Source of the DNA: Chloroflexota bacterium
GTDB lineage: Bacteria; Chloroflexota; Anaerolineae; Anaerolineales; Villigracilaceae
Direction of reading: 5' to 3'
Length of the DNA stretch: 64,000 bases
NCBI GenBank assembly: GCA_016234535.1
Contig: JACRBH010000168.1
Span: 1 to 64,000 of the forward strand
In this document: piece after piece, positions 1 to 64,000 of the stretch
Numbering within the stretch: position 1 is the stretch's first letter
How the letters are laid out: every line of letters begins with the position of its first letter
Translations under genes and position numbers: made by a program
Notes under the pieces: generated by a model
What the model saw: the letters and a program-made list of their open reading frames with translations, nothing else
Told to the model about the DNA's origin: nothing
Database searches by the model: none

Positions 1-132
1 CCCAACGCACCCCCTTTGGACGGTTTGCTCCAACGCCAGTTCAACCAGATTGAAAAGGCTATGAAGGACTGGATGGCACAGGCTAATTTGACTATGAAAC
101 TTGACTCATTTGCATCAAGTTTTTCGCCTTAA
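1..132 (+). CDS. 3' end of an unidentified protein truncated by window start (…QFNQIEKAMKDWMAQANLTMKLDSFASSFSP*)
   Basis: Open frame from base 1 to TAA at 130-132; no family recognised. Confidence 0.45.
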   Translation, partial: PNAPPLDGLLQRQFNQIEKAMKDWMAQANLTMKLDSFASSFSP

Positions 133-322
133 GCTTACTAATAGGAATTGCCGCGATTCTTTCCCGCTTTAGGCCATCTGTGGCGGAGGTTGATCACGGC
201 AATTCCCAGAGAGCCAAATAATTTGCAAAATAAATATTAGTGCTATACTCGCTCTTATAAATCGTTCCCTATCGGGGGTGCTTTCCAGCACAAGAAGGAA
301 AAGCTTCATCACGGAGTAATGT

Positions 323-3300
323 ATGAGGACAGGAAAAAATACGACCTCCCTGCGTACAGCGCTGATCTATTTAGTATTTGGCAGTTTGTGGATTCTCGTT
401 TCAGACCAGGTTTTGACCTTCCTTGTCCCCCCATCTTCCCCCAACCACATTTTGATTCAAACCATAAAAGGCTGGCTGTTTGTCTTTGCAAGCGCCGGCC
501 TTATTTATCTCATTATACGTACTGACTTAAAGTCCCTGCAGGAAAGCGAGAAACAATTACATATACAAAGCGCCATGCTTGAAGCCGCGGCAAATGCCAT
601 CGTCATCACCGATGACAGGGGCGTAATCCAATGGGCAAACCCCGCCTTCACCAAACTAACCGGATACAATGTCATGGATGAAGCCCTGGGGAAAAATCCA
701 CGCGATCTGGTAAGGTCGGGCAAACAGGATCAAGTTTTTTACAAGGATATGTGGGACACCATCCTCACTGGAAAGGTCTGGCACGGTGAACTCGTCAACC
801 GCCGCAAAGACGGTACTCTTTATGACGAAGAGATGACCATTACTCCTGTCAGAAACGAAGCCGGTGAAATCGCGCATTTCATCGCGGTAAAGCAGGATAT
901 CACCGAGCGCAGGCAGGCGGAAAATTTACTGGGCGAGAGTGAAAAGCGTTTTCGCGCGATCTCCGAAGCGGCAGGTGACATGATCTTCGCCGTTACCCCG
1001 GAAGGCACGGTCAGTTATGTCAATGAAATCGCCTCACGGGTATTTGACACGGCGCCGCAAGAACTCATCGGGCGGAAACTGCACGATATCTTTCCGCCCG
1101 AAATATTTGCGCAGCAATGGAACAACCTGCAAAGGGTATTCGAGACGGGTGAGCCGCGCTATGAGGAATCAATCAGCCGCTTTCCTCAAGGCGATATCTG
1201 GCAAGGCACCTGGCTCACACCCCTGCGCGATCATAGCGGACGCATTGTCGCCATATTGGGCGATGCGCGCAATATAACAGAGCGCAAACAGGCGGAAGAA
1301 AAACTGCGTCAATCAGAGGCACGCTATCGTTCCCTTTTTGAGCAGACGCATGATGCGGTCTTTATCATGGATTTGGCGGGGAATCATATCTCGGCTAATC
1401 AACGGGGTGCTGATATGCTTGGTTATACATTGGATGAGGTCCAGAAACTGTCAGTTAGGGAAACGTCGGCTGAAATTACAAAAAGTGAAAATCTCATAAA
1501 ACGTCTGGCGGCTGGTGAACATATCCCCCCTTACGAGCGCCTGTTCCGAAAAAAGAATGGCGAAATCTTCCCGGTGGAAGTCAATGTTGAACTGGTGCGG
1601 GATGCGAATGGAAATTTTCTTCATATCCTAAGTGTAGTGCGTGACATCACCGAACGCAAACAGGCGGAGGAGAAGTTGCGCGAGAGTGAATTGCGTTATC
1701 GCAGCCTCTTCAACATCATGGATGAAGGCATGGCGATCAACGAGGCTGTTCTCGATGAAAACGGGGATGTGGTCGATTATATTATTTTGAGCGTTAACCC
1801 CGCCTTCGAAAAGCATTCGATCTACAAAACGGAGCTGGCCCTTGGAAAACGGGCCACTGATGTTTATCAAATGTCCCCTGAATACATCCGCGATTGGTGG
1901 AGGAGTCACTCACAAATACAGGGAGTGGCCCATACTGAAATGTATCATGAGCCGAGCAATCGCTGGTTCCATATCACCACCACCCCGCCCGAAGGAAAAC
2001 GCTTCGCCACGATTTTCACCGATATCACCAAGCGGAAACAGGATGAAGCGAAAATTTTACATATCAATCGCTTGTACGCCACAATCAGCCAGATCGATCA
2101 GGCGATTGTACGCGCAAAAGATCGTGACACTTTATTTGCGGAGATCTGCTCTGTGGCAATTGAGGAGGGAAAATTTCGCATGGCCTGGATAGGTCTGGTT
2201 GACGAGGTTGATGGGTTTGTCAGGCCGTCTGTTTTTGCCGGGGAGGAACAAGGTTATCTAACGAATGTAAGGATAGAAGTTCACGATCCGAGGTTGGGCG
2301 GCGGTCCAACCGGTCTGGCGATTCGTGAGGGGCGCTGTGTCATTTGTCAGGATATAGCCAACGATCTGCGCATGGCTCCATGGCGCGAACAAGCCATAAA
2401 GCGCGGTTATCGCTCATCGGCGGCTGTCCCAATTCGACAAAGGGGAAAGCCTGTCGGCGCATTTACAGTCTATGCGTCCGATCCAAATGGTTTTAGCGAT
2501 GACGATCAGAAGCTGCTGGATGAAATCGCACAGGATATTTCCTATGCGCTCGATTCGATAAATACCGAATCCCAACGCAAGCAGGCGGAGGAGGCGTTAA
2601 GTTTGAGCGAAGCCAATCTAAACCGCGCTCAGGCCATCGCTAGTATAGGCAGTTGGAATTTGGATATTGCACACAACATCCTCACCTGGTCTGCGGAAAC
2701 TTACCGCATCTTTGGTACCGCACCTGAAACGCCGCTTACCCTTGAATCCTTCCTCGCATACATTCATCCCAATGATCTGGACATTGTGAATCGTTCCTGG
2801 CAGGCCGCTTTACAAGGCGCGCCCTATGACGTTGAGCACCGCATCCTCGTGAAGGAACAGGTGAAGTGGGTGCGCGAGCGCGCCGAACTGGAGGCCGATG
2901 CAGATGGCAATCTCCTGCGCGGCATCGGCACGGTACAGGATATTACTGAACGCAAACAAGCGGAAGAAGCGTTGAGAACAAGCCGGGAGCGCTTCAAAAC
3001 CATGTTCGAGCAGGCGCCTTTGGGCATTGCCCTGGTCGATTCTCTCACGGGACATATCTACGAAGTCAACCCGCGCTACGCCGAGATCGCCGGCAGATCA
3101 ACGGCAGAGATATTAAATATTGACTGGATGCAGATCACTCACCCCGATGATATGCAGGCAGACCTGGATAGTATGGCTCTATTAAATTCAGGAAAGATAA
3201 ACGGATACCAGATGGAAAAACGTTATCTTCATCCAGACGGCACAGCCGTTTGGATCAACATGACGATTGCCCCATTGAGCGTGGAAGATAAAACCCATCC

Positions 3301-4576
3301 GCGTCATCTCTGCATGATAGAAAACATCACCGAGCGCAAGCAGGCGGAGGAGATGATCCGCCAATACGCCAGTGAATTGGAAATGCGCGTGGAGGAACGC
3401 ACCGCTGAACTGGTCCACGCCAACCGCGCCAAGGATGAATTCCTCGCAAACATGAGCCATGAATTACGCACACCGTTAAACGGTATATTGGGGTTCTCTG
3501 AAACGCTTTTGGCGGGGGTACGCGGTCCGATCAATGAAAAACAGGAACAGGCATTGCAAATGATCCAATCCAGCGGGGAACATCTTTTGGGATTGATCAA
3601 CGACATTTTGGATGTCTCCAAGATCGAGTCCGGTAAATTTGAGATTCATCCCGAAACCATCGAAGTGAATGAGATATGCCAGGCGAGTTTGGTGTTTATC
3701 AAGCATCTGGCGGAAAAAAAATCCATCACTGTGGAATACTCATCCTCGCCGGCCGCTTCCACGATTCTGGCGGATCCAAAACGCCTCAAACAGATCCTCG
3801 TCAACTTGCTGAACAACGCTGTGAAATTCACCCCTGAAAACGGGACGATAAAACTCACAGTGCGGGATCAGGCCAAAGAAGGTCTGATGCGGTTTTCCAT
3901 CTCAGATACCGGCATTGGCATTACGCCTGAAAACCTTCAAAGATTATTCAAACCCTTTGTACAGGTGGATAGCAGTTTATCCCGCCAAAACGAAGGTACG
4001 GGATTGGGATTGACCCTCGTGAAAAAACTGGTTGAAATGCACGGCGGAAGTGTGGACGTGGAAAGTGAAGTTGGCGCGGGCAGTCAGTTTTCTTTTACCC
4101 TTCCGTGGATTCAAGCGACCGAAGATAACGATACAGGTGGTTCACCCGGCGCTGAACGTGAAAAATCCGATCCAAAAATAACTGCGGAGTCGTCAGGATA
4201 TGGCAGGATCCTGCTGGCGGATGATAATGAATCCAATGCGATGATCATCCAGGATTACTTTGAAAACAGCGGCTATAAAGTATTCGTGGCTTATGATGGC
4301 GGGGAAGTGCTTTCAAAAGCGGAGGAGGTTTCGCCGGATATCATTTTGATGGATGTACAGATGCCTCATGTCAATGGCTTCGAGGCAACCCGCCGCCTCC
4401 GCTCCGACCCTCGGTTTGCCACTGTTCCGATTATCGCTCTCACCGCCTTTGCCATGCCCGGTGACCGCGAGCGTTGTCTCGCGGCAGGCATGAACGAATA
4501 CCTGAGCAAGCCCGTCAAGTTAAAAGAACTCAAGCAAATGATCGAAAAGTTTTTGGATCGTTCATTAAGCGAATAG
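323..4576 (+). CDS. Membrane-associated multi-PAS/GAF hybrid histidine kinase with C-terminal receiver domain
   Basis: Repeated PAS/PAC signatures (…DITERKQAEE…), GAF segment, HisKA H-box (FLANMSHELRTPLNGILGFSE), HATPase (GTGLGLTLVKKLVEMHGG), REC (ILLADDNESN…ILMDVQMPHVNG). Confidence 0.95.
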   Translation: MRTGKNTTSLRTALIYLVFGSLWILVSDQVLTFLVPPSSPNHILIQTIKGWLFVFASAGLIYLIIRTDLKSLQESEKQLHIQSAMLEAAANAIVITDDRGVIQWANPAFTKLTGYNVMDEALGKNPRDLVRSGKQDQVFYKDMWDTILTGKVWHGELVNRRKDGTLYDEEMTITPVRNEAGEIAHFIAVKQDITERRQAENLLGESEKRFRAISEAAGDMIFAVTPEGTVSYVNEIASRVFDTAPQELIGRKLHDIFPPEIFAQQWNNLQRVFETGEPRYEESISRFPQGDIWQGTWLTPLRDHSGRIVAILGDARNITERKQAEEKLRQSEARYRSLFEQTHDAVFIMDLAGNHISANQRGADMLGYTLDEVQKLSVRETSAEITKSENLIKRLAAGEHIPPYERLFRKKNGEIFPVEVNVELVRDANGNFLHILSVVRDITERKQAEEKLRESELRYRSLFNIMDEGMAINEAVLDENGDVVDYIILSVNPAFEKHSIYKTELALGKRATDVYQMSPEYIRDWWRSHSQIQGVAHTEMYHEPSNRWFHITTTPPEGKRFATIFTDITKRKQDEAKILHINRLYATISQIDQAIVRAKDRDTLFAEICSVAIEEGKFRMAWIGLVDEVDGFVRPSVFAGEEQGYLTNVRIEVHDPRLGGGPTGLAIREGRCVICQDIANDLRMAPWREQAIKRGYRSSAAVPIRQRGKPVGAFTVYASDPNGFSDDDQKLLDEIAQDISYALDSINTESQRKQAEEALSLSEANLNRAQAIASIGSWNLDIAHNILTWSAETYRIFGTAPETPLTLESFLAYIHPNDLDIVNRSWQAALQGAPYDVEHRILVKEQVKWVRERAELEADADGNLLRGIGTVQDITERKQAEEALRTSRERFKTMFEQAPLGIALVDSLTGHIYEVNPRYAEIAGRSTAEILNIDWMQITHPDDMQADLDSMALLNSGKINGYQMEKRYLHPDGTAVWINMTIAPLSVEDKTHPRHLCMIENITERKQAEEMIRQYASELEMRVEERTAELVHANRAKDEFLANMSHELRTPLNGILGFSETLLAGVRGPINEKQEQALQMIQSSGEHLLGLINDILDVSKIESGKFEIHPETIEVNEICQASLVFIKHLAEKKSITVEYSSSPAASTILADPKRLKQILVNLLNNAVKFTPENGTIKLTVRDQAKEGLMRFSISDTGIGITPENLQRLFKPFVQVDSSLSRQNEGTGLGLTLVKKLVEMHGGSVDVESEVGAGSQFSFTLPWIQATEDNDTGGSPGAEREKSDPKITAESSGYGRILLADDNESNAMIIQDYFENSGYKVFVAYDGGEVLSKAEEVSPDIILMDVQMPHVNGFEATRRLRSDPRFATVPIIALTAFAMPGDRERCLAAGMNEYLSKPVKLKELKQMIEKFLDRSLSE

Positions 4577-4635
4577 TTATTGGACGGCAGACGGTGATAT
4601 TCCGTCTGAAAAGTAGAACATCTGGCAGCAAAACA

Positions 4636-4674
4636 AAAAGCAACTCCTGACCTCAAAAATCAGGAGTTGCTTTT
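4636..4674 (+). terminator. Rho-independent terminator-like hairpin
   Basis: AAAAAGCAACTCCTGA…TCAGGAGTTGCTTTT stem followed by T-run. Confidence 0.8.
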
Positions 4675-4675
4675 A

Positions 4676-4735
4676 TGTGTTTACTTGTTTACCTGTTTAC
4701 TTGTCTACTTATCTACCTATCTACTTGTTTACTGG
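4676..4735. repeat. Degenerate 8-bp tandem repeat (TTTACTTG-type units)
   Basis: tttacttg tttacctg tttacttg tctactta tctaccta tctacttg tttactgg. Confidence 0.8.
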
Positions 4736-4742
4736 CTCTCCC

Positions 4743-5597
4743 CTAATAATTCGTTGTGTGATCGATCAAACCGCGTTCACGCGCAATGGCATCGCAATAT
4801 CGAAAGACCTGTACGCTGATTACTCCAAAGAAGATGCTTAATCCAAGCATGATTCCAAGGATTTCCATATTGGTAAAGTTAGAGAGGGTTGGAAAAGCCT
4901 GCGCCACATTCCCAACCAGTGACCGCCTTAATAGCTCAAGCCAATAAGTCGTTGGCATGAAATAACCAATCGGACGCAGCCACTCAGGCAATACGTCCAA
5001 TGGAAAGACCGCGCCGCTGAAAATATACAACGCGCCCGCGGTCGCTTCGCCGATAAAGCCCTCGTGGCGGGCAACCGTCAACGTGACACCAGCCAACAGC
5101 AGGCCCAGAAGCGCAAGCATCACCACGCCAAGGATCAAAGTCACGAGGAAGAGTCCCCAGTTGATTTCCGCAAGTTTCAACGGGACTTTCAGAAACAGCA
5201 CGCCCGCAACGATGGTAATGAACACTGCAATTGAGCCGGTGATAAAACGCGCCACGCCGCGTCCCAAAAGATAGACGGGAATATAGATAGGCGCAATGTA
5301 CATGTATTTCAAAGTCTTATAATGCTCGCGGTCGTCCACCACCGCCCATGAGACGCCCGTCATCACTGCGCCGACGTAAATGTAGAACGCGTTGCCGAGA
5401 TAAATGTACGGGAACAGCGGTGTGTTGAAATTCCCGCCCGAGATGATGCCGTACATGATGACCAAAATCGCCGCGCCTGAAAGCGGCTTGACGATGGAAT
5501 AGATCGCGAACAGGAATGGGTCTGTCCAGTTGGATTCGATCAGCCAGCCCAGCCAGGCCGCCATGCGGAACGAACGCCATGATGTTGATGTTTGCAT
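4743..5597 (-). CDS. ABC-2 type transporter permease
   Basis: Multi-TM ABC-2 permease pattern; start placed at MQTSTSW (5597) because the upstream 17 codons of the track ORF lie in a palindromic repeat and GGAGAA precedes this ATG. Confidence 0.85.
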   Translation of the reverse strand: MQTSTSWRSFRMAAWLGWLIESNWTDPFLFAIYSIVKPLSGAAILVIMYGIISGGNFNTPLFPYIYLGNAFYIYVGAVMTGVSWAVVDDREHYKTLKYMYIAPIYIPVYLLGRGVARFITGSIAVFITIVAGVLFLKVPLKLAEINWGLFLVTLILGVVMLALLGLLLAGVTLTVARHEGFIGEATAGALYIFSGAVFPLDVLPEWLRPIGYFMPTTYWLELLRRSLVGNVAQAFPTLSNFTNMEILGIMLGLSIFFGVISVQVFRYCDAIARERGLIDHTTNY

Positions 5598-5611
5598 AAT
5601 TTCTCCGTTTC

Positions 5612-5708
5612 CGTCATTGCGAGGGCGATGTTTTTCCGCCCGAAGCAATCTCCAACTTAATCATGAGATTGCTTCGTCGCTCACTTTCGTTCGCTCCTCG
5701 CAATGACG
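5612..5708. repeat. ~97-bp imperfect palindromic dispersed repeat (family A: CGTCATTGCGAGG…GCAATCTCC…GGAGATTGC…CCTCGCAATGACG)
   Basis: Terminal inverted ends CGTCATTGCGAGG/CTCGCAATGACG; copies listed elsewhere in window. Confidence 0.9.
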
Positions 5709-5710
5709 TG

Positions 5711-6604
5711 CTACCTTCGACTCTCAGTAATTCTTCCTTCTCTCACAGCAATCTTCTCGACATAAGCCAGCAAAACTTTTGCTGTTGCCACAAAGACCAC
5801 TGACAGAATCGCGAGAAGCAGAATTTCCAATTGAACATTCAGGAAACCAAATTTGAAACCTGACGGAAAAACAAGCTGACGCATCGCATCCATGCCGAGC
5901 GTTAGCGGAATGATGGAAGCGCCCGCCGCAACACAAAACGGCAGCGTCTTGATCGGGAAATAAAACCCAGAAGCGAGGAAGAGAGGATCCTGCGCGAGGT
6001 TTGCCATGTGCCAAGCTTCACGCCCAAACAGCAGGAACGCCGAAGCCATCATCATGCCCAATCCGTACAAGGCAACCATTGCCAGCATGAAGACCGAAAG
6101 CAATTGAAGGTAACTTGTCACTTCATAAGTGACACCGAACATGAACGAACCCAGCAAGGTCACAGCGACGGCGCGCATGGCGGTCGCCAGCATTCCGCCC
6201 AGCGCCATGCCAAGCAAAATCGCCATCATCGAATTCGGAGCCATGATGTACAGCGCAAGATTGCCCTGCTCCTTCTCCCAATACAACTGGCTCGACATGC
6301 TCCACAGCACATTCATCCAGAACGCAGTCATCGCGCCGCCCATCACCACGAAGCCAATATATTCCTCGGGCGCATTCAACGCGCGGTACACCAGCACATA
6401 CGCGATCACGCCCAGCATCGGCATGACCACGTCAAACACCAGCCACGAGACTTCACGCTGCTGCCCGATCAAACGCGGATAGGCGCGGGCGATGATGGTC
6501 TTCAAAAATAATCGCCAGCCAATATCCTTGCGCGAATATTTGCTCTGTACTGCGAGATTTATCTCGCCTTCTCGCGAAATGAATTTCGCGTTACGTGGAT
6601 TCAT
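5711..6604 (-). CDS. ABC-2 type transporter permease
   Basis: Second multi-TM ABC-2 permease; start set at MNPRNAK (6604), slightly overlapping the ATPase gene. Confidence 0.85.
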   Translation of the reverse strand: MNPRNAKFISREGEINLAVQSKYSRKDIGWRLFLKTIIARAYPRLIGQQREVSWLVFDVVMPMLGVIAYVLVYRALNAPEEYIGFVVMGGAMTAFWMNVLWSMSSQLYWEKEQGNLALYIMAPNSMMAILLGMALGGMLATAMRAVAVTLLGSFMFGVTYEVTSYLQLLSVFMLAMVALYGLGMMMASAFLLFGREAWHMANLAQDPLFLASGFYFPIKTLPFCVAAGASIIPLTLGMDAMRQLVFPSGFKFGFLNVQLEILLLAILSVVFVATAKVLLAYVEKIAVREGRITESRR

Positions 6605-7604
6605 TTGACTCCTCCTCCGCCATGCTGCGCCCCACCAAATCAACAAACACATCTTCGAGCGTCGGCTGGCGTTTGTTGAGATTCATCACCTTGATATCTT
6701 TTTGCGCAAACAGATTGAAGACTCGCGCCAATGCGGATTCTTCCACGAGCGACAACTTCCAACGCGCGCCGTCTTCGATGTCGGTCAGCGCGGCTTTCTT
6801 AACTTCGGGCTGGGACTCCATCATTGGCAGAGTCAACCCGTTGAGCGGACTCGTCTCGATCTCGAAAGTCACATCCTTTTGCAGGCGCTGTTTCAAGGCT
6901 GTCGGCGTATCGCAGGCGAGAACCTTTCCCTTGTTGATGATGGCAACGCGGTCACATAACTCGTCCGCTTCGACCATGTAATGGGTGGTCAGCAGGAGCG
7001 TGCGTTCCCTGTCTGCTTTCAGCCATTCGATGATGAACTTGCGCACATCGCGTGACGCGCCGACGTCAAGCCCGAGTGTCGGCTCATCGAGGAATAAGAC
7101 TTCGGGGTCGGTGAGAAATCCGCGCACGATGTTCATCTTCTGGCGCAGGCCTGTCGAAAGGTCAGATGACTTCGTGTGCATACGATCTTTCATGCCGACC
7201 ATTTCAAGCAAGGCTTCAATTCGTTCATTGGCTTCCTTCGAGGGCGCGCCATAGAACTGAGAGAACATCCACAGATTCTCTTTGACGGTGAGCAGTCCAT
7301 AGCCCGATGACTCGCCGCCTGAGACCATGTTGATGCGCGGGCGCACGAGGTCAGGCTCTCGGTTCACGTCTGCTCCTGCAACGCGCGCCCAGCCCGAGGT
7401 CGGGGAAAGAAGCGTGGTCAGCACTTTGATCAGAGTTGTTTTGCCAGCGCCGTTCGGTCCCAAGAGTCCGAACAATTCTCCGCGTTGAACTGTCAAGTTG
7501 ACATCCTGTAAAGCAATTAATTCTTTGCGTGTTTCTTTCTTACTGCCTCTGAGTTTATAGATACGTCCGAGGTTTTGTGTTTCAATTGCAAGTGTATTGG
7601 ACAT
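6591..7604 (-). CDS. ABC transporter ATP-binding protein (drug/antibiotic-type exporter)
   Basis: Walker A GPNGAGKTT, signature-like LSTGLRQKMNI, Walker B VLFLDEPTLGLD. Confidence 0.95.
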   Translation of the reverse strand: MSNTLAIETQNLGRIYKLRGSKKETRKELIALQDVNLTVQRGELFGLLGPNGAGKTTLIKVLTTLLSPTSGWARVAGADVNREPDLVRPRINMVSGGESSGYGLLTVKENLWMFSQFYGAPSKEANERIEALLEMVGMKDRMHTKSSDLSTGLRQKMNIVRGFLTDPEVLFLDEPTLGLDVGASRDVRKFIIEWLKADRERTLLLTTHYMVEADELCDRVAIINKGKVLACDTPTALKQRLQKDVTFEIETSPLNGLTLPMMESQPEVKKAALTDIEDGARWKLSLVEESALARVFNLFAQKDIKVMNLNKRQPTLEDVFVDLVGRSMAEEESNEST

Positions 7605-7740
7605 GTTTCTCCTGAGAAAAGGTTAATAAAATACGTTGTGCAATCGTTTGATTGGCGTAGGGTGGGCGTCAAGCATGATTTGATGACGCATGATAAAGTT
7701 ACGGGTGTAAGGTGATTTCTCTTCTCCTCCTTTGTAAGAA

Positions 7741-7773
7741 GAAAGAGCCAGGGTAGGCGACCCCGGCTCTTTC
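7741..7773. terminator. Hairpin between divergent/adjacent units
   Basis: GAAAGAGCC…GGCTCTTTC inverted repeat. Confidence 0.5.
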
Positions 7774-7834
7774 GATTCTAGGAGACAGGGTCAGTAGAAT
7801 GTACGTTCTATTTTACTACGATTCAATTTCCTGC

Positions 7835-7902
7835 TTGTAAGGGCGACCCTTGCCTGTTAATCAGGAAGCCAGGCGTTAGGTGGGCGGGTCGCCCCTACGA
7901 TT
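7835..7902. repeat. Palindromic GTAAGGGCGACCC…GGGTCGCCCCTAC repeat (family C)
   Basis: Inverted ends; related GTAGGGGCGGGGT…CCGCCCC motifs at 14287 and 33843. Confidence 0.6.
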
Positions 7903-7923
7903 ACTTCGGGTAAAATACCCATC

Positions 7924-8655
7924 ATGTCCAACGAAAAAGAATACCTCCCAAAAATTGCGATGTCCATCATAGCGCACCCTGACGATCAGGATTTTACGAT
8001 TGCGGGCACTTTAGCGAAATGGGCCAAAGCGGGATGCAAAGTCATCTCCGTGCTTATCACCAGCGGCGATTCAGGCTCGAACGATGTGACCAAAGGCGCT
8101 GATTACAAACCAGTTTTGGCGAAACTGCGCGAAGCAGAACAACAAGCCGCGAACGCTGTGCTTGGCATCAGTGAAACTGTTTTCCTGCATTATCCAGATG
8201 GAGAACTCGTCGCGAGTCTGGCATTACGCAAAGAGTTGACTCGCCTCATCCGCATTTACAAGCCTGACGTAGTCGTCACAGGCGACCCTTCGGGCTGGTT
8301 CTACGGGAACGGATATATCAATCACCCTGACCATCGCGCCGCCGCAGAAGCCGCCACGTATGCGGTCTTCCCGTCAGCTGGGACAAGGCTCATTTTCACC
8401 GACCTGCTCGAAGCGGGGTATGAACCGCATGACGTCAAGCGTTTATACATTCATGGCAACGAAAAATCCGATACATGGGTGGACATTAGCGAGACGATTG
8501 ACATCAAGATCGAAGCGTTGAAGAAACACGTCAGCCAGTCGGATACGCATGAGGTTGATAAATGGATTCGTGAGTGGGCGAATGAAGAAGGCAAGGAAAA
8601 AGGCCTCGAATTCGCCGAGGCCTTTCGCGTGATGATTTTGAAAAGTGAGGAGTGA
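7924..8655 (+). CDS. PIG-L family deacetylase
   Basis: N-terminal AHPDDQDF and ITSGDSG, HPDH motif. Confidence 0.9.
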   Translation: MSNEKEYLPKIAMSIIAHPDDQDFTIAGTLAKWAKAGCKVISVLITSGDSGSNDVTKGADYKPVLAKLREAEQQAANAVLGISETVFLHYPDGELVASLALRKELTRLIRIYKPDVVVTGDPSGWFYGNGYINHPDHRAAAEAATYAVFPSAGTRLIFTDLLEAGYEPHDVKRLYIHGNEKSDTWVDISETIDIKIEALKKHVSQSDTHEVDKWIREWANEEGKEKGLEFAEAFRVMILKSEE

Positions 8656-8723
8656 TGTTGTAGCGCGACATTTATGTCGCCTTGCGAAAAAAAACGCTAA
8701 ATAATTGTCGCGCTACAGGTTAT

Positions 8724-9521
8724 TTAGAAAAACAAACTCCCAATCAACGCCGAAGCCAAAGTCATTGTGACGTTGTCAATGTCTTTGAAGTGCAATGACT
8801 CGATCAATGCGCCCGCGAGTGCAATCACAGTAATCGGGAAAAGGTAACTGGTAATGGGCGCGGAGAAAACGCCAGCCAGAATGTAAATATAGATAATCCC
8901 AAAAGACATCAACCAGCCGCCGGTAAAAACGCCGAGTGTCCCCGCCATGGATTTTTCGCGGCTCCATGAAAGTTTCGGCGAAGTGAAGCGCCGCCCGACG
9001 ATATCAGCAATGCCATCGCCGCCGCACATCATCATTAAGGCGATAATGCCAATTGGGGAATCCTTCCAGTAGACGAGGGTCAAGACCACGAACATGATCC
9101 CATAATAAAGCGGTCCGCGCAAAATTTCCTTCGGGTCGCCCGTGCGGGACATGGATTTAACCGAAGCTTCATCCTTGATTACCCCAAATCCGATCAATGC
9201 AAATTGGACAGTGATCGCAAACGGCACAAGCGCCGCCAGCCAGCGCGCATCGGGCGTGTCTTTGAAAAGCAGCCAGCACAACACAAAAAGCGGACCCGTC
9301 CCAATATGGATGACCTTGCGGCTGAGCTTGCTGTCCATCCAGCCGCGATGAGCGATGAAATCCATGGAACGCAGAAAGATCATCGAAAGCGCAAAGGTAA
9401 CGGCGAGGGCGATGTAATTATTCAAGGGTAACTCCTGGTTTAGTCTGGTAGTCTGGTAGTAAAACCCGCGTTGAGTAGAAAAGATATTCCCGCAAAATAT
9501 CTCCATGCTATAATCCGCCAT
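8724..9521 (-). CDS. Dolichol/phytol kinase or CDP-diglyceride-synthase-like membrane protein
   Basis: Multi-TM; GDGIADIVGRRF…LSWSREKSMAGTLGVF motif; true start may be internal (LPLNNYIALAV…). Confidence 0.75.
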   Translation of the reverse strand: MADYSMEIFCGNIFSTQRGFYYQTTRLNQELPLNNYIALAVTFALSMIFLRSMDFIAHRGWMDSKLSRKVIHIGTGPLFVLCWLLFKDTPDARWLAALVPFAITVQFALIGFGVIKDEASVKSMSRTGDPKEILRGPLYYGIMFVVLTLVYWKDSPIGIIALMMMCGGDGIADIVGRRFTSPKLSWSREKSMAGTLGVFTGGWLMSFGIIYIYILAGVFSAPITSYLFPITVIALAGALIESLHFKDIDNVTMTLASALIGSLFF

Positions 9522-9544
9522 TGTTTTTCAATAATCAATGAACA

Positions 9545-9642
9545 ATGTCGCTGCGAGGCGTTCTTGTTTTTAGCCGAAGCAGTCTCCTAATAACAGGGGA
9601 TTGCTTCGTCGGAACGGGCAAGCACCCTCCTCGCAAAGACAT
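9545..9642. repeat. Family A palindromic repeat copy
   Basis: ATGTCGCTGCGAGG…CCTCGCAAAGACAT. Confidence 0.85.
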
Positions 9643-9672
9643 AATGAACGCATATAATCAATGGAGAAATTC

Positions 9673-10062
9673 ATGAAAAAACTGTTATTCGTTTACATAA
9701 TTGGCCTTACCATCATATTATCGGCCTGCGGATCAGGCGCGTCATCCAGCCCCGCGGTGGAGGCGGTTGAAGGCTATGTCAATGCAATTGTCGCCAACGA
9801 TGCCGACAGTCTCTCAGCGCTTTCCTGCGCGGACTGGGAATCAGACGCGTTGATCGAGCTTGATTCCCTGCAAGCAGTGACATCCACACTCGAAGGTTTT
9901 GCCTGTCAGGAAACAGGGAAGGATGGCGATAACACACTTGTTCACTGCGATGGAAAAATGATCCTCAGCTATAACGGCGAGAATCAGGAACTTGACCTGT
10001 CCACCCGCACTTATCAAGTTGTGGAACAGGGCGGCGACTGGCTGGTTTGTGGAGTCCGCTAA
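9673..10062 (+). CDS. Small secreted lipoprotein of unknown function
   Basis: MKKLLFVYIIGLTIILSACGS lipobox; GGAG upstream of internal ATG at 9673. Confidence 0.75.
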   Translation: MKKLLFVYIIGLTIILSACGSGASSSPAVEAVEGYVNAIVANDADSLSALSCADWESDALIELDSLQAVTSTLEGFACQETGKDGDNTLVHCDGKMILSYNGENQELDLSTRTYQVVEQGGDWLVCGVR

Positions 10063-10067
10063 AAGAA

Positions 10068-10152
10068 TTTCACCACGAAGGGTCACAACGGCACACAAAG
10101 GAAAACCCTAAAAAAACCTTTGTGACTCTTCGTGACCCTTTGTGGTTACGAA
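10068..10152. repeat. Palindromic repeat family B (ACCACRAAGGGTCAC…GTGACCCTTTGTGGT)
   Basis: Inverted ends; related copies at 13953 and 36116. Confidence 0.7.
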
Positions 10153-10158
10153 CTTTTT

Positions 10159-10275
10159 ATGAAACGCATCCTCTCCCACGAAAACCTCCTCGCATTGCTC
10201 TTCTGCCTGATCCTGATCGCTCTGGTCATCTTCACGGCAGACAGCAGCCCAACGTGGATTTATCAAGGTTTCTAA
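10159..10275 (+). CDS. 38-aa single-TM microprotein, DltX-like (MKRILSHENLLALLFCLILIALVIFTADSSPTWIYQGF)
   Basis: Absent from the ORF track (<60 aa); stop codon directly abuts the ATG of the MBOAT gene; one hydrophobic helix; C-terminal WIYQGF resembles the DltX [F/W]IYxxF terminus. Confidence 0.7.
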   Translation: MKRILSHENLLALLFCLILIALVIFTADSSPTWIYQGF

Positions 10276-11703
10276 ATGACGATCATTCAAATTCTGATCG
10301 TTGCGGCGGCGGCCTTATTTTGGGGGCTGGTCATGCGCGAACGCGGCCGCAAATATTTTCTGCTGATCGCAAGCATTCTCGTCATCTTCTGGCTGCAACC
10401 CGCCCTGCCCCTGCGCGGATTCGATTTTTGGATTCCCATTGCAACGCTCATCATCACAGTTTTCAGTTGGTACATCACCGCCACCGAAGAATCACGCCGC
10501 GAGAAAAAGAATTGGATCGTCATTGGAATTCTTGTCGGCATGACTTTATTGTTGAACCTGACTCGTTTCCTTCCATTCGACTCAATCCTCACTCCATCCC
10601 GTCCGCCTCAAATCGAAATCACCATCGTGATTCTTTTCGTGACAGGACTGACGCTGTCAGCCTTATCTCGTCTGACACGTTTCAGCGCTTCTTTTTTAAC
10701 CATTGGCCTGATCCTGACCATCGGGCTGTTTCTGCTCATCAAAATTCCCTACCTATCCCATTGGCTCGTTTATTTCCTTCGCTCACTCACAGGGCAGGAT
10801 GTTTCCGCATCACGCATAACTGATTTCCGCTGGCTGGGATTTTCCTATGTCGCCTTCCGCATCCTCCATACCCTGCGTGACCGTCAAATGGGGCGGCTTC
10901 CTTCTGTTGATCTGGCAGAGTATGTGACCTACGTTATTTTCTTCCCCGCCTTCACTGCTGGCCCCATTGACCGCATTGAACGATTTATCAAAGACCTGCG
11001 CAAACCGTCCACACTTGGAAACGATGAATTGCTGATCGCAGGTCAACGCTTTATGGTCGGCTTGTTCAAAAAATTTGTCGTGGCTGATGCGCTGGCCTTG
11101 ATCGCCTTGAACGACACGAACGCGCTGCAAATCAAGTCCGCTGGCTGGATGTGGATTGTGCTTTACGCTTACGCCTTTCAAATCTACTTTGACTTTAGCG
11201 GCTACACTGATATCGCCCTCGGCATTGCCCGCTTCCTCGGAATCAACTTGCCTGAAAATTTCGCCTCGCCATATCTCAAACCTAACCTGACCCAGTTTTG
11301 GAATAACTGGCACATGACGTTGACTCAATGGTTCCGCGCTTATTTCTTCAACCCCGTTACACGCTGGCTGAGATCATGGGAAAAGCCCATGCCTGCGCCA
11401 GCCATGATCGCGTTGACTCAAGTTGCCACGATGCTGTTAATCGGTTTCTGGCACGGCGTCACATGGAATTTTGCGCTGTGGGGACTCTGGCATGGAGTTG
11501 GCTTGTTCATTCACAACCGCTGGAGCGACATGACCAAAGTCTGCGCTGGGGAGTGGGCGACGACGCCATTGCGGAAAACTATAATGAATGTAAGCGGAGT
11601 AGTGATTACATTCAACTTCGTCGCACTCGGCTGGATATTTTTCTCCTTGTCGTCAACATCCACTTCAATGCAGGTATTTTTGATGCTGTTTGGTATGAGA
11701 TGA
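10276..11703 (+). CDS. MBOAT family O-acyltransferase (DltB/AlgI-like)
   Basis: FWNNWHMTLTQWFRAYFFNP and IGFWHGVTWNFALWGLWHG motifs, multi-TM. Confidence 0.95.
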   Translation: MTIIQILIVAAAALFWGLVMRERGRKYFLLIASILVIFWLQPALPLRGFDFWIPIATLIITVFSWYITATEESRREKKNWIVIGILVGMTLLLNLTRFLPFDSILTPSRPPQIEITIVILFVTGLTLSALSRLTRFSASFLTIGLILTIGLFLLIKIPYLSHWLVYFLRSLTGQDVSASRITDFRWLGFSYVAFRILHTLRDRQMGRLPSVDLAEYVTYVIFFPAFTAGPIDRIERFIKDLRKPSTLGNDELLIAGQRFMVGLFKKFVVADALALIALNDTNALQIKSAGWMWIVLYAYAFQIYFDFSGYTDIALGIARFLGINLPENFASPYLKPNLTQFWNNWHMTLTQWFRAYFFNPVTRWLRSWEKPMPAPAMIALTQVATMLLIGFWHGVTWNFALWGLWHGVGLFIHNRWSDMTKVCAGEWATTPLRKTIMNVSGVVITFNFVALGWIFFSLSSTSTSMQVFLMLFGMR

Positions 11704-11704
11704 T

Positions 11705-11802
11705 CGTCATTGCGAGGAGCGAACGACAGTGAGCGACGAAGCAATCTCCGTGACAGTGTTGAAGATTGCTTCGGGCGAAAGAACATCGCCCTCGCAATGA
11801 CG
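11705..11802. repeat. Family A palindromic repeat copy within the acylation operon
   Basis: CGTCATTGCGAGGAGCGAACG…CCCTCGCAATGACG. Confidence 0.9.
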
Positions 11803-11815
11803 AGAATGAGTATTC

Positions 11816-12910
11816 ATGAAAACACTTAATATCATCGTAAAAGGCTTTCTGCTTTTCATTATCATTAATTTGCTATTCGCCATCCTGCAACCGGGGATTG
11901 GGAAACTCTCTGCCTATAACATAATCTTTCCGGGGCGGGAGCGATTACCCTTTGGGGAGAATTCTGCGAAGGCATATAACCTAAGTCTGTTTGATCTGGA
12001 CGCGATGTTCGCGTCACATGAAATCAATGGCGGCCAGAAACAAGCAGATGAATTCCGCGTGATCCTCGTCGGTGATTCTTCTGTTTGGGGAACGTTGCTC
12101 AAGCCTGAAGAAACATTGGCAGGCCAGCTTAATTCTGCAAATCTTTCGGCGTGCGGAAAGAATGTCCGTGTGTACAATCTTGGGTATCCGACTATTTCTC
12201 TGACGAAGGATGTGCTTCTGCTTTCGCGCGCGATGGAATATCAACCAGACCTTGTCATTTGGCTGACGACATTGGAAGCGTTCCCTGTGGAAAAGCAGAT
12301 CGCTTCGCCGCTGGTCGCCAACAACGAAGAGTCTCTCCTTCGTCTGGCAAACAGCTCCGAGCTTAAGGTTGACCCGAATGACCCTGCTTTTAGCCGGGAC
12401 TCATTTTGGGGTAGTACCATCATCGGGAGGCGGAGGGCGCTCGCAGATGTCTTCCGCCTGCAAATCTACGGCGTGATGTGGGCCGCGACCGGCATTGATC
12501 AAATTTATCCGACTGATTATCAGAAAGCGCAAATTGATCTTGAAACTGACCAAAAATTTCACAGGTTCGAGCCGCCGAGCATGGATGAAAATTTTCTCGC
12601 GTTCAATGCTCTCGAAACTGGAATCAAGATGGCAGGCAACACACCTATCGTAATTGTCAACGAACCAATGCTGATCAGCGCAGGGAAGAACAGCGATGTC
12701 CGCTATAATTTCTTTTATCCGCGCTGGGCGTATGACCAATATCGTTCGATGATGAGCGAACTGAGCCAGAAAAATAATTGGGCTTATGTTGATCTTTGGG
12801 ATGCAGTGCCCGCCGCTGAATTTACCAACAGCGCGATCCATCTTACGCCAATGGGTGAGGCGCAGTTTGCTGAAAAACTTACACCCATCATCGCGGCGGC
12901 GTGCAAATAA
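11816..12910 (+). CDS. Membrane-anchored SGNH hydrolase-like protein (DltD/AlgX-like role)
   Basis: N-terminal TM, VILVGDSSVWG block I, C-terminal AIHLTPMGEAQFAE block V-like. Confidence 0.8.
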   Translation: MKTLNIIVKGFLLFIIINLLFAILQPGIGKLSAYNIIFPGRERLPFGENSAKAYNLSLFDLDAMFASHEINGGQKQADEFRVILVGDSSVWGTLLKPEETLAGQLNSANLSACGKNVRVYNLGYPTISLTKDVLLLSRAMEYQPDLVIWLTTLEAFPVEKQIASPLVANNEESLLRLANSSELKVDPNDPAFSRDSFWGSTIIGRRRALADVFRLQIYGVMWAATGIDQIYPTDYQKAQIDLETDQKFHRFEPPSMDENFLAFNALETGIKMAGNTPIVIVNEPMLISAGKNSDVRYNFFYPRWAYDQYRSMMSELSQKNNWAYVDLWDAVPAAEFTNSAIHLTPMGEAQFAEKLTPIIAAACK

Positions 12911-13011
12911 CTTATTGCTTGTCTCATATACAAGAAACTTTTCGATGGAAATTGCGAGCAGAAAATACATTTTCAGTTTACTAAATTATGCGATACTATG
13001 CAGGAGTAGGA

Positions 13012-13950
13012 ATGTATAAAGTTCGATATGCCTTACTGGTTTTGATTTCCTTATTAATAGTTGCCTGTGGGGGCAGTGCAATCCAAACAGCAATTGCTCC
13101 CTCAACAAAAAAAGCCACATCGACACCACATCAGGCTGTGCCGGCTGCAACTCAGTTCCCTACCGAGGTTTTGACTTCCACACCCCGCCCCACTCTTGCA
13201 GTGGATGAGTGGGAAAGCCTGCCCATCGTTCCGGCTGTAAGTGAAAGTGCGATTGAGATATATCGTCAGGGACTTAAACTGGGAAACGATCCAAACGCGT
13301 TTTCAAAAGTTGGCGACTGCCAGACCAGTACCGATTTCTTCCTGGTATCTTTTGATCATGCGGGCGGCTACGATCTCGGAGAGTATGCTGACCTGCAATC
13401 CACGATTGATTATTATCAGGGTTCGTTCTCGCGTCAGAGCATGGCTGTAAAAGACGGCTTCAATGTGGCGGCGGTTCTTTCTCCGCTGAGGGCTGATCCA
13501 AATCTTTGCGAGAAAGGTGAAAACCCGCTGGCTTGTGAGATCCGATTGAACCATCCGTCTGTGGTGCTCATCAGCATGGAAACGAATTTCAATTTACAGA
13601 CTGCCACAAAGTACGGTGGGTACATGCGTCAGATCGTCGAATATTCGATTTCGCAGGGCGTTGTGCCGATCCTTGCGACGAAGGCCGATAATAAGGAAGG
13701 CGATAACAGCATCAATGCCGAGATCGCGGCCATTGCGAATGAATACGATATCCCGCTGTGGAATTTCTGGGCGGCGGTTCATCCCCTGCCAAACAATGGA
13801 TTTGACTTGAGCCTCAATGACGGGTTTCATCTTTCACTCGGCAAAAACTACTCTTTTACTGATTCTACCAACATGGAACGCGCCTGGCCCTGGCGGAATC
13901 TCACCGCTTTGCAAGCATTGGATGCTGTGCGGAATGGGTTGAATAAATAG
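13012..13950 (+). CDS. Lipoprotein with SGNH/GDSL-like fold
   Basis: Lipobox LLIVACGG; C-terminal LNDGFHLSLG block V-like; AGGAG upstream of ATG 13012. Confidence 0.65.
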   Translation: MYKVRYALLVLISLLIVACGGSAIQTAIAPSTKKATSTPHQAVPAATQFPTEVLTSTPRPTLAVDEWESLPIVPAVSESAIEIYRQGLKLGNDPNAFSKVGDCQTSTDFFLVSFDHAGGYDLGEYADLQSTIDYYQGSFSRQSMAVKDGFNVAAVLSPLRADPNLCEKGENPLACEIRLNHPSVVLISMETNFNLQTATKYGGYMRQIVEYSISQGVVPILATKADNKEGDNSINAEIAAIANEYDIPLWNFWAAVHPLPNNGFDLSLNDGFHLSLGKNYSFTDSTNMERAWPWRNLTALQALDAVRNGLNK

Positions 13951-13952
13951 CA

Positions 13953-14006
13953 TTCACCACAGAGACCACGGAGAGCACAGAGAGATTCTTTTTAATCTCT
14001 GTGGTA
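13953..14006. repeat. Family B-like palindromic repeat (TTCACCACAGAGACC…ATCTCTGTGGTAAAA)
   Basis: Inverted ends CACCACAGAGA / TCTCTGTGGT. Confidence 0.6.
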
Positions 14007-14044
14007 AAACCGACCAACTTGAACATTGAAAAGGAAAATAACGC

Positions 14045-14290
14045 ATGGCCGAAAACATCACATCCGCTCTCGCAAAATTCATTGCTGAAAAAATATTGAA
14101 GCAGGCAAATAAAGTGATCAAACCTGACGAAGCCCTGATCTCCAGCGGCTTGATCGATTCGTTTAGTTTGATGGACCTGGCATTATTTGTCGAGGACACT
14201 TTCGGGGTGCGGATCGAGGACACCGAGTTGAATGCCCAGACCTTCGATAATTTGTCCCAGCTGACAGAGTTGATCGCTTCGCGCATGTAG
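14045..14290 (+). CDS. Acyl carrier protein (DltC-like)
   Basis: 81 aa, phosphopantetheine motif GLIDSFSLMDL. Confidence 0.9.
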   Translation: MAENITSALAKFIAEKILKQANKVIKPDEALISSGLIDSFSLMDLALFVEDTFGVRIEDTELNAQTFDNLSQLTELIASRM

Positions 14291-14316
14291 GGGCGGGGTG
14301 ACCCCGCCCCCACCAG
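14287..14316. repeat. Family C palindrome (GTAGGGGCGGGGTGACCCCGCCCCCAC)
   Basis: Perfect-ish hairpin overlapping the ACP stop codon. Confidence 0.7.
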
Positions 14317-14321
14317 ATCAA

Positions 14322-16004
14322 ATGACCACACTCTCAAATCTCCTCCACCGCTCCTTTTTGGAAGTCCCTGAAAAAAGGAGCATTGTTTTGCAATTTGCCG
14401 GTCAACCTGATTCAGAGTTGACTTATCGTCAGTTGATCCTCGGCGCGAATCAATATGCGCTGACTTACGCCCGCGAAGAAATACAACCCGGCGAAGTGGT
14501 TTTGCTCATCCTCCAGCATGGACAGGATTTGGCCTTCTCTTTTTGGGGCGCGATTCTACATGGCGCAATTCCCGCCATCATGCCATTCTTGAGCGAGAAG
14601 CTATCACCGGAACGTTATCGCGCGGATTTGGCTTCGCTTATATCAATTACAAAACCAGTTGCGATCATCACATCAGCGGAGTTTGAATCCGAGGCGCGTT
14701 CGGCACTCATGCCCGGTGACTCGATTCGTAAAGTCATCGTAACCAACACCATCGAGCCGCAATCTGAGCCTGATTTCGATTCATTGTTAGGCATGAAAGC
14801 CTCGCCAGAAGACATTGTCATCTTGCAGCATTCCTCGGGGACAACGGGTTTGCAGAAAGGCGTGGCGCTTTCGCACAAGGCTGTGCTCAATCAACTTGAG
14901 GCGTACAGCAAAGCCATTCAACTCGACCCTGAAAAAGATGTCATCGTCTCGTGGCTGCCGCTATATCACGACATGGGACTGATCTCGTGTTTCCTCATGC
15001 CCGTCCTTTTGCGCGTGCCAGTCATTGAGTTGTCGCCTTTCGATTGGGTGCGCGCTCCATACAAGTTGATGCAATCTGTCTCGCAATACAAAGGGACATT
15101 AAGCTGGCTTCCAAATTTTGCCTACAACTTTTGCGCGAACAAAATTCGCGAGCGCAACCTTGAAGGCGTTGACCTCTCCACTTGGCGGGCGATCATCAAC
15201 TGCTCAGAACCTGTCCATGCCGAAAGCCACCGCCTCTTCGCGGAGAAGTTCGAGAAGTTCGGGCTGAATCCGCTGGCTTTGCAAACATCCTATGCCATGG
15301 CGGAGAATGTCTTCGGGGTCACTCAAAGCTCATTGGAAGCTGGACCAACTGTCGTTGAGATTGACCGCGAATCCTTCATGATGGAGCGCATCGTGAATCC
15401 TCCAAAAGCGGATCGACCATCCATGAAAGTAATGTCGTCGGGACGTCCGCTCGACAACACAAAAATCCGCGTGATCAATGAAAACGGCGAAGACAATCTT
15501 GACCGCATGGTCGGTGAGATCATGCTGCAAAGTGACTGCATGTTGAGCGGTTACTACAACCGCCTCGATGCGACCGAATTGGCGATGCGCGATGGCTGGT
15601 ACTTGACTGGTGATTACGGTTTTCTTGCGGACGGTGAGTTGTATGTCTCAGGCCGCAAAAAGGACATGATCATCGTCGGCGGAAAAAATATTTATCCGCA
15701 GGACCTCGAAGCGCTGACCAGCGAAGTACCCGGTGTACACCCTGGCCGCACGGTGGCGTTTGGCATGTACGATGAAGAAGCAGGGACGGAGGAAGTCGTC
15801 ATCATCGCCGAAGTGGACAGTGAAGAACCGTCTGAGCAGGAAGTCATCGCGGACGCGATCCGCAAGCATGTGACGAAAAGCTCCGCCATTGCGCTGAGGC
15901 ACGTGAGGGTGGTTGGAGAAAAATGGATCGTGAAAACCTCCAGCGGCAAGACTGCGCGCTCGGCGAATAAGGAAAAGTTTTTGAGGGAACTTGAAGATCA
16001 ATAA
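14322..16004 (+). CDS. Acyl-AMP ligase / fatty-acyl-AMP ligase-like adenylating enzyme
   Basis: LQHSSGTTGLQKGV, SWLPLYHDMGLIS, YVSGRKKDMIIVGGKNIYPQDLE; start placed at MTTLSNLL. Confidence 0.9.
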   Translation: MTTLSNLLHRSFLEVPEKRSIVLQFAGQPDSELTYRQLILGANQYALTYAREEIQPGEVVLLILQHGQDLAFSFWGAILHGAIPAIMPFLSEKLSPERYRADLASLISITKPVAIITSAEFESEARSALMPGDSIRKVIVTNTIEPQSEPDFDSLLGMKASPEDIVILQHSSGTTGLQKGVALSHKAVLNQLEAYSKAIQLDPEKDVIVSWLPLYHDMGLISCFLMPVLLRVPVIELSPFDWVRAPYKLMQSVSQYKGTLSWLPNFAYNFCANKIRERNLEGVDLSTWRAIINCSEPVHAESHRLFAEKFEKFGLNPLALQTSYAMAENVFGVTQSSLEAGPTVVEIDRESFMMERIVNPPKADRPSMKVMSSGRPLDNTKIRVINENGEDNLDRMVGEIMLQSDCMLSGYYNRLDATELAMRDGWYLTGDYGFLADGELYVSGRKKDMIIVGGKNIYPQDLEALTSEVPGVHPGRTVAFGMYDEEAGTEEVVIIAEVDSEEPSEQEVIADAIRKHVTKSSAIALRHVRVVGEKWIVKTSSGKTARSANKEKFLRELEDQ

Positions 16005-16025
16005 TTTATTCTCTTCGCAATAGAC

Positions 16026-19000
16026 TCAAGCACTATGGACCCCCCAGACTTTTATCACTCCATCATCCCCTGCGGATAATAAATAGTGACCATCCTGTGA
16101 AAAGACAAGATAATTGATACGGCCTTTGTGTCCATCCATTGTTTTGACAATTTTCATAGTACTAATATCTATCAGAGTTATTGCTCCATCTTCAGTTCCT
16201 ACAGCTGCAATATCAGCACTAAGATTGAAAGCCAAGCTGGTTAATGTTTGCCCCTCGAAAGGCAAGTCCTTGACTACTTGACCAGTAGTTGTATCGACTA
16301 TTTGTAACAGAGATGGCTCGCTCCATCTATTTCTTATCAATCCAATCCATTGTTTGTCCAAACTTATTGCGTATTGAGGGTAATCTCTTCCAACTCCACC
16401 TTCAAAATCAAAGATATCCTCGGCTTTATCAAATTTAATTAGAGAAGGCGGCCATGCCTGTTCATGCCTTGAAACAACCAACCATTCACCATCAGAACTG
16501 ATGGCAGCCTTACGCGAATTATTTCCCTCCAAATGGCTGATCAAAGTTCCAAGTGAAAGATCATACATCCATACGCCCCCAGTTCCTAAAGTTACAAGGC
16601 GTTTGCCATCGGAGCTGAATACTGCGCCGTAAAATTGCTGTAATATCTGGCCTTCCCAGTAATATTCAACCCATGGGTCTTCTGCCTCTTCAGGTAGCGT
16701 TTTAAGAAAATTACCCGTGTTTGTATCATATAGTGAAACGCGATATGGACTATAAGCGGCTACAAGGTCGCCAGCAGGACTGACCGCAAGAATTCTGCCA
16801 GAGGTAACATATGTCGTTTGATTTAGACCGGCACCCTCTATATTAAATGTCCAAATAGTATTTTCTGCCCACGCAGAGATATTTCCATCTAGACGGGTTA
16901 TCAAACCCGAAATTGGGCCATTATGTGAGTGTGATTTTACAATTGGTTCCTGATTAGCCAAGTTCCAAACGATTATTTGACCGTCATGACTCATAGAAAC
17001 AAGTTGCGTTCCATCGGGTGCAAAAGACATTTCGGCAATCGTGCCACTATGCCCAATCAATTTTCCCAGCAAGCGCCCTAATTTTCGGTTATACAACCAA
17101 ACATCGTGTTCACTTGTTCCAACTGCAATAAGGCTGTTATCCTCATTGATTGCGACAGATGTAACGGTATTATCGTACAACGTCAAATTTCCATTAATAT
17201 GACCTTCATAGAGATCGATCTTATATGGGGAAAGACTGGGAGCAAGACTCCAGATCCACGCAGTTCCACCCGCAGCTCCAACAATATAATTGCCATCCGG
17301 ACTAAATGATATATCAGTAATCTCAGCTTCGGGTCCACCTAGGCCAGTTACAATTGCGCCAGTTTGCAAGTCCCAGACACGGATGGAATTATCTGACTGA
17401 ATTGCTGCAACCAAACGGCTGTCCGGGCTAAAGACTGGCCAATATGAATATTGTGAATCACTTCGCAATAACACCCCACTCTGACCCGTTTCCAAATTCA
17501 ATGTACTTAATCCTGAAATACCACTGGCAAAAACCATCCATTTTCCATCCGGACTAATGGCTGGTTGACCATTACCAGGTAAATCAGCTAACTTGGTTGA
17601 AACAGTCGCATCCCAAGCCTCTACCTTTCCCGACTTGTTGACCCCAGCGAATAACACACGCCCATCTTTGACTACTTGACTATTAGTGACCCAAATACTT
17701 TCAGATTCAAAGTGATTTACTTCCAGCAATGTTTTGGGGTCATATTGATAAACACCTTGAGAACTAGAAACAGTAATTGTATTGTCAACTGGTGACCAGA
17801 TCATTTGATCAACACTGCCTTTTCCAATGCGCGCTATGTGTTGTATCCTTGATGCATTCGCCGGTGTGATTGCATCCGGTTGAGAAGGGGGCACAGGAAA
17901 AGGAGTTACGATTTGCGTAGGTTGTGGTGTGGAAGTAGGGTAATTACCATCTGAGTACCATGGTGTTGGTGTAAGCGGCAAAGAAGGAGATACAAACCCG
18001 GATTGAAATGCTGCTTGTGAATATTTACCAATATCCCATAAACTAATCTTGCCATAGTCGGCAGTTGCCAACATCTCATCATCGGGGCTGAGTGCCATGT
18101 CGCCAATATCATAGGTTTCATCCGAAACGAAAACAAGTTGCCCAGTATCAGTTCGCCAGATATAAAGTTGACGATGATCTACAAGAGCTATAAGGAATTT
18201 TCCGTCCGCGCTGAAACGCATGGGCTCAACTTCGCGCACATGCGTGGGCAACTTAACCATTTTGCCATTGTCAAGATTCCAAATCTCGATCCAATAGTCG
18301 CTTTCATCATAATTGTTACGAGCAAATAAATGTCCATTTAATGCAATAGCGCTAAAAGCATTGGGATCGGCAGCAGGAAGATCTAATTTGTGAATTAACT
18401 TTCCAGTAACGGCATCCCAAATAGCAGCGCCACTGTTCCGATCCAATACACCATAAATAAACTTCCCATTTTGAGAGTAAGACACACTGGTTGGGAAAGC
18501 TACTGGTTGAATCTGCTCAAGGCTCATTTTCTTGCTGGCAGACTCTATATCCCACACTTCTATGGAAACATCATTTCCAAAAGCTAATTCTTTACCATTT
18601 GGCGAATAAGCTATTCCCTGTTCCCCGTATGCTCCTGTCCCAATTCCTGGCCCAAAGCCATTGCCACCCGCTGCGTAAAAAGCCATAACTTGCCCCGAAA
18701 GCAAAGCATCAGCAGAAATGGAAAGTTCTTCTGCGCCTGAGCGAAGATCCCACGAAGAAATACTTCCATCTGTTGTGACAATCCCCAGATGATTTCCATC
18801 GGGGCTGTACGTCATTCCAGCGAGCGACATTGCCCCTTCTTTATCGAAAAGGGTCAACGCTAATTCATGAGTTTGCAAATCCCATATTTGAATACTTCCA
18901 TGTCCAACAGCGATATTTTTTCCATCAGGGCTGAAAACAACCTTGGAACCGCCACCTGCCAGCAAATAACCCTCTCCGAGCATTTGTTCAGCTAACGGAT

Positions 19001-20021
19001 CGAGAGCAGGCCGGAGCGTAAAAGCCGTTTTACCTGATGCCAAATCAAAGGTGAATTCTGATTGGTTGGCAACCCTGATGATCAATTCTCTATTATCTGA
19101 TGAAAACTTCACGTTTTGCACGTCATCCAGAAAACCTGCTATTGTACGTTTTAGCTTTCCCGTGGCAGGATTCCATAACCGTACCATACCATCCAAGCTG
19201 GAAGAAGCCAATAAACTTCCATCAGAACTGAAATCCACGCTTGTTATTTTTGACGGTTGTTCCTTAATCTCAAATTTGATTACATGCTCTTTAAGATCCC
19301 AAATATATAAAATGTTATTCGTACTATCAGAATATCCAGCAGCAACTAAAGTCCCATCTGGACTTATTGCAGGGACCGTCAAAACATGATAGCGACTTTC
19401 ATAAAGCACTGGATAACAATCTCCATACATATCTCCATCCGGGCTCTCTTGTTTTTTAGTGAGATTCAGCTTGCAGATGCCATGATAAGGTCCTCCCGTT
19501 GTGCGATCAGCAGCTAGATAAAGAACAGATTGATTGTCGGGCGTGAAGACCGGCCCGTAGGCAGGACCATTTCCACCATAGCCGTGAGCAACGGTACGTT
19601 GACTTCCCAGATCAATCACATCGAAGCCAGAAAATCCAATAGTTAGGAACTGTCCATACGGGCTAAATGAAATACCGCCTGCATATCCATCATCGGAAAC
19701 TTTCATGGCTGAAATTTCGCTATGGTCACTAGCATCAAGCTGGCGTAAAGTATATCCATCATTCACAATGATGCTTGTGCCGTCTGGTGACCAGACAATC
19801 TCTGGCAAAGTACCTTTTCCCATTTCAGCCAGTTTGACCAATTGTGTATAAGGCGTGGCAGTAGGTGTTTGACTGGGAAAAGGTGTAGTAGATGCTGTAA
19901 GACTAAGAGTAGGTGTATCAGAAGGAAAAGGTGTCACGGGCCCACAAGATGCGGCTAATAAGATTAAGAAGGCCAGCACAATTATGATTTTGACAGGAGA
20001 AAGTTGCTTATTAATGAGCAT
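16026..20021 (-). CDS. Large WD40-repeat lipoprotein, two beta-propeller regions joined by a Pro/Thr-rich linker
   Basis: Lipobox LLAASCGP, many …FSPDGK…IWDLQTG… repeats, linker LTPTPWYSDGNYPTSTPQPTQIVTPFPVPPSQP. Confidence 0.9.
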   Translation of the reverse strand: MLINKQLSPVKIIIVLAFLILLAASCGPVTPFPSDTPTLSLTASTTPFPSQTPTATPYTQLVKLAEMGKGTLPEIVWSPDGTSIIVNDGYTLRQLDASDHSEISAMKVSDDGYAGGISFSPYGQFLTIGFSGFDVIDLGSQRTVAHGYGGNGPAYGPVFTPDNQSVLYLAADRTTGGPYHGICKLNLTKKQESPDGDMYGDCYPVLYESRYHVLTVPAISPDGTLVAAGYSDSTNNILYIWDLKEHVIKFEIKEQPSKITSVDFSSDGSLLASSSLDGMVRLWNPATGKLKRTIAGFLDDVQNVKFSSDNRELIIRVANQSEFTFDLASGKTAFTLRPALDPLAEQMLGEGYLLAGGGSKVVFSPDGKNIAVGHGSIQIWDLQTHELALTLFDKEGAMSLAGMTYSPDGNHLGIVTTDGSISSWDLRSGAEELSISADALLSGQVMAFYAAGGNGFGPGIGTGAYGEQGIAYSPNGKELAFGNDVSIEVWDIESASKKMSLEQIQPVAFPTSVSYSQNGKFIYGVLDRNSGAAIWDAVTGKLIHKLDLPAADPNAFSAIALNGHLFARNNYDESDYWIEIWNLDNGKMVKLPTHVREVEPMRFSADGKFLIALVDHRQLYIWRTDTGQLVFVSDETYDIGDMALSPDDEMLATADYGKISLWDIGKYSQAAFQSGFVSPSLPLTPTPWYSDGNYPTSTPQPTQIVTPFPVPPSQPDAITPANASRIQHIARIGKGSVDQMIWSPVDNTITVSSSQGVYQYDPKTLLEVNHFESESIWVTNSQVVKDGRVLFAGVNKSGKVEAWDATVSTKLADLPGNGQPAISPDGKWMVFASGISGLSTLNLETGQSGVLLRSDSQYSYWPVFSPDSRLVAAIQSDNSIRVWDLQTGAIVTGLGGPEAEITDISFSPDGNYIVGAAGGTAWIWSLAPSLSPYKIDLYEGHINGNLTLYDNTVTSVAINEDNSLIAVGTSEHDVWLYNRKLGRLLGKLIGHSGTIAEMSFAPDGTQLVSMSHDGQIIVWNLANQEPIVKSHSHNGPISGLITRLDGNISAWAENTIWTFNIEGAGLNQTTYVTSGRILAVSPAGDLVAAYSPYRVSLYDTNTGNFLKTLPEEAEDPWVEYYWEGQILQQFYGAVFSSDGKRLVTLGTGGVWMYDLSLGTLISHLEGNNSRKAAISSDGEWLVVSRHEQAWPPSLIKFDKAEDIFDFEGGVGRDYPQYAISLDKQWIGLIRNRWSEPSLLQIVDTTTGQVVKDLPFEGQTLTSLAFNLSADIAAVGTEDGAITLIDISTMKIVKTMDGHKGRINYLVFSQDGHYLLSAGDDGVIKVWGVHSA

Positions 20022-20120
20022 TTTAGAAATCCCATATCCTTATGCCAAAGAATTCAACGCTAACTCAATCATACTTCTTTTTAAATCAAATCTGGGTAAA
20101 TTTTACAATTTGTTCGTTCG

Positions 20121-20148
20121 GCGGTGGTCTCCTGACCACCGCTTTTTT
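20121..20148 (+). terminator. Rho-independent terminator-like hairpin
   Basis: GCGGTGGTCTCCTGACCACCGCTTTTTT. Confidence 0.8.
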
Positions 20149-20161
20149 CATTCCTGATTAT

Positions 20162-20253
20162 CCATTTTTCGTAGTATATTTTCCCCCTCAAAGGACATGG
20201 ATCATATATGGCATTAATCAGTTTACAGGACGTGAGTCTCGGCTTTGGCGGAC
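20162..20253 (+). repeat. Left direct repeat: promoter-like segment plus first ~15 codons of the ABC-F gene (truncated copy)
   Basis: ATGGCATTAATCAGTTTACAGGACGTGAGTCTCGGCTTTGGCGGAC at 20208 matches 20989 with 3 mismatches in 46 nt; upstream TAGTATATT…TCCCCC also shared; frame then runs into LKLQCI*. Confidence 0.95.
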
Positions 20254-20258
20254 TGAAA

Positions 20259-20663
20259 TTACAGTGCATTTAACAAATCAATGAATTCTTTTGCGGTAAG
20301 TATGGGGATTTCCCTGAAAGAGCCAAGTTCGAGAACGTGATGATCCCCGCTGACAATAAAATTCACATTTCCTGCATCCGCCGCTTCGAGAAACTTGTTG
20401 TCTGTGGCATCGGCAACGATGACAAGAATTTCCTCCACTGGAGTGACAAATTCGGCATTTTGTAAAAGGTACTCGGTGGTGGTAAGAATTTCAATTTGCG
20501 GGATCTTGAATTTTGGGCGGTTGATCACATCCAGATATTCGCGGGCAATCTCTTCCGTGATGATCAGTTTGAATTTCCCCGCTCTCCATTCGTCAATGAT
20601 AACGCCCAATCTTCCGCCCAGAATCGCGGAAATAAAAATATTCGTATCCAGCACAACGCGCAT
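20259..20663 (-). CDS. PIN-domain toxin (PIN_3/COG1569-like)
   Basis: MRVVLDTNIFISAILGG…, DATDNKFLEAA…IVSGDHHVL acidic motifs. Confidence 0.85.
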   Translation of the reverse strand: MRVVLDTNIFISAILGGRLGVIIDEWRAGKFKLIITEEIAREYLDVINRPKFKIPQIEILTTTEYLLQNAEFVTPVEEILVIVADATDNKFLEAADAGNVNFIVSGDHHVLELGSFREIPILTAKEFIDLLNAL

Positions 20664-20896
20664 TATTTACCATCCCGCACAGCGCGGATCTCAGCCTCGA
20701 TATCTTCCTGAGTAATATTCATTTCCCCTGCCCGCGCACGGATGGATTTCAAGGCTTTATCAAAACGCTCGTCCAGTTCCTTTTGTTCGCTTGGAATGCT
20801 TAACTTTAAATAGCGAATGAACGCCAATACATCCACCAGGCGCGTCTCTGGCAGGGTGGAAATTTCCAGAAGTATGGTTTGTTCCAAATTGGTCAT
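20663..20896 (-). CDS. Putative antitoxin partner of the PIN toxin
   Basis: Small ORF directly upstream with TAATG overlap to the PIN ORF; acidic/helical. Confidence 0.75.
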   Translation of the reverse strand: MTNLEQTILLEISTLPETRLVDVLAFIRYLKLSIPSEQKELDERFDKALKSIRARAGEMNITQEDIEAEIRAVRDGK

Positions 20897-20961
20897 GGTT
20901 CACCTCGTAGGCATAATTATACCTGTAAAGAAAACCCTCAAATTGAACACCATCACAAAAC

Positions 20962-21034
20962 ACATTTTCATAGTATATTCTCCCCCCTATGGCATTAATC
21001 AGTTTACAAGACGTGAGTCTCGGCTTCGGCGGAC
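20962..21034 (+). repeat. Right direct repeat: promoter-like segment and 5' end of intact ABC-F gene
   Basis: CATTTTCATAGTATATTCTCCCCCCTATGGCATTAATCAGTTTACAAGACGTGAGTCTCGGCTTCGGCGGAC. Confidence 0.95.
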
Positions 21035-22821
21035 CGCGCCTATTTGACGAGATCAACTTGCAGATCGAACAGGGCGAATGGGTCGGTCTGTTGGGACGCA
21101 ACGGCATGGGAAAGTCCACTTTGCTTAAGTTGGTCAATGGGGATATTTCGCCATTAAGCGGAACCATCGCCCGTCAGCAAAATTTGCGTGTGGCGTATTT
21201 ACCGCAGGAAGTCCCCGCGGGCGTTGAAGGCAAAGTATTTGACATCGTCGCGGGCGGACTCGACTCTCCCAAAAAAACAGATGAACATCACTGGCAGGGG
21301 CAGCTCCAAGTGGAGCAGGTCATCTCGCGCATGAATTTGGACGCGCACGCGGACACGCGCTTTGAAGTTCTGTCCGCTGGGATGAAGCGCCGCGTCATGC
21401 TGGCACGCGGACTGGTCAAGAAGCCCGATCTGCTTTTATTGGATGAACCCACCAATCACCTCGACATTGACTCGATCAACTGGCTCGAAGATTTTCTAAA
21501 GCGCTGGGGCGGCACGTTGTTATTCGTCACGCATGACCGCGTCTTTCTGCAAAAGCTAACCACCCGCATCATTGAATTGGATCGCGGTCACCTCTTCGAT
21601 TGGGATTGCAGTTACACCACCTTCCTCGAACGCAAGGAAGCCATGCTCACTGCCGAAGCGGAGCAGAATGTTCTCTTCGATAAAAAGCTGGCGCAGGAGG
21701 AAGTTTGGATCCGCAAAGGCATCGAAGCGCGCCGCACGCGTAACGAGGGACGCGTCCGCGCGCTGAAACGTTTGCGCGAGCAGCGGCTCGAACGGCGTGA
21801 ACGTCCAGGCAAAGTGAAAATGCAAATTCAAACCGAGAAGCGTTCGGGCAAACTCGTGATCGAAGCGGAGAATGTCAGCTATTCATTTGGAAGTCAGCCC
21901 ATCGTAAGTGATTTCACCACCACCATTCAACGCGGCGACAAGGTCGGCATCATCGGTCCGAACGGTTCGGGCAAAACAACTTTGCTGCGTTTACTGCTCA
22001 ATGAGTTAACTCCGCAAACTGGCAGCGTTGAATACGGCACGAATTTGGAGATCGCGTATTTCGATCAACTGCGCGCGCAGCTTGATGATTCAAAATCCAT
22101 TTTGGATAACGTCGGCCAGGGACGTGATACGGTCACGATCAATGGCCGCACGCGCAACCTGATGGGCTATCTCGAAGATTTTCTTTTCACGCGTGAGCGG
22201 GTCAACGCGCCCATCAGCGCGCTTTCAGGTGGCGAGCGCAATCGTCTGCTATTGGCACGGCTCTTTGCCCGTTCCGCGAATCTGCTCGTGCTGGATGAAC
22301 CCACCAACGATCTCGATGTGGAGACGCTGGAAATTCTCGAAGAACTTTTGCTTGAATACGATGGCACGCTTTTATTGGTCAGTCATGACCGCGCGTTTCT
22401 TAATAACATCGTCACCAGCACTCTTGCAATGGATGGAAATGGCAAAGTCACAGAAACTGTCGGTGGATATGATGAGTGGAAGCGGCAGGCTGATCTGCTC
22501 GACAAGCCCGCATCAGACTCACCGAAGCCTGCTGCAACACCCCAACAAGAATCAGCGCCGAAAGATTCGTCCGCTCCGCGCAAGTTGACATACAAGGAGC
22601 AGCGCGCGCTCGAAGCGCAACAGCGTGAACTCGCCGAACTCCCCCAGCGGATCGAATCCCTCGAAGCCGAAGTCCACGCCCTCAGCGCGGCAATGACCGA
22701 CGCATCCTTCTATCAACAAGACAGCGCCGAGATCACATCAAGTGTGGACAAATTAAATCAGCTACACGATGAACTTGCACAGGCATATCACAGGTGGGAA
22801 GAGTTGGAAAAACTTCCCTAA
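20989..22821 (+). CDS. ABC-F family ATP-binding protein
   Basis: Two ABC domains (GRNGMGKST, GPNGSGKTT; LLLDEPTNHLD, LVLDEPTNDLD), no TM. Confidence 0.95.
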   Translation: MALISLQDVSLGFGGPRLFDEINLQIEQGEWVGLLGRNGMGKSTLLKLVNGDISPLSGTIARQQNLRVAYLPQEVPAGVEGKVFDIVAGGLDSPKKTDEHHWQGQLQVEQVISRMNLDAHADTRFEVLSAGMKRRVMLARGLVKKPDLLLLDEPTNHLDIDSINWLEDFLKRWGGTLLFVTHDRVFLQKLTTRIIELDRGHLFDWDCSYTTFLERKEAMLTAEAEQNVLFDKKLAQEEVWIRKGIEARRTRNEGRVRALKRLREQRLERRERPGKVKMQIQTEKRSGKLVIEAENVSYSFGSQPIVSDFTTTIQRGDKVGIIGPNGSGKTTLLRLLLNELTPQTGSVEYGTNLEIAYFDQLRAQLDDSKSILDNVGQGRDTVTINGRTRNLMGYLEDFLFTRERVNAPISALSGGERNRLLLARLFARSANLLVLDEPTNDLDVETLEILEELLLEYDGTLLLVSHDRAFLNNIVTSTLAMDGNGKVTETVGGYDEWKRQADLLDKPASDSPKPAATPQQESAPKDSSAPRKLTYKEQRALEAQQRELAELPQRIESLEAEVHALSAAMTDASFYQQDSAEITSSVDKLNQLHDELAQAYHRWEELEKLP

Positions 22822-22916
22822 TGTCGTTGCGAGAAGGGCTTTAGCCCGACGAAGCAATCTCCACATAACAGGAGATTGCTTCGTCGCTCACTACCGTTCG
22901 CTCCTCGCAACGACAT
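22821..22916. repeat. Family A palindromic repeat copy
   Basis: ATGTCGTTGCGAGAAGG…CTCCTCGCAACGACAT. Confidence 0.9.
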
Positions 22917-22930
22917 CAATTTACGAAATC

Positions 22931-22972
22931 AAAAAGGCGCCCCTGAAATCAGGAGCGCCTTTTGTTTAATTA
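22931..22972. terminator. Terminator-like hairpin between convergent genes
   Basis: AAAAAGGCGCCCCTGAAATCAGGAGCGCCTTTTGTTT. Confidence 0.75.
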
Positions 22973-22981
22973 TTTTTTTCT

Positions 22982-25276
22982 TTACGGCAGGCTAAAGGTT
23001 CTGACGAGGAAGACAGCCATCTGCGCGCGTGTGACTGCGGCATTGGGGCAGTAAAGGGTACCGCCGCATCCAGATGTAATCCCCTCTGCCGCCAAGCGTT
23101 CTATCCATGCAGCGGCAAAGGCTCCAATCGGCACATCCGTGAAAACAGTTCCTGTGGCAGCCGGGGGAGCGTAGGCGGAAGTGTACTTGGCGCGCAGCAG
23201 GAAAATAGCCATTTCAGCGCGTGTGACCGATGCGTTCGGGCAGTAATTGCCACCACCGCACCCACCGGTAATTCCTTCAGCAAACAACTGTTCGATCCAT
23301 GCGGCTCCAAAGGCGCCAATCGGTACATCCGTGAAGACCGTTCCAGTGGCAGCCGGGGGTGAGTACGTGGCGCCGTGGATGCCTCGCAGGAGGAAGATCG
23401 CCATCTGCGCGCGAGTGACCGATGTGTTCGGACAATAGTTCCTTGGAATGGTGGTACAGCCGCCGGTAATGCCTGCGGTATTAAGAGACTCAATATAAGT
23501 CTGCGCAAAAGCGCCCACTGGGACATCAACGAAGGTACTGCAAACAGGAGTTCTGAATGAGCCAATTCGCGTCTTCCAACTGGCGGAACTCGTGGCACTA
23601 TAGTATTCCTGCGTATACCAGAAGGTGCAGTCATCGAGCGGGTCGACAGCCATCATGCTGTAATCACCCCAACGTCCGGATGAATGGGTCTGGGAACCGG
23701 CACCCGCGATCATGGAAACTTCTCCTTGTATCATGGAACCAAGCGGGTCGGCTGGATAGCGCCCAGTATAGCGAATCGAAGGAGAGGTGGTGCCGCTGGA
23801 AACAGAATAACCAAGCGCGATATCGCCGGAAGTGTCCATTGCCACACTGCCCATCCAGCGGCTGTCAGTATCCGGCGCATAAACGCCGTCCTGATACAGC
23901 GACCAGCCGGCGCCGCTGTTGCGCAATTCGAACCAGTGGACACCGCCTTTATCGGCGCCGTTCGCATCCACGCTATGGTTGCCAACCAGGGTCTGATACG
24001 AGCCGAAGTTTCGGTATTGCAAGCGATACATCAAACGGTCAGGGATCGAGTCCAATCTTTGGGCAGTGCCGGGTTGGACAATATCAGCAAGATTCGGATC
24101 CACATCAGAGGTGGAAATTAATTGGTTGGGCGCAAAAGATGCCAAGCCAAAGGTTGAGTTAGCGGGGGTAACCCAATCTACATGAAAATTCCAAATGCGC
24201 AGGGTGTCCTGGGCGTCACCAAGCCAGCTTGTATCATCCCATTCCGAGAAAGCGTTTGGTGTGCCTGCAGCAGGCGCTGGGCCATCCAGATCAGAAGGAA
24301 GCATACCGCCATAGTTGAGGGTTACTGCGCCGACATCAAAATAAATCATCATGGCGGCAGCGCCAGCCAGCATGGCGGTACGGTTAAAGACCACTGCTCC
24401 CGCTCCTCTCCAGGCGAGGCCGTTATTATTATCAAACTGATTGACGCTCATATAGTAACCATCCGGCCAGACGCCGAATTTGGAATAATCATTAAATATG
24501 CTTGTGCTGTACAAAAAGTCATAGCGATACCACACACCCAGCGGGTCGGCTGTTGCAGAGACGGCGATACATTGATGGAAATTACCCGGGGCAAATGTGA
24601 AAGCAAACTGACTTGCCAACCAGCGATTGGCAAGGTGGTCATACAGGACAATTGGGTCTCCATTGTTATTGGTCTGGCAAATGCCGCCCATTCCGCTGAA
24701 TAAGGCAACGTTGCCCGCAGTTGGCCCATAAAGTGAAACGGGAGCCAGGGGGTTGGTCACTTCCCAGATCTGAAGCTGAGTATTAACCCACTGCATATAA
24801 TATTTCTTGCGGGTGGCCGGGTCATAACCAATATCGCCGTTCGAGTCGGGAGGCAAAGAGCCGCTGGCTCCAACGCCGTCGAAGTTGGCAGTCGGAAGCG
24901 GCATCCCGCCGCCACCGCCATAAATGGTTTGCACAGCCAACGGGTCGAATGTGCCGCTGCTGATGTCATTTTTCGCCTTGGGCATCGTAAGGCGATTACG
25001 CAAATTAAGCGGAACATCCACCGCACCTTGATCGGTGACAACCGGCTTGATCGAGCTAAGCGGCTGGCTAACACTGACCTCAGCAACCACAACTTTAGGG
25101 CTAACGGCAGGCTGCTCCGCGTTAGACGCGGCCATTGCGCTGCCGGTCCCTCCCAATGGACTGATCAACAAAGCTAGCGCTAAAAACAGACAGGTAATGC
25201 TCCAAAAACGATTTGTATTCATTGATATTCTCCTTAAGAATAAACCGATAACTTGAACACAACGCAGGCTTAGCAA
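22982..25276 (-). CDS. Secreted protein with three C-terminal S-layer homology (SLH) domains
   Basis: Signal-like N-terminus; three repeats of FTDVPIGAF…WIEQLFAEGITGGC…YCPN…VTRAEMAIFLLRA; start may be internal MNTNRFWSITCLF. Confidence 0.9.
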   Translation of the reverse strand: MLSLRCVQVIGLFLRRISMNTNRFWSITCLFLALALLISPLGGTGSAMAASNAEQPAVSPKVVVAEVSVSQPLSSIKPVVTDQGAVDVPLNLRNRLTMPKAKNDISSGTFDPLAVQTIYGGGGGMPLPTANFDGVGASGSLPPDSNGDIGYDPATRKKYYMQWVNTQLQIWEVTNPLAPVSLYGPTAGNVALFSGMGGICQTNNNGDPIVLYDHLANRWLASQFAFTFAPGNFHQCIAVSATADPLGVWYRYDFLYSTSIFNDYSKFGVWPDGYYMSVNQFDNNNGLAWRGAGAVVFNRTAMLAGAAAMMIYFDVGAVTLNYGGMLPSDLDGPAPAAGTPNAFSEWDDTSWLGDAQDTLRIWNFHVDWVTPANSTFGLASFAPNQLISTSDVDPNLADIVQPGTAQRLDSIPDRLMYRLQYRNFGSYQTLVGNHSVDANGADKGGVHWFELRNSGAGWSLYQDGVYAPDTDSRWMGSVAMDTSGDIALGYSVSSGTTSPSIRYTGRYPADPLGSMIQGEVSMIAGAGSQTHSSGRWGDYSMMAVDPLDDCTFWYTQEYYSATSSASWKTRIGSFRTPVCSTFVDVPVGAFAQTYIESLNTAGITGGCTTIPRNYCPNTSVTRAQMAIFLLRGIHGATYSPPAATGTVFTDVPIGAFGAAWIEQLFAEGITGGCGGGNYCPNASVTRAEMAIFLLRAKYTSAYAPPAATGTVFTDVPIGAFAAAWIERLAAEGITSGCGGTLYCPNAAVTRAQMAVFLVRTFSLP

Positions 25277-25584
25277 TTCTCATTCAAGAAATTTTTGGGT
25301 TGACCTCCTTTAGCCGTATAGAGCTCTTCATCAAGATTTCTTTATTTTTAGAGCCCTCGCTTTTGTTCTAAGCGAAGCGACACTGCGTAAAGTATTCAGG
25401 TACATGAATCTGCCGCCCGAATCCGTTGGCGAGAAATTCCAAGGGAGGGAATTACAGAAAACGGCTGGCAATTTCAGTAAATCACGAATATGCTCCGGAG
25501 CGCAGACTTCAGTCCGCTTTGCCTCTGTAAAATTGCAGACTAAAGTCTGCATTCCACTCAATCTGTGATTTACTGAATTTTTTT

Positions 25585-27303
25585 TCACGAGCGCCGCTGG
25601 GTTGGGTGGGAATCTGCGCGAGAAGTATGGTGGTCAACGGAACGCGGTACCCATACAAGGATGATCGTTCCCTCCCCGCTGACCGATGAAATCTCAATAT
25701 CCCCGCCCACCGCATGAGCGCGTGTTTGCATATTCGCCAGCCCATGCCCAATTGACGTCTGCATTTTTTCCAGATCAAAACCCCTGCCGTCATCCTTGAT
25801 CTCCAACAGGGCGCGGTCACTGGTTGTCCACAAGACAACCTCCACGTTCTTGGCCTTGGCATGTTTTGCGGCATTGGCCAATGCCTCCTGACAGATATGA
25901 AATAAAGTCAATGATTGCGTATGCGGCAGGTCTTTCAAATCCGAATCAGGCGCAGTAAAATTCACTTCAGAGAAAGTATGGGCGCGATACTCCGCTATCA
26001 GGCGTTTGATACCCATCAACAAACCTTCATTGCCAAGCTGACGGGGTCTCAGGTCGAGGATATAGGCGCGGATATCACGAATCGCCTGATTCAAACCATT
26101 GATCGAGTGCTGGATCTGTTCCTTCGCGGATTTCGGATCATCGTTCAATGATAGTTTCGCCCCTTCGAGCGCCAGCCCCACGCCATAAATGGATTGAATG
26201 ATGCCATCGTGCAAGTCCATGCCGATGCGGTCACGTTCTTCCAATACCGCGAGCCTTCGGGCGTTGGAATGAAGGCGCGCATTTTCAATGGCGAGCCCGG
26301 CCCACGTGCCCACTGCTGTAAGCAATTGAACGCTTCTTTCATCGAACGGGTCAGTGGCGCGGGTGGCAACACTCATCACGCCCATCAGGTTTTCACCGGA
26401 TAACATCGGGATACATGCGATCTGTTGAAACCCAGCCTGCACCACCGAATCACGCAGGAAGTTCGTATCATTCGCCAGGTGTCTGCCGATCATGGGCTTG
26501 CGATTTCGGGCAACGATCCCCGGATACCCTTCCCCCACTTGAAAAATATTGGATGTCCAAAACGCTTCGGCGGCCTGGCCGCGATGCAGAACCATTCGCA
26601 GGGTGGTCTTATCTTCCTCCAACAGGAAAATCTCGCCCGCTTCGACTTTCATGTAGTTCATCACAAGCCCAAGGGTCTTGTTAAGAATCTCGTCGAGTTC
26701 CAGGCTCGAGGTCAGGGTTGATGCGATGCCGTTAAGCAGTCCCATATCCACATTGCGGCGGGTCAATGCCAGATCGCGTTCCCGCATCTGGTCGTATAAT
26801 CGCGCATTTTGGAGCGCCGTGGCGGCATAGGTGGCAAGCATCTGGATGATCATTTCATCATCCGCTGTAAATTCGAAGGAGTCTATTTTTTCAGTAAGAT
26901 AGATCTGCCCCAACTGTATCTCACCCGCGCGGATTGGGACGCCCAAAAAGGAAGTCATCTTTGGGTGATGCGCGGGAAAACCCACGGAGTGCGGATGCTC
27001 CGAAATGACAGGCAGGCGCAGGGGAGTTTCAGTATCCATTAATTCACCGAGCAAGCCGCGCCCAATAGGCGGGTGTGGAATTTTTTTGATCTGTGAATCG
27101 GTCATGCCGACTGATATGAATTGCTTTAATCTGCCCTCATCATCCAAAACCCCCAGCGCGGCATAACGCGCCCCTGCCTGCTCACATGCCGTGGTTGCAA
27201 TCCGCTCCAACAGGGACTCCAGCGAAACATCCTTCACCAATTCCAAACTTGCGCGGTGCAGTGCAAACAATCGTTCCTGTAGTTGTTCACGGGTAAGGAG
27301 CAT
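25585..27303 (-). CDS. GAF-domain sensor histidine kinase (HisKA_3/NarX-type)
   Basis: Two GAF regions, ERDRIGMDLHDGIIQSIYGVGL H-box, HATPase IKDDGRGFDL; start placed at MLLTREQ. Confidence 0.9.
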   Translation of the reverse strand: MLLTREQLQERLFALHRASLELVKDVSLESLLERIATTACEQAGARYAALGVLDDEGRLKQFISVGMTDSQIKKIPHPPIGRGLLGELMDTETPLRLPVISEHPHSVGFPAHHPKMTSFLGVPIRAGEIQLGQIYLTEKIDSFEFTADDEMIIQMLATYAATALQNARLYDQMRERDLALTRRNVDMGLLNGIASTLTSSLELDEILNKTLGLVMNYMKVEAGEIFLLEEDKTTLRMVLHRGQAAEAFWTSNIFQVGEGYPGIVARNRKPMIGRHLANDTNFLRDSVVQAGFQQIACIPMLSGENLMGVMSVATRATDPFDERSVQLLTAVGTWAGLAIENARLHSNARRLAVLEERDRIGMDLHDGIIQSIYGVGLALEGAKLSLNDDPKSAKEQIQHSINGLNQAIRDIRAYILDLRPRQLGNEGLLMGIKRLIAEYRAHTFSEVNFTAPDSDLKDLPHTQSLTLFHICQEALANAAKHAKAKNVEVVLWTTSDRALLEIKDDGRGFDLEKMQTSIGHGLANMQTRAHAVGGDIEISSVSGEGTIILVWVPRSVDHHTSRADSHPTQRRS

Positions 27304-27450
27304 ACAGACATTATAATCAATTCGTTGTTTAATTGACGGAGTCCAAAGTCTCCTGACTTTGGACATCCAACGACTGGAGTCGTTGGACTCCGCATTCCGC
27401 TTTTTGATAGAATTTGAAAGAAGCCAAACACTATACTTGGGACAACTCAA

Positions 27451-28749
27451 ATGACCAATTCGCGCATCTCTGGATTTTACAACCTGACTCTCGAAGAACG
27501 CCGCATCAAACTAGCCAAAGCTGCGGATCGGACTCCCGAAGACCTGCTCCCGTTTACTACAGGCGGACTCTCCACTGAATCAGCCGACCATATGATCGAA
27601 AATGTGATTGGCATGTATGCGCTCCCAATGGGCATCGGCCTGAACTTCATGGTCAACGGGCGCGATGTGCTGGTTCCCTTCGTGGTGGAGGAACCGTCTG
27701 TTGTGGCGGGCGCATCCTTTATGGCAAAACTCGCCCGCGCTGGCGGCGGATTCACAGCCACCACCACCGAGCCGTTGATGATCGGACAAATGCAGTTGAT
27801 CAACGTGGTCAACATGAATGAAGCGCGGCTGAAAATATTTGAACACAAAGCGGAGCTGCTCGAAATTGCCGACGCGATTGACCCGATCCTGAAAAAATTT
27901 GGCGGCGGCGCGCGTGACTTGGAAGTGCGCATGATCGAAGAATCCGCCATTGGGCCGTTCATCGTCATTCATCTCATCTATGATGTGCGCGACGCGATGG
28001 GCGCGAACGCGGTCAATACAGCTTGTGAGAAACTCGCCCCTCGCATCGAAGAGATCACGGGCGGAAAAGTTCACTTGAAGATATTGTCCAATCTTGCAGA
28101 CAGAAGAATTGCCCGTGTGCGCTGTACCATCCCCGTCAGCGAGTTGACTGTGGGATTTGAATCCTTCAAAGGCGAGACTGTGCGCGATGGCATTATCGCC
28201 GCGTATGCTTTCGCCGCAGCCGACCCGTACCGCGCCGCCACCCACAACAAAGGAATCATGAACGGCGTGGACTCGGTCGTCATCGCCACAGGCAATGACT
28301 GGCGCGCCATCGAAGCAGGCGCACATGCTTATGCGGCTCGTTCTGGCAAATATACTTCCCTCTCCACTTGGGGCAAAGACAAGGACGGCAACCTCGTCGG
28401 CACGCTGGAAATGCCGATGGCGGTCGGAATCGTTGGCGGGGCGACCAAAGTCCACCCGGCGGCCCAAGCCGCAGTTAAGTTAATGAACGTAAAGACCGCC
28501 TCCGAATTGGCAGAGATCATCGTCTCGGTCGGCCTCGCTCAAAACATGGCCGCCCTGCGCGCGCTCGCCACCGAAGGTATCCAACGCGGACACATGTCTC
28601 TGCACGCGAGGCAGGTCGCTATTGCCGCAGGCGCATCTGGCGAGTTAATCGAGAAGGTCGCCGCGCAAATGGTGGCGGAGAAGGTTGTGCGTGTGGATCG
28701 AGCGGAAGAGATTTTGGGAATGTATGCAGGGAAACAGGGAAACAAGTAG
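27451..28749 (+). CDS. mvaA: Hydroxymethylglutaryl-CoA reductase, class II-like
   Basis: MENVIGMYALPMGIGLNF, EEPSVVAGAS, ATGNDWRAIEAGAHAYAAR and GIVGGAT… signatures. Confidence 0.9.
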   Translation: MTNSRISGFYNLTLEERRIKLAKAADRTPEDLLPFTTGGLSTESADHMIENVIGMYALPMGIGLNFMVNGRDVLVPFVVEEPSVVAGASFMAKLARAGGGFTATTTEPLMIGQMQLINVVNMNEARLKIFEHKAELLEIADAIDPILKKFGGGARDLEVRMIEESAIGPFIVIHLIYDVRDAMGANAVNTACEKLAPRIEEITGGKVHLKILSNLADRRIARVRCTIPVSELTVGFESFKGETVRDGIIAAYAFAAADPYRAATHNKGIMNGVDSVVIATGNDWRAIEAGAHAYAARSGKYTSLSTWGKDKDGNLVGTLEMPMAVGIVGGATKVHPAAQAAVKLMNVKTASELAEIIVSVGLAQNMAALRALATEGIQRGHMSLHARQVAIAAGASGELIEKVAAQMVAEKVVRVDRAEEILGMYAGKQGNK

Positions 28750-28760
28750 ACAGGTAAACA
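28727..28760. repeat. Octamer tandem repeat copy spanning HMGR 3' end
   Basis: CAGGGAAACAGGGAAACAAGTAGACAGGTAAACA = reverse of TTTACCTG/TCTACTTG units. Confidence 0.6.
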
Positions 28761-29062
28761 TGGAAAAGAAAAAAACACTCACCTCGGAAGAAATTTCTGC
28801 CATTGTGGATCGTATAGCAGATGAATTTGCGTCTGAGGATAAGGCAGAAATTAAAATAATAGCAACACTACCGCCAAATGCACGTTGGCTTGTCGGCATT
28901 CGCAAAGCCGAAGCGATTCGCGCTGACCTTCGCAACAAGCTTGTGCGGGATTTTCCCGAACTTTCAATGCCTGAAATCAACATGAAGATTTTGAGGTCAT
29001 TGACGCCTGTGAGAATAGGAAAGAGTTATACCGAGCCAGCCTATCAAGACCATTTTGGATAA
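28760..29062 (+). CDS. Small hypothetical protein (100 aa)
   Basis: MEKKKTLTSEEISAIVDRIADEF…; start at 28760. Confidence 0.6.
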   Translation: MEKKKTLTSEEISAIVDRIADEFASEDKAEIKIIATLPPNARWLVGIRKAEAIRADLRNKLVRDFPELSMPEINMKILRSLTPVRIGKSYTEPAYQDHFG

Positions 29063-29213
29063 ATACAGCATCGGTGCGGGATAAATCCCTCCCTCAGTTC
29101 ATGGAAGTCGGCTAAAGCCGACTCGCCCAACAGCCCGAAGGGCTTCCACGTACTGAGGCAGGACTTTAGTCCGCCGAGCAAGATGTGGAATGCAACAATA
29201 GAAAAACTTAGCT

Positions 29214-29534
29214 ATGGAATCTAAAATTCTTAAACTTACTAATATCCTTGAAGAAATAGCGTCTTTGCTTGAGGCTTATAACCAGCAGAATTGGCAAGAG
29301 GCTGTAACAGCAATAAAATTAAGACTTCAAGATTCGGATACCTCTGCCTTAAAAGACTACCTTGGCTATTTTCGCGGAATGGGTTCATTAAATGATATAA
29401 CGTTCTACGACACAACCAAAGATGGAAAGCGTCTTTTCAACAAGAATAATAGTCAAAAGTATTATTCCCTTAGTTCGCGTTCATTTTCTCTCGCAAAAGA
29501 AATAAAGCAATCTATAGAAAAAGGTTCTAAATGA
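29214..29534 (+). CDS. Small hypothetical protein (106 aa)
   Basis: AT-rich ORF with ATGA overlap to HMG-CoA synthase start. Confidence 0.65.
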
Positions 29535-30613
29535 CAACCCCTCACACTCACAACTCCCCCACCCTCCTCAAACCCATCAAACCTGTTGGCATTGTCGGCT
29601 ACGGCGCGTATGTGCCGCGCTACCGCCTGCCCGCCAAAGAAGTCGCGCGCGTATGGACAGGCAAGACCAGCGGACTTCCCATCAAAGAGAAAGCTGTGCC
29701 CGGCCTCGATGAAGATGTGATCACCATGTCCATCGAAGCGGCGCGCAACGCCATGCTCCGCGCGCAAATTGACCCGACAGAATTGCGGGCGGTTTGGGTC
29801 GGGTCAGAGTCGCATCCGTATGCGGTCAAGCCAACATCCACGTTGGTCGCTGAAGCGATTGGCGCAGTCCCCAACACGCAAGCCGCAGATTGGGAATTCG
29901 CCTGTAAAGCGGGCACTGAAGCTCTCGTCGCCGCAATGGGCTTGGTCGGCTCGGGCATGGGACATTACGCGATGGCCATCGGCATGGACACCGCGCAAGG
30001 CAAACCCGGCGACGCGCTCGAATACACCGCGGGCGCGGGCGGCGGCGCGTACATCATCGGTCCCGCCGAAGAGTCGCTGGCGGTCATCAACGCCTCGTAT
30101 TCCTACGTCACCGACACGCCCGATTTCTGGCGGCGCGAATATCAAAAATATCCCGAGCACGGAATGCGCTTCACGGGCGAGCCAGCCTACTTCAAGCACA
30201 TCACCGAAGCCGCCACGCATTTGATGGAAGCATCAGGCACAACCGCCAAAGATTACAAGTGGGCCATCTTCCATCAGCCGAACACAAAATTTCCGCAGCG
30301 TGTCGCAGGTCAACTCGGATTTTCCGCGGAACAAATTGCACCGGGACTTCTAGTCCACACGATTGGGAATACTTACGCGGGCGCAGCCATGATCGGCCTG
30401 ACCGCGACTCTCGACATCGCCCAGCCCGGTGACAGAATCCTCGTCGTCTCTTTCGGGTCGGGAGCTGGCTCAGACGCCTTTGACATTCTCGTCACTGACA
30501 AAGTCACCGCCCGCCAGGGTCTCGCCACGAAGACACAGGAATACATCGCGCGCCGTACAGAAATAGATTACGCAACCTATGTCAGGTATCGCGGCAAGTT
30601 GGCGATGAAATAG
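29531..30613 (+). CDS. Hydroxymethylglutaryl-CoA synthase, archaeal-type
   Basis: [26 protein letters not shown] catalytic Cys region, archaeal-like length (~350 aa). Confidence 0.9.
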
Positions 30614-30620
30614 AAATTTC

Positions 30621-30715
30621 CGTCATTGCGAGGAGGGCTTCAGCCCGGCGAAGCAATCTCGCTCGTTGAGTTGGAGATTGCTTCGGGCAAAGGACAGAGC
30701 GCCCTCGCAATGACG
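30621..30715. repeat. Family A palindromic repeat copy
   Basis: CGTCATTGCGAGGAGGGC…GCCCTCGCAATGACG. Confidence 0.9.
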
Positions 30716-30729
30716 AACAAGGACAACAC

Positions 30730-31890
30730 ATGACAGAAGTCGTTATCGCAGGTATCGGACAAACACAAGTCGGCGAACATTGGGAGATCAGTTTACGCGA
30801 TCTCGCTCTCGACGCCATTCAAGCCGCGCACAAAGATTCGGGCGGGTTGAAACCGCAGGCATTATTCGTCGGCAATATGCTCGCGCCGAATCTTTCAGGG
30901 CAGGCGCACCTCGGCGCGCTCATCGCGGATTATGCCGGGCTGACGGGCATCGAAGCCGTCACTGTTGAAGCGGCGGGCGCATCCGGCGGGGCGGCGCTCC
31001 GTCAGGGTTACCTCGCAGTTGCCAGCGGCATGGTCGATGCGGCGCTCGTCGTCGGCATTGAAAAGTTTACAGACAAAATCGGCGCAATGGTTGATGAAGC
31101 GCTTGCCACTACATCGGATTCGGATTTTGAAGCCGTGCAGGGATTGAATCCCACCGCCCAGGCCGCGCTGTTGATGAGGCGTTACATGCACGAGAACAAC
31201 GTCCCCGCCGATGGGTTTGCTGGTTTCGCACTCACCGCGCACATGAACGGCGTTGCAAATAAGAATGCCATGTTTAGAAAAGCGATCAAGCCTGAGACGT
31301 ACCACAAAGCAGATATGGTCAGCGATCCGATCAATATGTTCGATGTTGCCCCGAATGCGGACGGCGCTGCCGCGCTCGTTCTGACTCGCCGCGACCTGCT
31401 CCCGTCCGATTATAAAAATCCACTCGTGAAGATTGCCGGCTCCGCCGCATCCTCAGACACATTGGCATTGCACGACAGAAAAGATATTTTGTACTTTGAC
31501 ACCGCGCAAATTTCCGCGGGCAAAGCTATGAAACAAGCGGGAATCATTTTGGATCAAATCAGCTTCTTCGAATATCATGATGCATTCAGCATTTTCGCCG
31601 CGCTATCTTTGGAAGCGGTCGGGTTTGCGATTAAAGGCAAAGGCTGGAAACTTGCCGCAGAAAATGAAATCAGCTTGAAAGGTAAGATTCCCTGCGCCAC
31701 GATGGGCGGCATGAAAGCGCGCGGATTCCCCGGCGGCGCTGCGGGTGTGTATCAAGCCGTCGAAGCAGTCACCCAGTTACGAGGTCAGGCGGGAGCGAAC
31801 CAGATTGCAAATGCAAAGTTTGGACTCATCCAATCCCTCGGCGGGCCGGCATCCACGGCGGTCAGTCATATTTTGCAGAGGATGGATTAA
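30730..31890 (+). CDS. Thiolase-family acetyl-CoA acetyltransferase (archaeal/SCP-x type)
   Basis: VTVEAAGASGGAALRQG, EYHDAFSIFAALSLEAVGF, CATMGGMKARGFPGGAAG. Confidence 0.85.
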   Translation: MTEVVIAGIGQTQVGEHWEISLRDLALDAIQAAHKDSGGLKPQALFVGNMLAPNLSGQAHLGALIADYAGLTGIEAVTVEAAGASGGAALRQGYLAVASGMVDAALVVGIEKFTDKIGAMVDEALATTSDSDFEAVQGLNPTAQAALLMRRYMHENNVPADGFAGFALTAHMNGVANKNAMFRKAIKPETYHKADMVSDPINMFDVAPNADGAAALVLTRRDLLPSDYKNPLVKIAGSAASSDTLALHDRKDILYFDTAQISAGKAMKQAGIILDQISFFEYHDAFSIFAALSLEAVGFAIKGKGWKLAAENEISLKGKIPCATMGGMKARGFPGGAAGVYQAVEAVTQLRGQAGANQIANAKFGLIQSLGGPASTAVSHILQRMD

Positions 31891-31946
31891 GATGGACGGT
31901 GGACCGTAGACGGTAACCAACGGTCTATCGTCCACCGTCTACGGTC
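31891..31946. repeat. Palindromic GATGGACGGTGGACCGTAGACGGT…ACCGTCTACGGTC repeat (family D)
   Basis: Inverted repeat between convergent genes; related sequence inside folC at 56290. Confidence 0.65.
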
Positions 31947-34096
31947 TTAAGATTGATTTCCAAAGAATTGACTTGCAACACTTCTCCCCTCAACTCAACC
32001 TGATCTTCTCCAGACCCAAAGAACGTCCAGAAGACGGTATGAGATTGATCTGTTTCAAGCATGACAGAAATGGCTGGCTCTTTGTGACCATAATATTTTG
32101 AACGCCAGCCGCGCATGCTGTTCGGGTCGGCGCGGACAATCGAAAGTTCCTGCTTCCCACTCAATACGCCTGTTTGAAATTTACACATGCTCGATTCATA
32201 TTTGAGGTGAATTGAATTTTTATTTTCTTCAAAAGGCGCATCATTCAACAACCAATGAAGTGAATAATGATGCGGCTCGTTCGCATCCAGATGGTCAACA
32301 ACCAGCCAGCGGTCACCATCGAGCGCCATGACAGTCCGCTTGTGTGTGACAGGTTTATACCCGTTATGCTCACCCTGCCAGAGCCTGTCAGTTTGTTGAA
32401 GAACTTTTCCCTTTGACCAATCCGTCCACACAAAGCGGCTGATCATCTTCATTTGATCCCTGGAATCAACAATCACTGTATTATGCGCGGAGGTGTGCGC
32501 CAGCCCGTTGCGCCAGATGCCTTTGCCGCTGTATAAGTAAGTCCCTGCATCAGAGGCGATGTTGATTCCATTAAGCCACAGGTCAACGTGGAGTTGATCC
32601 GCGTGGGACGGGCGCTCCTGGAAATCGGTACAGCGGATGACGGCCTTGCTGTTTGTGTTGCGGAGGATGTACATTCCGCCCTTGGGAAATGAGTCACCGC
32701 GAAGCACGCGAATGTCGCCAAGTTTCTTTCCTATTTCTTCTTTCTTCATGCTCCCTACAGTGCTACATAACCAAAACACATCCTCATCCCACGCCCCTGA
32801 CTCAAACATGCGCTCGCCTTTGGTGATGACAGAACCTAGCTGCAGCAGCGGACGGTAATCAGTGAAGTCACAATTATTTAACGGCAACACCAACGCGCCG
32901 TCGTTTGAGCCGTAGACGGGCATTTGTCCTGTTTGCGGGTCGATGAGTTTTGAGAGGTATTGGATGGAGTTCGCGATGGATTTTTGTAGTTGGGTGGAAA
33001 GTGGGAAGTGGTTTATGTCTCCAAGTCGCATTGCATACAAATAGATATGAAGAACAAAGCGATGGTAGTTGAGCGAGTACATCGAATAACTGCCATCGGA
33101 GAAAATTTGTTTTACGGCTTCCTGTTCGAGTAGTTCACGGCCTGTGGAGAAATATTTTTCAGAATCTTTCAATTCAGGAAAAAGCAGTCCCACCATCCAT
33201 AAGCCGAAGGCCTCACTGATGGTGTGATTGCTGCGCGTGGAAATGGCGTAGTCAATATTCTTGTAGATTCGCTCGGCCTGGGCGGCGACGTAAGCGGTAA
33301 ATTGGGCAATTTGTAATTGGGTCGTGGATGGAGAATTGATAAATGCGTAAAAGCCGAATGTCCACGCCATAAGACGCAGGGCGATCTCCTGTCCGTCCTT
33401 CCAGTTCGCGCCTGTGTTGGGTGGGTTATGTTCCGCCCAATCCGAAATCAAGTTCCAGAAGGCTTCGGCATATTTTTCATCTTTGGCGGCGGCGTAGGCG
33501 CGGACGAGGGTGTAGATAAATGCAAATCGATTCGGCTCCCAGATGAATTTGATGTCCACTTCAGTTTGAAAATGTCTTTGCGAGGCGGGCACTTGCTCTT
33601 CCCGCCGAAGCAATCCCCTACTATTAGTGGGAGACCGCTTCGGCAAAAACCAAGAGCGCCTCGCAGCGACATTATCATCGGAGATTTGCGACCAATGCTT
33701 GCTTGAATCCAGTTTGATTCCTGAAACAGGGTCTTTGTGCCAATCGGGGGGAAAACCTGTTTTCTGGAATTCATGCGCGAAATATTTTATTTCACCGTTG
33801 AGGATGCGGTTTGCTTCGCTGATGGCGGGATCGCGGAATTCAGGGCGGGGGGACCCCGCCCCTACGTGGAAGAATTGAGGGGAATTTTGTTTGCGCCAAT
33901 TTGCGTATGACTCGGGCTGGGATGGAATATTTTTCTTCAACCACGTTTCAAGCGGACGATCTGTCCATTTGCAGATTGGCGTCTGCAAGCGGATGATGCC
34001 GGTGCGGAGGCGAAATGCATAAGCGAAACGAAATGTCAACCAACGCAGACCAAGCTGACGGTAGAGCGAAGCGAGTGTTCGGAACCTAGTCAACAT
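31925..34096 (-). CDS. Heparinase II/III-family protein (alginate-lyase-like)
   Basis: VDIKFIWEPNRF, RSNHTISEAFGLWMVGLLFPEL, RPSHADQLHVDLWLNG. Confidence 0.85.
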   Translation of the reverse strand: MLTRFRTLASLYRQLGLRWLTFRFAYAFRLRTGIIRLQTPICKWTDRPLETWLKKNIPSQPESYANWRKQNSPQFFHVGAGSPRPEFRDPAISEANRILNGEIKYFAHEFQKTGFPPDWHKDPVSGIKLDSSKHWSQISDDNVAARRSWFLPKRSPTNSRGLLRREEQVPASQRHFQTEVDIKFIWEPNRFAFIYTLVRAYAAAKDEKYAEAFWNLISDWAEHNPPNTGANWKDGQEIALRLMAWTFGFYAFINSPSTTQLQIAQFTAYVAAQAERIYKNIDYAISTRSNHTISEAFGLWMVGLLFPELKDSEKYFSTGRELLEQEAVKQIFSDGSYSMYSLNYHRFVLHIYLYAMRLGDINHFPLSTQLQKSIANSIQYLSKLIDPQTGQMPVYGSNDGALVLPLNNCDFTDYRPLLQLGSVITKGERMFESGAWDEDVFWLCSTVGSMKKEEIGKKLGDIRVLRGDSFPKGGMYILRNTNSKAVIRCTDFQERPSHADQLHVDLWLNGINIASDAGTYLYSGKGIWRNGLAHTSAHNTVIVDSRDQMKMISRFVWTDWSKGKVLQQTDRLWQGEHNGYKPVTHKRTVMALDGDRWLVVDHLDANEPHHYSLHWLLNDAPFEENKNSIHLKYESSMCKFQTGVLSGKQELSIVRADPNSMRGWRSKYYGHKEPAISVMLETDQSHTVFWTFFGSGEDQVELRGEVLQVNSLEINLKTVDGGR
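33572..33672. repeat. Family A palindromic repeat embedded in frame in the heparinase-like CDS
   Basis: ATGTCTTTGCGAGGCGGGC…GAAGCAATCCCC…GCCTCGCAGCGACAT; ORF stays open through it. Confidence 0.9.
33843..33868. repeat. Family C palindrome embedded in the same CDS
   Basis: GGGCGGGGGGACCCCGCCCCTACGTG, encodes HVGAGSPRP on minus strand. Confidence 0.7.
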
Positions 34097-35108
34097 TCTT
34101 TAATTTGGAAGCGTGACGGGACAGGAAAATCCAAATAAGCGGTAATCCCAAAAAGATGAACGGTGCTGCGATCTGATGTCCGCGCGCCCACACATACGAA
34201 AGAAATCCTGCGAACAAAGTTAATAGGATGTACAGGGAGCTGACTGTTGAGTGTTTATAACCGCCAATCACCAATCGCTGAAATAAATGGGAACGATGTG
34301 CTGAAAAAATCTTCTCACCTTTGAACAGGCGGTGGAGGAAGGTTAAACCCGCATCCATGATGAAGGACCACAAGAGGAGTGTGCCGAGCATCAATGCGTC
34401 ACCGCCTTTCTCAGCGGAGAGCAGCGGCAGAACCGCGAAACTATAACCAAGAAATGTACTGGCAACGTCGCCCATGAAAATTTTCGCGGGCGACCAGTTG
34501 TGCCCAAGAAAACCCAAACTGCCTGCGGCAATCGAGAGTGCGATCCAAAACACAAACGAGTTTCCCCAATGGCCGCTTGCATAGGTAAGAGACATCCAGC
34601 CAAGTCCCGCAGCTAATGCAACACCGCCTGCGATGCCGTCGATGCCATCCATGAAATTATAAGCATTCGTTAATCCAACGATCCACAAAAACGTAATTAC
34701 GATTCCAAAGACACCGAGTTGAAGTTCACCAAACATGGGAATCGTGACGGCCTTGAAATATCCCATGCCAATGATGGAAACCACAGCGATAATTCCCTGC
34801 ACCGCAAAGCGAATTTTTGGCGAAAGTGATTTGACATCATCCCACCAACCCATCCATGCGACGACACTGCCGCATACGATATAGATCAATCTGCGGCTTA
34901 CATCCGTTTCATTCGCAGACACCAAGGCCGTTCCCAAAACAATGACAACAATCGCCAACCCGCCGCCGCGCGGGATGGGAGCGGAATGCATACTGCGGTC
35001 ATTGGGATGATCGAGCAATTGGCCTTTGACCACCCAGCAGCGAATCAAATAGACGAGGACGCAGGAAAGGATGGTGAGAAGGATGAAGATGATGATGATT
35101 TGATTCAT
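34086..35108 (-). CDS. Glycosyltransferase family 4 (WecA/MraY-like undecaprenyl-phosphate sugar-1-P transferase)
   Basis: DHPNDRSMHSAPIPRGGG, NAYNFMDGIDGIAGG, FMGDVASTFLG, HRSHLFQRL. Confidence 0.9.
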   Translation of the reverse strand: MNQIIIIFILLTILSCVLVYLIRCWVVKGQLLDHPNDRSMHSAPIPRGGGLAIVVIVLGTALVSANETDVSRRLIYIVCGSVVAWMGWWDDVKSLSPKIRFAVQGIIAVVSIIGMGYFKAVTIPMFGELQLGVFGIVITFLWIVGLTNAYNFMDGIDGIAGGVALAAGLGWMSLTYASGHWGNSFVFWIALSIAAGSLGFLGHNWSPAKIFMGDVASTFLGYSFAVLPLLSAEKGGDALMLGTLLLWSFIMDAGLTFLHRLFKGEKIFSAHRSHLFQRLVIGGYKHSTVSSLYILLTLFAGFLSYVWARGHQIAAPFIFLGLPLIWIFLSRHASKLKNVD

Positions 35109-35247
35109 TGAAATTATTGTAAGCGAGATTTTCGCTTCGCGCTTAATATGGAAGTTGATTCTGTTTCGACGGACATTACGCTCATCCCGTAGCCGCCCGA
35201 CGATAAACCGTCGGGCTATTCGTACAAAGCCCGCTCAAGCGGACTAC

Positions 35248-36120
35248 TCAAAACTTCAACTCAAGTTTTATCCCATCTTCAAATGAATGAGGTTGATAAT
35301 TGAAATCCCTTTGCGCCTCTTCATAAGAAAAATCCTTGTTCTCATTCAAACGCAAGACCTGTTCAGATTTGATGGGGAACGGAATATGAATCCGCTCGAA
35401 TAACCTTAGCATATTCACCACAGGCGCAGACGGCACATGGATTTTCCAGACGCGCTTGTTCATTTGCTTTGCAATCGTATCAATGACCTGATTATATGTG
35501 AGCGGATGTTTGCCAGCAATGTTGTAGCTGTTACGGATCGTTTTGTCAGAAACCAAACAACCCAAGATAGCTTGCGCCACGTCATCCACATAGATGGGCT
35601 GCTGCAAATAATTCCCGTCACCGAAGACGGGAAAGAACGGCAAAATACGAAGCCATCGAATCAAACGGCAAATGTTGCGGTCACGGTCGCTGCCGTAGAT
35701 CATGGTGGGACGCAGGATGGTGTAATCAAGTCCGCTGGTTTGGATGGCGTCCTCGGCGGCAATACGAACTGTTTTGCTGCCCGCGTTTAATTGAGTGAAG
35801 ATGGCTGTTGTGCTGACGAAGACCGCGCGCTGAATCCCCGCATCCAATGCGGCGCGGATGATGGAGTCCGCGTGGCCGAAGCCGAGTGAGGCGATGTTGA
35901 CAAGAGCATCTGTCCCGCGCATCGAAGCGGATAATGCTTGAGCCTCAGAGACATCCCCTAACGCCCACTCAATTTTCGGCTGAGTCAGAAGCGAGCGGTT
36001 ACTCGTCGCGCGATAGAGACAGCGGACTTCAAATCCATTTTGCAATAATAAGGGGATGACGCGCGAGCCTGTAAATCCCGTTGCGCCTGTGACGAATATT
36101 TTCATAAAAGATTCAACCAC
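35248..36120 (-). CDS. NAD-dependent epimerase/dehydratase
   Basis: FVTGATGFTGSRVIPLLL Rossmann motif, YVDDVAQAI; start may be MKIFVTG (36105). Confidence 0.85.
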   Translation of the reverse strand: MVESFMKIFVTGATGFTGSRVIPLLLQNGFEVRCLYRATSNRSLLTQPKIEWALGDVSEAQALSASMRGTDALVNIASLGFGHADSIIRAALDAGIQRAVFVSTTAIFTQLNAGSKTVRIAAEDAIQTSGLDYTILRPTMIYGSDRDRNICRLIRWLRILPFFPVFGDGNYLQQPIYVDDVAQAILGCLVSDKTIRNSYNIAGKHPLTYNQVIDTIAKQMNKRVWKIHVPSAPVVNMLRLFERIHIPFPIKSEQVLRLNENKDFSYEEAQRDFNYQPHSFEDGIKLELKF

Positions 36121-36172
36121 AAAGGAAAACCGTCTAAACCTTTGTGACTCTTTGTGCTCCTTTGTGGTTTAT
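36116..36172. repeat. Family B palindromic repeat copy
   Basis: ACCACAAAGGAAAACC…CTCCTTTGTGGTTTA. Confidence 0.7.
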
Positions 36173-37410
36173 AGTTTTTTAACCAGTGATTCAAGCAAAC
36201 CGAGGGTTTCATTTAATTTATCACGGCGGTCAAGATTCTTGACCAGATACGCGCGCGCATTCAATCCCACTTGCTTTACGCGCTGCGGCGCATTCGAAAG
36301 ATCGAGAATTGTTTCTGCAAGCTGCTCATCATTGCCAGGTTGAACGAATAGGCCTCCGTCGGAAGATTCGATCACATCACGCACGACACCGTCAATCACC
36401 AGAACAGTCCCGCGCGCGGCGGCCATGTAATCAAAGACTTTGTTTGGGTATGTGGTGCGAAACATGGGAACATCCTGAAGAATCGCAAGGCATACATCCG
36501 ATGAAGCGATCACGAGCGGCATTTCCTTTTTAGGGCAAACGCCCGCAAAAATAACATTCGATAAATTCATGCGCTTTGATTCGGATTCAAGGCGCGCGCG
36601 TTCCTTGCCATCGCCAAAAAGCACAAAGCGGATTTTCGAAACTTCGTTCAATCTTTCCGCCGCGCGCAAAATGGTGTCAATATCGTTGGCCTGCCCAAGC
36701 GCGCCCGCATACAGCACAACGAATTTATTTTCCAATCCAAATTTGTTGCGGATGGACGAACCGTCCACATCAGGGTTGAACATATCCACATCTGTGCCGT
36801 AGGGAATATAAGTTATCTTATTTTCAGGCACGTCTTTGCCAAGCATGTATTCCTTATACGCGGGTGAATTAACAAGAATGTGCGTAGCACGCGCATACAA
36901 AAAATTTTCGAGCCAGCGCGCGAGTGCGATGACAATCGGATTTTTCAACACGCCCATACTCACACCGAACTCAGGCCACAGGTCGCGCACTTCCAGCAAA
37001 AACGGTTTGCGCCGAATCAACGCCACGACCCAGGCAGACACTGCTTGAAAAATCGGCGGCGTCGTGCCCATGATGATGTCGGCATCTTTTACTGTCAGCG
37101 CAGTCCATACCGAACTGAACATAAAACTAAAAAACGAAATGACGCGCCAGAAATAACTGCGATGTAATGCAGGAAAAATATAGGAGCGCAAAATTCTCAC
37201 GCCGCCAATTATTTGCTCTGCGAATAACCCAGTCCGCGCCACCGTGCGCTGTCCCGTTTGATAGTTCAAGTCACTGGCAACAATCACCAGTTCATGTCCG
37301 CGACTGCGTAAAAATTGCGCCATCTCAAAATGGCGCGTATGCCCCGGCTCATCTGGTGAGACGAAGGCCTGATTGATCAACAAAATTTTCATGAACGAAT
37401 TTCGAATCAC
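36169..37410 (-). CDS. Glycosyltransferase family 4 (WbuB-like)
   Basis: MKILLINQAFVSPDEPGHTRHFEMAQFLRSRGHEL…, GT4 C-terminal EGG-like region. Confidence 0.9.
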   Translation of the reverse strand: MIRNSFMKILLINQAFVSPDEPGHTRHFEMAQFLRSRGHELVIVASDLNYQTGQRTVARTGLFAEQIIGGVRILRSYIFPALHRSYFWRVISFFSFMFSSVWTALTVKDADIIMGTTPPIFQAVSAWVVALIRRKPFLLEVRDLWPEFGVSMGVLKNPIVIALARWLENFLYARATHILVNSPAYKEYMLGKDVPENKITYIPYGTDVDMFNPDVDGSSIRNKFGLENKFVVLYAGALGQANDIDTILRAAERLNEVSKIRFVLFGDGKERARLESESKRMNLSNVIFAGVCPKKEMPLVIASSDVCLAILQDVPMFRTTYPNKVFDYMAAARGTVLVIDGVVRDVIESSDGGLFVQPGNDEQLAETILDLSNAPQRVKQVGLNARAYLVKNLDRRDKLNETLGLLESLVKKL

Positions 37411-38384
37411 TCCGCAAGCTTAAACTTCTTGAAGACCCACGGCGCACCGCCCGCCACCCAAAAACCGATCAGCGAATAACGCACAAATCTCAGCGCATAA
37501 GAAATGAGATCATCATTACGCGGGAATATCTGACCAAGTCCCATATAAAGGATGAGGACTCCGACCAGGCCGATGACGTAACGAATGGCGCGCTTCTGAA
37601 TCGGACCTGCGGCCTGATACCCGCCGATGGACATGATCCACGCCGCGCCAGCCGCCAGCCCGAATAAGATCCCAGCCGAGGTGAAGGTACTGTCTGGGTT
37701 AACCGGGGCAGGCACTTCGGCGTTCGCCTGAGCCGCGTTATTGATCCACGCCTCAGGGACTTGAAAGCCGCTTCTTAAAGATGTCGCGCCAAATCCCAGC
37801 AGGATAAAAAGCATTGACACGATGAATGCGATCGTGATCTGTTGGCTGAGAGTCTTTGGGCCAACCCATGCAGCAATCGGGTCCCAGAAACGCAAAAAGG
37901 CCCATAACAACGCGGCGCCCAACAGCCATCCAAAGACAACATCATGCGGAAAATGCGCGGCCAGAAAGATGCGCGAGAAGCCGATCAGGAATATCAGTAC
38001 GATTGCAGTGACCCACACCCAGGTACGCTTGTAATAAGCGGCGATCATCCCCCAGATACTGATCGCGTTTTGCGCGTGACCGGATGGGATGCCAAAGGTT
38101 GTCTCGGTTGTCCAAAGCGCCCGCACATGTGAACTCGCCCAATAGGGGCGCGGCCCGGCAAATACTAATTTGAAAATATTATTGAACAAATTACTTGTTA
38201 CAAGAATTACCCCCACCCGCAAACCAAGAGCAGAATCAATGCTCCAGTAGATCAGCGGCAATACAAGTAAAAAGAATTCCTCGTTGCCAAGGAAGCTAAA
38301 AAAACGCATGGGGGCAATTAACCAGTCCCCCGCGCCTTGAAGTGTGATAATAAGAGAAATACCGAAATCAATCAGTGCCTGCAT
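37407..38384 (-). CDS. PAP2-family membrane phosphatase
   Basis: KLVFAGPRPYW, GIPSGHAQNA, RIFLAAHFPHDVVFGW; start placed at MQALIDFG. Confidence 0.85.
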   Translation of the reverse strand: MQALIDFGISLIITLQGAGDWLIAPMRFFSFLGNEEFFLLVLPLIYWSIDSALGLRVGVILVTSNLFNNIFKLVFAGPRPYWASSHVRALWTTETTFGIPSGHAQNAISIWGMIAAYYKRTWVWVTAIVLIFLIGFSRIFLAAHFPHDVVFGWLLGAALLWAFLRFWDPIAAWVGPKTLSQQITIAFIVSMLFILLGFGATSLRSGFQVPEAWINNAAQANAEVPAPVNPDSTFTSAGILFGLAAGAAWIMSIGGYQAAGPIQKRAIRYVIGLVGVLILYMGLGQIFPRNDDLISYALRFVRYSLIGFWVAGGAPWVFKKFKLAE

Positions 38385-38448
38385 AATCAATCCTCCAGTA
38401 TTGCTTTTTGAATTGACGAACCTGCGGCTTTTATTGTACACTCAAAGC

Positions 38449-40791
38449 ATGGAAAAATCACCCGCGCGCTGGTGGGACATCCCTTCCGCCATATTTTTAT
38501 TCCTTGCAATCCTGTTTTCAGCCTGGCGTTTACAATCCACTGGCTGGACGGATGGCCTTGAACACGTCCGTAACCTGGCGCTGCTTGGTCTGTTCGTCGG
38601 GCTGGCATTGGGGCAAAGCGTTTTCCAAAAGCGCAGCGTGACTCTTCTTGCCATTGGATACATGCTGGTTCTTTTAACCTGGCAACTGCTTGGGATGGTC
38701 GAATTTGGCGAAGAAGAAACCTATCTGGGTGACAGACTGATCGTTCTGGCTGGCAGGCTATTGCTTGGGCTAAGCGAATTCACCGCGGGCAGACCAGTCG
38801 AAGATCCGTTGTTCTTTGTGGCGATATTTTGCATCCCATACTGGTTCGCCGCGCTCTTCAGTGGATACCAGCTGACACGTTATGCAAATGCGCTGGCGGC
38901 CATATTGCCGAGCGGCATCATGATGTTCGTGATCTACTTCAACCATTACACCTCACGTGATTACAGCTGGATGTTTGGCCTGTATCTTTTCGTTGCCCTG
39001 CTTCTTTTGGGGCGGCAAAAATATTTACGAGACAGGCAAACCTGGCGGGAACAGCATGTGCAGGTCTCCGCGGAAAGCGGAATGGATTTCAACAACACCA
39101 TCATGGTCAGCGCGGCAATCCTGATCCTTATCGCATGGCTGGCTCCATCCACGCTGACGTTTAATGCGCAGGCCAGGACGACCTGGCAAAACATATCAAA
39201 TAAAATATTTCAAAAAAACGACCGCCTGGAAAACATGTTCGCTGCGGCAAAAAAGGAAAACCTGCCTGTCAGTGATTTTTATCGAAATGAATTGTCACTG
39301 GGCACAAAAGCCAAACAAAGCGCGGCTGTGGCATTTCTTGTTTATGTACCGCCATCGGCAAATGAAATACCCAGGCTGTATTGGCGCGGCCGCGTTTACG
39401 ACAGTTTTGAAAACGGGCGCTGGGTGACAACGAACGTGGAAGGCCTGAACTACGAGCCGCAGCAAGGCGATTTCGATACGCCCAACATGGGTGAACGGAT
39501 CAGCATGAACTTTACGTTCAACGTATATATCAAGGGACAGACCATCCTTTACTCCGCCGCACAGCCGTCGTTCGTCAGTCATCCCGCAAATATTGTTTAT
39601 AAGAAAATCCCCGAATCAGAATCGCTGGATATTGTGGCGGTGCAGGCGTCGCCCAAGCTTGACGCGGGCGAAAGTTATCACGCCAATGCCCTGATCGCCA
39701 ATCCAACGATCGCTGAATTACGCACAGCCGGGACGGAATATCCCGCCTGGGTTTCAGAGAGATATTTACAGTTGCCGGAAAACTTTTCCACCCGCATACA
39801 AGCGCTCGCATTTGATATCACAGCCGATCAGGATAACCCATACGATCGGACTGCCGCCATTACCAATTATCTGCGGACTGAAATTGAATACAAGCCTTCC
39901 ATTTCGTTTCCGGAACAACCGGATAACCCCGTTGATCCATTGGAATATTTTCTATTCGATATCAAGCAGGGTTTTTGCAACTATTACGCCACCTCTGAAG
40001 TATTGATGCTGCGTTCCATAGGAATCCCCGCCCGCCTGGCGGTGGGCTTCGCACAGGGCGAAGCAAATTTACAAAGCACGCTCTTCACCGTCCGCGAACG
40101 TGACGCGCACGCCTGGCCTGAAGTGTACTTCCCCGCTTATGGCTGGATCGAATTCGAACCGACCGGCAACCAGGATGAACTCAGCCGCCCGGAAAAGCGG
40201 GAGGATTTGCCCGCCGCAGACCCCATCCCGCAAGGCACACTTGAAGTGGATCCGATCACGCAGGAAAAACCGCTGATAGACCAGAACATTGAAAAACCCG
40301 CGGTATCCATCACACGCAATCAAATCATTTTGATCAGCGCCGCGACAAGCCTGGCATTACTTGCCGTCATTGCCTTCCTGCTTAAGCGACGCTTTGCGCC
40401 CAATACACAAACAGCGCAGATCTTGAAAAACGTAGTCGAACGGAATGGATGGGAAACTCCCCTATGGTTGAACCGCTGGGTCCGCTGGACATCCCTCACG
40501 CCAATTGAACGATCCTTCCAAAGCATCAATACCGGCTTGCGCTGGATGGAAAAGCCGCAGCCCGTTCATATCACCCCGGCCGAACGCGCAAAGATCCTAA
40601 TGGAACTCGTCCCTTCCGCCGCGCCTGCCATCGAAACCTTATTGCGCGAGCATCAATCCGCCATGTTCAGCCGGCGCGGAGGAAACGCATCACTCACCCG
40701 CCGTGCAGCGCGGAACGTTCTTTATCAAATCCTATATCTGCAAATTAAATCCTTCATCTTGGGATACAATTACGAAGCGCCGCAGAAATAA
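38449..40791 (+). CDS. Transglutaminase-like membrane protein (TgpA-like, DUF4129-like C-terminus)
   Basis: Multi-TM N-terminus; DIKQGFCNYYATSEVLMLRSIGIPARLAVGF…DAHAWPEVYFPAYGWIEFEPT. Confidence 0.9.
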   Translation: MEKSPARWWDIPSAIFLFLAILFSAWRLQSTGWTDGLEHVRNLALLGLFVGLALGQSVFQKRSVTLLAIGYMLVLLTWQLLGMVEFGEEETYLGDRLIVLAGRLLLGLSEFTAGRPVEDPLFFVAIFCIPYWFAALFSGYQLTRYANALAAILPSGIMMFVIYFNHYTSRDYSWMFGLYLFVALLLLGRQKYLRDRQTWREQHVQVSAESGMDFNNTIMVSAAILILIAWLAPSTLTFNAQARTTWQNISNKIFQKNDRLENMFAAAKKENLPVSDFYRNELSLGTKAKQSAAVAFLVYVPPSANEIPRLYWRGRVYDSFENGRWVTTNVEGLNYEPQQGDFDTPNMGERISMNFTFNVYIKGQTILYSAAQPSFVSHPANIVYKKIPESESLDIVAVQASPKLDAGESYHANALIANPTIAELRTAGTEYPAWVSERYLQLPENFSTRIQALAFDITADQDNPYDRTAAITNYLRTEIEYKPSISFPEQPDNPVDPLEYFLFDIKQGFCNYYATSEVLMLRSIGIPARLAVGFAQGEANLQSTLFTVRERDAHAWPEVYFPAYGWIEFEPTGNQDELSRPEKREDLPAADPIPQGTLEVDPITQEKPLIDQNIEKPAVSITRNQIILISAATSLALLAVIAFLLKRRFAPNTQTAQILKNVVERNGWETPLWLNRWVRWTSLTPIERSFQSINTGLRWMEKPQPVHITPAERAKILMELVPSAAPAIETLLREHQSAMFSRRGGNASLTRRAARNVLYQILYLQIKSFILGYNYEAPQK

Positions 40792-40879
40792 TCAACCCCG
40801 TGAACTTTTCAAAAAAGCTTAATAACTATGCGCCATAGATAGAACGGAAAAAACGCCGAAGTCTTAATGGAAGAATCCT

Positions 40880-42592
40880 ATGACCCCTGAGCAAACCCGT
40901 CCCACGACTGTCCACGATCAATTACTTACTCTCGGTTTGCAGGCCGAAAAAATTCGCATCGAACTTGAGGAGAGCAGGCTTAAACTTCCCAAAAACGCAA
41001 TGGACGAACTGCGCAGCCTCGAAACAACGCTTCCGAAAGTCAGCGGGAAAATGGAAGCCTTCCAAAAAGAACACAGCAACATGCTGGCGCTCGCCGATAT
41101 TGGACAGGTGGTCAACTCATCGCTCGAACTTGATGAAGTGCTGCGCATCGTGATGGACAACATCGTGCGGCTCACCAAGGCCGAACGCGGCTTCCTCATG
41201 CTGCGCGACGACAAAGGCGACATGGTCACGCGCATGGGGCGCAACTGGGAAATGGAATCGATCAACCCATCCGAGTTGACAGTCAGCCGCTCGGTTGTGG
41301 GGCGTGTCATTGAAACCGGCGAACCCATCGTCACAACCAATGCACAGGAAGACAACCGCTTTGTGGGGCAGGAAAGCATTGTCGCATTTAATCTGCGTTC
41401 CATTTTATGCGTGCCTCTCAAGGTAAAAAATGAACTGATCGGCGTAATCTATGCCGACAATAGAATCCGCGCAGGCATCTTTGCCGACTCCGAAAAAGAC
41501 CTTCTGGTGGCTTTTGCAAACCAGGCCGCAGTTGCCATCGAGAACGCGCGATTGTTCTCCTCGCTCAAACGCACACTCGAAGAAGTGACCGGACTCAAGA
41601 ACCTGATGGAATCCGTCTTCGCATCCATCGCCAGCGGAGTCATCACTGCGGATATCGAGGATCAGGTGACGCTCGCGAATCGAGCCGCGCAAACCATCAT
41701 CGGACACACCGCGCCTGAGATACTCGGTCATCATCTTAACGAGGTGCTTGCTTCTGTTTCGAAAGAGATCGCACCGCATCTGATGGAAGTCCGCGCAACC
41801 GACAAGCCCATCATAGACCTTGAGATCACCCACAACCTCCCCCCGCGCGGAAATGTCAACTGGCGTTTGAATTTCTCCCCGCTAAAAGATTCAGGCCAGA
41901 AGACTCAGGGTGTTGCCATCGTGCTGGATGATCTGACTGAGCGTAAAAAACTCGAAGCCCAGCGCCGACTCTTCGAGCGCATGGTCTCCCCCGCCGTGAT
42001 CGAACAACTCGACCCGAACAGTTTGCAGCTTGGCGGCAAACGCATGAACATCACCGCATTATTCGCAGACATTCGCGGGTTTACAACCTACAGCGAAAAG
42101 TTATCCCCCGAAAAATTGGTTTTTACTTTGAACCGTTATCTCGCCGCAATGGCAGATGCCGTGCTTTCACAGGAAGGCACCATAGACAAGTTCATGGGCG
42201 ATGCCATCATGGCCTGGTTCAACGCCCCCATCCAACAGGAAGACCACACCCTGCGCGCCGTCAAAGCCGCGCTGGCAATCCGTGACTCAGTGGAAGCGCT
42301 TTACAAGATACTGCCTGAAAATGAACATCTCTCCTTTGGCGCTGGCATCCATTTCGGCGAAGCTGTCCTCGGCCTGATCGGAACGGAAAAACGACTCGAA
42401 TACACCGCCATCAGCGACAACGTCAATATCGCCAAACGCATTCAGGAAAACTCGAGCAGGAATCAGATCCTGATCAGCAAGGAAGCCTACGAGCGCGTAA
42501 AGGATGAAGTTAAAGTAATGCCCCATGTGGAAATGAATCTAAAAGGCAAGACCCATCCAATTGATGTGTTCGAAGTGATGGGGTTGAAGTGA
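40880..42592 (+). CDS. GAF/PAS-containing class III adenylate/guanylate cyclase
   Basis: GAF + PAS; ALFADIRGFTTYSEKLSPEKL, KFMGDAIMAWFNAP, GAGIHFGEAVLG. Confidence 0.95.
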   Translation: MTPEQTRPTTVHDQLLTLGLQAEKIRIELEESRLKLPKNAMDELRSLETTLPKVSGKMEAFQKEHSNMLALADIGQVVNSSLELDEVLRIVMDNIVRLTKAERGFLMLRDDKGDMVTRMGRNWEMESINPSELTVSRSVVGRVIETGEPIVTTNAQEDNRFVGQESIVAFNLRSILCVPLKVKNELIGVIYADNRIRAGIFADSEKDLLVAFANQAAVAIENARLFSSLKRTLEEVTGLKNLMESVFASIASGVITADIEDQVTLANRAAQTIIGHTAPEILGHHLNEVLASVSKEIAPHLMEVRATDKPIIDLEITHNLPPRGNVNWRLNFSPLKDSGQKTQGVAIVLDDLTERKKLEAQRRLFERMVSPAVIEQLDPNSLQLGGKRMNITALFADIRGFTTYSEKLSPEKLVFTLNRYLAAMADAVLSQEGTIDKFMGDAIMAWFNAPIQQEDHTLRAVKAALAIRDSVEALYKILPENEHLSFGAGIHFGEAVLGLIGTEKRLEYTAISDNVNIAKRIQENSSRNQILISKEAYERVKDEVKVMPHVEMNLKGKTHPIDVFEVMGLK

Positions 42593-42645
42593 GTTCGATT
42601 TACGATTTTGATTGACGATTGAGTAATCAGCAACCTGTGTTCAGT

Positions 42646-42676
42646 ATAAAGGCCTCCACATCGGAAGCCTTTATTT
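42646..42676 (+). terminator. Terminator-like hairpin
   Basis: ATAAAGGCCTCCACATCGGAAGCCTTTATTTATT. Confidence 0.6.
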
Positions 42677-42848
42677 ATTAATTGCACCCCAATTCGGACA
42701 AGCCGACCTGCGGTAAAGAGGCTCACCGCGATGGCCGCCAGGATCGCGAAGTTTAAAAAGGTTTTTCTTTGCGTTCTTCGCGGTTCAAATAATCCTTGTG
42801 GACATGTGCCTGCGGCCCAGCGCAGACAAAAAGCAAACATTTAACTTC

Positions 42849-43973
42849 TTACTTCTTACTTTCTCCAACCAATTCCACAAACCTTGCCACCCCATTTATC
42901 CCTTTCTCCACGGGGGCAGTGTCGATATATTCATGCGTGGTATGTGCGCCGCCGCCAGTGGTAATACCCATCACCACAGCAGGGATGCCTCGGCTTAATG
43001 GGATGTTCGCATCTGTCGACCCTGAAGTAAGCGTCGGCTTCAAGCCCTGCTCCTTCGTACAATTCACAGCCAGCTTTACCAGCGGATGCTCGACCGGAAG
43101 CTCACCGGCCGGGCGCTGCCCGATAATTTCAGCGGTCACCTTTACTCCGTCACGATCCGCGAATCGAAATAACTCCTCGGCCTGATAAATCAGTCTTTCG
43201 AGCGCAGCAGGATCCTCCGAGCGCAGGTCCAATTCACATTTTGCCTCGGACGCCAGCACATTGATTCCCGTCCCGCCTTCGAACCTGCCAACATTCATTG
43301 TGGTGCGCGGCTCACGCGGCAGATGCAGCGCGGTCAATTGCGTGACCAGCGCGGCCAGTTCATGCACCGCCGACGGCTGACCGTAATCGGACCAGGAATG
43401 TCCGCCCGCAGTTTTTGCAGTGATGCGATAACGCCTCACGCCAATCGCGCGATGATAAACATGCCCAAGCGCAAGTCCTTCCAAAACAAGGTAACCGATC
43501 ACATTTTTATTAAATCGGTCCACCACGCCGCGCATTCCGCACAAGTCCCCAAGTCCCTCTTCACCGACATTGGCCACGAACCAAACATCATGCGCCAATT
43601 CGATCTGTCTCGCACGTAATGACCATAGAATCCCGAATAGCGACGCAACACCCAGCGAATTATCCCCGATCCCCGGCGCGGAAATTTTTCCCGCATCACT
43701 CTGTCCCTGCCCCCTGCGGGTAACCTGCAGGTTGATACTCTTTGGAAAAACAGTATCCAAATGGGCAGAGACAATCAGCGGCTTTGCATGTTTCTCCCTG
43801 CCCGGCAGCCGCGCATATACATTTCCATGCGAATCCATGGAAACATCCTGTAACTGCTCATTCACAAAAAGCCCGCGCACGAATTCGCCGCGCGGCTCCT
43901 CCGAAAATGTAGGCGCAGGGATTTGCTGGATTTGAACGGCAAGGTCAATGATTCGGGCTGGAAGATTGTTCAT
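42849..43973 (-). CDS. M20/M28-family metallopeptidase (dipeptidase-like)
   Basis: VSAHLDTVFP, ISAPGIGDNSLGVASL, ANVGEEGLGDLCG, GSTDANIPLSRGIPAV. Confidence 0.9.
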   Translation of the reverse strand: MNNLPARIIDLAVQIQQIPAPTFSEEPRGEFVRGLFVNEQLQDVSMDSHGNVYARLPGREKHAKPLIVSAHLDTVFPKSINLQVTRRGQGQSDAGKISAPGIGDNSLGVASLFGILWSLRARQIELAHDVWFVANVGEEGLGDLCGMRGVVDRFNKNVIGYLVLEGLALGHVYHRAIGVRRYRITAKTAGGHSWSDYGQPSAVHELAALVTQLTALHLPREPRTTMNVGRFEGGTGINVLASEAKCELDLRSEDPAALERLIYQAEELFRFADRDGVKVTAEIIGQRPAGELPVEHPLVKLAVNCTKEQGLKPTLTSGSTDANIPLSRGIPAVVMGITTGGGAHTTHEYIDTAPVEKGINGVARFVELVGESKK

Positions 43974-43986
43974 GGGTTAAGTATAA

Positions 43987-44022
43987 AGGTAGACACGTAA
44001 ATAAGTAAACAGGTAAACAGGG
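43987..44022. repeat. Octamer tandem repeat copy
   Basis: ggtagaca cgtaaata agtaaaca ggtaaaca. Confidence 0.7.
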
Positions 44023-44061
44023 GATACACGTTAAACATTCAAGTAAGACCCGCTTCATTCT

Positions 44062-45084
44062 TCAAATCTCGCGCGCCATATCCTGCAAGGAGCGCAGGCG
44101 GGCTTCGGCCAGACCGGGCATAACATCCAACGGATAGAATGGGCCGCTGCCTTCTATCTTTAGCGAGGCGGAAACACTTCCATATAATGCCGCCATTAAG
44201 GGATCGTTCGTTTTTTGGAAGCCAGCCAGGAATCCCCCGCAAAAGGCATCGCCTATCCCGGTTGGGTCTGCAACCCGTGAAGGGTAGGCAGGCACTTCAT
44301 AACGATGATTGCCCGCCGCATCGTACACCAATTGACCCAATGTGCCGCGTTTGATAACAATGACCTGCGGGCCGTATTCACTTATCTTGCGCGCCATCTC
44401 CCAAAGGTCATTGGTCTCGCCCCAAAAGAGCGCGCGCATTTCCTCTTCCGAGGGTTGGAATATCGTAACGCCTTGCAGCACCAGCCTCAGATCACGCCAA
44501 AAGGTGGGAGACATATAGCCGGGAGCAGGGTCCAGGCTGACGGTCTGGTTTGAACCGCCCTTGAAGAGGTTGACCATCTGACTCTGGCTGATAAAGTCAA
44601 AGGGGCAGAGATGCACATGGCAGACATCCCAATATTCTTTTGGCACATCCAGCGCGGCAGGAGAAGATATCTCCGGTTCACGCGGGTCTTTGCGCGAAGT
44701 ATCGGGGGCCTGATAGCCAAGCAGTGCTTTTGGAAATATAAGCTGACGGCGCGCAAAATGCGAAACCACGTTGGATTGACTGCGCTCACCGGCATCGGTA
44801 TAAGCAATGAAAGCACGCAAATCCATATTTTGCGAATCGCGGATCGTGCGGATACCGCGCGTATCAAAGCCACGCGTCTCCAAATCACGCAGCCATTGAT
44901 GCGGATAATCCTCCCCCACGCGCCCAACCAAACCTGCATCTTTATCCCATGCAGCCAGCCCGCCTGCGGCATACAGCAAACTTCCGCCGGGCGTATCCAG
45001 GAGCGGATGTCCCAATCCCGGTGGGGGCAGGATATATTCGCGATTAAGTTTTCCCGCAATGATAAAAGTTGGATGTGTCGTCAT
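44062..45084 (-). CDS. PfkB-family carbohydrate kinase
   Basis: C-terminal DPTGIGDAFCGGFLAGF; N-terminal sugar-binding region; start placed at MTTHPTFI. Confidence 0.9.
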   Translation of the reverse strand: MTTHPTFIIAGKLNREYILPPPGLGHPLLDTPGGSLLYAAGGLAAWDKDAGLVGRVGEDYPHQWLRDLETRGFDTRGIRTIRDSQNMDLRAFIAYTDAGERSQSNVVSHFARRQLIFPKALLGYQAPDTSRKDPREPEISSPAALDVPKEYWDVCHVHLCPFDFISQSQMVNLFKGGSNQTVSLDPAPGYMSPTFWRDLRLVLQGVTIFQPSEEEMRALFWGETNDLWEMARKISEYGPQVIVIKRGTLGQLVYDAAGNHRYEVPAYPSRVADPTGIGDAFCGGFLAGFQKTNDPLMAALYGSVSASLKIEGSGPFYPLDVMPGLAEARLRSLQDMAREI

Positions 45085-45089
45085 GGGGA

Positions 45090-45635
45090 TTATTTTCGCA
45101 TCCACGCGGGACGCAGGCTTGCCACCGTCCGATAGACAGGACACTGCTCCTCATGCGCTCCGACCAAATACCCCGTGGACATTAGAAACTCGTTAACGAT
45201 CTCGCCGCCGGTGAATACGAATGTTTTTTTAAATAACCTGGTCCACTCATCCTTTGTGAGCGGATGATGTGAATCGAGCCAGCCTTTGAATGAGCCGTAT
45301 TCTTTTTTCAATTCAAGAATCTTCTGTGCGTTGACAATCGCCGCGTTGACTTTTAATTTGTTTCGAATAATACCCGCATCTGCCAGCAAACGGGCGCGGT
45401 CTTTCTCGGTATACTTTGCGATCTTCCCAATATTGAATTTATCGTAGGCTTTGCGGAAGTTATCCGCTTTCTTCAGAATCGTAATCCACGAAAGCCCGGC
45501 CTGATTGATCTCAAGAACAAGGCGCTCGAAGAGCAGGTTGTCATCGTTGAGGGGAAATCCATATTGAGTGTTGTGGTAGGTAATGTTAAATGTATCTTCG
45601 GGGTGGGAGTTGCAGTAGTCACAGTATGTTGTCAT
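45090..45635 (-). CDS. tag: DNA-3-methyladenine glycosylase I
   Basis: CDYCNSHPEDTFNITYHNTQYGFPL…LLFERLVLEINQAGLSWITILKKADNFRKAYDKFNI. Confidence 0.85.
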   Translation of the reverse strand: MTTYCDYCNSHPEDTFNITYHNTQYGFPLNDDNLLFERLVLEINQAGLSWITILKKADNFRKAYDKFNIGKIAKYTEKDRARLLADAGIIRNKLKVNAAIVNAQKILELKKEYGSFKGWLDSHHPLTKDEWTRLFKKTFVFTGGEIVNEFLMSTGYLVGAHEEQCPVYRTVASLRPAWMRK

Positions 45636-45826
45636 GCTGATATTTTACTATCCAAAGCGCTTTTTGTTCCATGTGACAGCAACTTACAGCCATAAACTTA
45701 CAGGCTTAACACACCCATTACCAATGGTTAATAGTTTACTGGTTGACTTTTTCTGGTTTCTTTCTATAATAAGGATGAAAAGCGTCCTTAATGTCCAATT
45801 CAGACCCATTTTATAGGAGAGATGAT

Positions 45827-48800
45827 ATGAGGAAAATGTTTGGCAAGTTCGTAGCTTTGACAAGCCTGCTGGCGTTTATGGTTGGGGCAATTGGTCCAGG
45901 TTCAGCAGAAGCCGATTCAAACAGCAAGTCGTTGACAGATAAAGTTATTTTCTTCACCTCTGACGGAATGCGTCAGGATCTGGTTGAAACATACGCCGAC
46001 CAGCGCCTGATGCCAAATATGAGGGAGTTGTTGAAGCATGGGACAAAGGCGAGCGACAATGGCTTGCTTACCCAGGCTCCCACCAATACCGGGGCCGGCT
46101 GGTTTAGCCTGGCAACCGGCGCATGGTCGGGCGTGCATGGTTCAACCAACAACACCTTCGCGATCAATGGCGCGCCGTTTGCCAATCGCACAAGCGCTTT
46201 TGATGCCGGCGTGCCCAAGGCAGAGTCTCTGGCTCAGGCGGCTGAACGCGGCGGCAGGAAGGTGGCGCAGATCGAGTGGGCTGGCGGCCGCAGCGGGACA
46301 ATCAACGGTCCAACCGTGGATTTTCGCGCCTTCTTCTCCGGCCGCGGCGTGGCTACAAACTTTATCAGCCCAACCGATGATGCGGCGTTCACAGCCTCCT
46401 TCGGTTTGCAATTCGATCACCCGGCCGGGTTCGCGGGGCAGGCTCCCTTCCCGGGCGCAGAACCCGTCGATGCAATCGGCTGGACAAACGTACCACGTTC
46501 TTTTAATCCAGCCAGGGAAATGCGCCTAAGGGTAATAGACTTTGGTACAGATAAATATGGTTTGAATGCCTATATTTATGACTCAACCAATGATCACAAA
46601 GTAAATTATGATCGCGTTCTGTTCTCCCCCACCAAAGATGGCGCGAATCCAGTCGCTAATTTAAAGCGAGGTCAATGGGGCGATGTCAAAGTCAAAATCG
46701 TTGGCGGCGCGCTGGATGGAAAAACCGCCGGCATGTTGTTGAAGGTGGAGGAATTGAAAGGCGACCTGTCCATGGTCCGCCTGTATCACACCTCCGTTGC
46801 CCGTGCGAATGCAACCTGGCCGACATGGCCGGGCGAACCCGGCTTTACCGGCGATTTCGCCGAATATGTGGCGCAGAAATTCCCCACGTCCATGGCCGCC
46901 GACTTCGCGATCCTTGAGGCCGGTATTGTCAGTGAAGAGACTTATGTTGAGCAGGGAGTGTATTGGGAAACAGGCCACCATCCGCTCATCAAATACATCA
47001 TAAAGAACTACAAGCCCGATCTGGTCATGGTCGGTTACCCGGTAACAGATGAATTCCAGCATCAGTTCCTGGGATTGATCGTCCCCAATCTGCCAAACGG
47101 TGACGCCAGCCCGGCCTATGACGATGTACAGGTCAACGGCACACCGGATGGACGCGTGGCTCAACGCACAGATTTCATCAAACGGGCATATAAAGGCGCT
47201 GACGATACGCTGGGCCTGGTTCAGTCACTTATGGGCAAGAAGGCAGATACTTTTGTGGCATCGGATCATGGCTTCGCACCCCAGTTCCTTGCCATTGATG
47301 CCAGTAAAGTTTTAGTGGATTTGGGATTGCTTTCCAGACCACAGACCTCCAATTGTCGCCCGGCCAGCGGTGAGACAATTGGCAAAGCCAAGGCTTGTTG
47401 GGCAGGCGGCACAGTTCAAATCTATTTGAATTTGGCCGGGCGTGATCCGTCTGGAGGCGGCTTTACACAAGTTGCCGCCGCAGATGAAGCCGCGACCGTT
47501 GCCCAGATCAAGGCTGCATTCCTCGCTCTGAGCGATCCGAATGACTGGTCTGGTGATGCTCAGCCGGAAAGCTGGATGATGATCGACCGCGCCTACACCA
47601 AAGCTGAGGCACGCTACATCCCCAACGGGCCGGACAGCACCGCAGACATGGCCCACCCAACCCGCACCGGCGATCTGATCGCCTTTGCTTATCCGCCCTA
47701 CCAGTTCGATGCGGCTACACCCGGCACGCTCGTGGCCCGCTCCGCATTCTTTGGTCAACATGGGTATGTACCGGACGTTCAAAATTTGGATGCCGGTATT
47801 AACATGCGCGCCAGTTTTCTTGCTGGCGGTAATGAAATCCGCGAACGATTCGTTGCGGAAGGAATTCAAACGATTGATATCGCCGCGACAATCGCCTATA
47901 TGATGGGCATCCCGGAACCTCAATTTTCCCAGGGCGTTGTCAGGCTCGATCTGTTGAGTGCAGGAGATGACCGCACCCTCGTGCCTGTGACCGGCTTAAC
48001 TGACTTCCACGGTCAACTCGAACAAACAACCTTCTCGTTGGATGGACGCAACGTACCCGTTGGAGGCGCTTCACAACTGGCAACGATGTTCGATGAAGAG
48101 TCCGCGCAATTCCCGAACGGCTCCTTCCTTTTTGCTTCCGGTGATAACGTCGGCGCTTCACCTGCGAATTCCGGTCTCTTGCAGGATACGCCCGCAATCG
48201 ATGTGGAAAATGCCTGGGGCCTGCAAGCCACTTCGTATGGCAACCATGAATTCGATTATGGCATAGCGCGATTGCTGCAACATCAGGCGCGCGCCAACTT
48301 CCCATTCCTCGGAGCAAACATCGTGGATGAAACCACGTTGGAGAATCCAGACTGGGTCGAAGGCACTCATGTCTTTGAGTATGGCGGACTTGAAATTGGC
48401 GTGATCGGCATCGAGTTAAAGGAGACGCCGGAACTGGTCAGCGCTGGAGCCACGGCAGGCTTGAAATTCCTGGATGAAATCGAAACGATCAAGGCTGAGT
48501 CTGAGAAATTGCGCCGGGATGGCGTCAGGATTCAAATTGTGTTGATCCATCAGGGAACTGCCGTCGGGCAGAATGCCGTCGATGGCAACGCAGCCGTCCC
48601 GTGGGCTGGACCGATCATGACCATCGTGCAGGGCATTCAAGACACCACAGTCGATGTCGTGCTGGCAGGTCACACGCATCGCGTCTCCAATCTGATGGTT
48701 GGCCGCATTCTGGTGGCTGAAGGAATCAATGCCGGCGCCAGCTATTCGGTTGTGCAAATGGTAGTCAAGGGGAACGATGTTGAATGGGCTGGAGCGGCAA

Positions 48801-49522
48801 CGCGCATCGCCAAGAATATCGGCGTTGCCAAACGACCTGATGTGCAGGCGATTGTGGATGATGCAAACGCACAGACAGCCATCCTGCGCAATCAGGTAAT
48901 TGGCACTCAGCAATTCGATATCAAACGCGCGCCGACCCGCCTCTTTGAATCGGCGATGGGAAATATGGTAGCGGATGCCATGCGGCTGAAATATCCGGGC
49001 GTCGATGCGGCATACACAAACTCCGGCGGTCTGCGTCAGGACCTGTTGGTTACTCCTCCAACTGCGGGAGAGCTGCCGGGTGAGATCACCTGGGGCGAGA
49101 TGTTTGCGGTTCTGCCGTTTGGAAACCGCACGGTCATCGAGACCCTGACAGGCGCTCAACTGGAGCAGGCCTTCATAAATGGCTTCTCGCCCTTCTGTAA
49201 TGTGGCGATTTCCACAGGGCGCTTCCCGCAAATCTCAGGATTGAAAGTTACTTTCGCTTGTAACGGCACAACCCCGGTGGTTACCGGTATGTGGAAAGCG
49301 CCGGATGGCGTCGGCGGTACACTCACCCCCATCGGCCCGGCGGATACTGTCCGCTTTGTGACCAATGACTTTATGTTCACCGGCGGTGACGGATACACAA
49401 TCTTCTCCCAAGGCACGAATGTCTTGCAACCGGGCGATGACCTCTTGCAGGTCGCCATTGAATATGTGACCGCTAACTCGCCGGTCGGCCCCGTTGTGGA
49501 TGGACGCATCACGGGTCCGTAA
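45827..49522 (+). CDS. Secreted fusion: type I phosphodiesterase/nucleotide pyrophosphatase (alkaline phosphatase superfamily) + 5'-nucleotidase/metallophosphatase
   Basis: Signal peptide; [14 protein letters not shown]…[10 protein letters not shown]; then [47 protein letters not shown]. Confidence 0.9.
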
Positions 49523-49547
49523 TAGTCAATTGATAAGTTAGTAATTA

Positions 49548-49579
49548 GGAGGCTCGCTTGGTATCAAGTGAGCCTCCTT
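49548..49579. terminator. Terminator-like hairpin
   Basis: AGGAGGCTCGCTTGGTATCAAGTGAGCCTCCT. Confidence 0.7.
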
Positions 49580-49616
49580 TCATAGACCAAAGTGATGAAA
49601 TCAAAATAATAGCCAT

Positions 49617-49700
49617 ATCGTTGCGAAAAGGGCTAGTCCAACGATACAGTCCCTTCATCGGATTGGAGATTGCTTCGCCCTATCGGGCTCGCAACGACAT
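49617..49700. repeat. Family A palindromic repeat copy (diverged)
   Basis: ATCGTTGCGAAAAGGGCT…GGAGATTGCTTCG…CTCGCAACGACAT. Confidence 0.75.
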
Positions 49701-49733
49701 ATTACGTTTTGAGATTTAGACAATCCCAATATT

Positions 49734-49922
49734 TTATTCAAGCAACTTCAAAAGGTACTTAATACCGACTGTCACCAAGCCTGCTATAACTGGCGTAATA
49801 ACAAAACCGATAATAAATCCCAGAGATGAAAACGGAACAATGTCTGCATTCTTCAAATACCAAAGCAACATTTCGCCAATAACAGCGATAATCACCCATA
49901 CTAAATTCCAAGCACTTTTCAT
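49734..49922 (-). CDS. Small membrane protein (62 aa)
   Basis: Two predicted hydrophobic helices; isolated small ORF. Confidence 0.5.
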   Translation of the reverse strand: MKSAWNLVWVIIAVIGEMLLWYLKNADIVPFSSLGFIIGFVITPVIAGLVTVGIKYLLKLLE

Positions 49923-49940
49923 TTCGCCACCTTTTCGAAC

Positions 49941-51047
49941 TCACCCCACCACGCGAATCTCACGCGGCATATCAGACAAACAATCCGCGCCGGTTTCGGT
50001 GATGACCATATTATCTTCAATGCGCACGCCGTTGCGGCCTGTCAAATAAATACCGGGCTCCACAGTGTAAGCCATGCCGGGTTCAAGTAATTGCATATTG
50101 TCACCGCGCATATAGGGGTCTTCGTGGCCTTCCATGCCAATGCCATGACCGGTGCGATGCGTGAAATATTTTCCATAGCCAGCTTTCTCGATCACATCAC
50201 GCGCGGCTTTATCCACGTTTGCGCATGGGACGCCGGGCTTGCCAGCGGCACGTCCAGCCGCGTTTGATTCCTGCACGATGTTATGAATCCTTTGATATTC
50301 ATCCTCCACCTCACCCACTGAGAATGTGCGCGTGAGATCAGAGATATAACTTTCATACGCCGCACCCCAATCCACAACCAGAAGGTCGCCAGCTTGCAAT
50401 TTTCTTTCGGTTGGCGATGCATGCGGATTTGCTGAGTTCGGTCCCGATGAAACAATCGGAGCAAATGGAAATTCAGAGTCAGAGCCGTTCTTCAACAATT
50501 GCATCACCAACTCCGAAGCCAGCTCACGCTCGGTCAAGCCGATCTTTATCAACGGGATGGTCGCTTCGAGCGCATCCTGCGCGATCTTTACGGCGCGGCG
50601 CATGGCATCCACTTCGGCTTTATCTTTCTTCAAGCGCAGCGCAGACAAGACATTGCTCGCATCTGGAAATTCTGATTCAGGCGCGCCAGCTTTTACATGA
50701 CTGAATTCCAGCAGCCGCAGTTGACGCGGTTCGACTCCAATGCGCTTCCCATCCAACCCCAAGGCTTGGGCCGCCTTTCGAAAGGCATCGTCCCACTCTG
50801 ACGGGATTTCGCCGTACGCGAACGCCTGCACTTTATATGGGAACAGATCCACTTTGGGCAGTTCAAGTTCGGGCAATACCAATATCGGGTCCTGGCCGGG
50901 CACTACAAATAAAACAACAGGCCGTTCCATCAGGTGAAATTTGAGGCCGCTAAGATACGTCAGCGTGGGACCGGGATTCAGAATAACGGCATCCAGCCCG
51001 GACGTCAGAAGTGAAGCGGTGAGGTTGTTAAGTCGCGCAAGAGTCAT
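49941..51047 (-). CDS. M24-family Xaa-Pro peptidase
   Basis: VDWGAAYESYISDLTRTF, THRTGHGIGMEGHEDPY, GMAYTVEPGIYL. Confidence 0.92.
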   Translation of the reverse strand: MTLARLNNLTASLLTSGLDAVILNPGPTLTYLSGLKFHLMERPVVLFVVPGQDPILVLPELELPKVDLFPYKVQAFAYGEIPSEWDDAFRKAAQALGLDGKRIGVEPRQLRLLEFSHVKAGAPESEFPDASNVLSALRLKKDKAEVDAMRRAVKIAQDALEATIPLIKIGLTERELASELVMQLLKNGSDSEFPFAPIVSSGPNSANPHASPTERKLQAGDLLVVDWGAAYESYISDLTRTFSVGEVEDEYQRIHNIVQESNAAGRAAGKPGVPCANVDKAARDVIEKAGYGKYFTHRTGHGIGMEGHEDPYMRGDNMQLLEPGMAYTVEPGIYLTGRNGVRIEDNMVITETGADCLSDMPREIRVVG

Positions 51048-51056
51048 GTGAGTCTC

Positions 51057-51866
51057 CTAATCCAATTTATGGTTTTTTTTCGAGAAGGCGTATGTGATCC
51101 AATCCACAACGACGGGGAAGAGCATATCAAAAGTGGTGACGATGCGAAACCACCACGGAATGACCAGACTGCGGCGCGGGCGTTTGGCAACATCCACAAC
51201 GCGGCGCGCAACATACTCGGAAGTCATGTGAATGTTGATCCACTTTTTTATTGAGCCATAGGCTTCGTTCTTTCCAACATGCTGCCCAAACTCTGTGGCG
51301 GCGGGGCCGGGATAAATGCCGCTGACTTTGATACCCAGCGGCGCGACTTCTCGGCGGAGCGCATCTGTAAAACCACGCACGCCATGCTTGCTGGCGGAAT
51401 AACTCGTAATGAGCGGGGAGGCGATGAGACCCGCAACGGAAATCATATTGATGATGTGGCCTTCGCGGCGTTTTAGCATGTATGGCAAAACCACGCGGGT
51501 GACATGCATGAGCGCAGTCAAGTTGACCTGCACAAGCATATCGATATCGCGCACCGAAGAATGATTCTCGAACCAATCCACGCGGCCAATGCCTGCGTTA
51601 TTAAAAAGAATATCGATTTGACCATACAGATCAAGCGTGGACTTCACCATGTTATCCACATCGGCCGGGTTGATAATGTCCACTGGAATGGCAATGGCTT
51701 CGCCGCCCGCATCTTGAATTTTTGCGGCGAGGGCTTGTAACCGGTCAATGCGGCGCGCGGCCAGGACAACTTTGCAGCCTTCCTTTGCAAAGAGCAGCGC
51801 GGCATCTTCTCCAAAGCCAGAAGATGCGCCGGTGATGAGGATAACTTTGTCTTTCAAATTTTGCAT
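51057..51866 (-). CDS. Short-chain dehydrogenase/reductase
   Basis: VILITGASSGFGEDAAL, NNAGIG, SYSASKHGV; start placed at MQNLKDK. Confidence 0.9.
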   Translation of the reverse strand: MQNLKDKVILITGASSGFGEDAALLFAKEGCKVVLAARRIDRLQALAAKIQDAGGEAIAIPVDIINPADVDNMVKSTLDLYGQIDILFNNAGIGRVDWFENHSSVRDIDMLVQVNLTALMHVTRVVLPYMLKRREGHIINMISVAGLIASPLITSYSASKHGVRGFTDALRREVAPLGIKVSGIYPGPAATEFGQHVGKNEAYGSIKKWINIHMTSEYVARRVVDVAKRPRRSLVIPWWFRIVTTFDMLFPVVVDWITYAFSKKNHKLD

Positions 51867-51886
51867 GAATGAGTTATTTCCAACCA

Positions 51887-51956
51887 TGTCACCCTGAGCG
51901 GCAGCGAAGGGTCTCTACGCTAACCTAAGAGGTTCTTCGCTCCGCTCAGAACGACA
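51887..51956. repeat. Palindromic ATGTCACCCTGAGCG…CGCTCAGAACGACAT repeat
   Basis: Inverted ends; related in style to family A. Confidence 0.55.
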
Positions 51957-51971
51957 TTGAATAAAACAAAA

Positions 51972-52009
51972 AAGGTGACGCGAGTAATTTTATCACCCGC
52001 GTCACCTTG
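51972..52009. terminator. Terminator-like hairpin
   Basis: AAGGTGACGCG…CGCGTCACCTT. Confidence 0.6.
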
Positions 52010-52167
52010 AAGTATAATTTCAACTAGAAGGGAAATCAATCATGTATCAACAACCGATACAGACACTCTCTTTTTAGTAGCTATAAATTAAATTATTCGC
52101 TCCCGCCTCCAAGCTTCGTCTTCTAATGCAATTAACTCCCATAACAAAACCATGAGGTAAAGGACAA

Positions 52168-53226
52168 ATGCAAAAAAGAAACGATATTCTAATATTAAGC
52201 CTTCTGATAATAATGGCCATCACCGCCTGTCAAAGTAGTGCAACAGCCGCGCCATTTCCAACGCCAACTCCCACGGCACCCGCTTCCATTCAGCAAAAGA
52301 AAGCAGCCATTCTTCAAGAGATTACTGCACTTGTAGATCAATACAATGCCTTCCTTGAAAAGGAAAAACAAACAGGAAATTTCGTTACCTTTGAACTCCC
52401 TGATGGCAGTGAAGGATTTCTACTCACAAACGAATCTCTGAAACGTGCCCAGCAAAAAGAAACGGAAGTACGGAACAAAATTGCCGAACTCAATGAGGCG
52501 TATTATCAGTTGGCTTCCCAGGAAAATTCAAAGGGAGCATACCCAAATCCACAATATGCCGCCACCCGTGAATTCCGAATAGCGATGGGCGAATACTCTG
52601 GCCCTACCAAGGAAGAATGGGAAAACGGAACATACGTTTCGATCTATTCAGCAGACAGCGGCGGTTATCCAAAGGTGGCAATTGGCGACCTGTATCTCAT
52701 AGTGAAAGAGAGCGAGATACTCAACGCCACGGCTCAAGCCAAATATGAGGAACACCTAGATTCACTACCTGTGCCTGAAAATATAATTCAAGCCATCCAA
52801 AGAATAGAAGGGAAGGAAAGCCACGTCAAAGTGGGATATTCGTCGGGCTTTTCAGATCCAAGTCTGCCAGGCTTGGTCCTCAACACATACCAAACCGAAA
52901 CTAGATACTACGCCTTTGATGATCAGATCAGCCAGATCATTGCTATCAATCCCGTAGAAATGCCATCAGATAGTGAACCTATCTCGATAGAGGAATTGGA
53001 GAAAATAGCGCGAAACCTGGTGGCTCGGGCTTCTCCCGGCATAAACCTGGACGCGCTTACCCCCGACCACGGAGAGAAACGCGCAGGGAATATTGCAAAC
53101 CTTTTCTTCCGTTGGATCGACATCAGCAAAATGCTTAGCAACGGGAACCATCCATACATTCAGATAGGGTTGACAGGAAAAGGAGAACTGCTCAATTACA
53201 TCAACCTCATCCCACTGGCGAGATAA
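52168..53226 (+). CDS. Lipoprotein of unknown function
   Basis: Lipobox IIMAITACQSS; no recognised domain. Confidence 0.75.
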   Translation: MQKRNDILILSLLIIMAITACQSSATAAPFPTPTPTAPASIQQKKAAILQEITALVDQYNAFLEKEKQTGNFVTFELPDGSEGFLLTNESLKRAQQKETEVRNKIAELNEAYYQLASQENSKGAYPNPQYAATREFRIAMGEYSGPTKEEWENGTYVSIYSADSGGYPKVAIGDLYLIVKESEILNATAQAKYEEHLDSLPVPENIIQAIQRIEGKESHVKVGYSSGFSDPSLPGLVLNTYQTETRYYAFDDQISQIIAINPVEMPSDSEPISIEELEKIARNLVARASPGINLDALTPDHGEKRAGNIANLFFRWIDISKMLSNGNHPYIQIGLTGKGELLNYINLIPLAR

Positions 53227-53238
53227 AAAATAAAAAAA

Positions 53239-53269
53239 AACGGCGTCCCCAAAAGAGGTTGCCGTTTTT
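53239..53269. terminator. Terminator-like hairpin
   Basis: AACGGCGTCCCCAAAAGAGGTTGCCGTTTTT. Confidence 0.5.
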
Positions 53270-53277
53270 GCTTTTAA

Positions 53278-55752
53278 CTATTCATCACCCGCATCATCTC
53301 TTACATGTTTCTTCGGCCTCGGCGGCTCGACTGTGACCTTATCTGAAAGCGCAATTGCGAGAACATCATCCATGTGTTTGATGGGGATGATCTTCAACTC
53401 AGATCTGGCAGTCTTGGGAAGTTCCACCAGATCCTTCATATTCTTTTCTGGAAGAAGCACGGTCTTCAAGCCCGCACGATGCGCGGCGAGGACTTTCTCA
53501 CGCACGCCGCCAATTGGGAGCACACGTCCGCGCAGGGTGATCTCGCCGGTCATGCCCACGTGACGTAACACTGCCCGTCCCGTCAGCGCAGAGATGATGG
53601 CTGTCGCCATGGTAATGCCAGCCGAAGGGCCATCCTTGGGAATTCCGCCTTCGGGCATGTGGACGTGAATATCCAAACGATCAAAGATATCCAGGTCAAT
53701 GTTCAATGAAGCAGCGCGTGACTTGATATACGTCAACGCAGCCTGACCTGATTCCTGCATCACTTCGCCCATCTGACCGGTCATCTGCATAATACCTTTG
53801 CCTTCGATGATGGCAACTTCCACAGACATGATCTCGCCGCCTGTTTCAGTCCACGCGAGGCTGGTGGCAACGCCAACTTCATCGGTACGTTCCGCTTCAG
53901 ATTGAAAGACTTGCTGCGGGCCAAGCAACTTTTCGATCATGTCCGCTGCAATGGAAATCGGATACTTCTTCCCCTCCGCTTTCAGGCGCGCAACTTTTCG
54001 GCTCACCCGTCCGATCTCACGCTCCAGATTACGCACACCCGCTTCATAAGTATATTCACGGATAATACGTTGCAATGCGGCAGGTTCAAAGGCCATGCCG
54101 AGATTGTCAATTCCATTCTCTTCGATCTGGCGCGGAATGAGATAGCGGTTTGCGATCTCCATCTTTTCTTCTTCAATGTAGCCGGGGAACTCGATCACTT
54201 CCATGCGATCCAACAATGGCGACGGAATGTTTGCCAATGAATTAGCTGTGGTCACAAACATCACCTTGGAAAGATCGAAAGGCAATTCCAGGTAGTGGTC
54301 ACTAAAAGCAAAGTTCTGCTCCGGGTCGAGCACCTCAAGCATGGCCGAGGCGGGATCGCCTCTAAAGTCAGAATACAGCTTGTCGATTTCATCCAGCATA
54401 AAGAGCGGATTCGCTGTGCCGGCGCGCTTCATCGTTTGCAGAATGCGCCCCGGCAGAGCGCCGATGTATGTGCGGCGATGTCCACGGATCTCGGCTTCGT
54501 CACGCACGCCGCCGAGAGAGACGCGCACGAACTTGCGTCCCAACGCATCCGCGATGGAACGGCCTAACGAAGTCTTGCCGACTCCGGGCGGCCCAACAAA
54601 ACAAAGTATCGGCTGACGTTCCTTCTTCGGTTTGAGCGAACGCACCGCAATATATTCGAGAATTCTTTCCTTGGCTTTCTTCAAGCCATAATGATCGCGT
54701 TCCAAAATCTTCGCAGCATTCTTTACATCCAAATTATCGGGCGACGAATTGCTCCAGGGCAGGTCAACGATCCAATCAATGTATGTGCGGATCATCCCCA
54801 CTTCAGGAGACATCGGCGGCATTTGATTCAAGCGTTCCAATTCCTTGAGCGCAACAGCTTTTGCTTCTTCTGGAAGATTGGCGGCATCCACTTTTTTCTT
54901 TAGATCAGAAGCATCGCGGGTAAAAATATCACCTTCGCCCAATTCCGTTTGGATCTGCTTCATCTGTTCGCGCAGATAAAACTCGCGTTGACTCTTGTCC
55001 ACTTCATTCTGAACGCGCGAATGGATCTCATCTTCCAGTTCGAGCACATCCACTTCCTGCGCCAACAAATTATTCAACATGCCCAAACGCGCTTTGGGGT
55101 CTAGGATCATCAGCAAGCGCAGTTTCGATTCGTATGTAAACGAAAGCGAGGTGGAGATCATATCTGAAAGCCAGCCTGGTTCCGAAATGTTCAAGGCGAA
55201 TAAATGCGCTTCTTCGGGAATGGAGCGATCCAATTGCACACAGCGCTCGAACAGACTCAACGCGGAACGCATCAACGCTTGAGTTTGCCGGTCTGCAACT
55301 TGCGGTTCATTGATGACGCGCGCGCGCACTTTTAGATAAGGCTTCGTGCGAATAAACTCAACGATCTCAACCCGCTTGCGTCCCTGCACCAGCGCGGAGC
55401 GTGAACCATCGGGCATGTTCAACAAACGCCCAACCGCCATCTCGACACCGATCGGCAAAAAGTCATCCACGCCGGGTTCATCGAGTTCGGAATCTTTTTG
55501 TGTGAGTCCGATCACAGTTTGTTCCTTGCGCTGCGCTTCTTGCACAGCCAGCAATGAAGCCTCGCGCCCGACAAAGATCGGCGAAACCATGCGCGGGAAA
55601 ATGACCATATCGCGCAATGGCAGCACCACGGCCTCGATCAAACCGTCAGCGTTCGGCTCCATATTCGGAACACGATACAGCTCCTCGGTCCGCTGTGACA
55701 GCGTGAGGTCAAAATTATCTTCTTCTTCGTTCCAATCAGATTGATGATTCAT
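53278..55752 (-). CDS. lon: ATP-dependent protease La
   Basis: [46 protein letters not shown]; catalytic [15 protein letters not shown]. Confidence 0.97.
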
Positions 55753-57077
55753 TTATTTTTCCATGCAGACATGACTTCCGCTGTGACGAACATACTTCCA
55801 GCGGATAAGACAATGCTACCATCTTTTGATGACAATTCCAGCGCCCGCGCCAATGCGGATTTGACAGGAGTAACCGCTTCCGACTCCGCCCCAGCCTGCT
55901 CGGCCAACTGTTGAATTTTCTCCACTTCCAGCGCGCGCGGATGATCGGCGCGCGTGATGATAATTTTCTTGATCTTCGATTTCAACTCCGCAAACATGCC
56001 GGGAATATTTTTATCCTCTGATGCGCCAAAGATCAGATAAACTTTTCTGCCGGGGAAATATGTTTCAAGAGTCTCGCTCAACTTCGCGAACGAATCCTGA
56101 TTATGCGCCGAGTCAAAGATCACAGGCGGATCGCGCCGCGCGATTTCAAAGCGGGCGCGCCATTGTACTTGAGAAAAGCCTTTTTGTATCTGTTCGTCAG
56201 AAATTGGAATTCCGCTGACCTTTAAGGCTGTGTAAGCAGTAGCGGCGTTTTCCACTTGGTGGTTGCCCAGTAAGGGAATTCGTAATTTGACGATAGACGA
56301 TTGACCGTTGACCGTCCATCGTCCGCCGTCCACGGTCAGTCTTTGCCCCTCCAATGACGACTCAATCAACTCAAACTTTACGTCGCGCCCGACAAGGGTT
56401 AAATCTGAATTTTTTAGCTTGGCTACGCGCTCCAACACTGTAAGAGCTTCTTCCTTTTGCGGGGATGAAACCACGGGCACACCATCTTTGATGATGCCAG
56501 CCTTCTCGCCGGCGATCAATGTCAATGTGTTTCCAAGCACGGCGGTATGGTCATACGAAAGTGATGTGATGACCGAAACCTTCGGCGTGACGATGTTGGT
56601 CGCGTCCAGCCGCCCGCCGAGTCCCACTTCAAACACCGCCGCGTTGACTCCGTATTTTCCAAACGCCAGGAATGCCAAAGCGGTGGTAATTTCAAACGTG
56701 GTCAGGAACGGAACACGCGACACGGCGGGTTTTATCTCTTCCACCAACTCAGCCAATTGCTCATGCGAGATCGGCTCACCGTTGATTTGAATCCGCTCTG
56801 TGTAATCCAGCAAATGCGGCGAGGTATATAACCCAACTTTATAACCTGCAACCTGCAACCCTGATGCACACATCGCGGAAGTGGAGCCTTTGCCCTTCGT
56901 CCCCGCTACATGGATGATGGGATACTTACTCTGCGGGTTGCCCAAAGACTCCATCAGCGCGAACATGCGGTCGAGGTTGAAATCCGCCTTGGCAAGTTCG
57001 GAGGAATGTTTAAGGCTATAATCCACGAAAGAATAAAGGTAATCGAGGGCGTTGTTGTATGCGGTTTCAGTGTCCAT
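55749..57077 (-). CDS. folC: Folylpolyglutamate synthase/dihydrofolate synthase
   Basis: HVAGTKGKGSTSAMCASGL, GLGGRLDATN, SYDHTAVLGNTL; start placed at MDTETAYN; ATGA overlap with lon. Confidence 0.92.
   Translation of the reverse strand: MDTETAYNNALDYLYSFVDYSLKHSSELAKADFNLDRMFALMESLGNPQSKYPIIHVAGTKGKGSTSAMCASGLQVAGYKVGLYTSPHLLDYTERIQINGEPISHEQLAELVEEIKPAVSRVPFLTTFEITTALAFLAFGKYGVNAAVFEVGLGGRLDATNIVTPKVSVITSLSYDHTAVLGNTLTLIAGEKAGIIKDGVPVVSSPQKEEALTVLERVAKLKNSDLTLVGRDVKFELIESSLEGQRLTVDGGRWTVNGQSSIVKLRIPLLGNHQVENAATAYTALKVSGIPISDEQIQKGFSQVQWRARFEIARRDPPVIFDSAHNQDSFAKLSETLETYFPGRKVYLIFGASEDKNIPGMFAELKSKIKKIIITRADHPRALEVEKIQQLAEQAGAESEAVTPVKSALARALELSSKDGSIVLSAGSMFVTAEVMSAWKNK
56290..56338. repeat. 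Family D repeat embedded in frame in folC
   Basis: ACGATAGACGATTGACCGTTGACCGTCCATCGTCCGCCGTCCACGGTCA encoding (minus) LTVDGGRWTVNGQSSIV. Confidence 0.7.
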
Positions 57078-57188
57078 AAATGGGATTGTAATCGGCGGGT
57101 AGGTCAAGTGCAAGAGGATATTATTCTTTATGCAAGAAAAGCATAAATCCTATTGATAGAAATTCTCTTTTACCAACAGGGTAGTTGA

Positions 57189-59300
57189 CTAAGATGGCGT
57201 TTCAGCCTTTTTAGGATCAAAAGGTATTTGAATAATTAATGGCCGTTGACTTCTGATACCTTTTCCAAAAACTATAGCATGCAATTGAGGCAAATTGGGG
57301 ATTATAGAAACATAAGATGACCCATATACATTACTTAGAAAATTTAAACTTGTATCATCAAAACAATTAAAACTAATAACCGTATTGCACTGAGTAAGAA
57401 TTGATTTACTAACCGTGGCTGTGCGCTGAGCAACAACTAATAACCCTACTCCATACTTTCTTCCCTGCAACGCGATTTGAGCAATCTTTCCAACCAACCC
57501 TCGAGAGTCATAATCACCAAGACCCATAGTGCTAGGCTCTGGCATTACGGTATGTGCTTCATCAACTACTATTAATACTTTGGGCGCTTTTCCTATATTA
57601 TCTTTTGCGTAATTCAACAAACAAGTCAAATACATCTCTGTGATGAACAAAGTAGCTTTTGAGTTAGATATTTCTTCGAGAGTAATAATACCAATTCTAT
57701 TATTATCATCAACTGTAGTTAAGAACTCCTGAATTGCCTTTTGAACATCTTCTCTTATTTTTTTAGCAAAGCCTTCCAAAGCCTTTTTTTCAGCTCCTGC
57801 GCCATAAGTGCCCGTCTCAACATCAAACAGTTTTTTATTTAATTCTGTTACATTTTCAGCCGACAAAGAAAGATTTTTAGGAGCAAGATCGCTTAGACGA
57901 GCTTCAAATCTAGCTGTTAAGTCGATACTAAGGACTTTCAATCCTTTATCAACTGAATGACGAATTAAATCAAACGCTAATTCTGTTTTTCCTGAACCTG
58001 TAACTCCCAATATCGCTGTATGATGATCCATGTTTTTAAGAAAAGGTCCAGCAACCTTTAACTCCGTACCAGGTAAATTTCCATAAACAAAATCATTATC
58101 TTGCGAAATATCTATACCCTCACCAAAAGATTCGTTTTCTGCAAAAACAGGCGTGTTCATTCTTGGAACCCAAGGATGTTTCAGGAATCCTTGTTTTTCA
58201 TCCATTATCCCCAATTGCGTAGCGCTACCAAGTTGAAATCCGTGACGATTGGATTGAAAAACTTCTTCTTCAGTACTACCGCTCGTAATCTGATAATACA
58301 CACGCTTTCCACCAATCTCACACCAAACTAGCAATCCTTCCCAACATACTTTGGGATCCCAAATTTCAAATTTGACTTCTGCTATCGTAGATTTTTCAAC
58401 AATAAATCCAACCAATTTTGATTTAGAACCACCCCCAAGTGCTTCCGAAATTTCAGCATCGGCAACACTTGCAGACTGATCTGCATCATACATAAACCCA
58501 TCTGTAAGTCCTTCAAGTTTGTCTTTATATTCTTTTACAACCAATCCAGTTCCAACTAACTCAGCACCTTGAGGTTCATAAAAGAGGGGCAAAATTAAGC
58601 TTTGCTTTCCATCCACTTGTTGAAATATTTTTATTGATTCATTTGTCCATTTGGTGCTAGATTGAATTGTGACACGAACTATATTCGGCCAGTCTGTACG
58701 CATCACATGACCTACAGGCTGACGTCGAGTTTTTTGAAATGATAATCTGGATAGTAGCTGAGGTAATCTAAGAGGCCAAATAACGACGAAAATACCCCAA
58801 AATAAAACCAACATAACTGTTTGTAAAGATTGCACGCCTTTGAAAGAAAAAACCGCATATAAAAACACTACTGAATAAAGAACTCTTGCCTGTCCCAAAA
58901 CAATGGCTGGTTGGTAACATAATTCTGCTAGTCTTATAAGTTTTGGATTCTGAACTTCAAATGAATATATCGCCGTTGTCGTTATTGACAGAAAAAACAC
59001 AAATATTAGATATGAGAACATTGCCCACCAGAACACTTTAGGTGCAACATCATACACGCCCATTAATGTAATTACCCCCATCAATGAATTAACCATTGAA
59101 TCGGCAGGCTTTGTATAATATTTTTCCAACAATGCAATCCCAATAACAATTAACAAAAGAGCATTTTGAAATATCAAAGCGTCTTGTGAATCTCGTGGGA
59201 TAATAGAACCTGTAAAAAGATAGGATAAGCCTGATATAACTATAGTAGAAGACAATAAAATAATTACTCTTACCCAAGGTGCAATATAGTCTTTATTCAT
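57189..59300 (-). CDS. Membrane-anchored HerA/DUF87-type ATPase
   Basis: N-terminal TM helices; TAILGVTGSGKTELAFDLI Walker A; KVLIVVDEAHTVMPE Walker B; AQRTATVSKSILTQCNTVISF. Confidence 0.8.
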   Translation of the reverse strand: MNKDYIAPWVRVIILLSSTIVISGLSYLFTGSIIPRDSQDALIFQNALLLIVIGIALLEKYYTKPADSMVNSLMGVITLMGVYDVAPKVFWWAMFSYLIFVFFLSITTTAIYSFEVQNPKLIRLAELCYQPAIVLGQARVLYSVVFLYAVFSFKGVQSLQTVMLVLFWGIFVVIWPLRLPQLLSRLSFQKTRRQPVGHVMRTDWPNIVRVTIQSSTKWTNESIKIFQQVDGKQSLILPLFYEPQGAELVGTGLVVKEYKDKLEGLTDGFMYDADQSASVADAEISEALGGGSKSKLVGFIVEKSTIAEVKFEIWDPKVCWEGLLVWCEIGGKRVYYQITSGSTEEEVFQSNRHGFQLGSATQLGIMDEKQGFLKHPWVPRMNTPVFAENESFGEGIDISQDNDFVYGNLPGTELKVAGPFLKNMDHHTAILGVTGSGKTELAFDLIRHSVDKGLKVLSIDLTARFEARLSDLAPKNLSLSAENVTELNKKLFDVETGTYGAGAEKKALEGFAKKIREDVQKAIQEFLTTVDDNNRIGIITLEEISNSKATLFITEMYLTCLLNYAKDNIGKAPKVLIVVDEAHTVMPEPSTMGLGDYDSRGLVGKIAQIALQGRKYGVGLLVVAQRTATVSKSILTQCNTVISFNCFDDTSLNFLSNVYGSSYVSIIPNLPQLHAIVFGKGIRSQRPLIIQIPFDPKKAETPS

Positions 59301-59374
59301 AACAACCTCCCAAAATTCATTCTATAGCTCAATTATGCCAATAATATCATTAGTTTACTTAGGGACATAACTAA

Positions 59375-59461
59375 ATGACAGTTGCCACCCTCACCATCCA
59401 CCTGCACCTCCCCACTTGCTCGCTGACGCAGTCCCTCAAAGAAAAGCGCGGATATGATTAA
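59375..59461 (+). pseudogene. Truncated 5' copy 1 of DUF503/YlxP-like gene (MTVATLTIHLHLPTCSLTQSLKEKRGYD*)
   Basis: Same start region as DUF503 at 61259; ATG start, stops after 28 codons. Confidence 0.85.
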
Positions 59462-59505
59462 TTCCTCTGTTGTATAATAAATCCAATGGAAAGCAAAGGT
59501 GTTGT

Positions 59506-60000
59506 ATGAAACAAAAGCCATCCCCACAACAAGTGAATGAGCGCATTGTTCAGCTTGAAAGTGAAATCCAGCGTTCGCAAAGCGAACTGGCTGTTCTACG
59601 TTCCCAAAAGCTGGTGGACGCACTTTTGAAGGCAGATGCATCCCCGCTACGCGAAAACCACACAGTTGTCCGCACCGAACAAGGGTTGACCGTCAAAGGC
59701 ACCCGCCTCACGCTGTATTACATCATGGATTCCATAAAAGAAAATAACTCCCTGAAAAACATCCGCGACATTTACGAGTTGACCGACGAGGAAATGCTGG
59801 ATATTCTCGATTACATCCACTTGCACAAAGAGGAAGTGGAAAAGGAATACCAGGAAGTTCTACAATCTGCAGAACGCAACCGCAAATACTGGGAAGAACA
59901 CAACCGTGAAGTAATGAAAAAAACCTATCAACAACGGGAAACTGTCCGCGCGAAGTTGAGAGAATGGCGGGAACAATATCACGCGGAAAACAAACCATGA
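59506..60000 (+). CDS. DUF433-like antitoxin-type protein
   Basis: TVVRTEQGLTVKGTRLTLYYIMDSIKENNSLKNIRDIYELTDEEMLDILDYIHLH; start placed at MKQKPSPQQ. Confidence 0.7.
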   Translation: MKQKPSPQQVNERIVQLESEIQRSQSELAVLRSQKLVDALLKADASPLRENHTVVRTEQGLTVKGTRLTLYYIMDSIKENNSLKNIRDIYELTDEEMLDILDYIHLHKEEVEKEYQEVLQSAERNRKYWEEHNREVMKKTYQQRETVRAKLREWREQYHAENKP

Positions 60001-60389
60001 AAGTTCTTCTTGACCATCACATGAAAAAGCAGGGAATATTGCTCTGGGCAACCATGGGAAGTGAAGGCTGGCTCAAATTGCTGGACATCCCCATGCTAAC
60101 CTTCGATGATGTGGGACTTCCGATCAACAGCAACGACCGTGAAGTTTGGCGTTTTGCACAAACACAGCAATTGATTCTTCTCACGGGAAACCGAAATAAG
60201 GATGGCGCAGATTCACTGGAACAAACCATTCAAGATGAAAACACGCCAAATTCGCTTCCCGTAGTCACGATCGGAATCGTAGACCGCCTAGAAGAAAGCG
60301 TATATCGAGAACAATGCGCCGAGCGGCTTGTGGAAATCATTTTGAACATCGAAAACTATCTTGGCATTGGGCGGATTTACATCCCATAA
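59997..60389 (+). CDS. PIN-like/DUF5615-like toxin candidate
   Basis: MKVLLDHHMKKQG…FAQTQQLILLTGNRNKDGADSLE; ATGA overlap with DUF433-like ORF. Confidence 0.65.
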   Translation: MKVLLDHHMKKQGILLWATMGSEGWLKLLDIPMLTFDDVGLPINSNDREVWRFAQTQQLILLTGNRNKDGADSLEQTIQDENTPNSLPVVTIGIVDRLEESVYREQCAERLVEIILNIENYLGIGRIYIP

Positions 60390-60409
60390 AATCCAAAGCA
60401 TAAAATTCC

Positions 60410-60490
60410 CTTGCTCGCCACCCTCACCATCCACCTGCACCTGCCTACTTGCGCTTCCCTCAAAGAAAAGCGCAATGATTTGATTTTGTT
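60410..60490 (+). pseudogene. Truncated 5' copy 2 of DUF503/YlxP-like gene (LATLTIHLHLPTCASLKEKRNDLILF*)
   Basis: TTGCTCGCCACCCTCACCATCCACCTGCACCTGCCTACTTGCGCTTCCCTCAAAGAAAAGCGC, near-identical to copy 3. Confidence 0.85.
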
Positions 60491-60514
60491 TTGATGTAAA
60501 ATAAATCACTTGCC

Positions 60515-60913
60515 ATGAAACAGGTTTCCGCCTCAAAACCCCGAAAAATCAAGGAAGCATCCACCAGGTATGCTGTGGCGAAGCGCGCAGAGGTCAAACC
60601 GGCCTTCCTCAAAAAACGAATCCCATTTGACTTTAAAAAGATCACCGCATTTTGCAAACGCTGGAAAATCTCGGAGTTTTCCTTTTTCGGCTCCGTTCTG
60701 CGCAACGACTTCCGCCCCGACAGCGATGTGGATGTGCTGGTCAGTTTTCAGCCAAATGCTGGCTGGAGTCTCTTCGATCTGGTGTCCATGCAGGAAGAAC
60801 TGGAAGCCATGTTCAAACGCAAGGTTGATCTGGTCGAGAAGGAAGCGCTGCGCAATCCATACCGCCGCCATTCCATCCTCACCGGGCGGGAGATTCTCTA
60901 TGCAGCCAACTGA
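60515..60913 (+). CDS. MNT-type nucleotidyltransferase (antitoxin of HEPN/MNT pair)
   Basis: ISEFSFFGSVLRNDFRPDSDVDVLVSF (GSxxR…DxD) motif. Confidence 0.88.
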   Translation: MKQVSASKPRKIKEASTRYAVAKRAEVKPAFLKKRIPFDFKKITAFCKRWKISEFSFFGSVLRNDFRPDSDVDVLVSFQPNAGWSLFDLVSMQEELEAMFKRKVDLVEKEALRNPYRRHSILTGREILYAAN

Positions 60914-61256
60914 ACGGGATGCAGCATATATCTGGGACATGCTCGATGCCGCCCGCACCATTCAGGGGTTTATGTCCGGCGTGCGGTTCGAGGAGTTTCT
61001 GAAAGATAGAAAGCTGCAACTGGCGATTGAACGTTGTGTAGAAATCATAGGAGAAGCCTCACGGCGGGTTTCAGATGAATTCAAAACAGCACACTCACAA
61101 ATACCGTGGGCACGAGTCATCGCCCAGCGCAATGTCATCGCTCATGAATATGACGATGTCAAGCAGGAGCGCATGTGGCTGATTGCTACCGTTCATGCGC
61201 CTGCCTTGATTCCTGATCTGGAAGCCATCCTTCCCCCGCCTCCTCCAATCCAATAA
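60900..61256 (+). CDS. HEPN-domain (DUF86) toxin
   Basis: MQPTERDAAYIWDMLDAARTIQGFM…IPWARVIAQRNVIAHEYDDV (RxxxxH motif RNVIAH); overlaps MNT ORF by 14 nt. Confidence 0.88.
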   Translation: MQPTERDAAYIWDMLDAARTIQGFMSGVRFEEFLKDRKLQLAIERCVEIIGEASRRVSDEFKTAHSQIPWARVIAQRNVIAHEYDDVKQERMWLIATVHAPALIPDLEAILPPPPPIQ

Positions 61257-61258
61257 AC

Positions 61259-61540
61259 TTGCTCGCCATTCTCACCATTCACCTGCACCTGCCTACTTGT
61301 GCTTCCCTCAAAGAAAAGCGCGGACGGATCAAGCCGCTTATCTCGCGTTTGCATCGTGAGTTCAACGTCTCTGTCGCTGAGATGGATTTGCAGGACAAAT
61401 GGCAGGAGACGGTCATCGTGTGCGCAATGGTCAATTCCGATGCGGTGACTTTGCGACAGTCCCTGCAAAGTGTGGCAAAATGGGTGGAAGCAAATTGGGA
61501 AGACGGTCAGATCATTGATGAGAAGATAGAAATAATCTGA
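61259..61540 (+). CDS. DUF503 (YlxP-like) protein, intact copy with apparent TTG start
   Basis: SLKEKRGRIKPLISRLHREFNVSVAEMDLQDKWQETVIVCAMVN; third copy of the repeated 5' segment. Confidence 0.85.
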   Translation: MLAILTIHLHLPTCASLKEKRGRIKPLISRLHREFNVSVAEMDLQDKWQETVIVCAMVNSDAVTLRQSLQSVAKWVEANWEDGQIIDEKIEII

Positions 61541-61621
61541 TGTCGCTGCGAGCGGTTTTTGCGAAGCAGTCTCCAACTAAAACAGGAGATTGCTTCGTCG
61601 CTCCGCTCCTCGCAATGACAT
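61540..61621. repeat. Family A palindromic repeat copy (overlaps DUF503 stop)
   Basis: ATGTCGCTGCGAGCGG…CTCCTCGCAATGACAT. Confidence 0.85.
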
Positions 61622-61640
61622 GTAAATTTAAGGAGAAAAA

Positions 61641-62432
61641 ATGGATTTAGGCTTGAAGAACAAACGCGCACTCGTCACCGGCTCATCGCGCGGACTTGGT
61701 TACGCCGCCGCGTTGGCATTAGCAAGGGAAGGCTGCAAAGTCGCCATCAACGGGCGGGATGAGGCGAAGATAAAAAGGGCGGCGGAGATGGTATACAAGG
61801 AAACAGGTACACAAGTGATTGGACTCGCAGGAGATGTAAGCCAAACCGATATCCCTGAAAAATTGATCCACCAAACTGTGGATGCGTTTGGCGGGTTGGA
61901 TATTCTCGTCACCAACGCGGGCGGACCTCCGCCCGGCACGATTGATTCGCTCGATGAAGCGGCGTGGCAAAAGGGCGTGGACTTGTGTTTGATGACGCAT
62001 GTCCGCTTGATCAAGTCCGCGCTTCCTTATTTGAGAAAATCAGATGCGGCAAGCGTTTTGACGGTTACGTCCATATCGGTCAAACAGCCGATTACAAATT
62101 TGCTTTTGTCGAACAGCATCCGCATGGCGACGATTGGATTGACCAAATCGCTCGCGCTTGATCTTGGCAAAGAAAGTATTCGATTCAATTCCATATTGCC
62201 CGGCTGGACGGAGACGGAACGTGTCACAGAGTTGATGACTGCCCGGGCAACAGCGAACAGTTCCACGGTCGAGGAAGAGACGCGCAAGCAGTCGGAGCAG
62301 AGTCCGCTTGGGAGGCTGGGTCAGCCCGAAGAATTCGCAAATGCCGCGGTGTTCCTCGTCTCCCCGGCTGCGTCTTATATTACCGGCGTCATGTTGAATG
62401 TGGATGGCGGGATGTATAAGGGGACGTTGTAA
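61641..62432 (+). CDS. Short-chain dehydrogenase/reductase
   Basis: RALVTGSSRGLGYAAALALAREG, TNAGG, C-terminal AAVFLVSPAASYITGVMLNVDGG. Confidence 0.92.
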   Translation: MDLGLKNKRALVTGSSRGLGYAAALALAREGCKVAINGRDEAKIKRAAEMVYKETGTQVIGLAGDVSQTDIPEKLIHQTVDAFGGLDILVTNAGGPPPGTIDSLDEAAWQKGVDLCLMTHVRLIKSALPYLRKSDAASVLTVTSISVKQPITNLLLSNSIRMATIGLTKSLALDLGKESIRFNSILPGWTETERVTELMTARATANSSTVEEETRKQSEQSPLGRLGQPEEFANAAVFLVSPAASYITGVMLNVDGGMYKGTL

Positions 62433-62436
62433 TTAC

Positions 62437-62522
62437 ATGTCGTTGCGAGGAGGGTGCTTTTCCCGACGAAGCACCTATCATAGTTGGAGATTGCTTCGGG
62501 AAGAACACCCTCGCAACGACAT
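62437..62522. repeat. Family A palindromic repeat copy
   Basis: ATGTCGTTGCGAGGAGGG…CCCTCGCAACGACAT. Confidence 0.9.
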
Positions 62523-62540
62523 AACAAAATTGGAGAAACC

Positions 62541-62723
62541 ATGAGCAAAAAAACATGCTTGAACTGCAATCGCACAGATGCGCAGATTCCTTTGATTGCG
62601 CTCATATTCAAAGGTGAAGCAAACTATATTTGTCCGCAATGCCTGCCGGTGTTAATTCACAAGACTCAGAACCTGCTTGAAAAATTACCAGGCATGGAGA
62701 TCGCCCCGCCTGCGGATGAATAA
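62541..62723 (+). CDS. Small zinc-ribbon-like protein (60 aa)
   Basis: CLNCNRTD…YICPQCLPVL two CxxC motifs; start at 62541. Confidence 0.7.
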   Translation: MSKKTCLNCNRTDAQIPLIALIFKGEANYICPQCLPVLIHKTQNLLEKLPGMEIAPPADE

Positions 62724-62726
62724 AAA

Positions 62727-64000
62727 ATGAACAAGCTCTCACGCCTTACCCGTAACTCGCTGATCATCGCGTTCTTTTTCCTGATAGATAAAATTCTCGC
62801 CTTCGTGCGCACTGGGATCATCTCGCGCCAATATTCAGATTCAGTGCATTTGCTGGATACGTTCAACGCGGCGAATAATTTACCCGATGTGCTGTTCGCG
62901 CTCATCTCGGGCGGCGCGCTGGCAATGGCATTCATCCCATTGCTGACGGAGTATCTCACCACCAAAGACCGCGCCGCCGCATGGGACTTGTTCTCGCGCG
63001 TTGCGAACGTTGCGTTTCTGGTGACAGGTTCAATTGCAATCCTGATCGCCATCTTCGCACAACCCATTGTGGATGCAAAACTCGGCATCGCGCCGGGCTT
63101 TGATGTGGAACAGCGCAAATTACTCGCGGAACTGATGCGTTTGAATTTAATCGGTACAGTCATATTTTCGATCAGCGGATTGGTGATGGCTTCGCTGCAA
63201 GCGAATCAACATTTTGTTTTGCCCGCAATGGCCCCCAGCATGTATAACATCGGACAGATATTCGGCGCGATTTTTCTTGTGCCGCGTTTTGGAATTCATG
63301 GTCTGGTGTACGGCGTTATCATTGGCGCGGCCATGCACTTGTTAATTCAATTGCCGATGCTCTTCAAATTCGGCTTCCGCTGGACTCCATCCGTGGATAT
63401 TCGCCACACTGGTTTGATCGAAGCGTTGACATTAATGGCGCCGCGTTTATTGACGATGGGCGGCATCCAACTCATCGTGTTGGCGCGCGATAATTTAGCG
63501 TCGCGGCTCGACCAGGTTGGCGCGGTGACATCACTGACCTATGGCTGGATGATCATGCAAGTGCCCGAGACAATCCTTGGGACTGCAATCGCCACTGCGA
63601 TGTTACCAACGCTTTCAGAGCTCGCGGCACGCGGCGACTGGGCAGGATTCCGTTTAACGATAGAACGCGCCCTGCGGGTCTTGATCTCACTAACCATCCC
63701 GGTCGCGGCAGTCATGGCCGCGGGAATCAGTCCACTTGTACGCGCAGTTTTCGGATTCGACCAGGCCACATCCACATTGATCACGTGGACAACGCGCGCC
63801 TATTTGATGACACTGACCGGATACACCATCCACGAGATTGCGGCGCGTTCATTTTATGCGCGCAAGGAACCGATGTTTCCGCTGTATGCGGTGGGATTGC
63901 GTATTGTCATGTTCCTAGGAATTGGGTTTATCGGCCTCACATTCTTCAAGGAAGTCGGCGCGCCGGTCATCGCATTTGCTGAAATCGCCTTGCTGGTGGA
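62727..64000 (+). CDS. murJ: MurJ/MviN-type lipid II flippase, truncated by window end
   Basis: MNKLSRLTRNSLIIAFFFLIDKILAFVRTGIISRQ…FNAANNLPDVLFALISGGALAMAFIPLLTEYL; not in ORF track because it is open at the right edge. Confidence 0.88.
   Translation, partial: MNKLSRLTRNSLIIAFFFLIDKILAFVRTGIISRQYSDSVHLLDTFNAANNLPDVLFALISGGALAMAFIPLLTEYLTTKDRAAAWDLFSRVANVAFLVTGSIAILIAIFAQPIVDAKLGIAPGFDVEQRKLLAELMRLNLIGTVIFSISGLVMASLQANQHFVLPAMAPSMYNIGQIFGAIFLVPRFGIHGLVYGVIIGAAMHLLIQLPMLFKFGFRWTPSVDIRHTGLIEALTLMAPRLLTMGGIQLIVLARDNLASRLDQVGAVTSLTYGWMIMQVPETILGTAIATAMLPTLSELAARGDWAGFRLTIERALRVLISLTIPVAAVMAAGISPLVRAVFGFDQATSTLITWTTRAYLMTLTGYTIHEIAARSFYARKEPMFPLYAVGLRIVMFLGIGFIGLTFFKEVGAPVIAFAEIALLV

Follow-up and report, generated by a model that had tools for sequence, protein, structure and literature searches.

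In the DNA analysed here, a stretch of 64,000 nt on contig JACRBH010000168.1 of a Chloroflexota bacterium of the class Anaerolineae (referred to as the window), we found a gene set that probably encodes a transmembrane relay on the Dlt plan. The group moved would not be an amino acid, and is itself probably a fatty acyl group, which would pass from a ligase to the carrier protein ACP, an MBOAT, Tyr35 of a microprotein, Ser88 of the protein SGNH1 and finally to an acceptor in the envelope. It seems that a peptide of only 38 residues takes an acyl group, in all likelihood a fatty acid, outward across the membrane on a single tyrosine. The best reading of the data is that the system works like Dlt, yet is not Dlt, the relay function being inferred: in the family tests applied, the microprotein fails as a DltX, the MBOAT as a DltB and SGNH1 as a DltD, and we regard the system as a previously undescribed variant of the MBOAT-SGNH relay. 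A preliminary description of the locus had named the microprotein, the MBOAT, two SGNH proteins, ACP and the ligase, all of which we found on the plus strand where it had placed them. Its range of 10159-16004 covers these genes and leaves out LPP0 (9661-10062), a conserved member of the same gene set. The features are as follows:

9661-10062, plus strand: LPP0, small lipoprotein; homologues lie directly 5' of the microprotein in most main-lineage loci
10159-10275, plus strand: microprotein of 38 aa, single transmembrane segment, ending in WIYQGF, proposed acyl shuttle through Tyr35; supported by conservation, coding tests and hydropathy
10276-11703, plus strand: DltB-like MBOAT without C-terminal Tyr motif; Pfam PF03062 (1.2e-18), DltB matches in the PDB, residue mapping
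11705-11802, no strand: interspersed palindromic repeat in the gap between MBOAT and SGNH1, outside the mechanism; several copies in the window
11816-12910, plus strand: SGNH1, N-terminally anchored SGNH protein with GDS Ser88 and His342; motif conservation, SGNH fold
12988-13950, plus strand: SGNH2, SGNH-like lipoprotein with GDC (Cys111) replacing GDS; motif conservation, SGNH fold
14045-14290, plus strand: ACP with the phosphopantetheine Ser39 in LIDSF; Pfam PP-binding (4.3e-07), DSF conserved
14322-16004, plus strand: FAAL (fatty acyl-AMP ligase); NCBIfam FAAL subfamily (1.5e-103), FAAL structures first in the PDB

The conserved gene order is LPP0, microprotein, MBOAT, SGNH1, SGNH2, ACP and ligase, and the TAA of the microprotein abuts the MBOAT ATG at 10276. 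Among the window proteins Pfam and NCBIfam recognised the MBOAT, two weak GDSL/SGNH matches, a PP-binding carrier and an adenylating enzyme of FAAL type. Where sufficient flanking DNA was available, 26 of 50 loci contain the full gene set, and a further six of the 50 combine the MBOAT with microprotein, SGNH1, ACP and FAAL in the absence of LPP0 and SGNH2. FAAL and ACP adjoin the MBOAT in most loci, which together with the FAAL class of the ligase favours the relay. LPP0 has four conserved cysteines in addition to the lipobox Cys, and in one genome the LPP0-microprotein pair is located away from the MBOAT; we propose an accessory role for LPP0 and the Cys-type SGNH2 within the main lineage. 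The genes are dispersed in Leptolinea tardivitalis, with FAAL and SGNH1 located elsewhere in the genome, and the plasmid of Leptolinea sp. HRD-7 (L100:8377-10356) carries LPP0, microprotein and MBOAT with the remaining genes not adjoining.

The palindromic repeat at 11705-11802 (CGTCATTGCGAGGAG ... GATTGCTTCG) splits the operon, and further copies are found near 5612-5708, 22850-22915 and 30621-30715. An inverted repeat at 10069-10149 (TTCACCACGAAGGGTCAC and its imperfect complement) is located in the gap between LPP0 and the microprotein. Convergent with the operon, positions 16026-20021 of the window encode a 1331-aa WD40-repeat protein with a lipoprotein-like start.

The microprotein (MKRILSHENLLALLFCLILIALVIFTADSSPTWIYQGF, 10159-10275) shows a hydropathy peak of 2.82 over 19 residues, starting at residue 10. 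Comparative sequence evidence confirmed the 38-aa ORF as a real gene: in relatives the ORF shows abundant synonymous variation, and dN/dS is 0.18 (725 pairs), as against 1.15 and 2.15 for the two alternative forward frames. On the Leptolinea plasmid an independent submitter had annotated the same ORF as a 47 aa hypothetical protein. We collected 60 distinct homologues by similarity, without using the tail as a condition, and 59 of them end in P-x-WIY(Q/L)GF, the remaining one being cut by an assembly gap. Loss of the ORF or of its C-terminal Tyr motif in related operons would have refuted the preliminary description; both are kept. The small ORF it had proposed to look for upstream of the MBOAT at other loci was likewise found: among 67 distinct MBOAT orthologues, 62 had readable upstream DNA, and the microprotein adjoins 60 of these. 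No adjoining microprotein was seen at three MBOATs (L106, L115 and L086, the last near a contig end), and each of their genomes contains exactly one WIYQGF-stop elsewhere and none of the control pattern. In G200 and G613 this copy and the MBOAT are on different contigs, and in G614 the copy precedes a second MBOAT. L021, another candidate for a locus without microprotein, was ruled out because of an assembly gap. The 4.8-Mb genome of the window contains WIYQGF-stop once and the reversed control pattern never. This near-constant pairing, with one copy elsewhere in the three remaining cases, favours the relay.

How closely the microprotein is related to DltX is a separate matter. The test for a single transmembrane segment and a C-terminal F-x-Y-x-x-F was met, WIYQGF keeping the Tyr position and the last Phe, with Trp replacing the first Phe. 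In this respect the label "DltX-like" given earlier holds; it does not extend to family membership. The DltX profile PF12459 matched neither the microprotein nor its place in a profile search of the genome, no Pfam or NCBIfam family matched the microprotein above cut-off, and hhalign against DltX aligned only the last eight residues (E 0.055). We therefore rejected an identification of the microprotein as DltX, and that no likeness can be detected beyond the tail, as far as these comparisons reach, counts against the relay. Within the microprotein, conservation is highest in the tail.

For the MBOAT, DltB was the sole convincing match in the PDB (3e-45). The NCBIfam DltB model (TIGR04091) was matched at 8e-65 with 219.5 bits, below its cut-off of 375 bits, and DltB membership was thus not met. 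His346 and His393 correspond to His289 and His336 of DltB, and of the DltB pocket residues given in PMC11035591, those covered by the alignment are matched in the window protein by aromatic residues as well (or by the His). The retained active-site His and pocket aromatics are a further point in favour of the relay. A C-terminal Tyr motif is absent in all 67 orthologous MBOATs; by its two histidines and the missing motif the window protein qualifies as a DltB-like MBOAT. Chloroflexota MBOATs close to that of the window have no such motif at their end, whereas more distant ones carry a fused F-x-Y-x-x-F, the exceptions being a handful of partial frames and L097, a DltB-like MBOAT beside a DltA-like ligase. 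L097 belongs to a Chloroflexota genome (G083) outside the class of the window and forms an apparent DltA-DltB pair.

A regular-expression search of 67 more MBOAT frames, almost all of them from phyla other than Chloroflexota, gave 61 matches to the fused motif. On reading the tails, the matches in L102 (a DltB) and L118 were judged spurious, and a near match in L155 had been missed. Among the short MBOATs of this comparison, most are accompanied by a separate shuttle (DltX for Enterococcus DltB; the candidate-phylum loci L168, L151 and L225/L245; L118); for L102, a plasmid DltB, none is annotated. In L168, L151 and L245 (candidate phyla) and L118 (an Actinomycetota MAG) this shuttle is a small ORF ending in FIYxxF, and no ACP or FAAL was recognised near any of the four. 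An Ignavibacteria SGNH protein beside a short MBOAT (L125:8938-10059) ends in a hydrophobic stretch and FFYANF; to judge from this tail the shuttle may here be fused to the SGNH partner. Among the MBOATs compared, the fused Tyr motif and the separate microprotein could be shown to exclude each other. A quick tree of 75 MBOATs groups the fused ones in one clade (99*), the Chloroflexota orthologues in another (99*) and DltB in a third (100*), and the Chloroflexota family, DltB and a few short MBOATs fall outside the fused clade. The tree is unrooted and cannot distinguish fusion from fission, and the matches listed in the contig scan do not prove that orthologues are absent outside Chloroflexota. 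The orthologues without a Tyr motif of their own, the distant MBOATs with a fused one and the single fused clade together favour the relay.

A reading has to be weighed here in which the microprotein is a subunit that helps to assemble or regulate the MBOAT, with a structural Tyr and an MBOAT that acylates the acceptor or SGNH1 directly. Acyl-Tyr has not been shown in this system, and a regulatory role has also been considered for DltX and DltD (PMC11035591). Against it stand the strong conservation of the tail, which matches the PatA motif with its acylated Tyr, and the presence of the microprotein exactly where the MBOAT has no motif, and we consider this reading very unlikely. ACP-FAAL pairs stand beside fused-motif MBOATs in two genomes, G035 and G040, as though a fused tail could replace the microprotein and vice versa, which favours the relay; the same two genomes led us to reject the idea that a carrier is used only with a detached shuttle. 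The fused tails in such pairings (L271, L272) read FIYIQF and FVYQEF, the donor cassette being swapped between shuttle types.

The SGNH fold with GDS Ser and His was tested for SGNH1 and met: GDS and His are present in 58 of 58 aligned homologues, an invariance that favours the relay, and the model has an SGNH fold at moderate confidence (mean pLDDT 76). DltD was the second-best match of this model in a fold search, with a low TM-score. By sequence SGNH1 had no PDB profile match and an hhalign E of 0.47 against DltD, so that DltD membership was not met, and the window protein lacks the Asp normally found three positions ahead of the His; both points count against the relay. SGNH2 is also modelled with an SGNH fold. 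GDC occurs in 45 of its 50 aligned homologues and GDS in five; since these five retain the other two cysteines, C174 and C183, we infer that Cys111 is a putative Cys nucleophile and not a disulfide partner, as this pattern suggests.

The ligase had been described as FAAL-like and not amino-acid-adenylating, which our searches bear out. FAAL structures (3pbk, 3kxw) were its top PDB matches, and it is 21% identical to DltA (39 bits), so that a close DltA relationship was not met. FAALs have a specific helix before the canonical CoA pocket, and the helix region is known in 3PBK (PMC8460268); residues SPFDWVRAP of the ligase align to it gap-free. In its relationship and this helix the protein meets the test for a FAAL as judged by alignment, while activation of a fatty acid and loading of ACP are inferred. 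Its frame is open from GTG 14298, and ATG 14322 is the better start because relatives align from about residue 5-9. The DSF of ACP is conserved in 41 homologues, and no BLAST match to the DltC tested was obtained. In the phylum sample a FAAL scoring above 600 bits occurs in 15 genomes, all of which also hold an MBOAT orthologue, and 15 of 18 genomes with an MBOAT orthologue hold such a FAAL, a co-occurrence inflated by shared descent. The three MBOAT genomes without a close FAAL (G113, G232, G200) count against the relay.

These data bear on whether the locus is a true Dlt system after all, with orthologues of DltX, DltB, DltC and DltD and a diverged or replaced ligase, still moving D-alanine or another amino acid. 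The parts list is identical, the MBOAT is nearest to DltB in both NCBIfam and the PDB, and the Tyr stands at equal distance from the C-terminus. Against this, the ligase is closest to FAALs, ACP does not match the DltC tested, the MBOAT reaches only 219 of 375 bits and falls in a clade apart from DltB, and the DltX profile is unmatched, which makes a true Dlt system decidedly unlikely.

In the relay that we prefer, FAAL would adenylate an acid and load it onto ACP. The DltB-like MBOAT would then take the acyl group off the carrier and place it on Tyr35 of the microprotein's WIYQGF tail, which would reach the MBOAT funnel from outside; the loaded Tyr35 would pass it to Ser88 of the anchored SGNH1, and SGNH1 would acylate an unidentified envelope acceptor. 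The transfer order, the acyl type, the acceptor and the role of the Tyr are inferred, and no experiment stands behind the relay itself. Acyl-Tyr shuttling has been shown by experiment in PatA, in a paper that also summarises DltX chemistry (PMC12148441), and this chemistry likewise favours the relay. A "surface polymer" as acceptor is an inference as well. The same relay might instead serve a membrane lipid, glycolipid or lipoprotein and remodel lipids of the outer leaflet, for which we can cite, by inference only, a conserved set without a recognised acceptor-synthesis gene and with the two lipoproteins LPP0 and SGNH2. Envelope polymers are the targets of those MBOAT/SGNH pairs whose function is known (PMC12148441), and we hold a lipid acceptor to be unlikely.

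Like dltXABCD, which serves teichoic acid D-alanylation in Bacillota, the Anaerolineae system has a carrier, an adenylating ligase, a DltB-like MBOAT, an SGNH protein and a separate single-TM microprotein with a C-terminal aromatic-x-Tyr-x-x-Phe. It differs in that the ligase is a FAAL, the tail is WIYQGF and not FIYN(E/D/Q)F, LPP0 and SGNH2 are extra lipoproteins, microprotein and SGNH1 lie outside the Dlt families by sequence, and the MBOATs form a separate clade. With the PatA/PatB and AlgI-type MBOAT/SGNH O-acetyltransferases it shares MBOAT, SGNH and a C-terminal Tyr hexapeptide; there, however, the MBOAT itself bears the motif as a fused tail and the acyl donor is acetyl-CoA (PMC12148441), whereas here the motif is on a separate peptide and carrier and ligase are encoded. 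FAAL with a free-standing ACP is also known from lipopeptide and polyketide cassettes, which unlike the present pair are not linked to a transmembrane MBOAT/SGNH relay. A literature search on teichoic-acid D-alanylation in Chloroflexi returned nothing relevant, and among the papers listed from the open-access literature (subscription papers were outside the search) none joined a FAAL with an MBOAT.

A 2025 paper describes non-Dlt MBOAT/SGNH pathways without microprotein and without carrier (PMC12148441); in contrast to that model, the Anaerolineae system has both. As both are present together with a different activating enzyme, the Tyr shuttle looks separable from Dlt, and the apparent peptide-borne acyl transfer in Anaerolineae suggests that a relay peptide of the kind known from D-alanylation of teichoic acids in Gram-positive bacteria is also present in a separate, undescribed system. 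More tentatively, and with less than even confidence, we suggest that the envelope relay of Anaerolineae represents a widespread undescribed fatty acylation with the acyl group borne by a separate microprotein, that the detached state is ancestral to PatA/AlgI through a single fusion, and that SGNH2 uses a Cys nucleophile. From the relay one would expect some component of the envelope to be acylated in a large and little-studied group of bacteria, and natural detached and fused versions are available for testing its mechanism.
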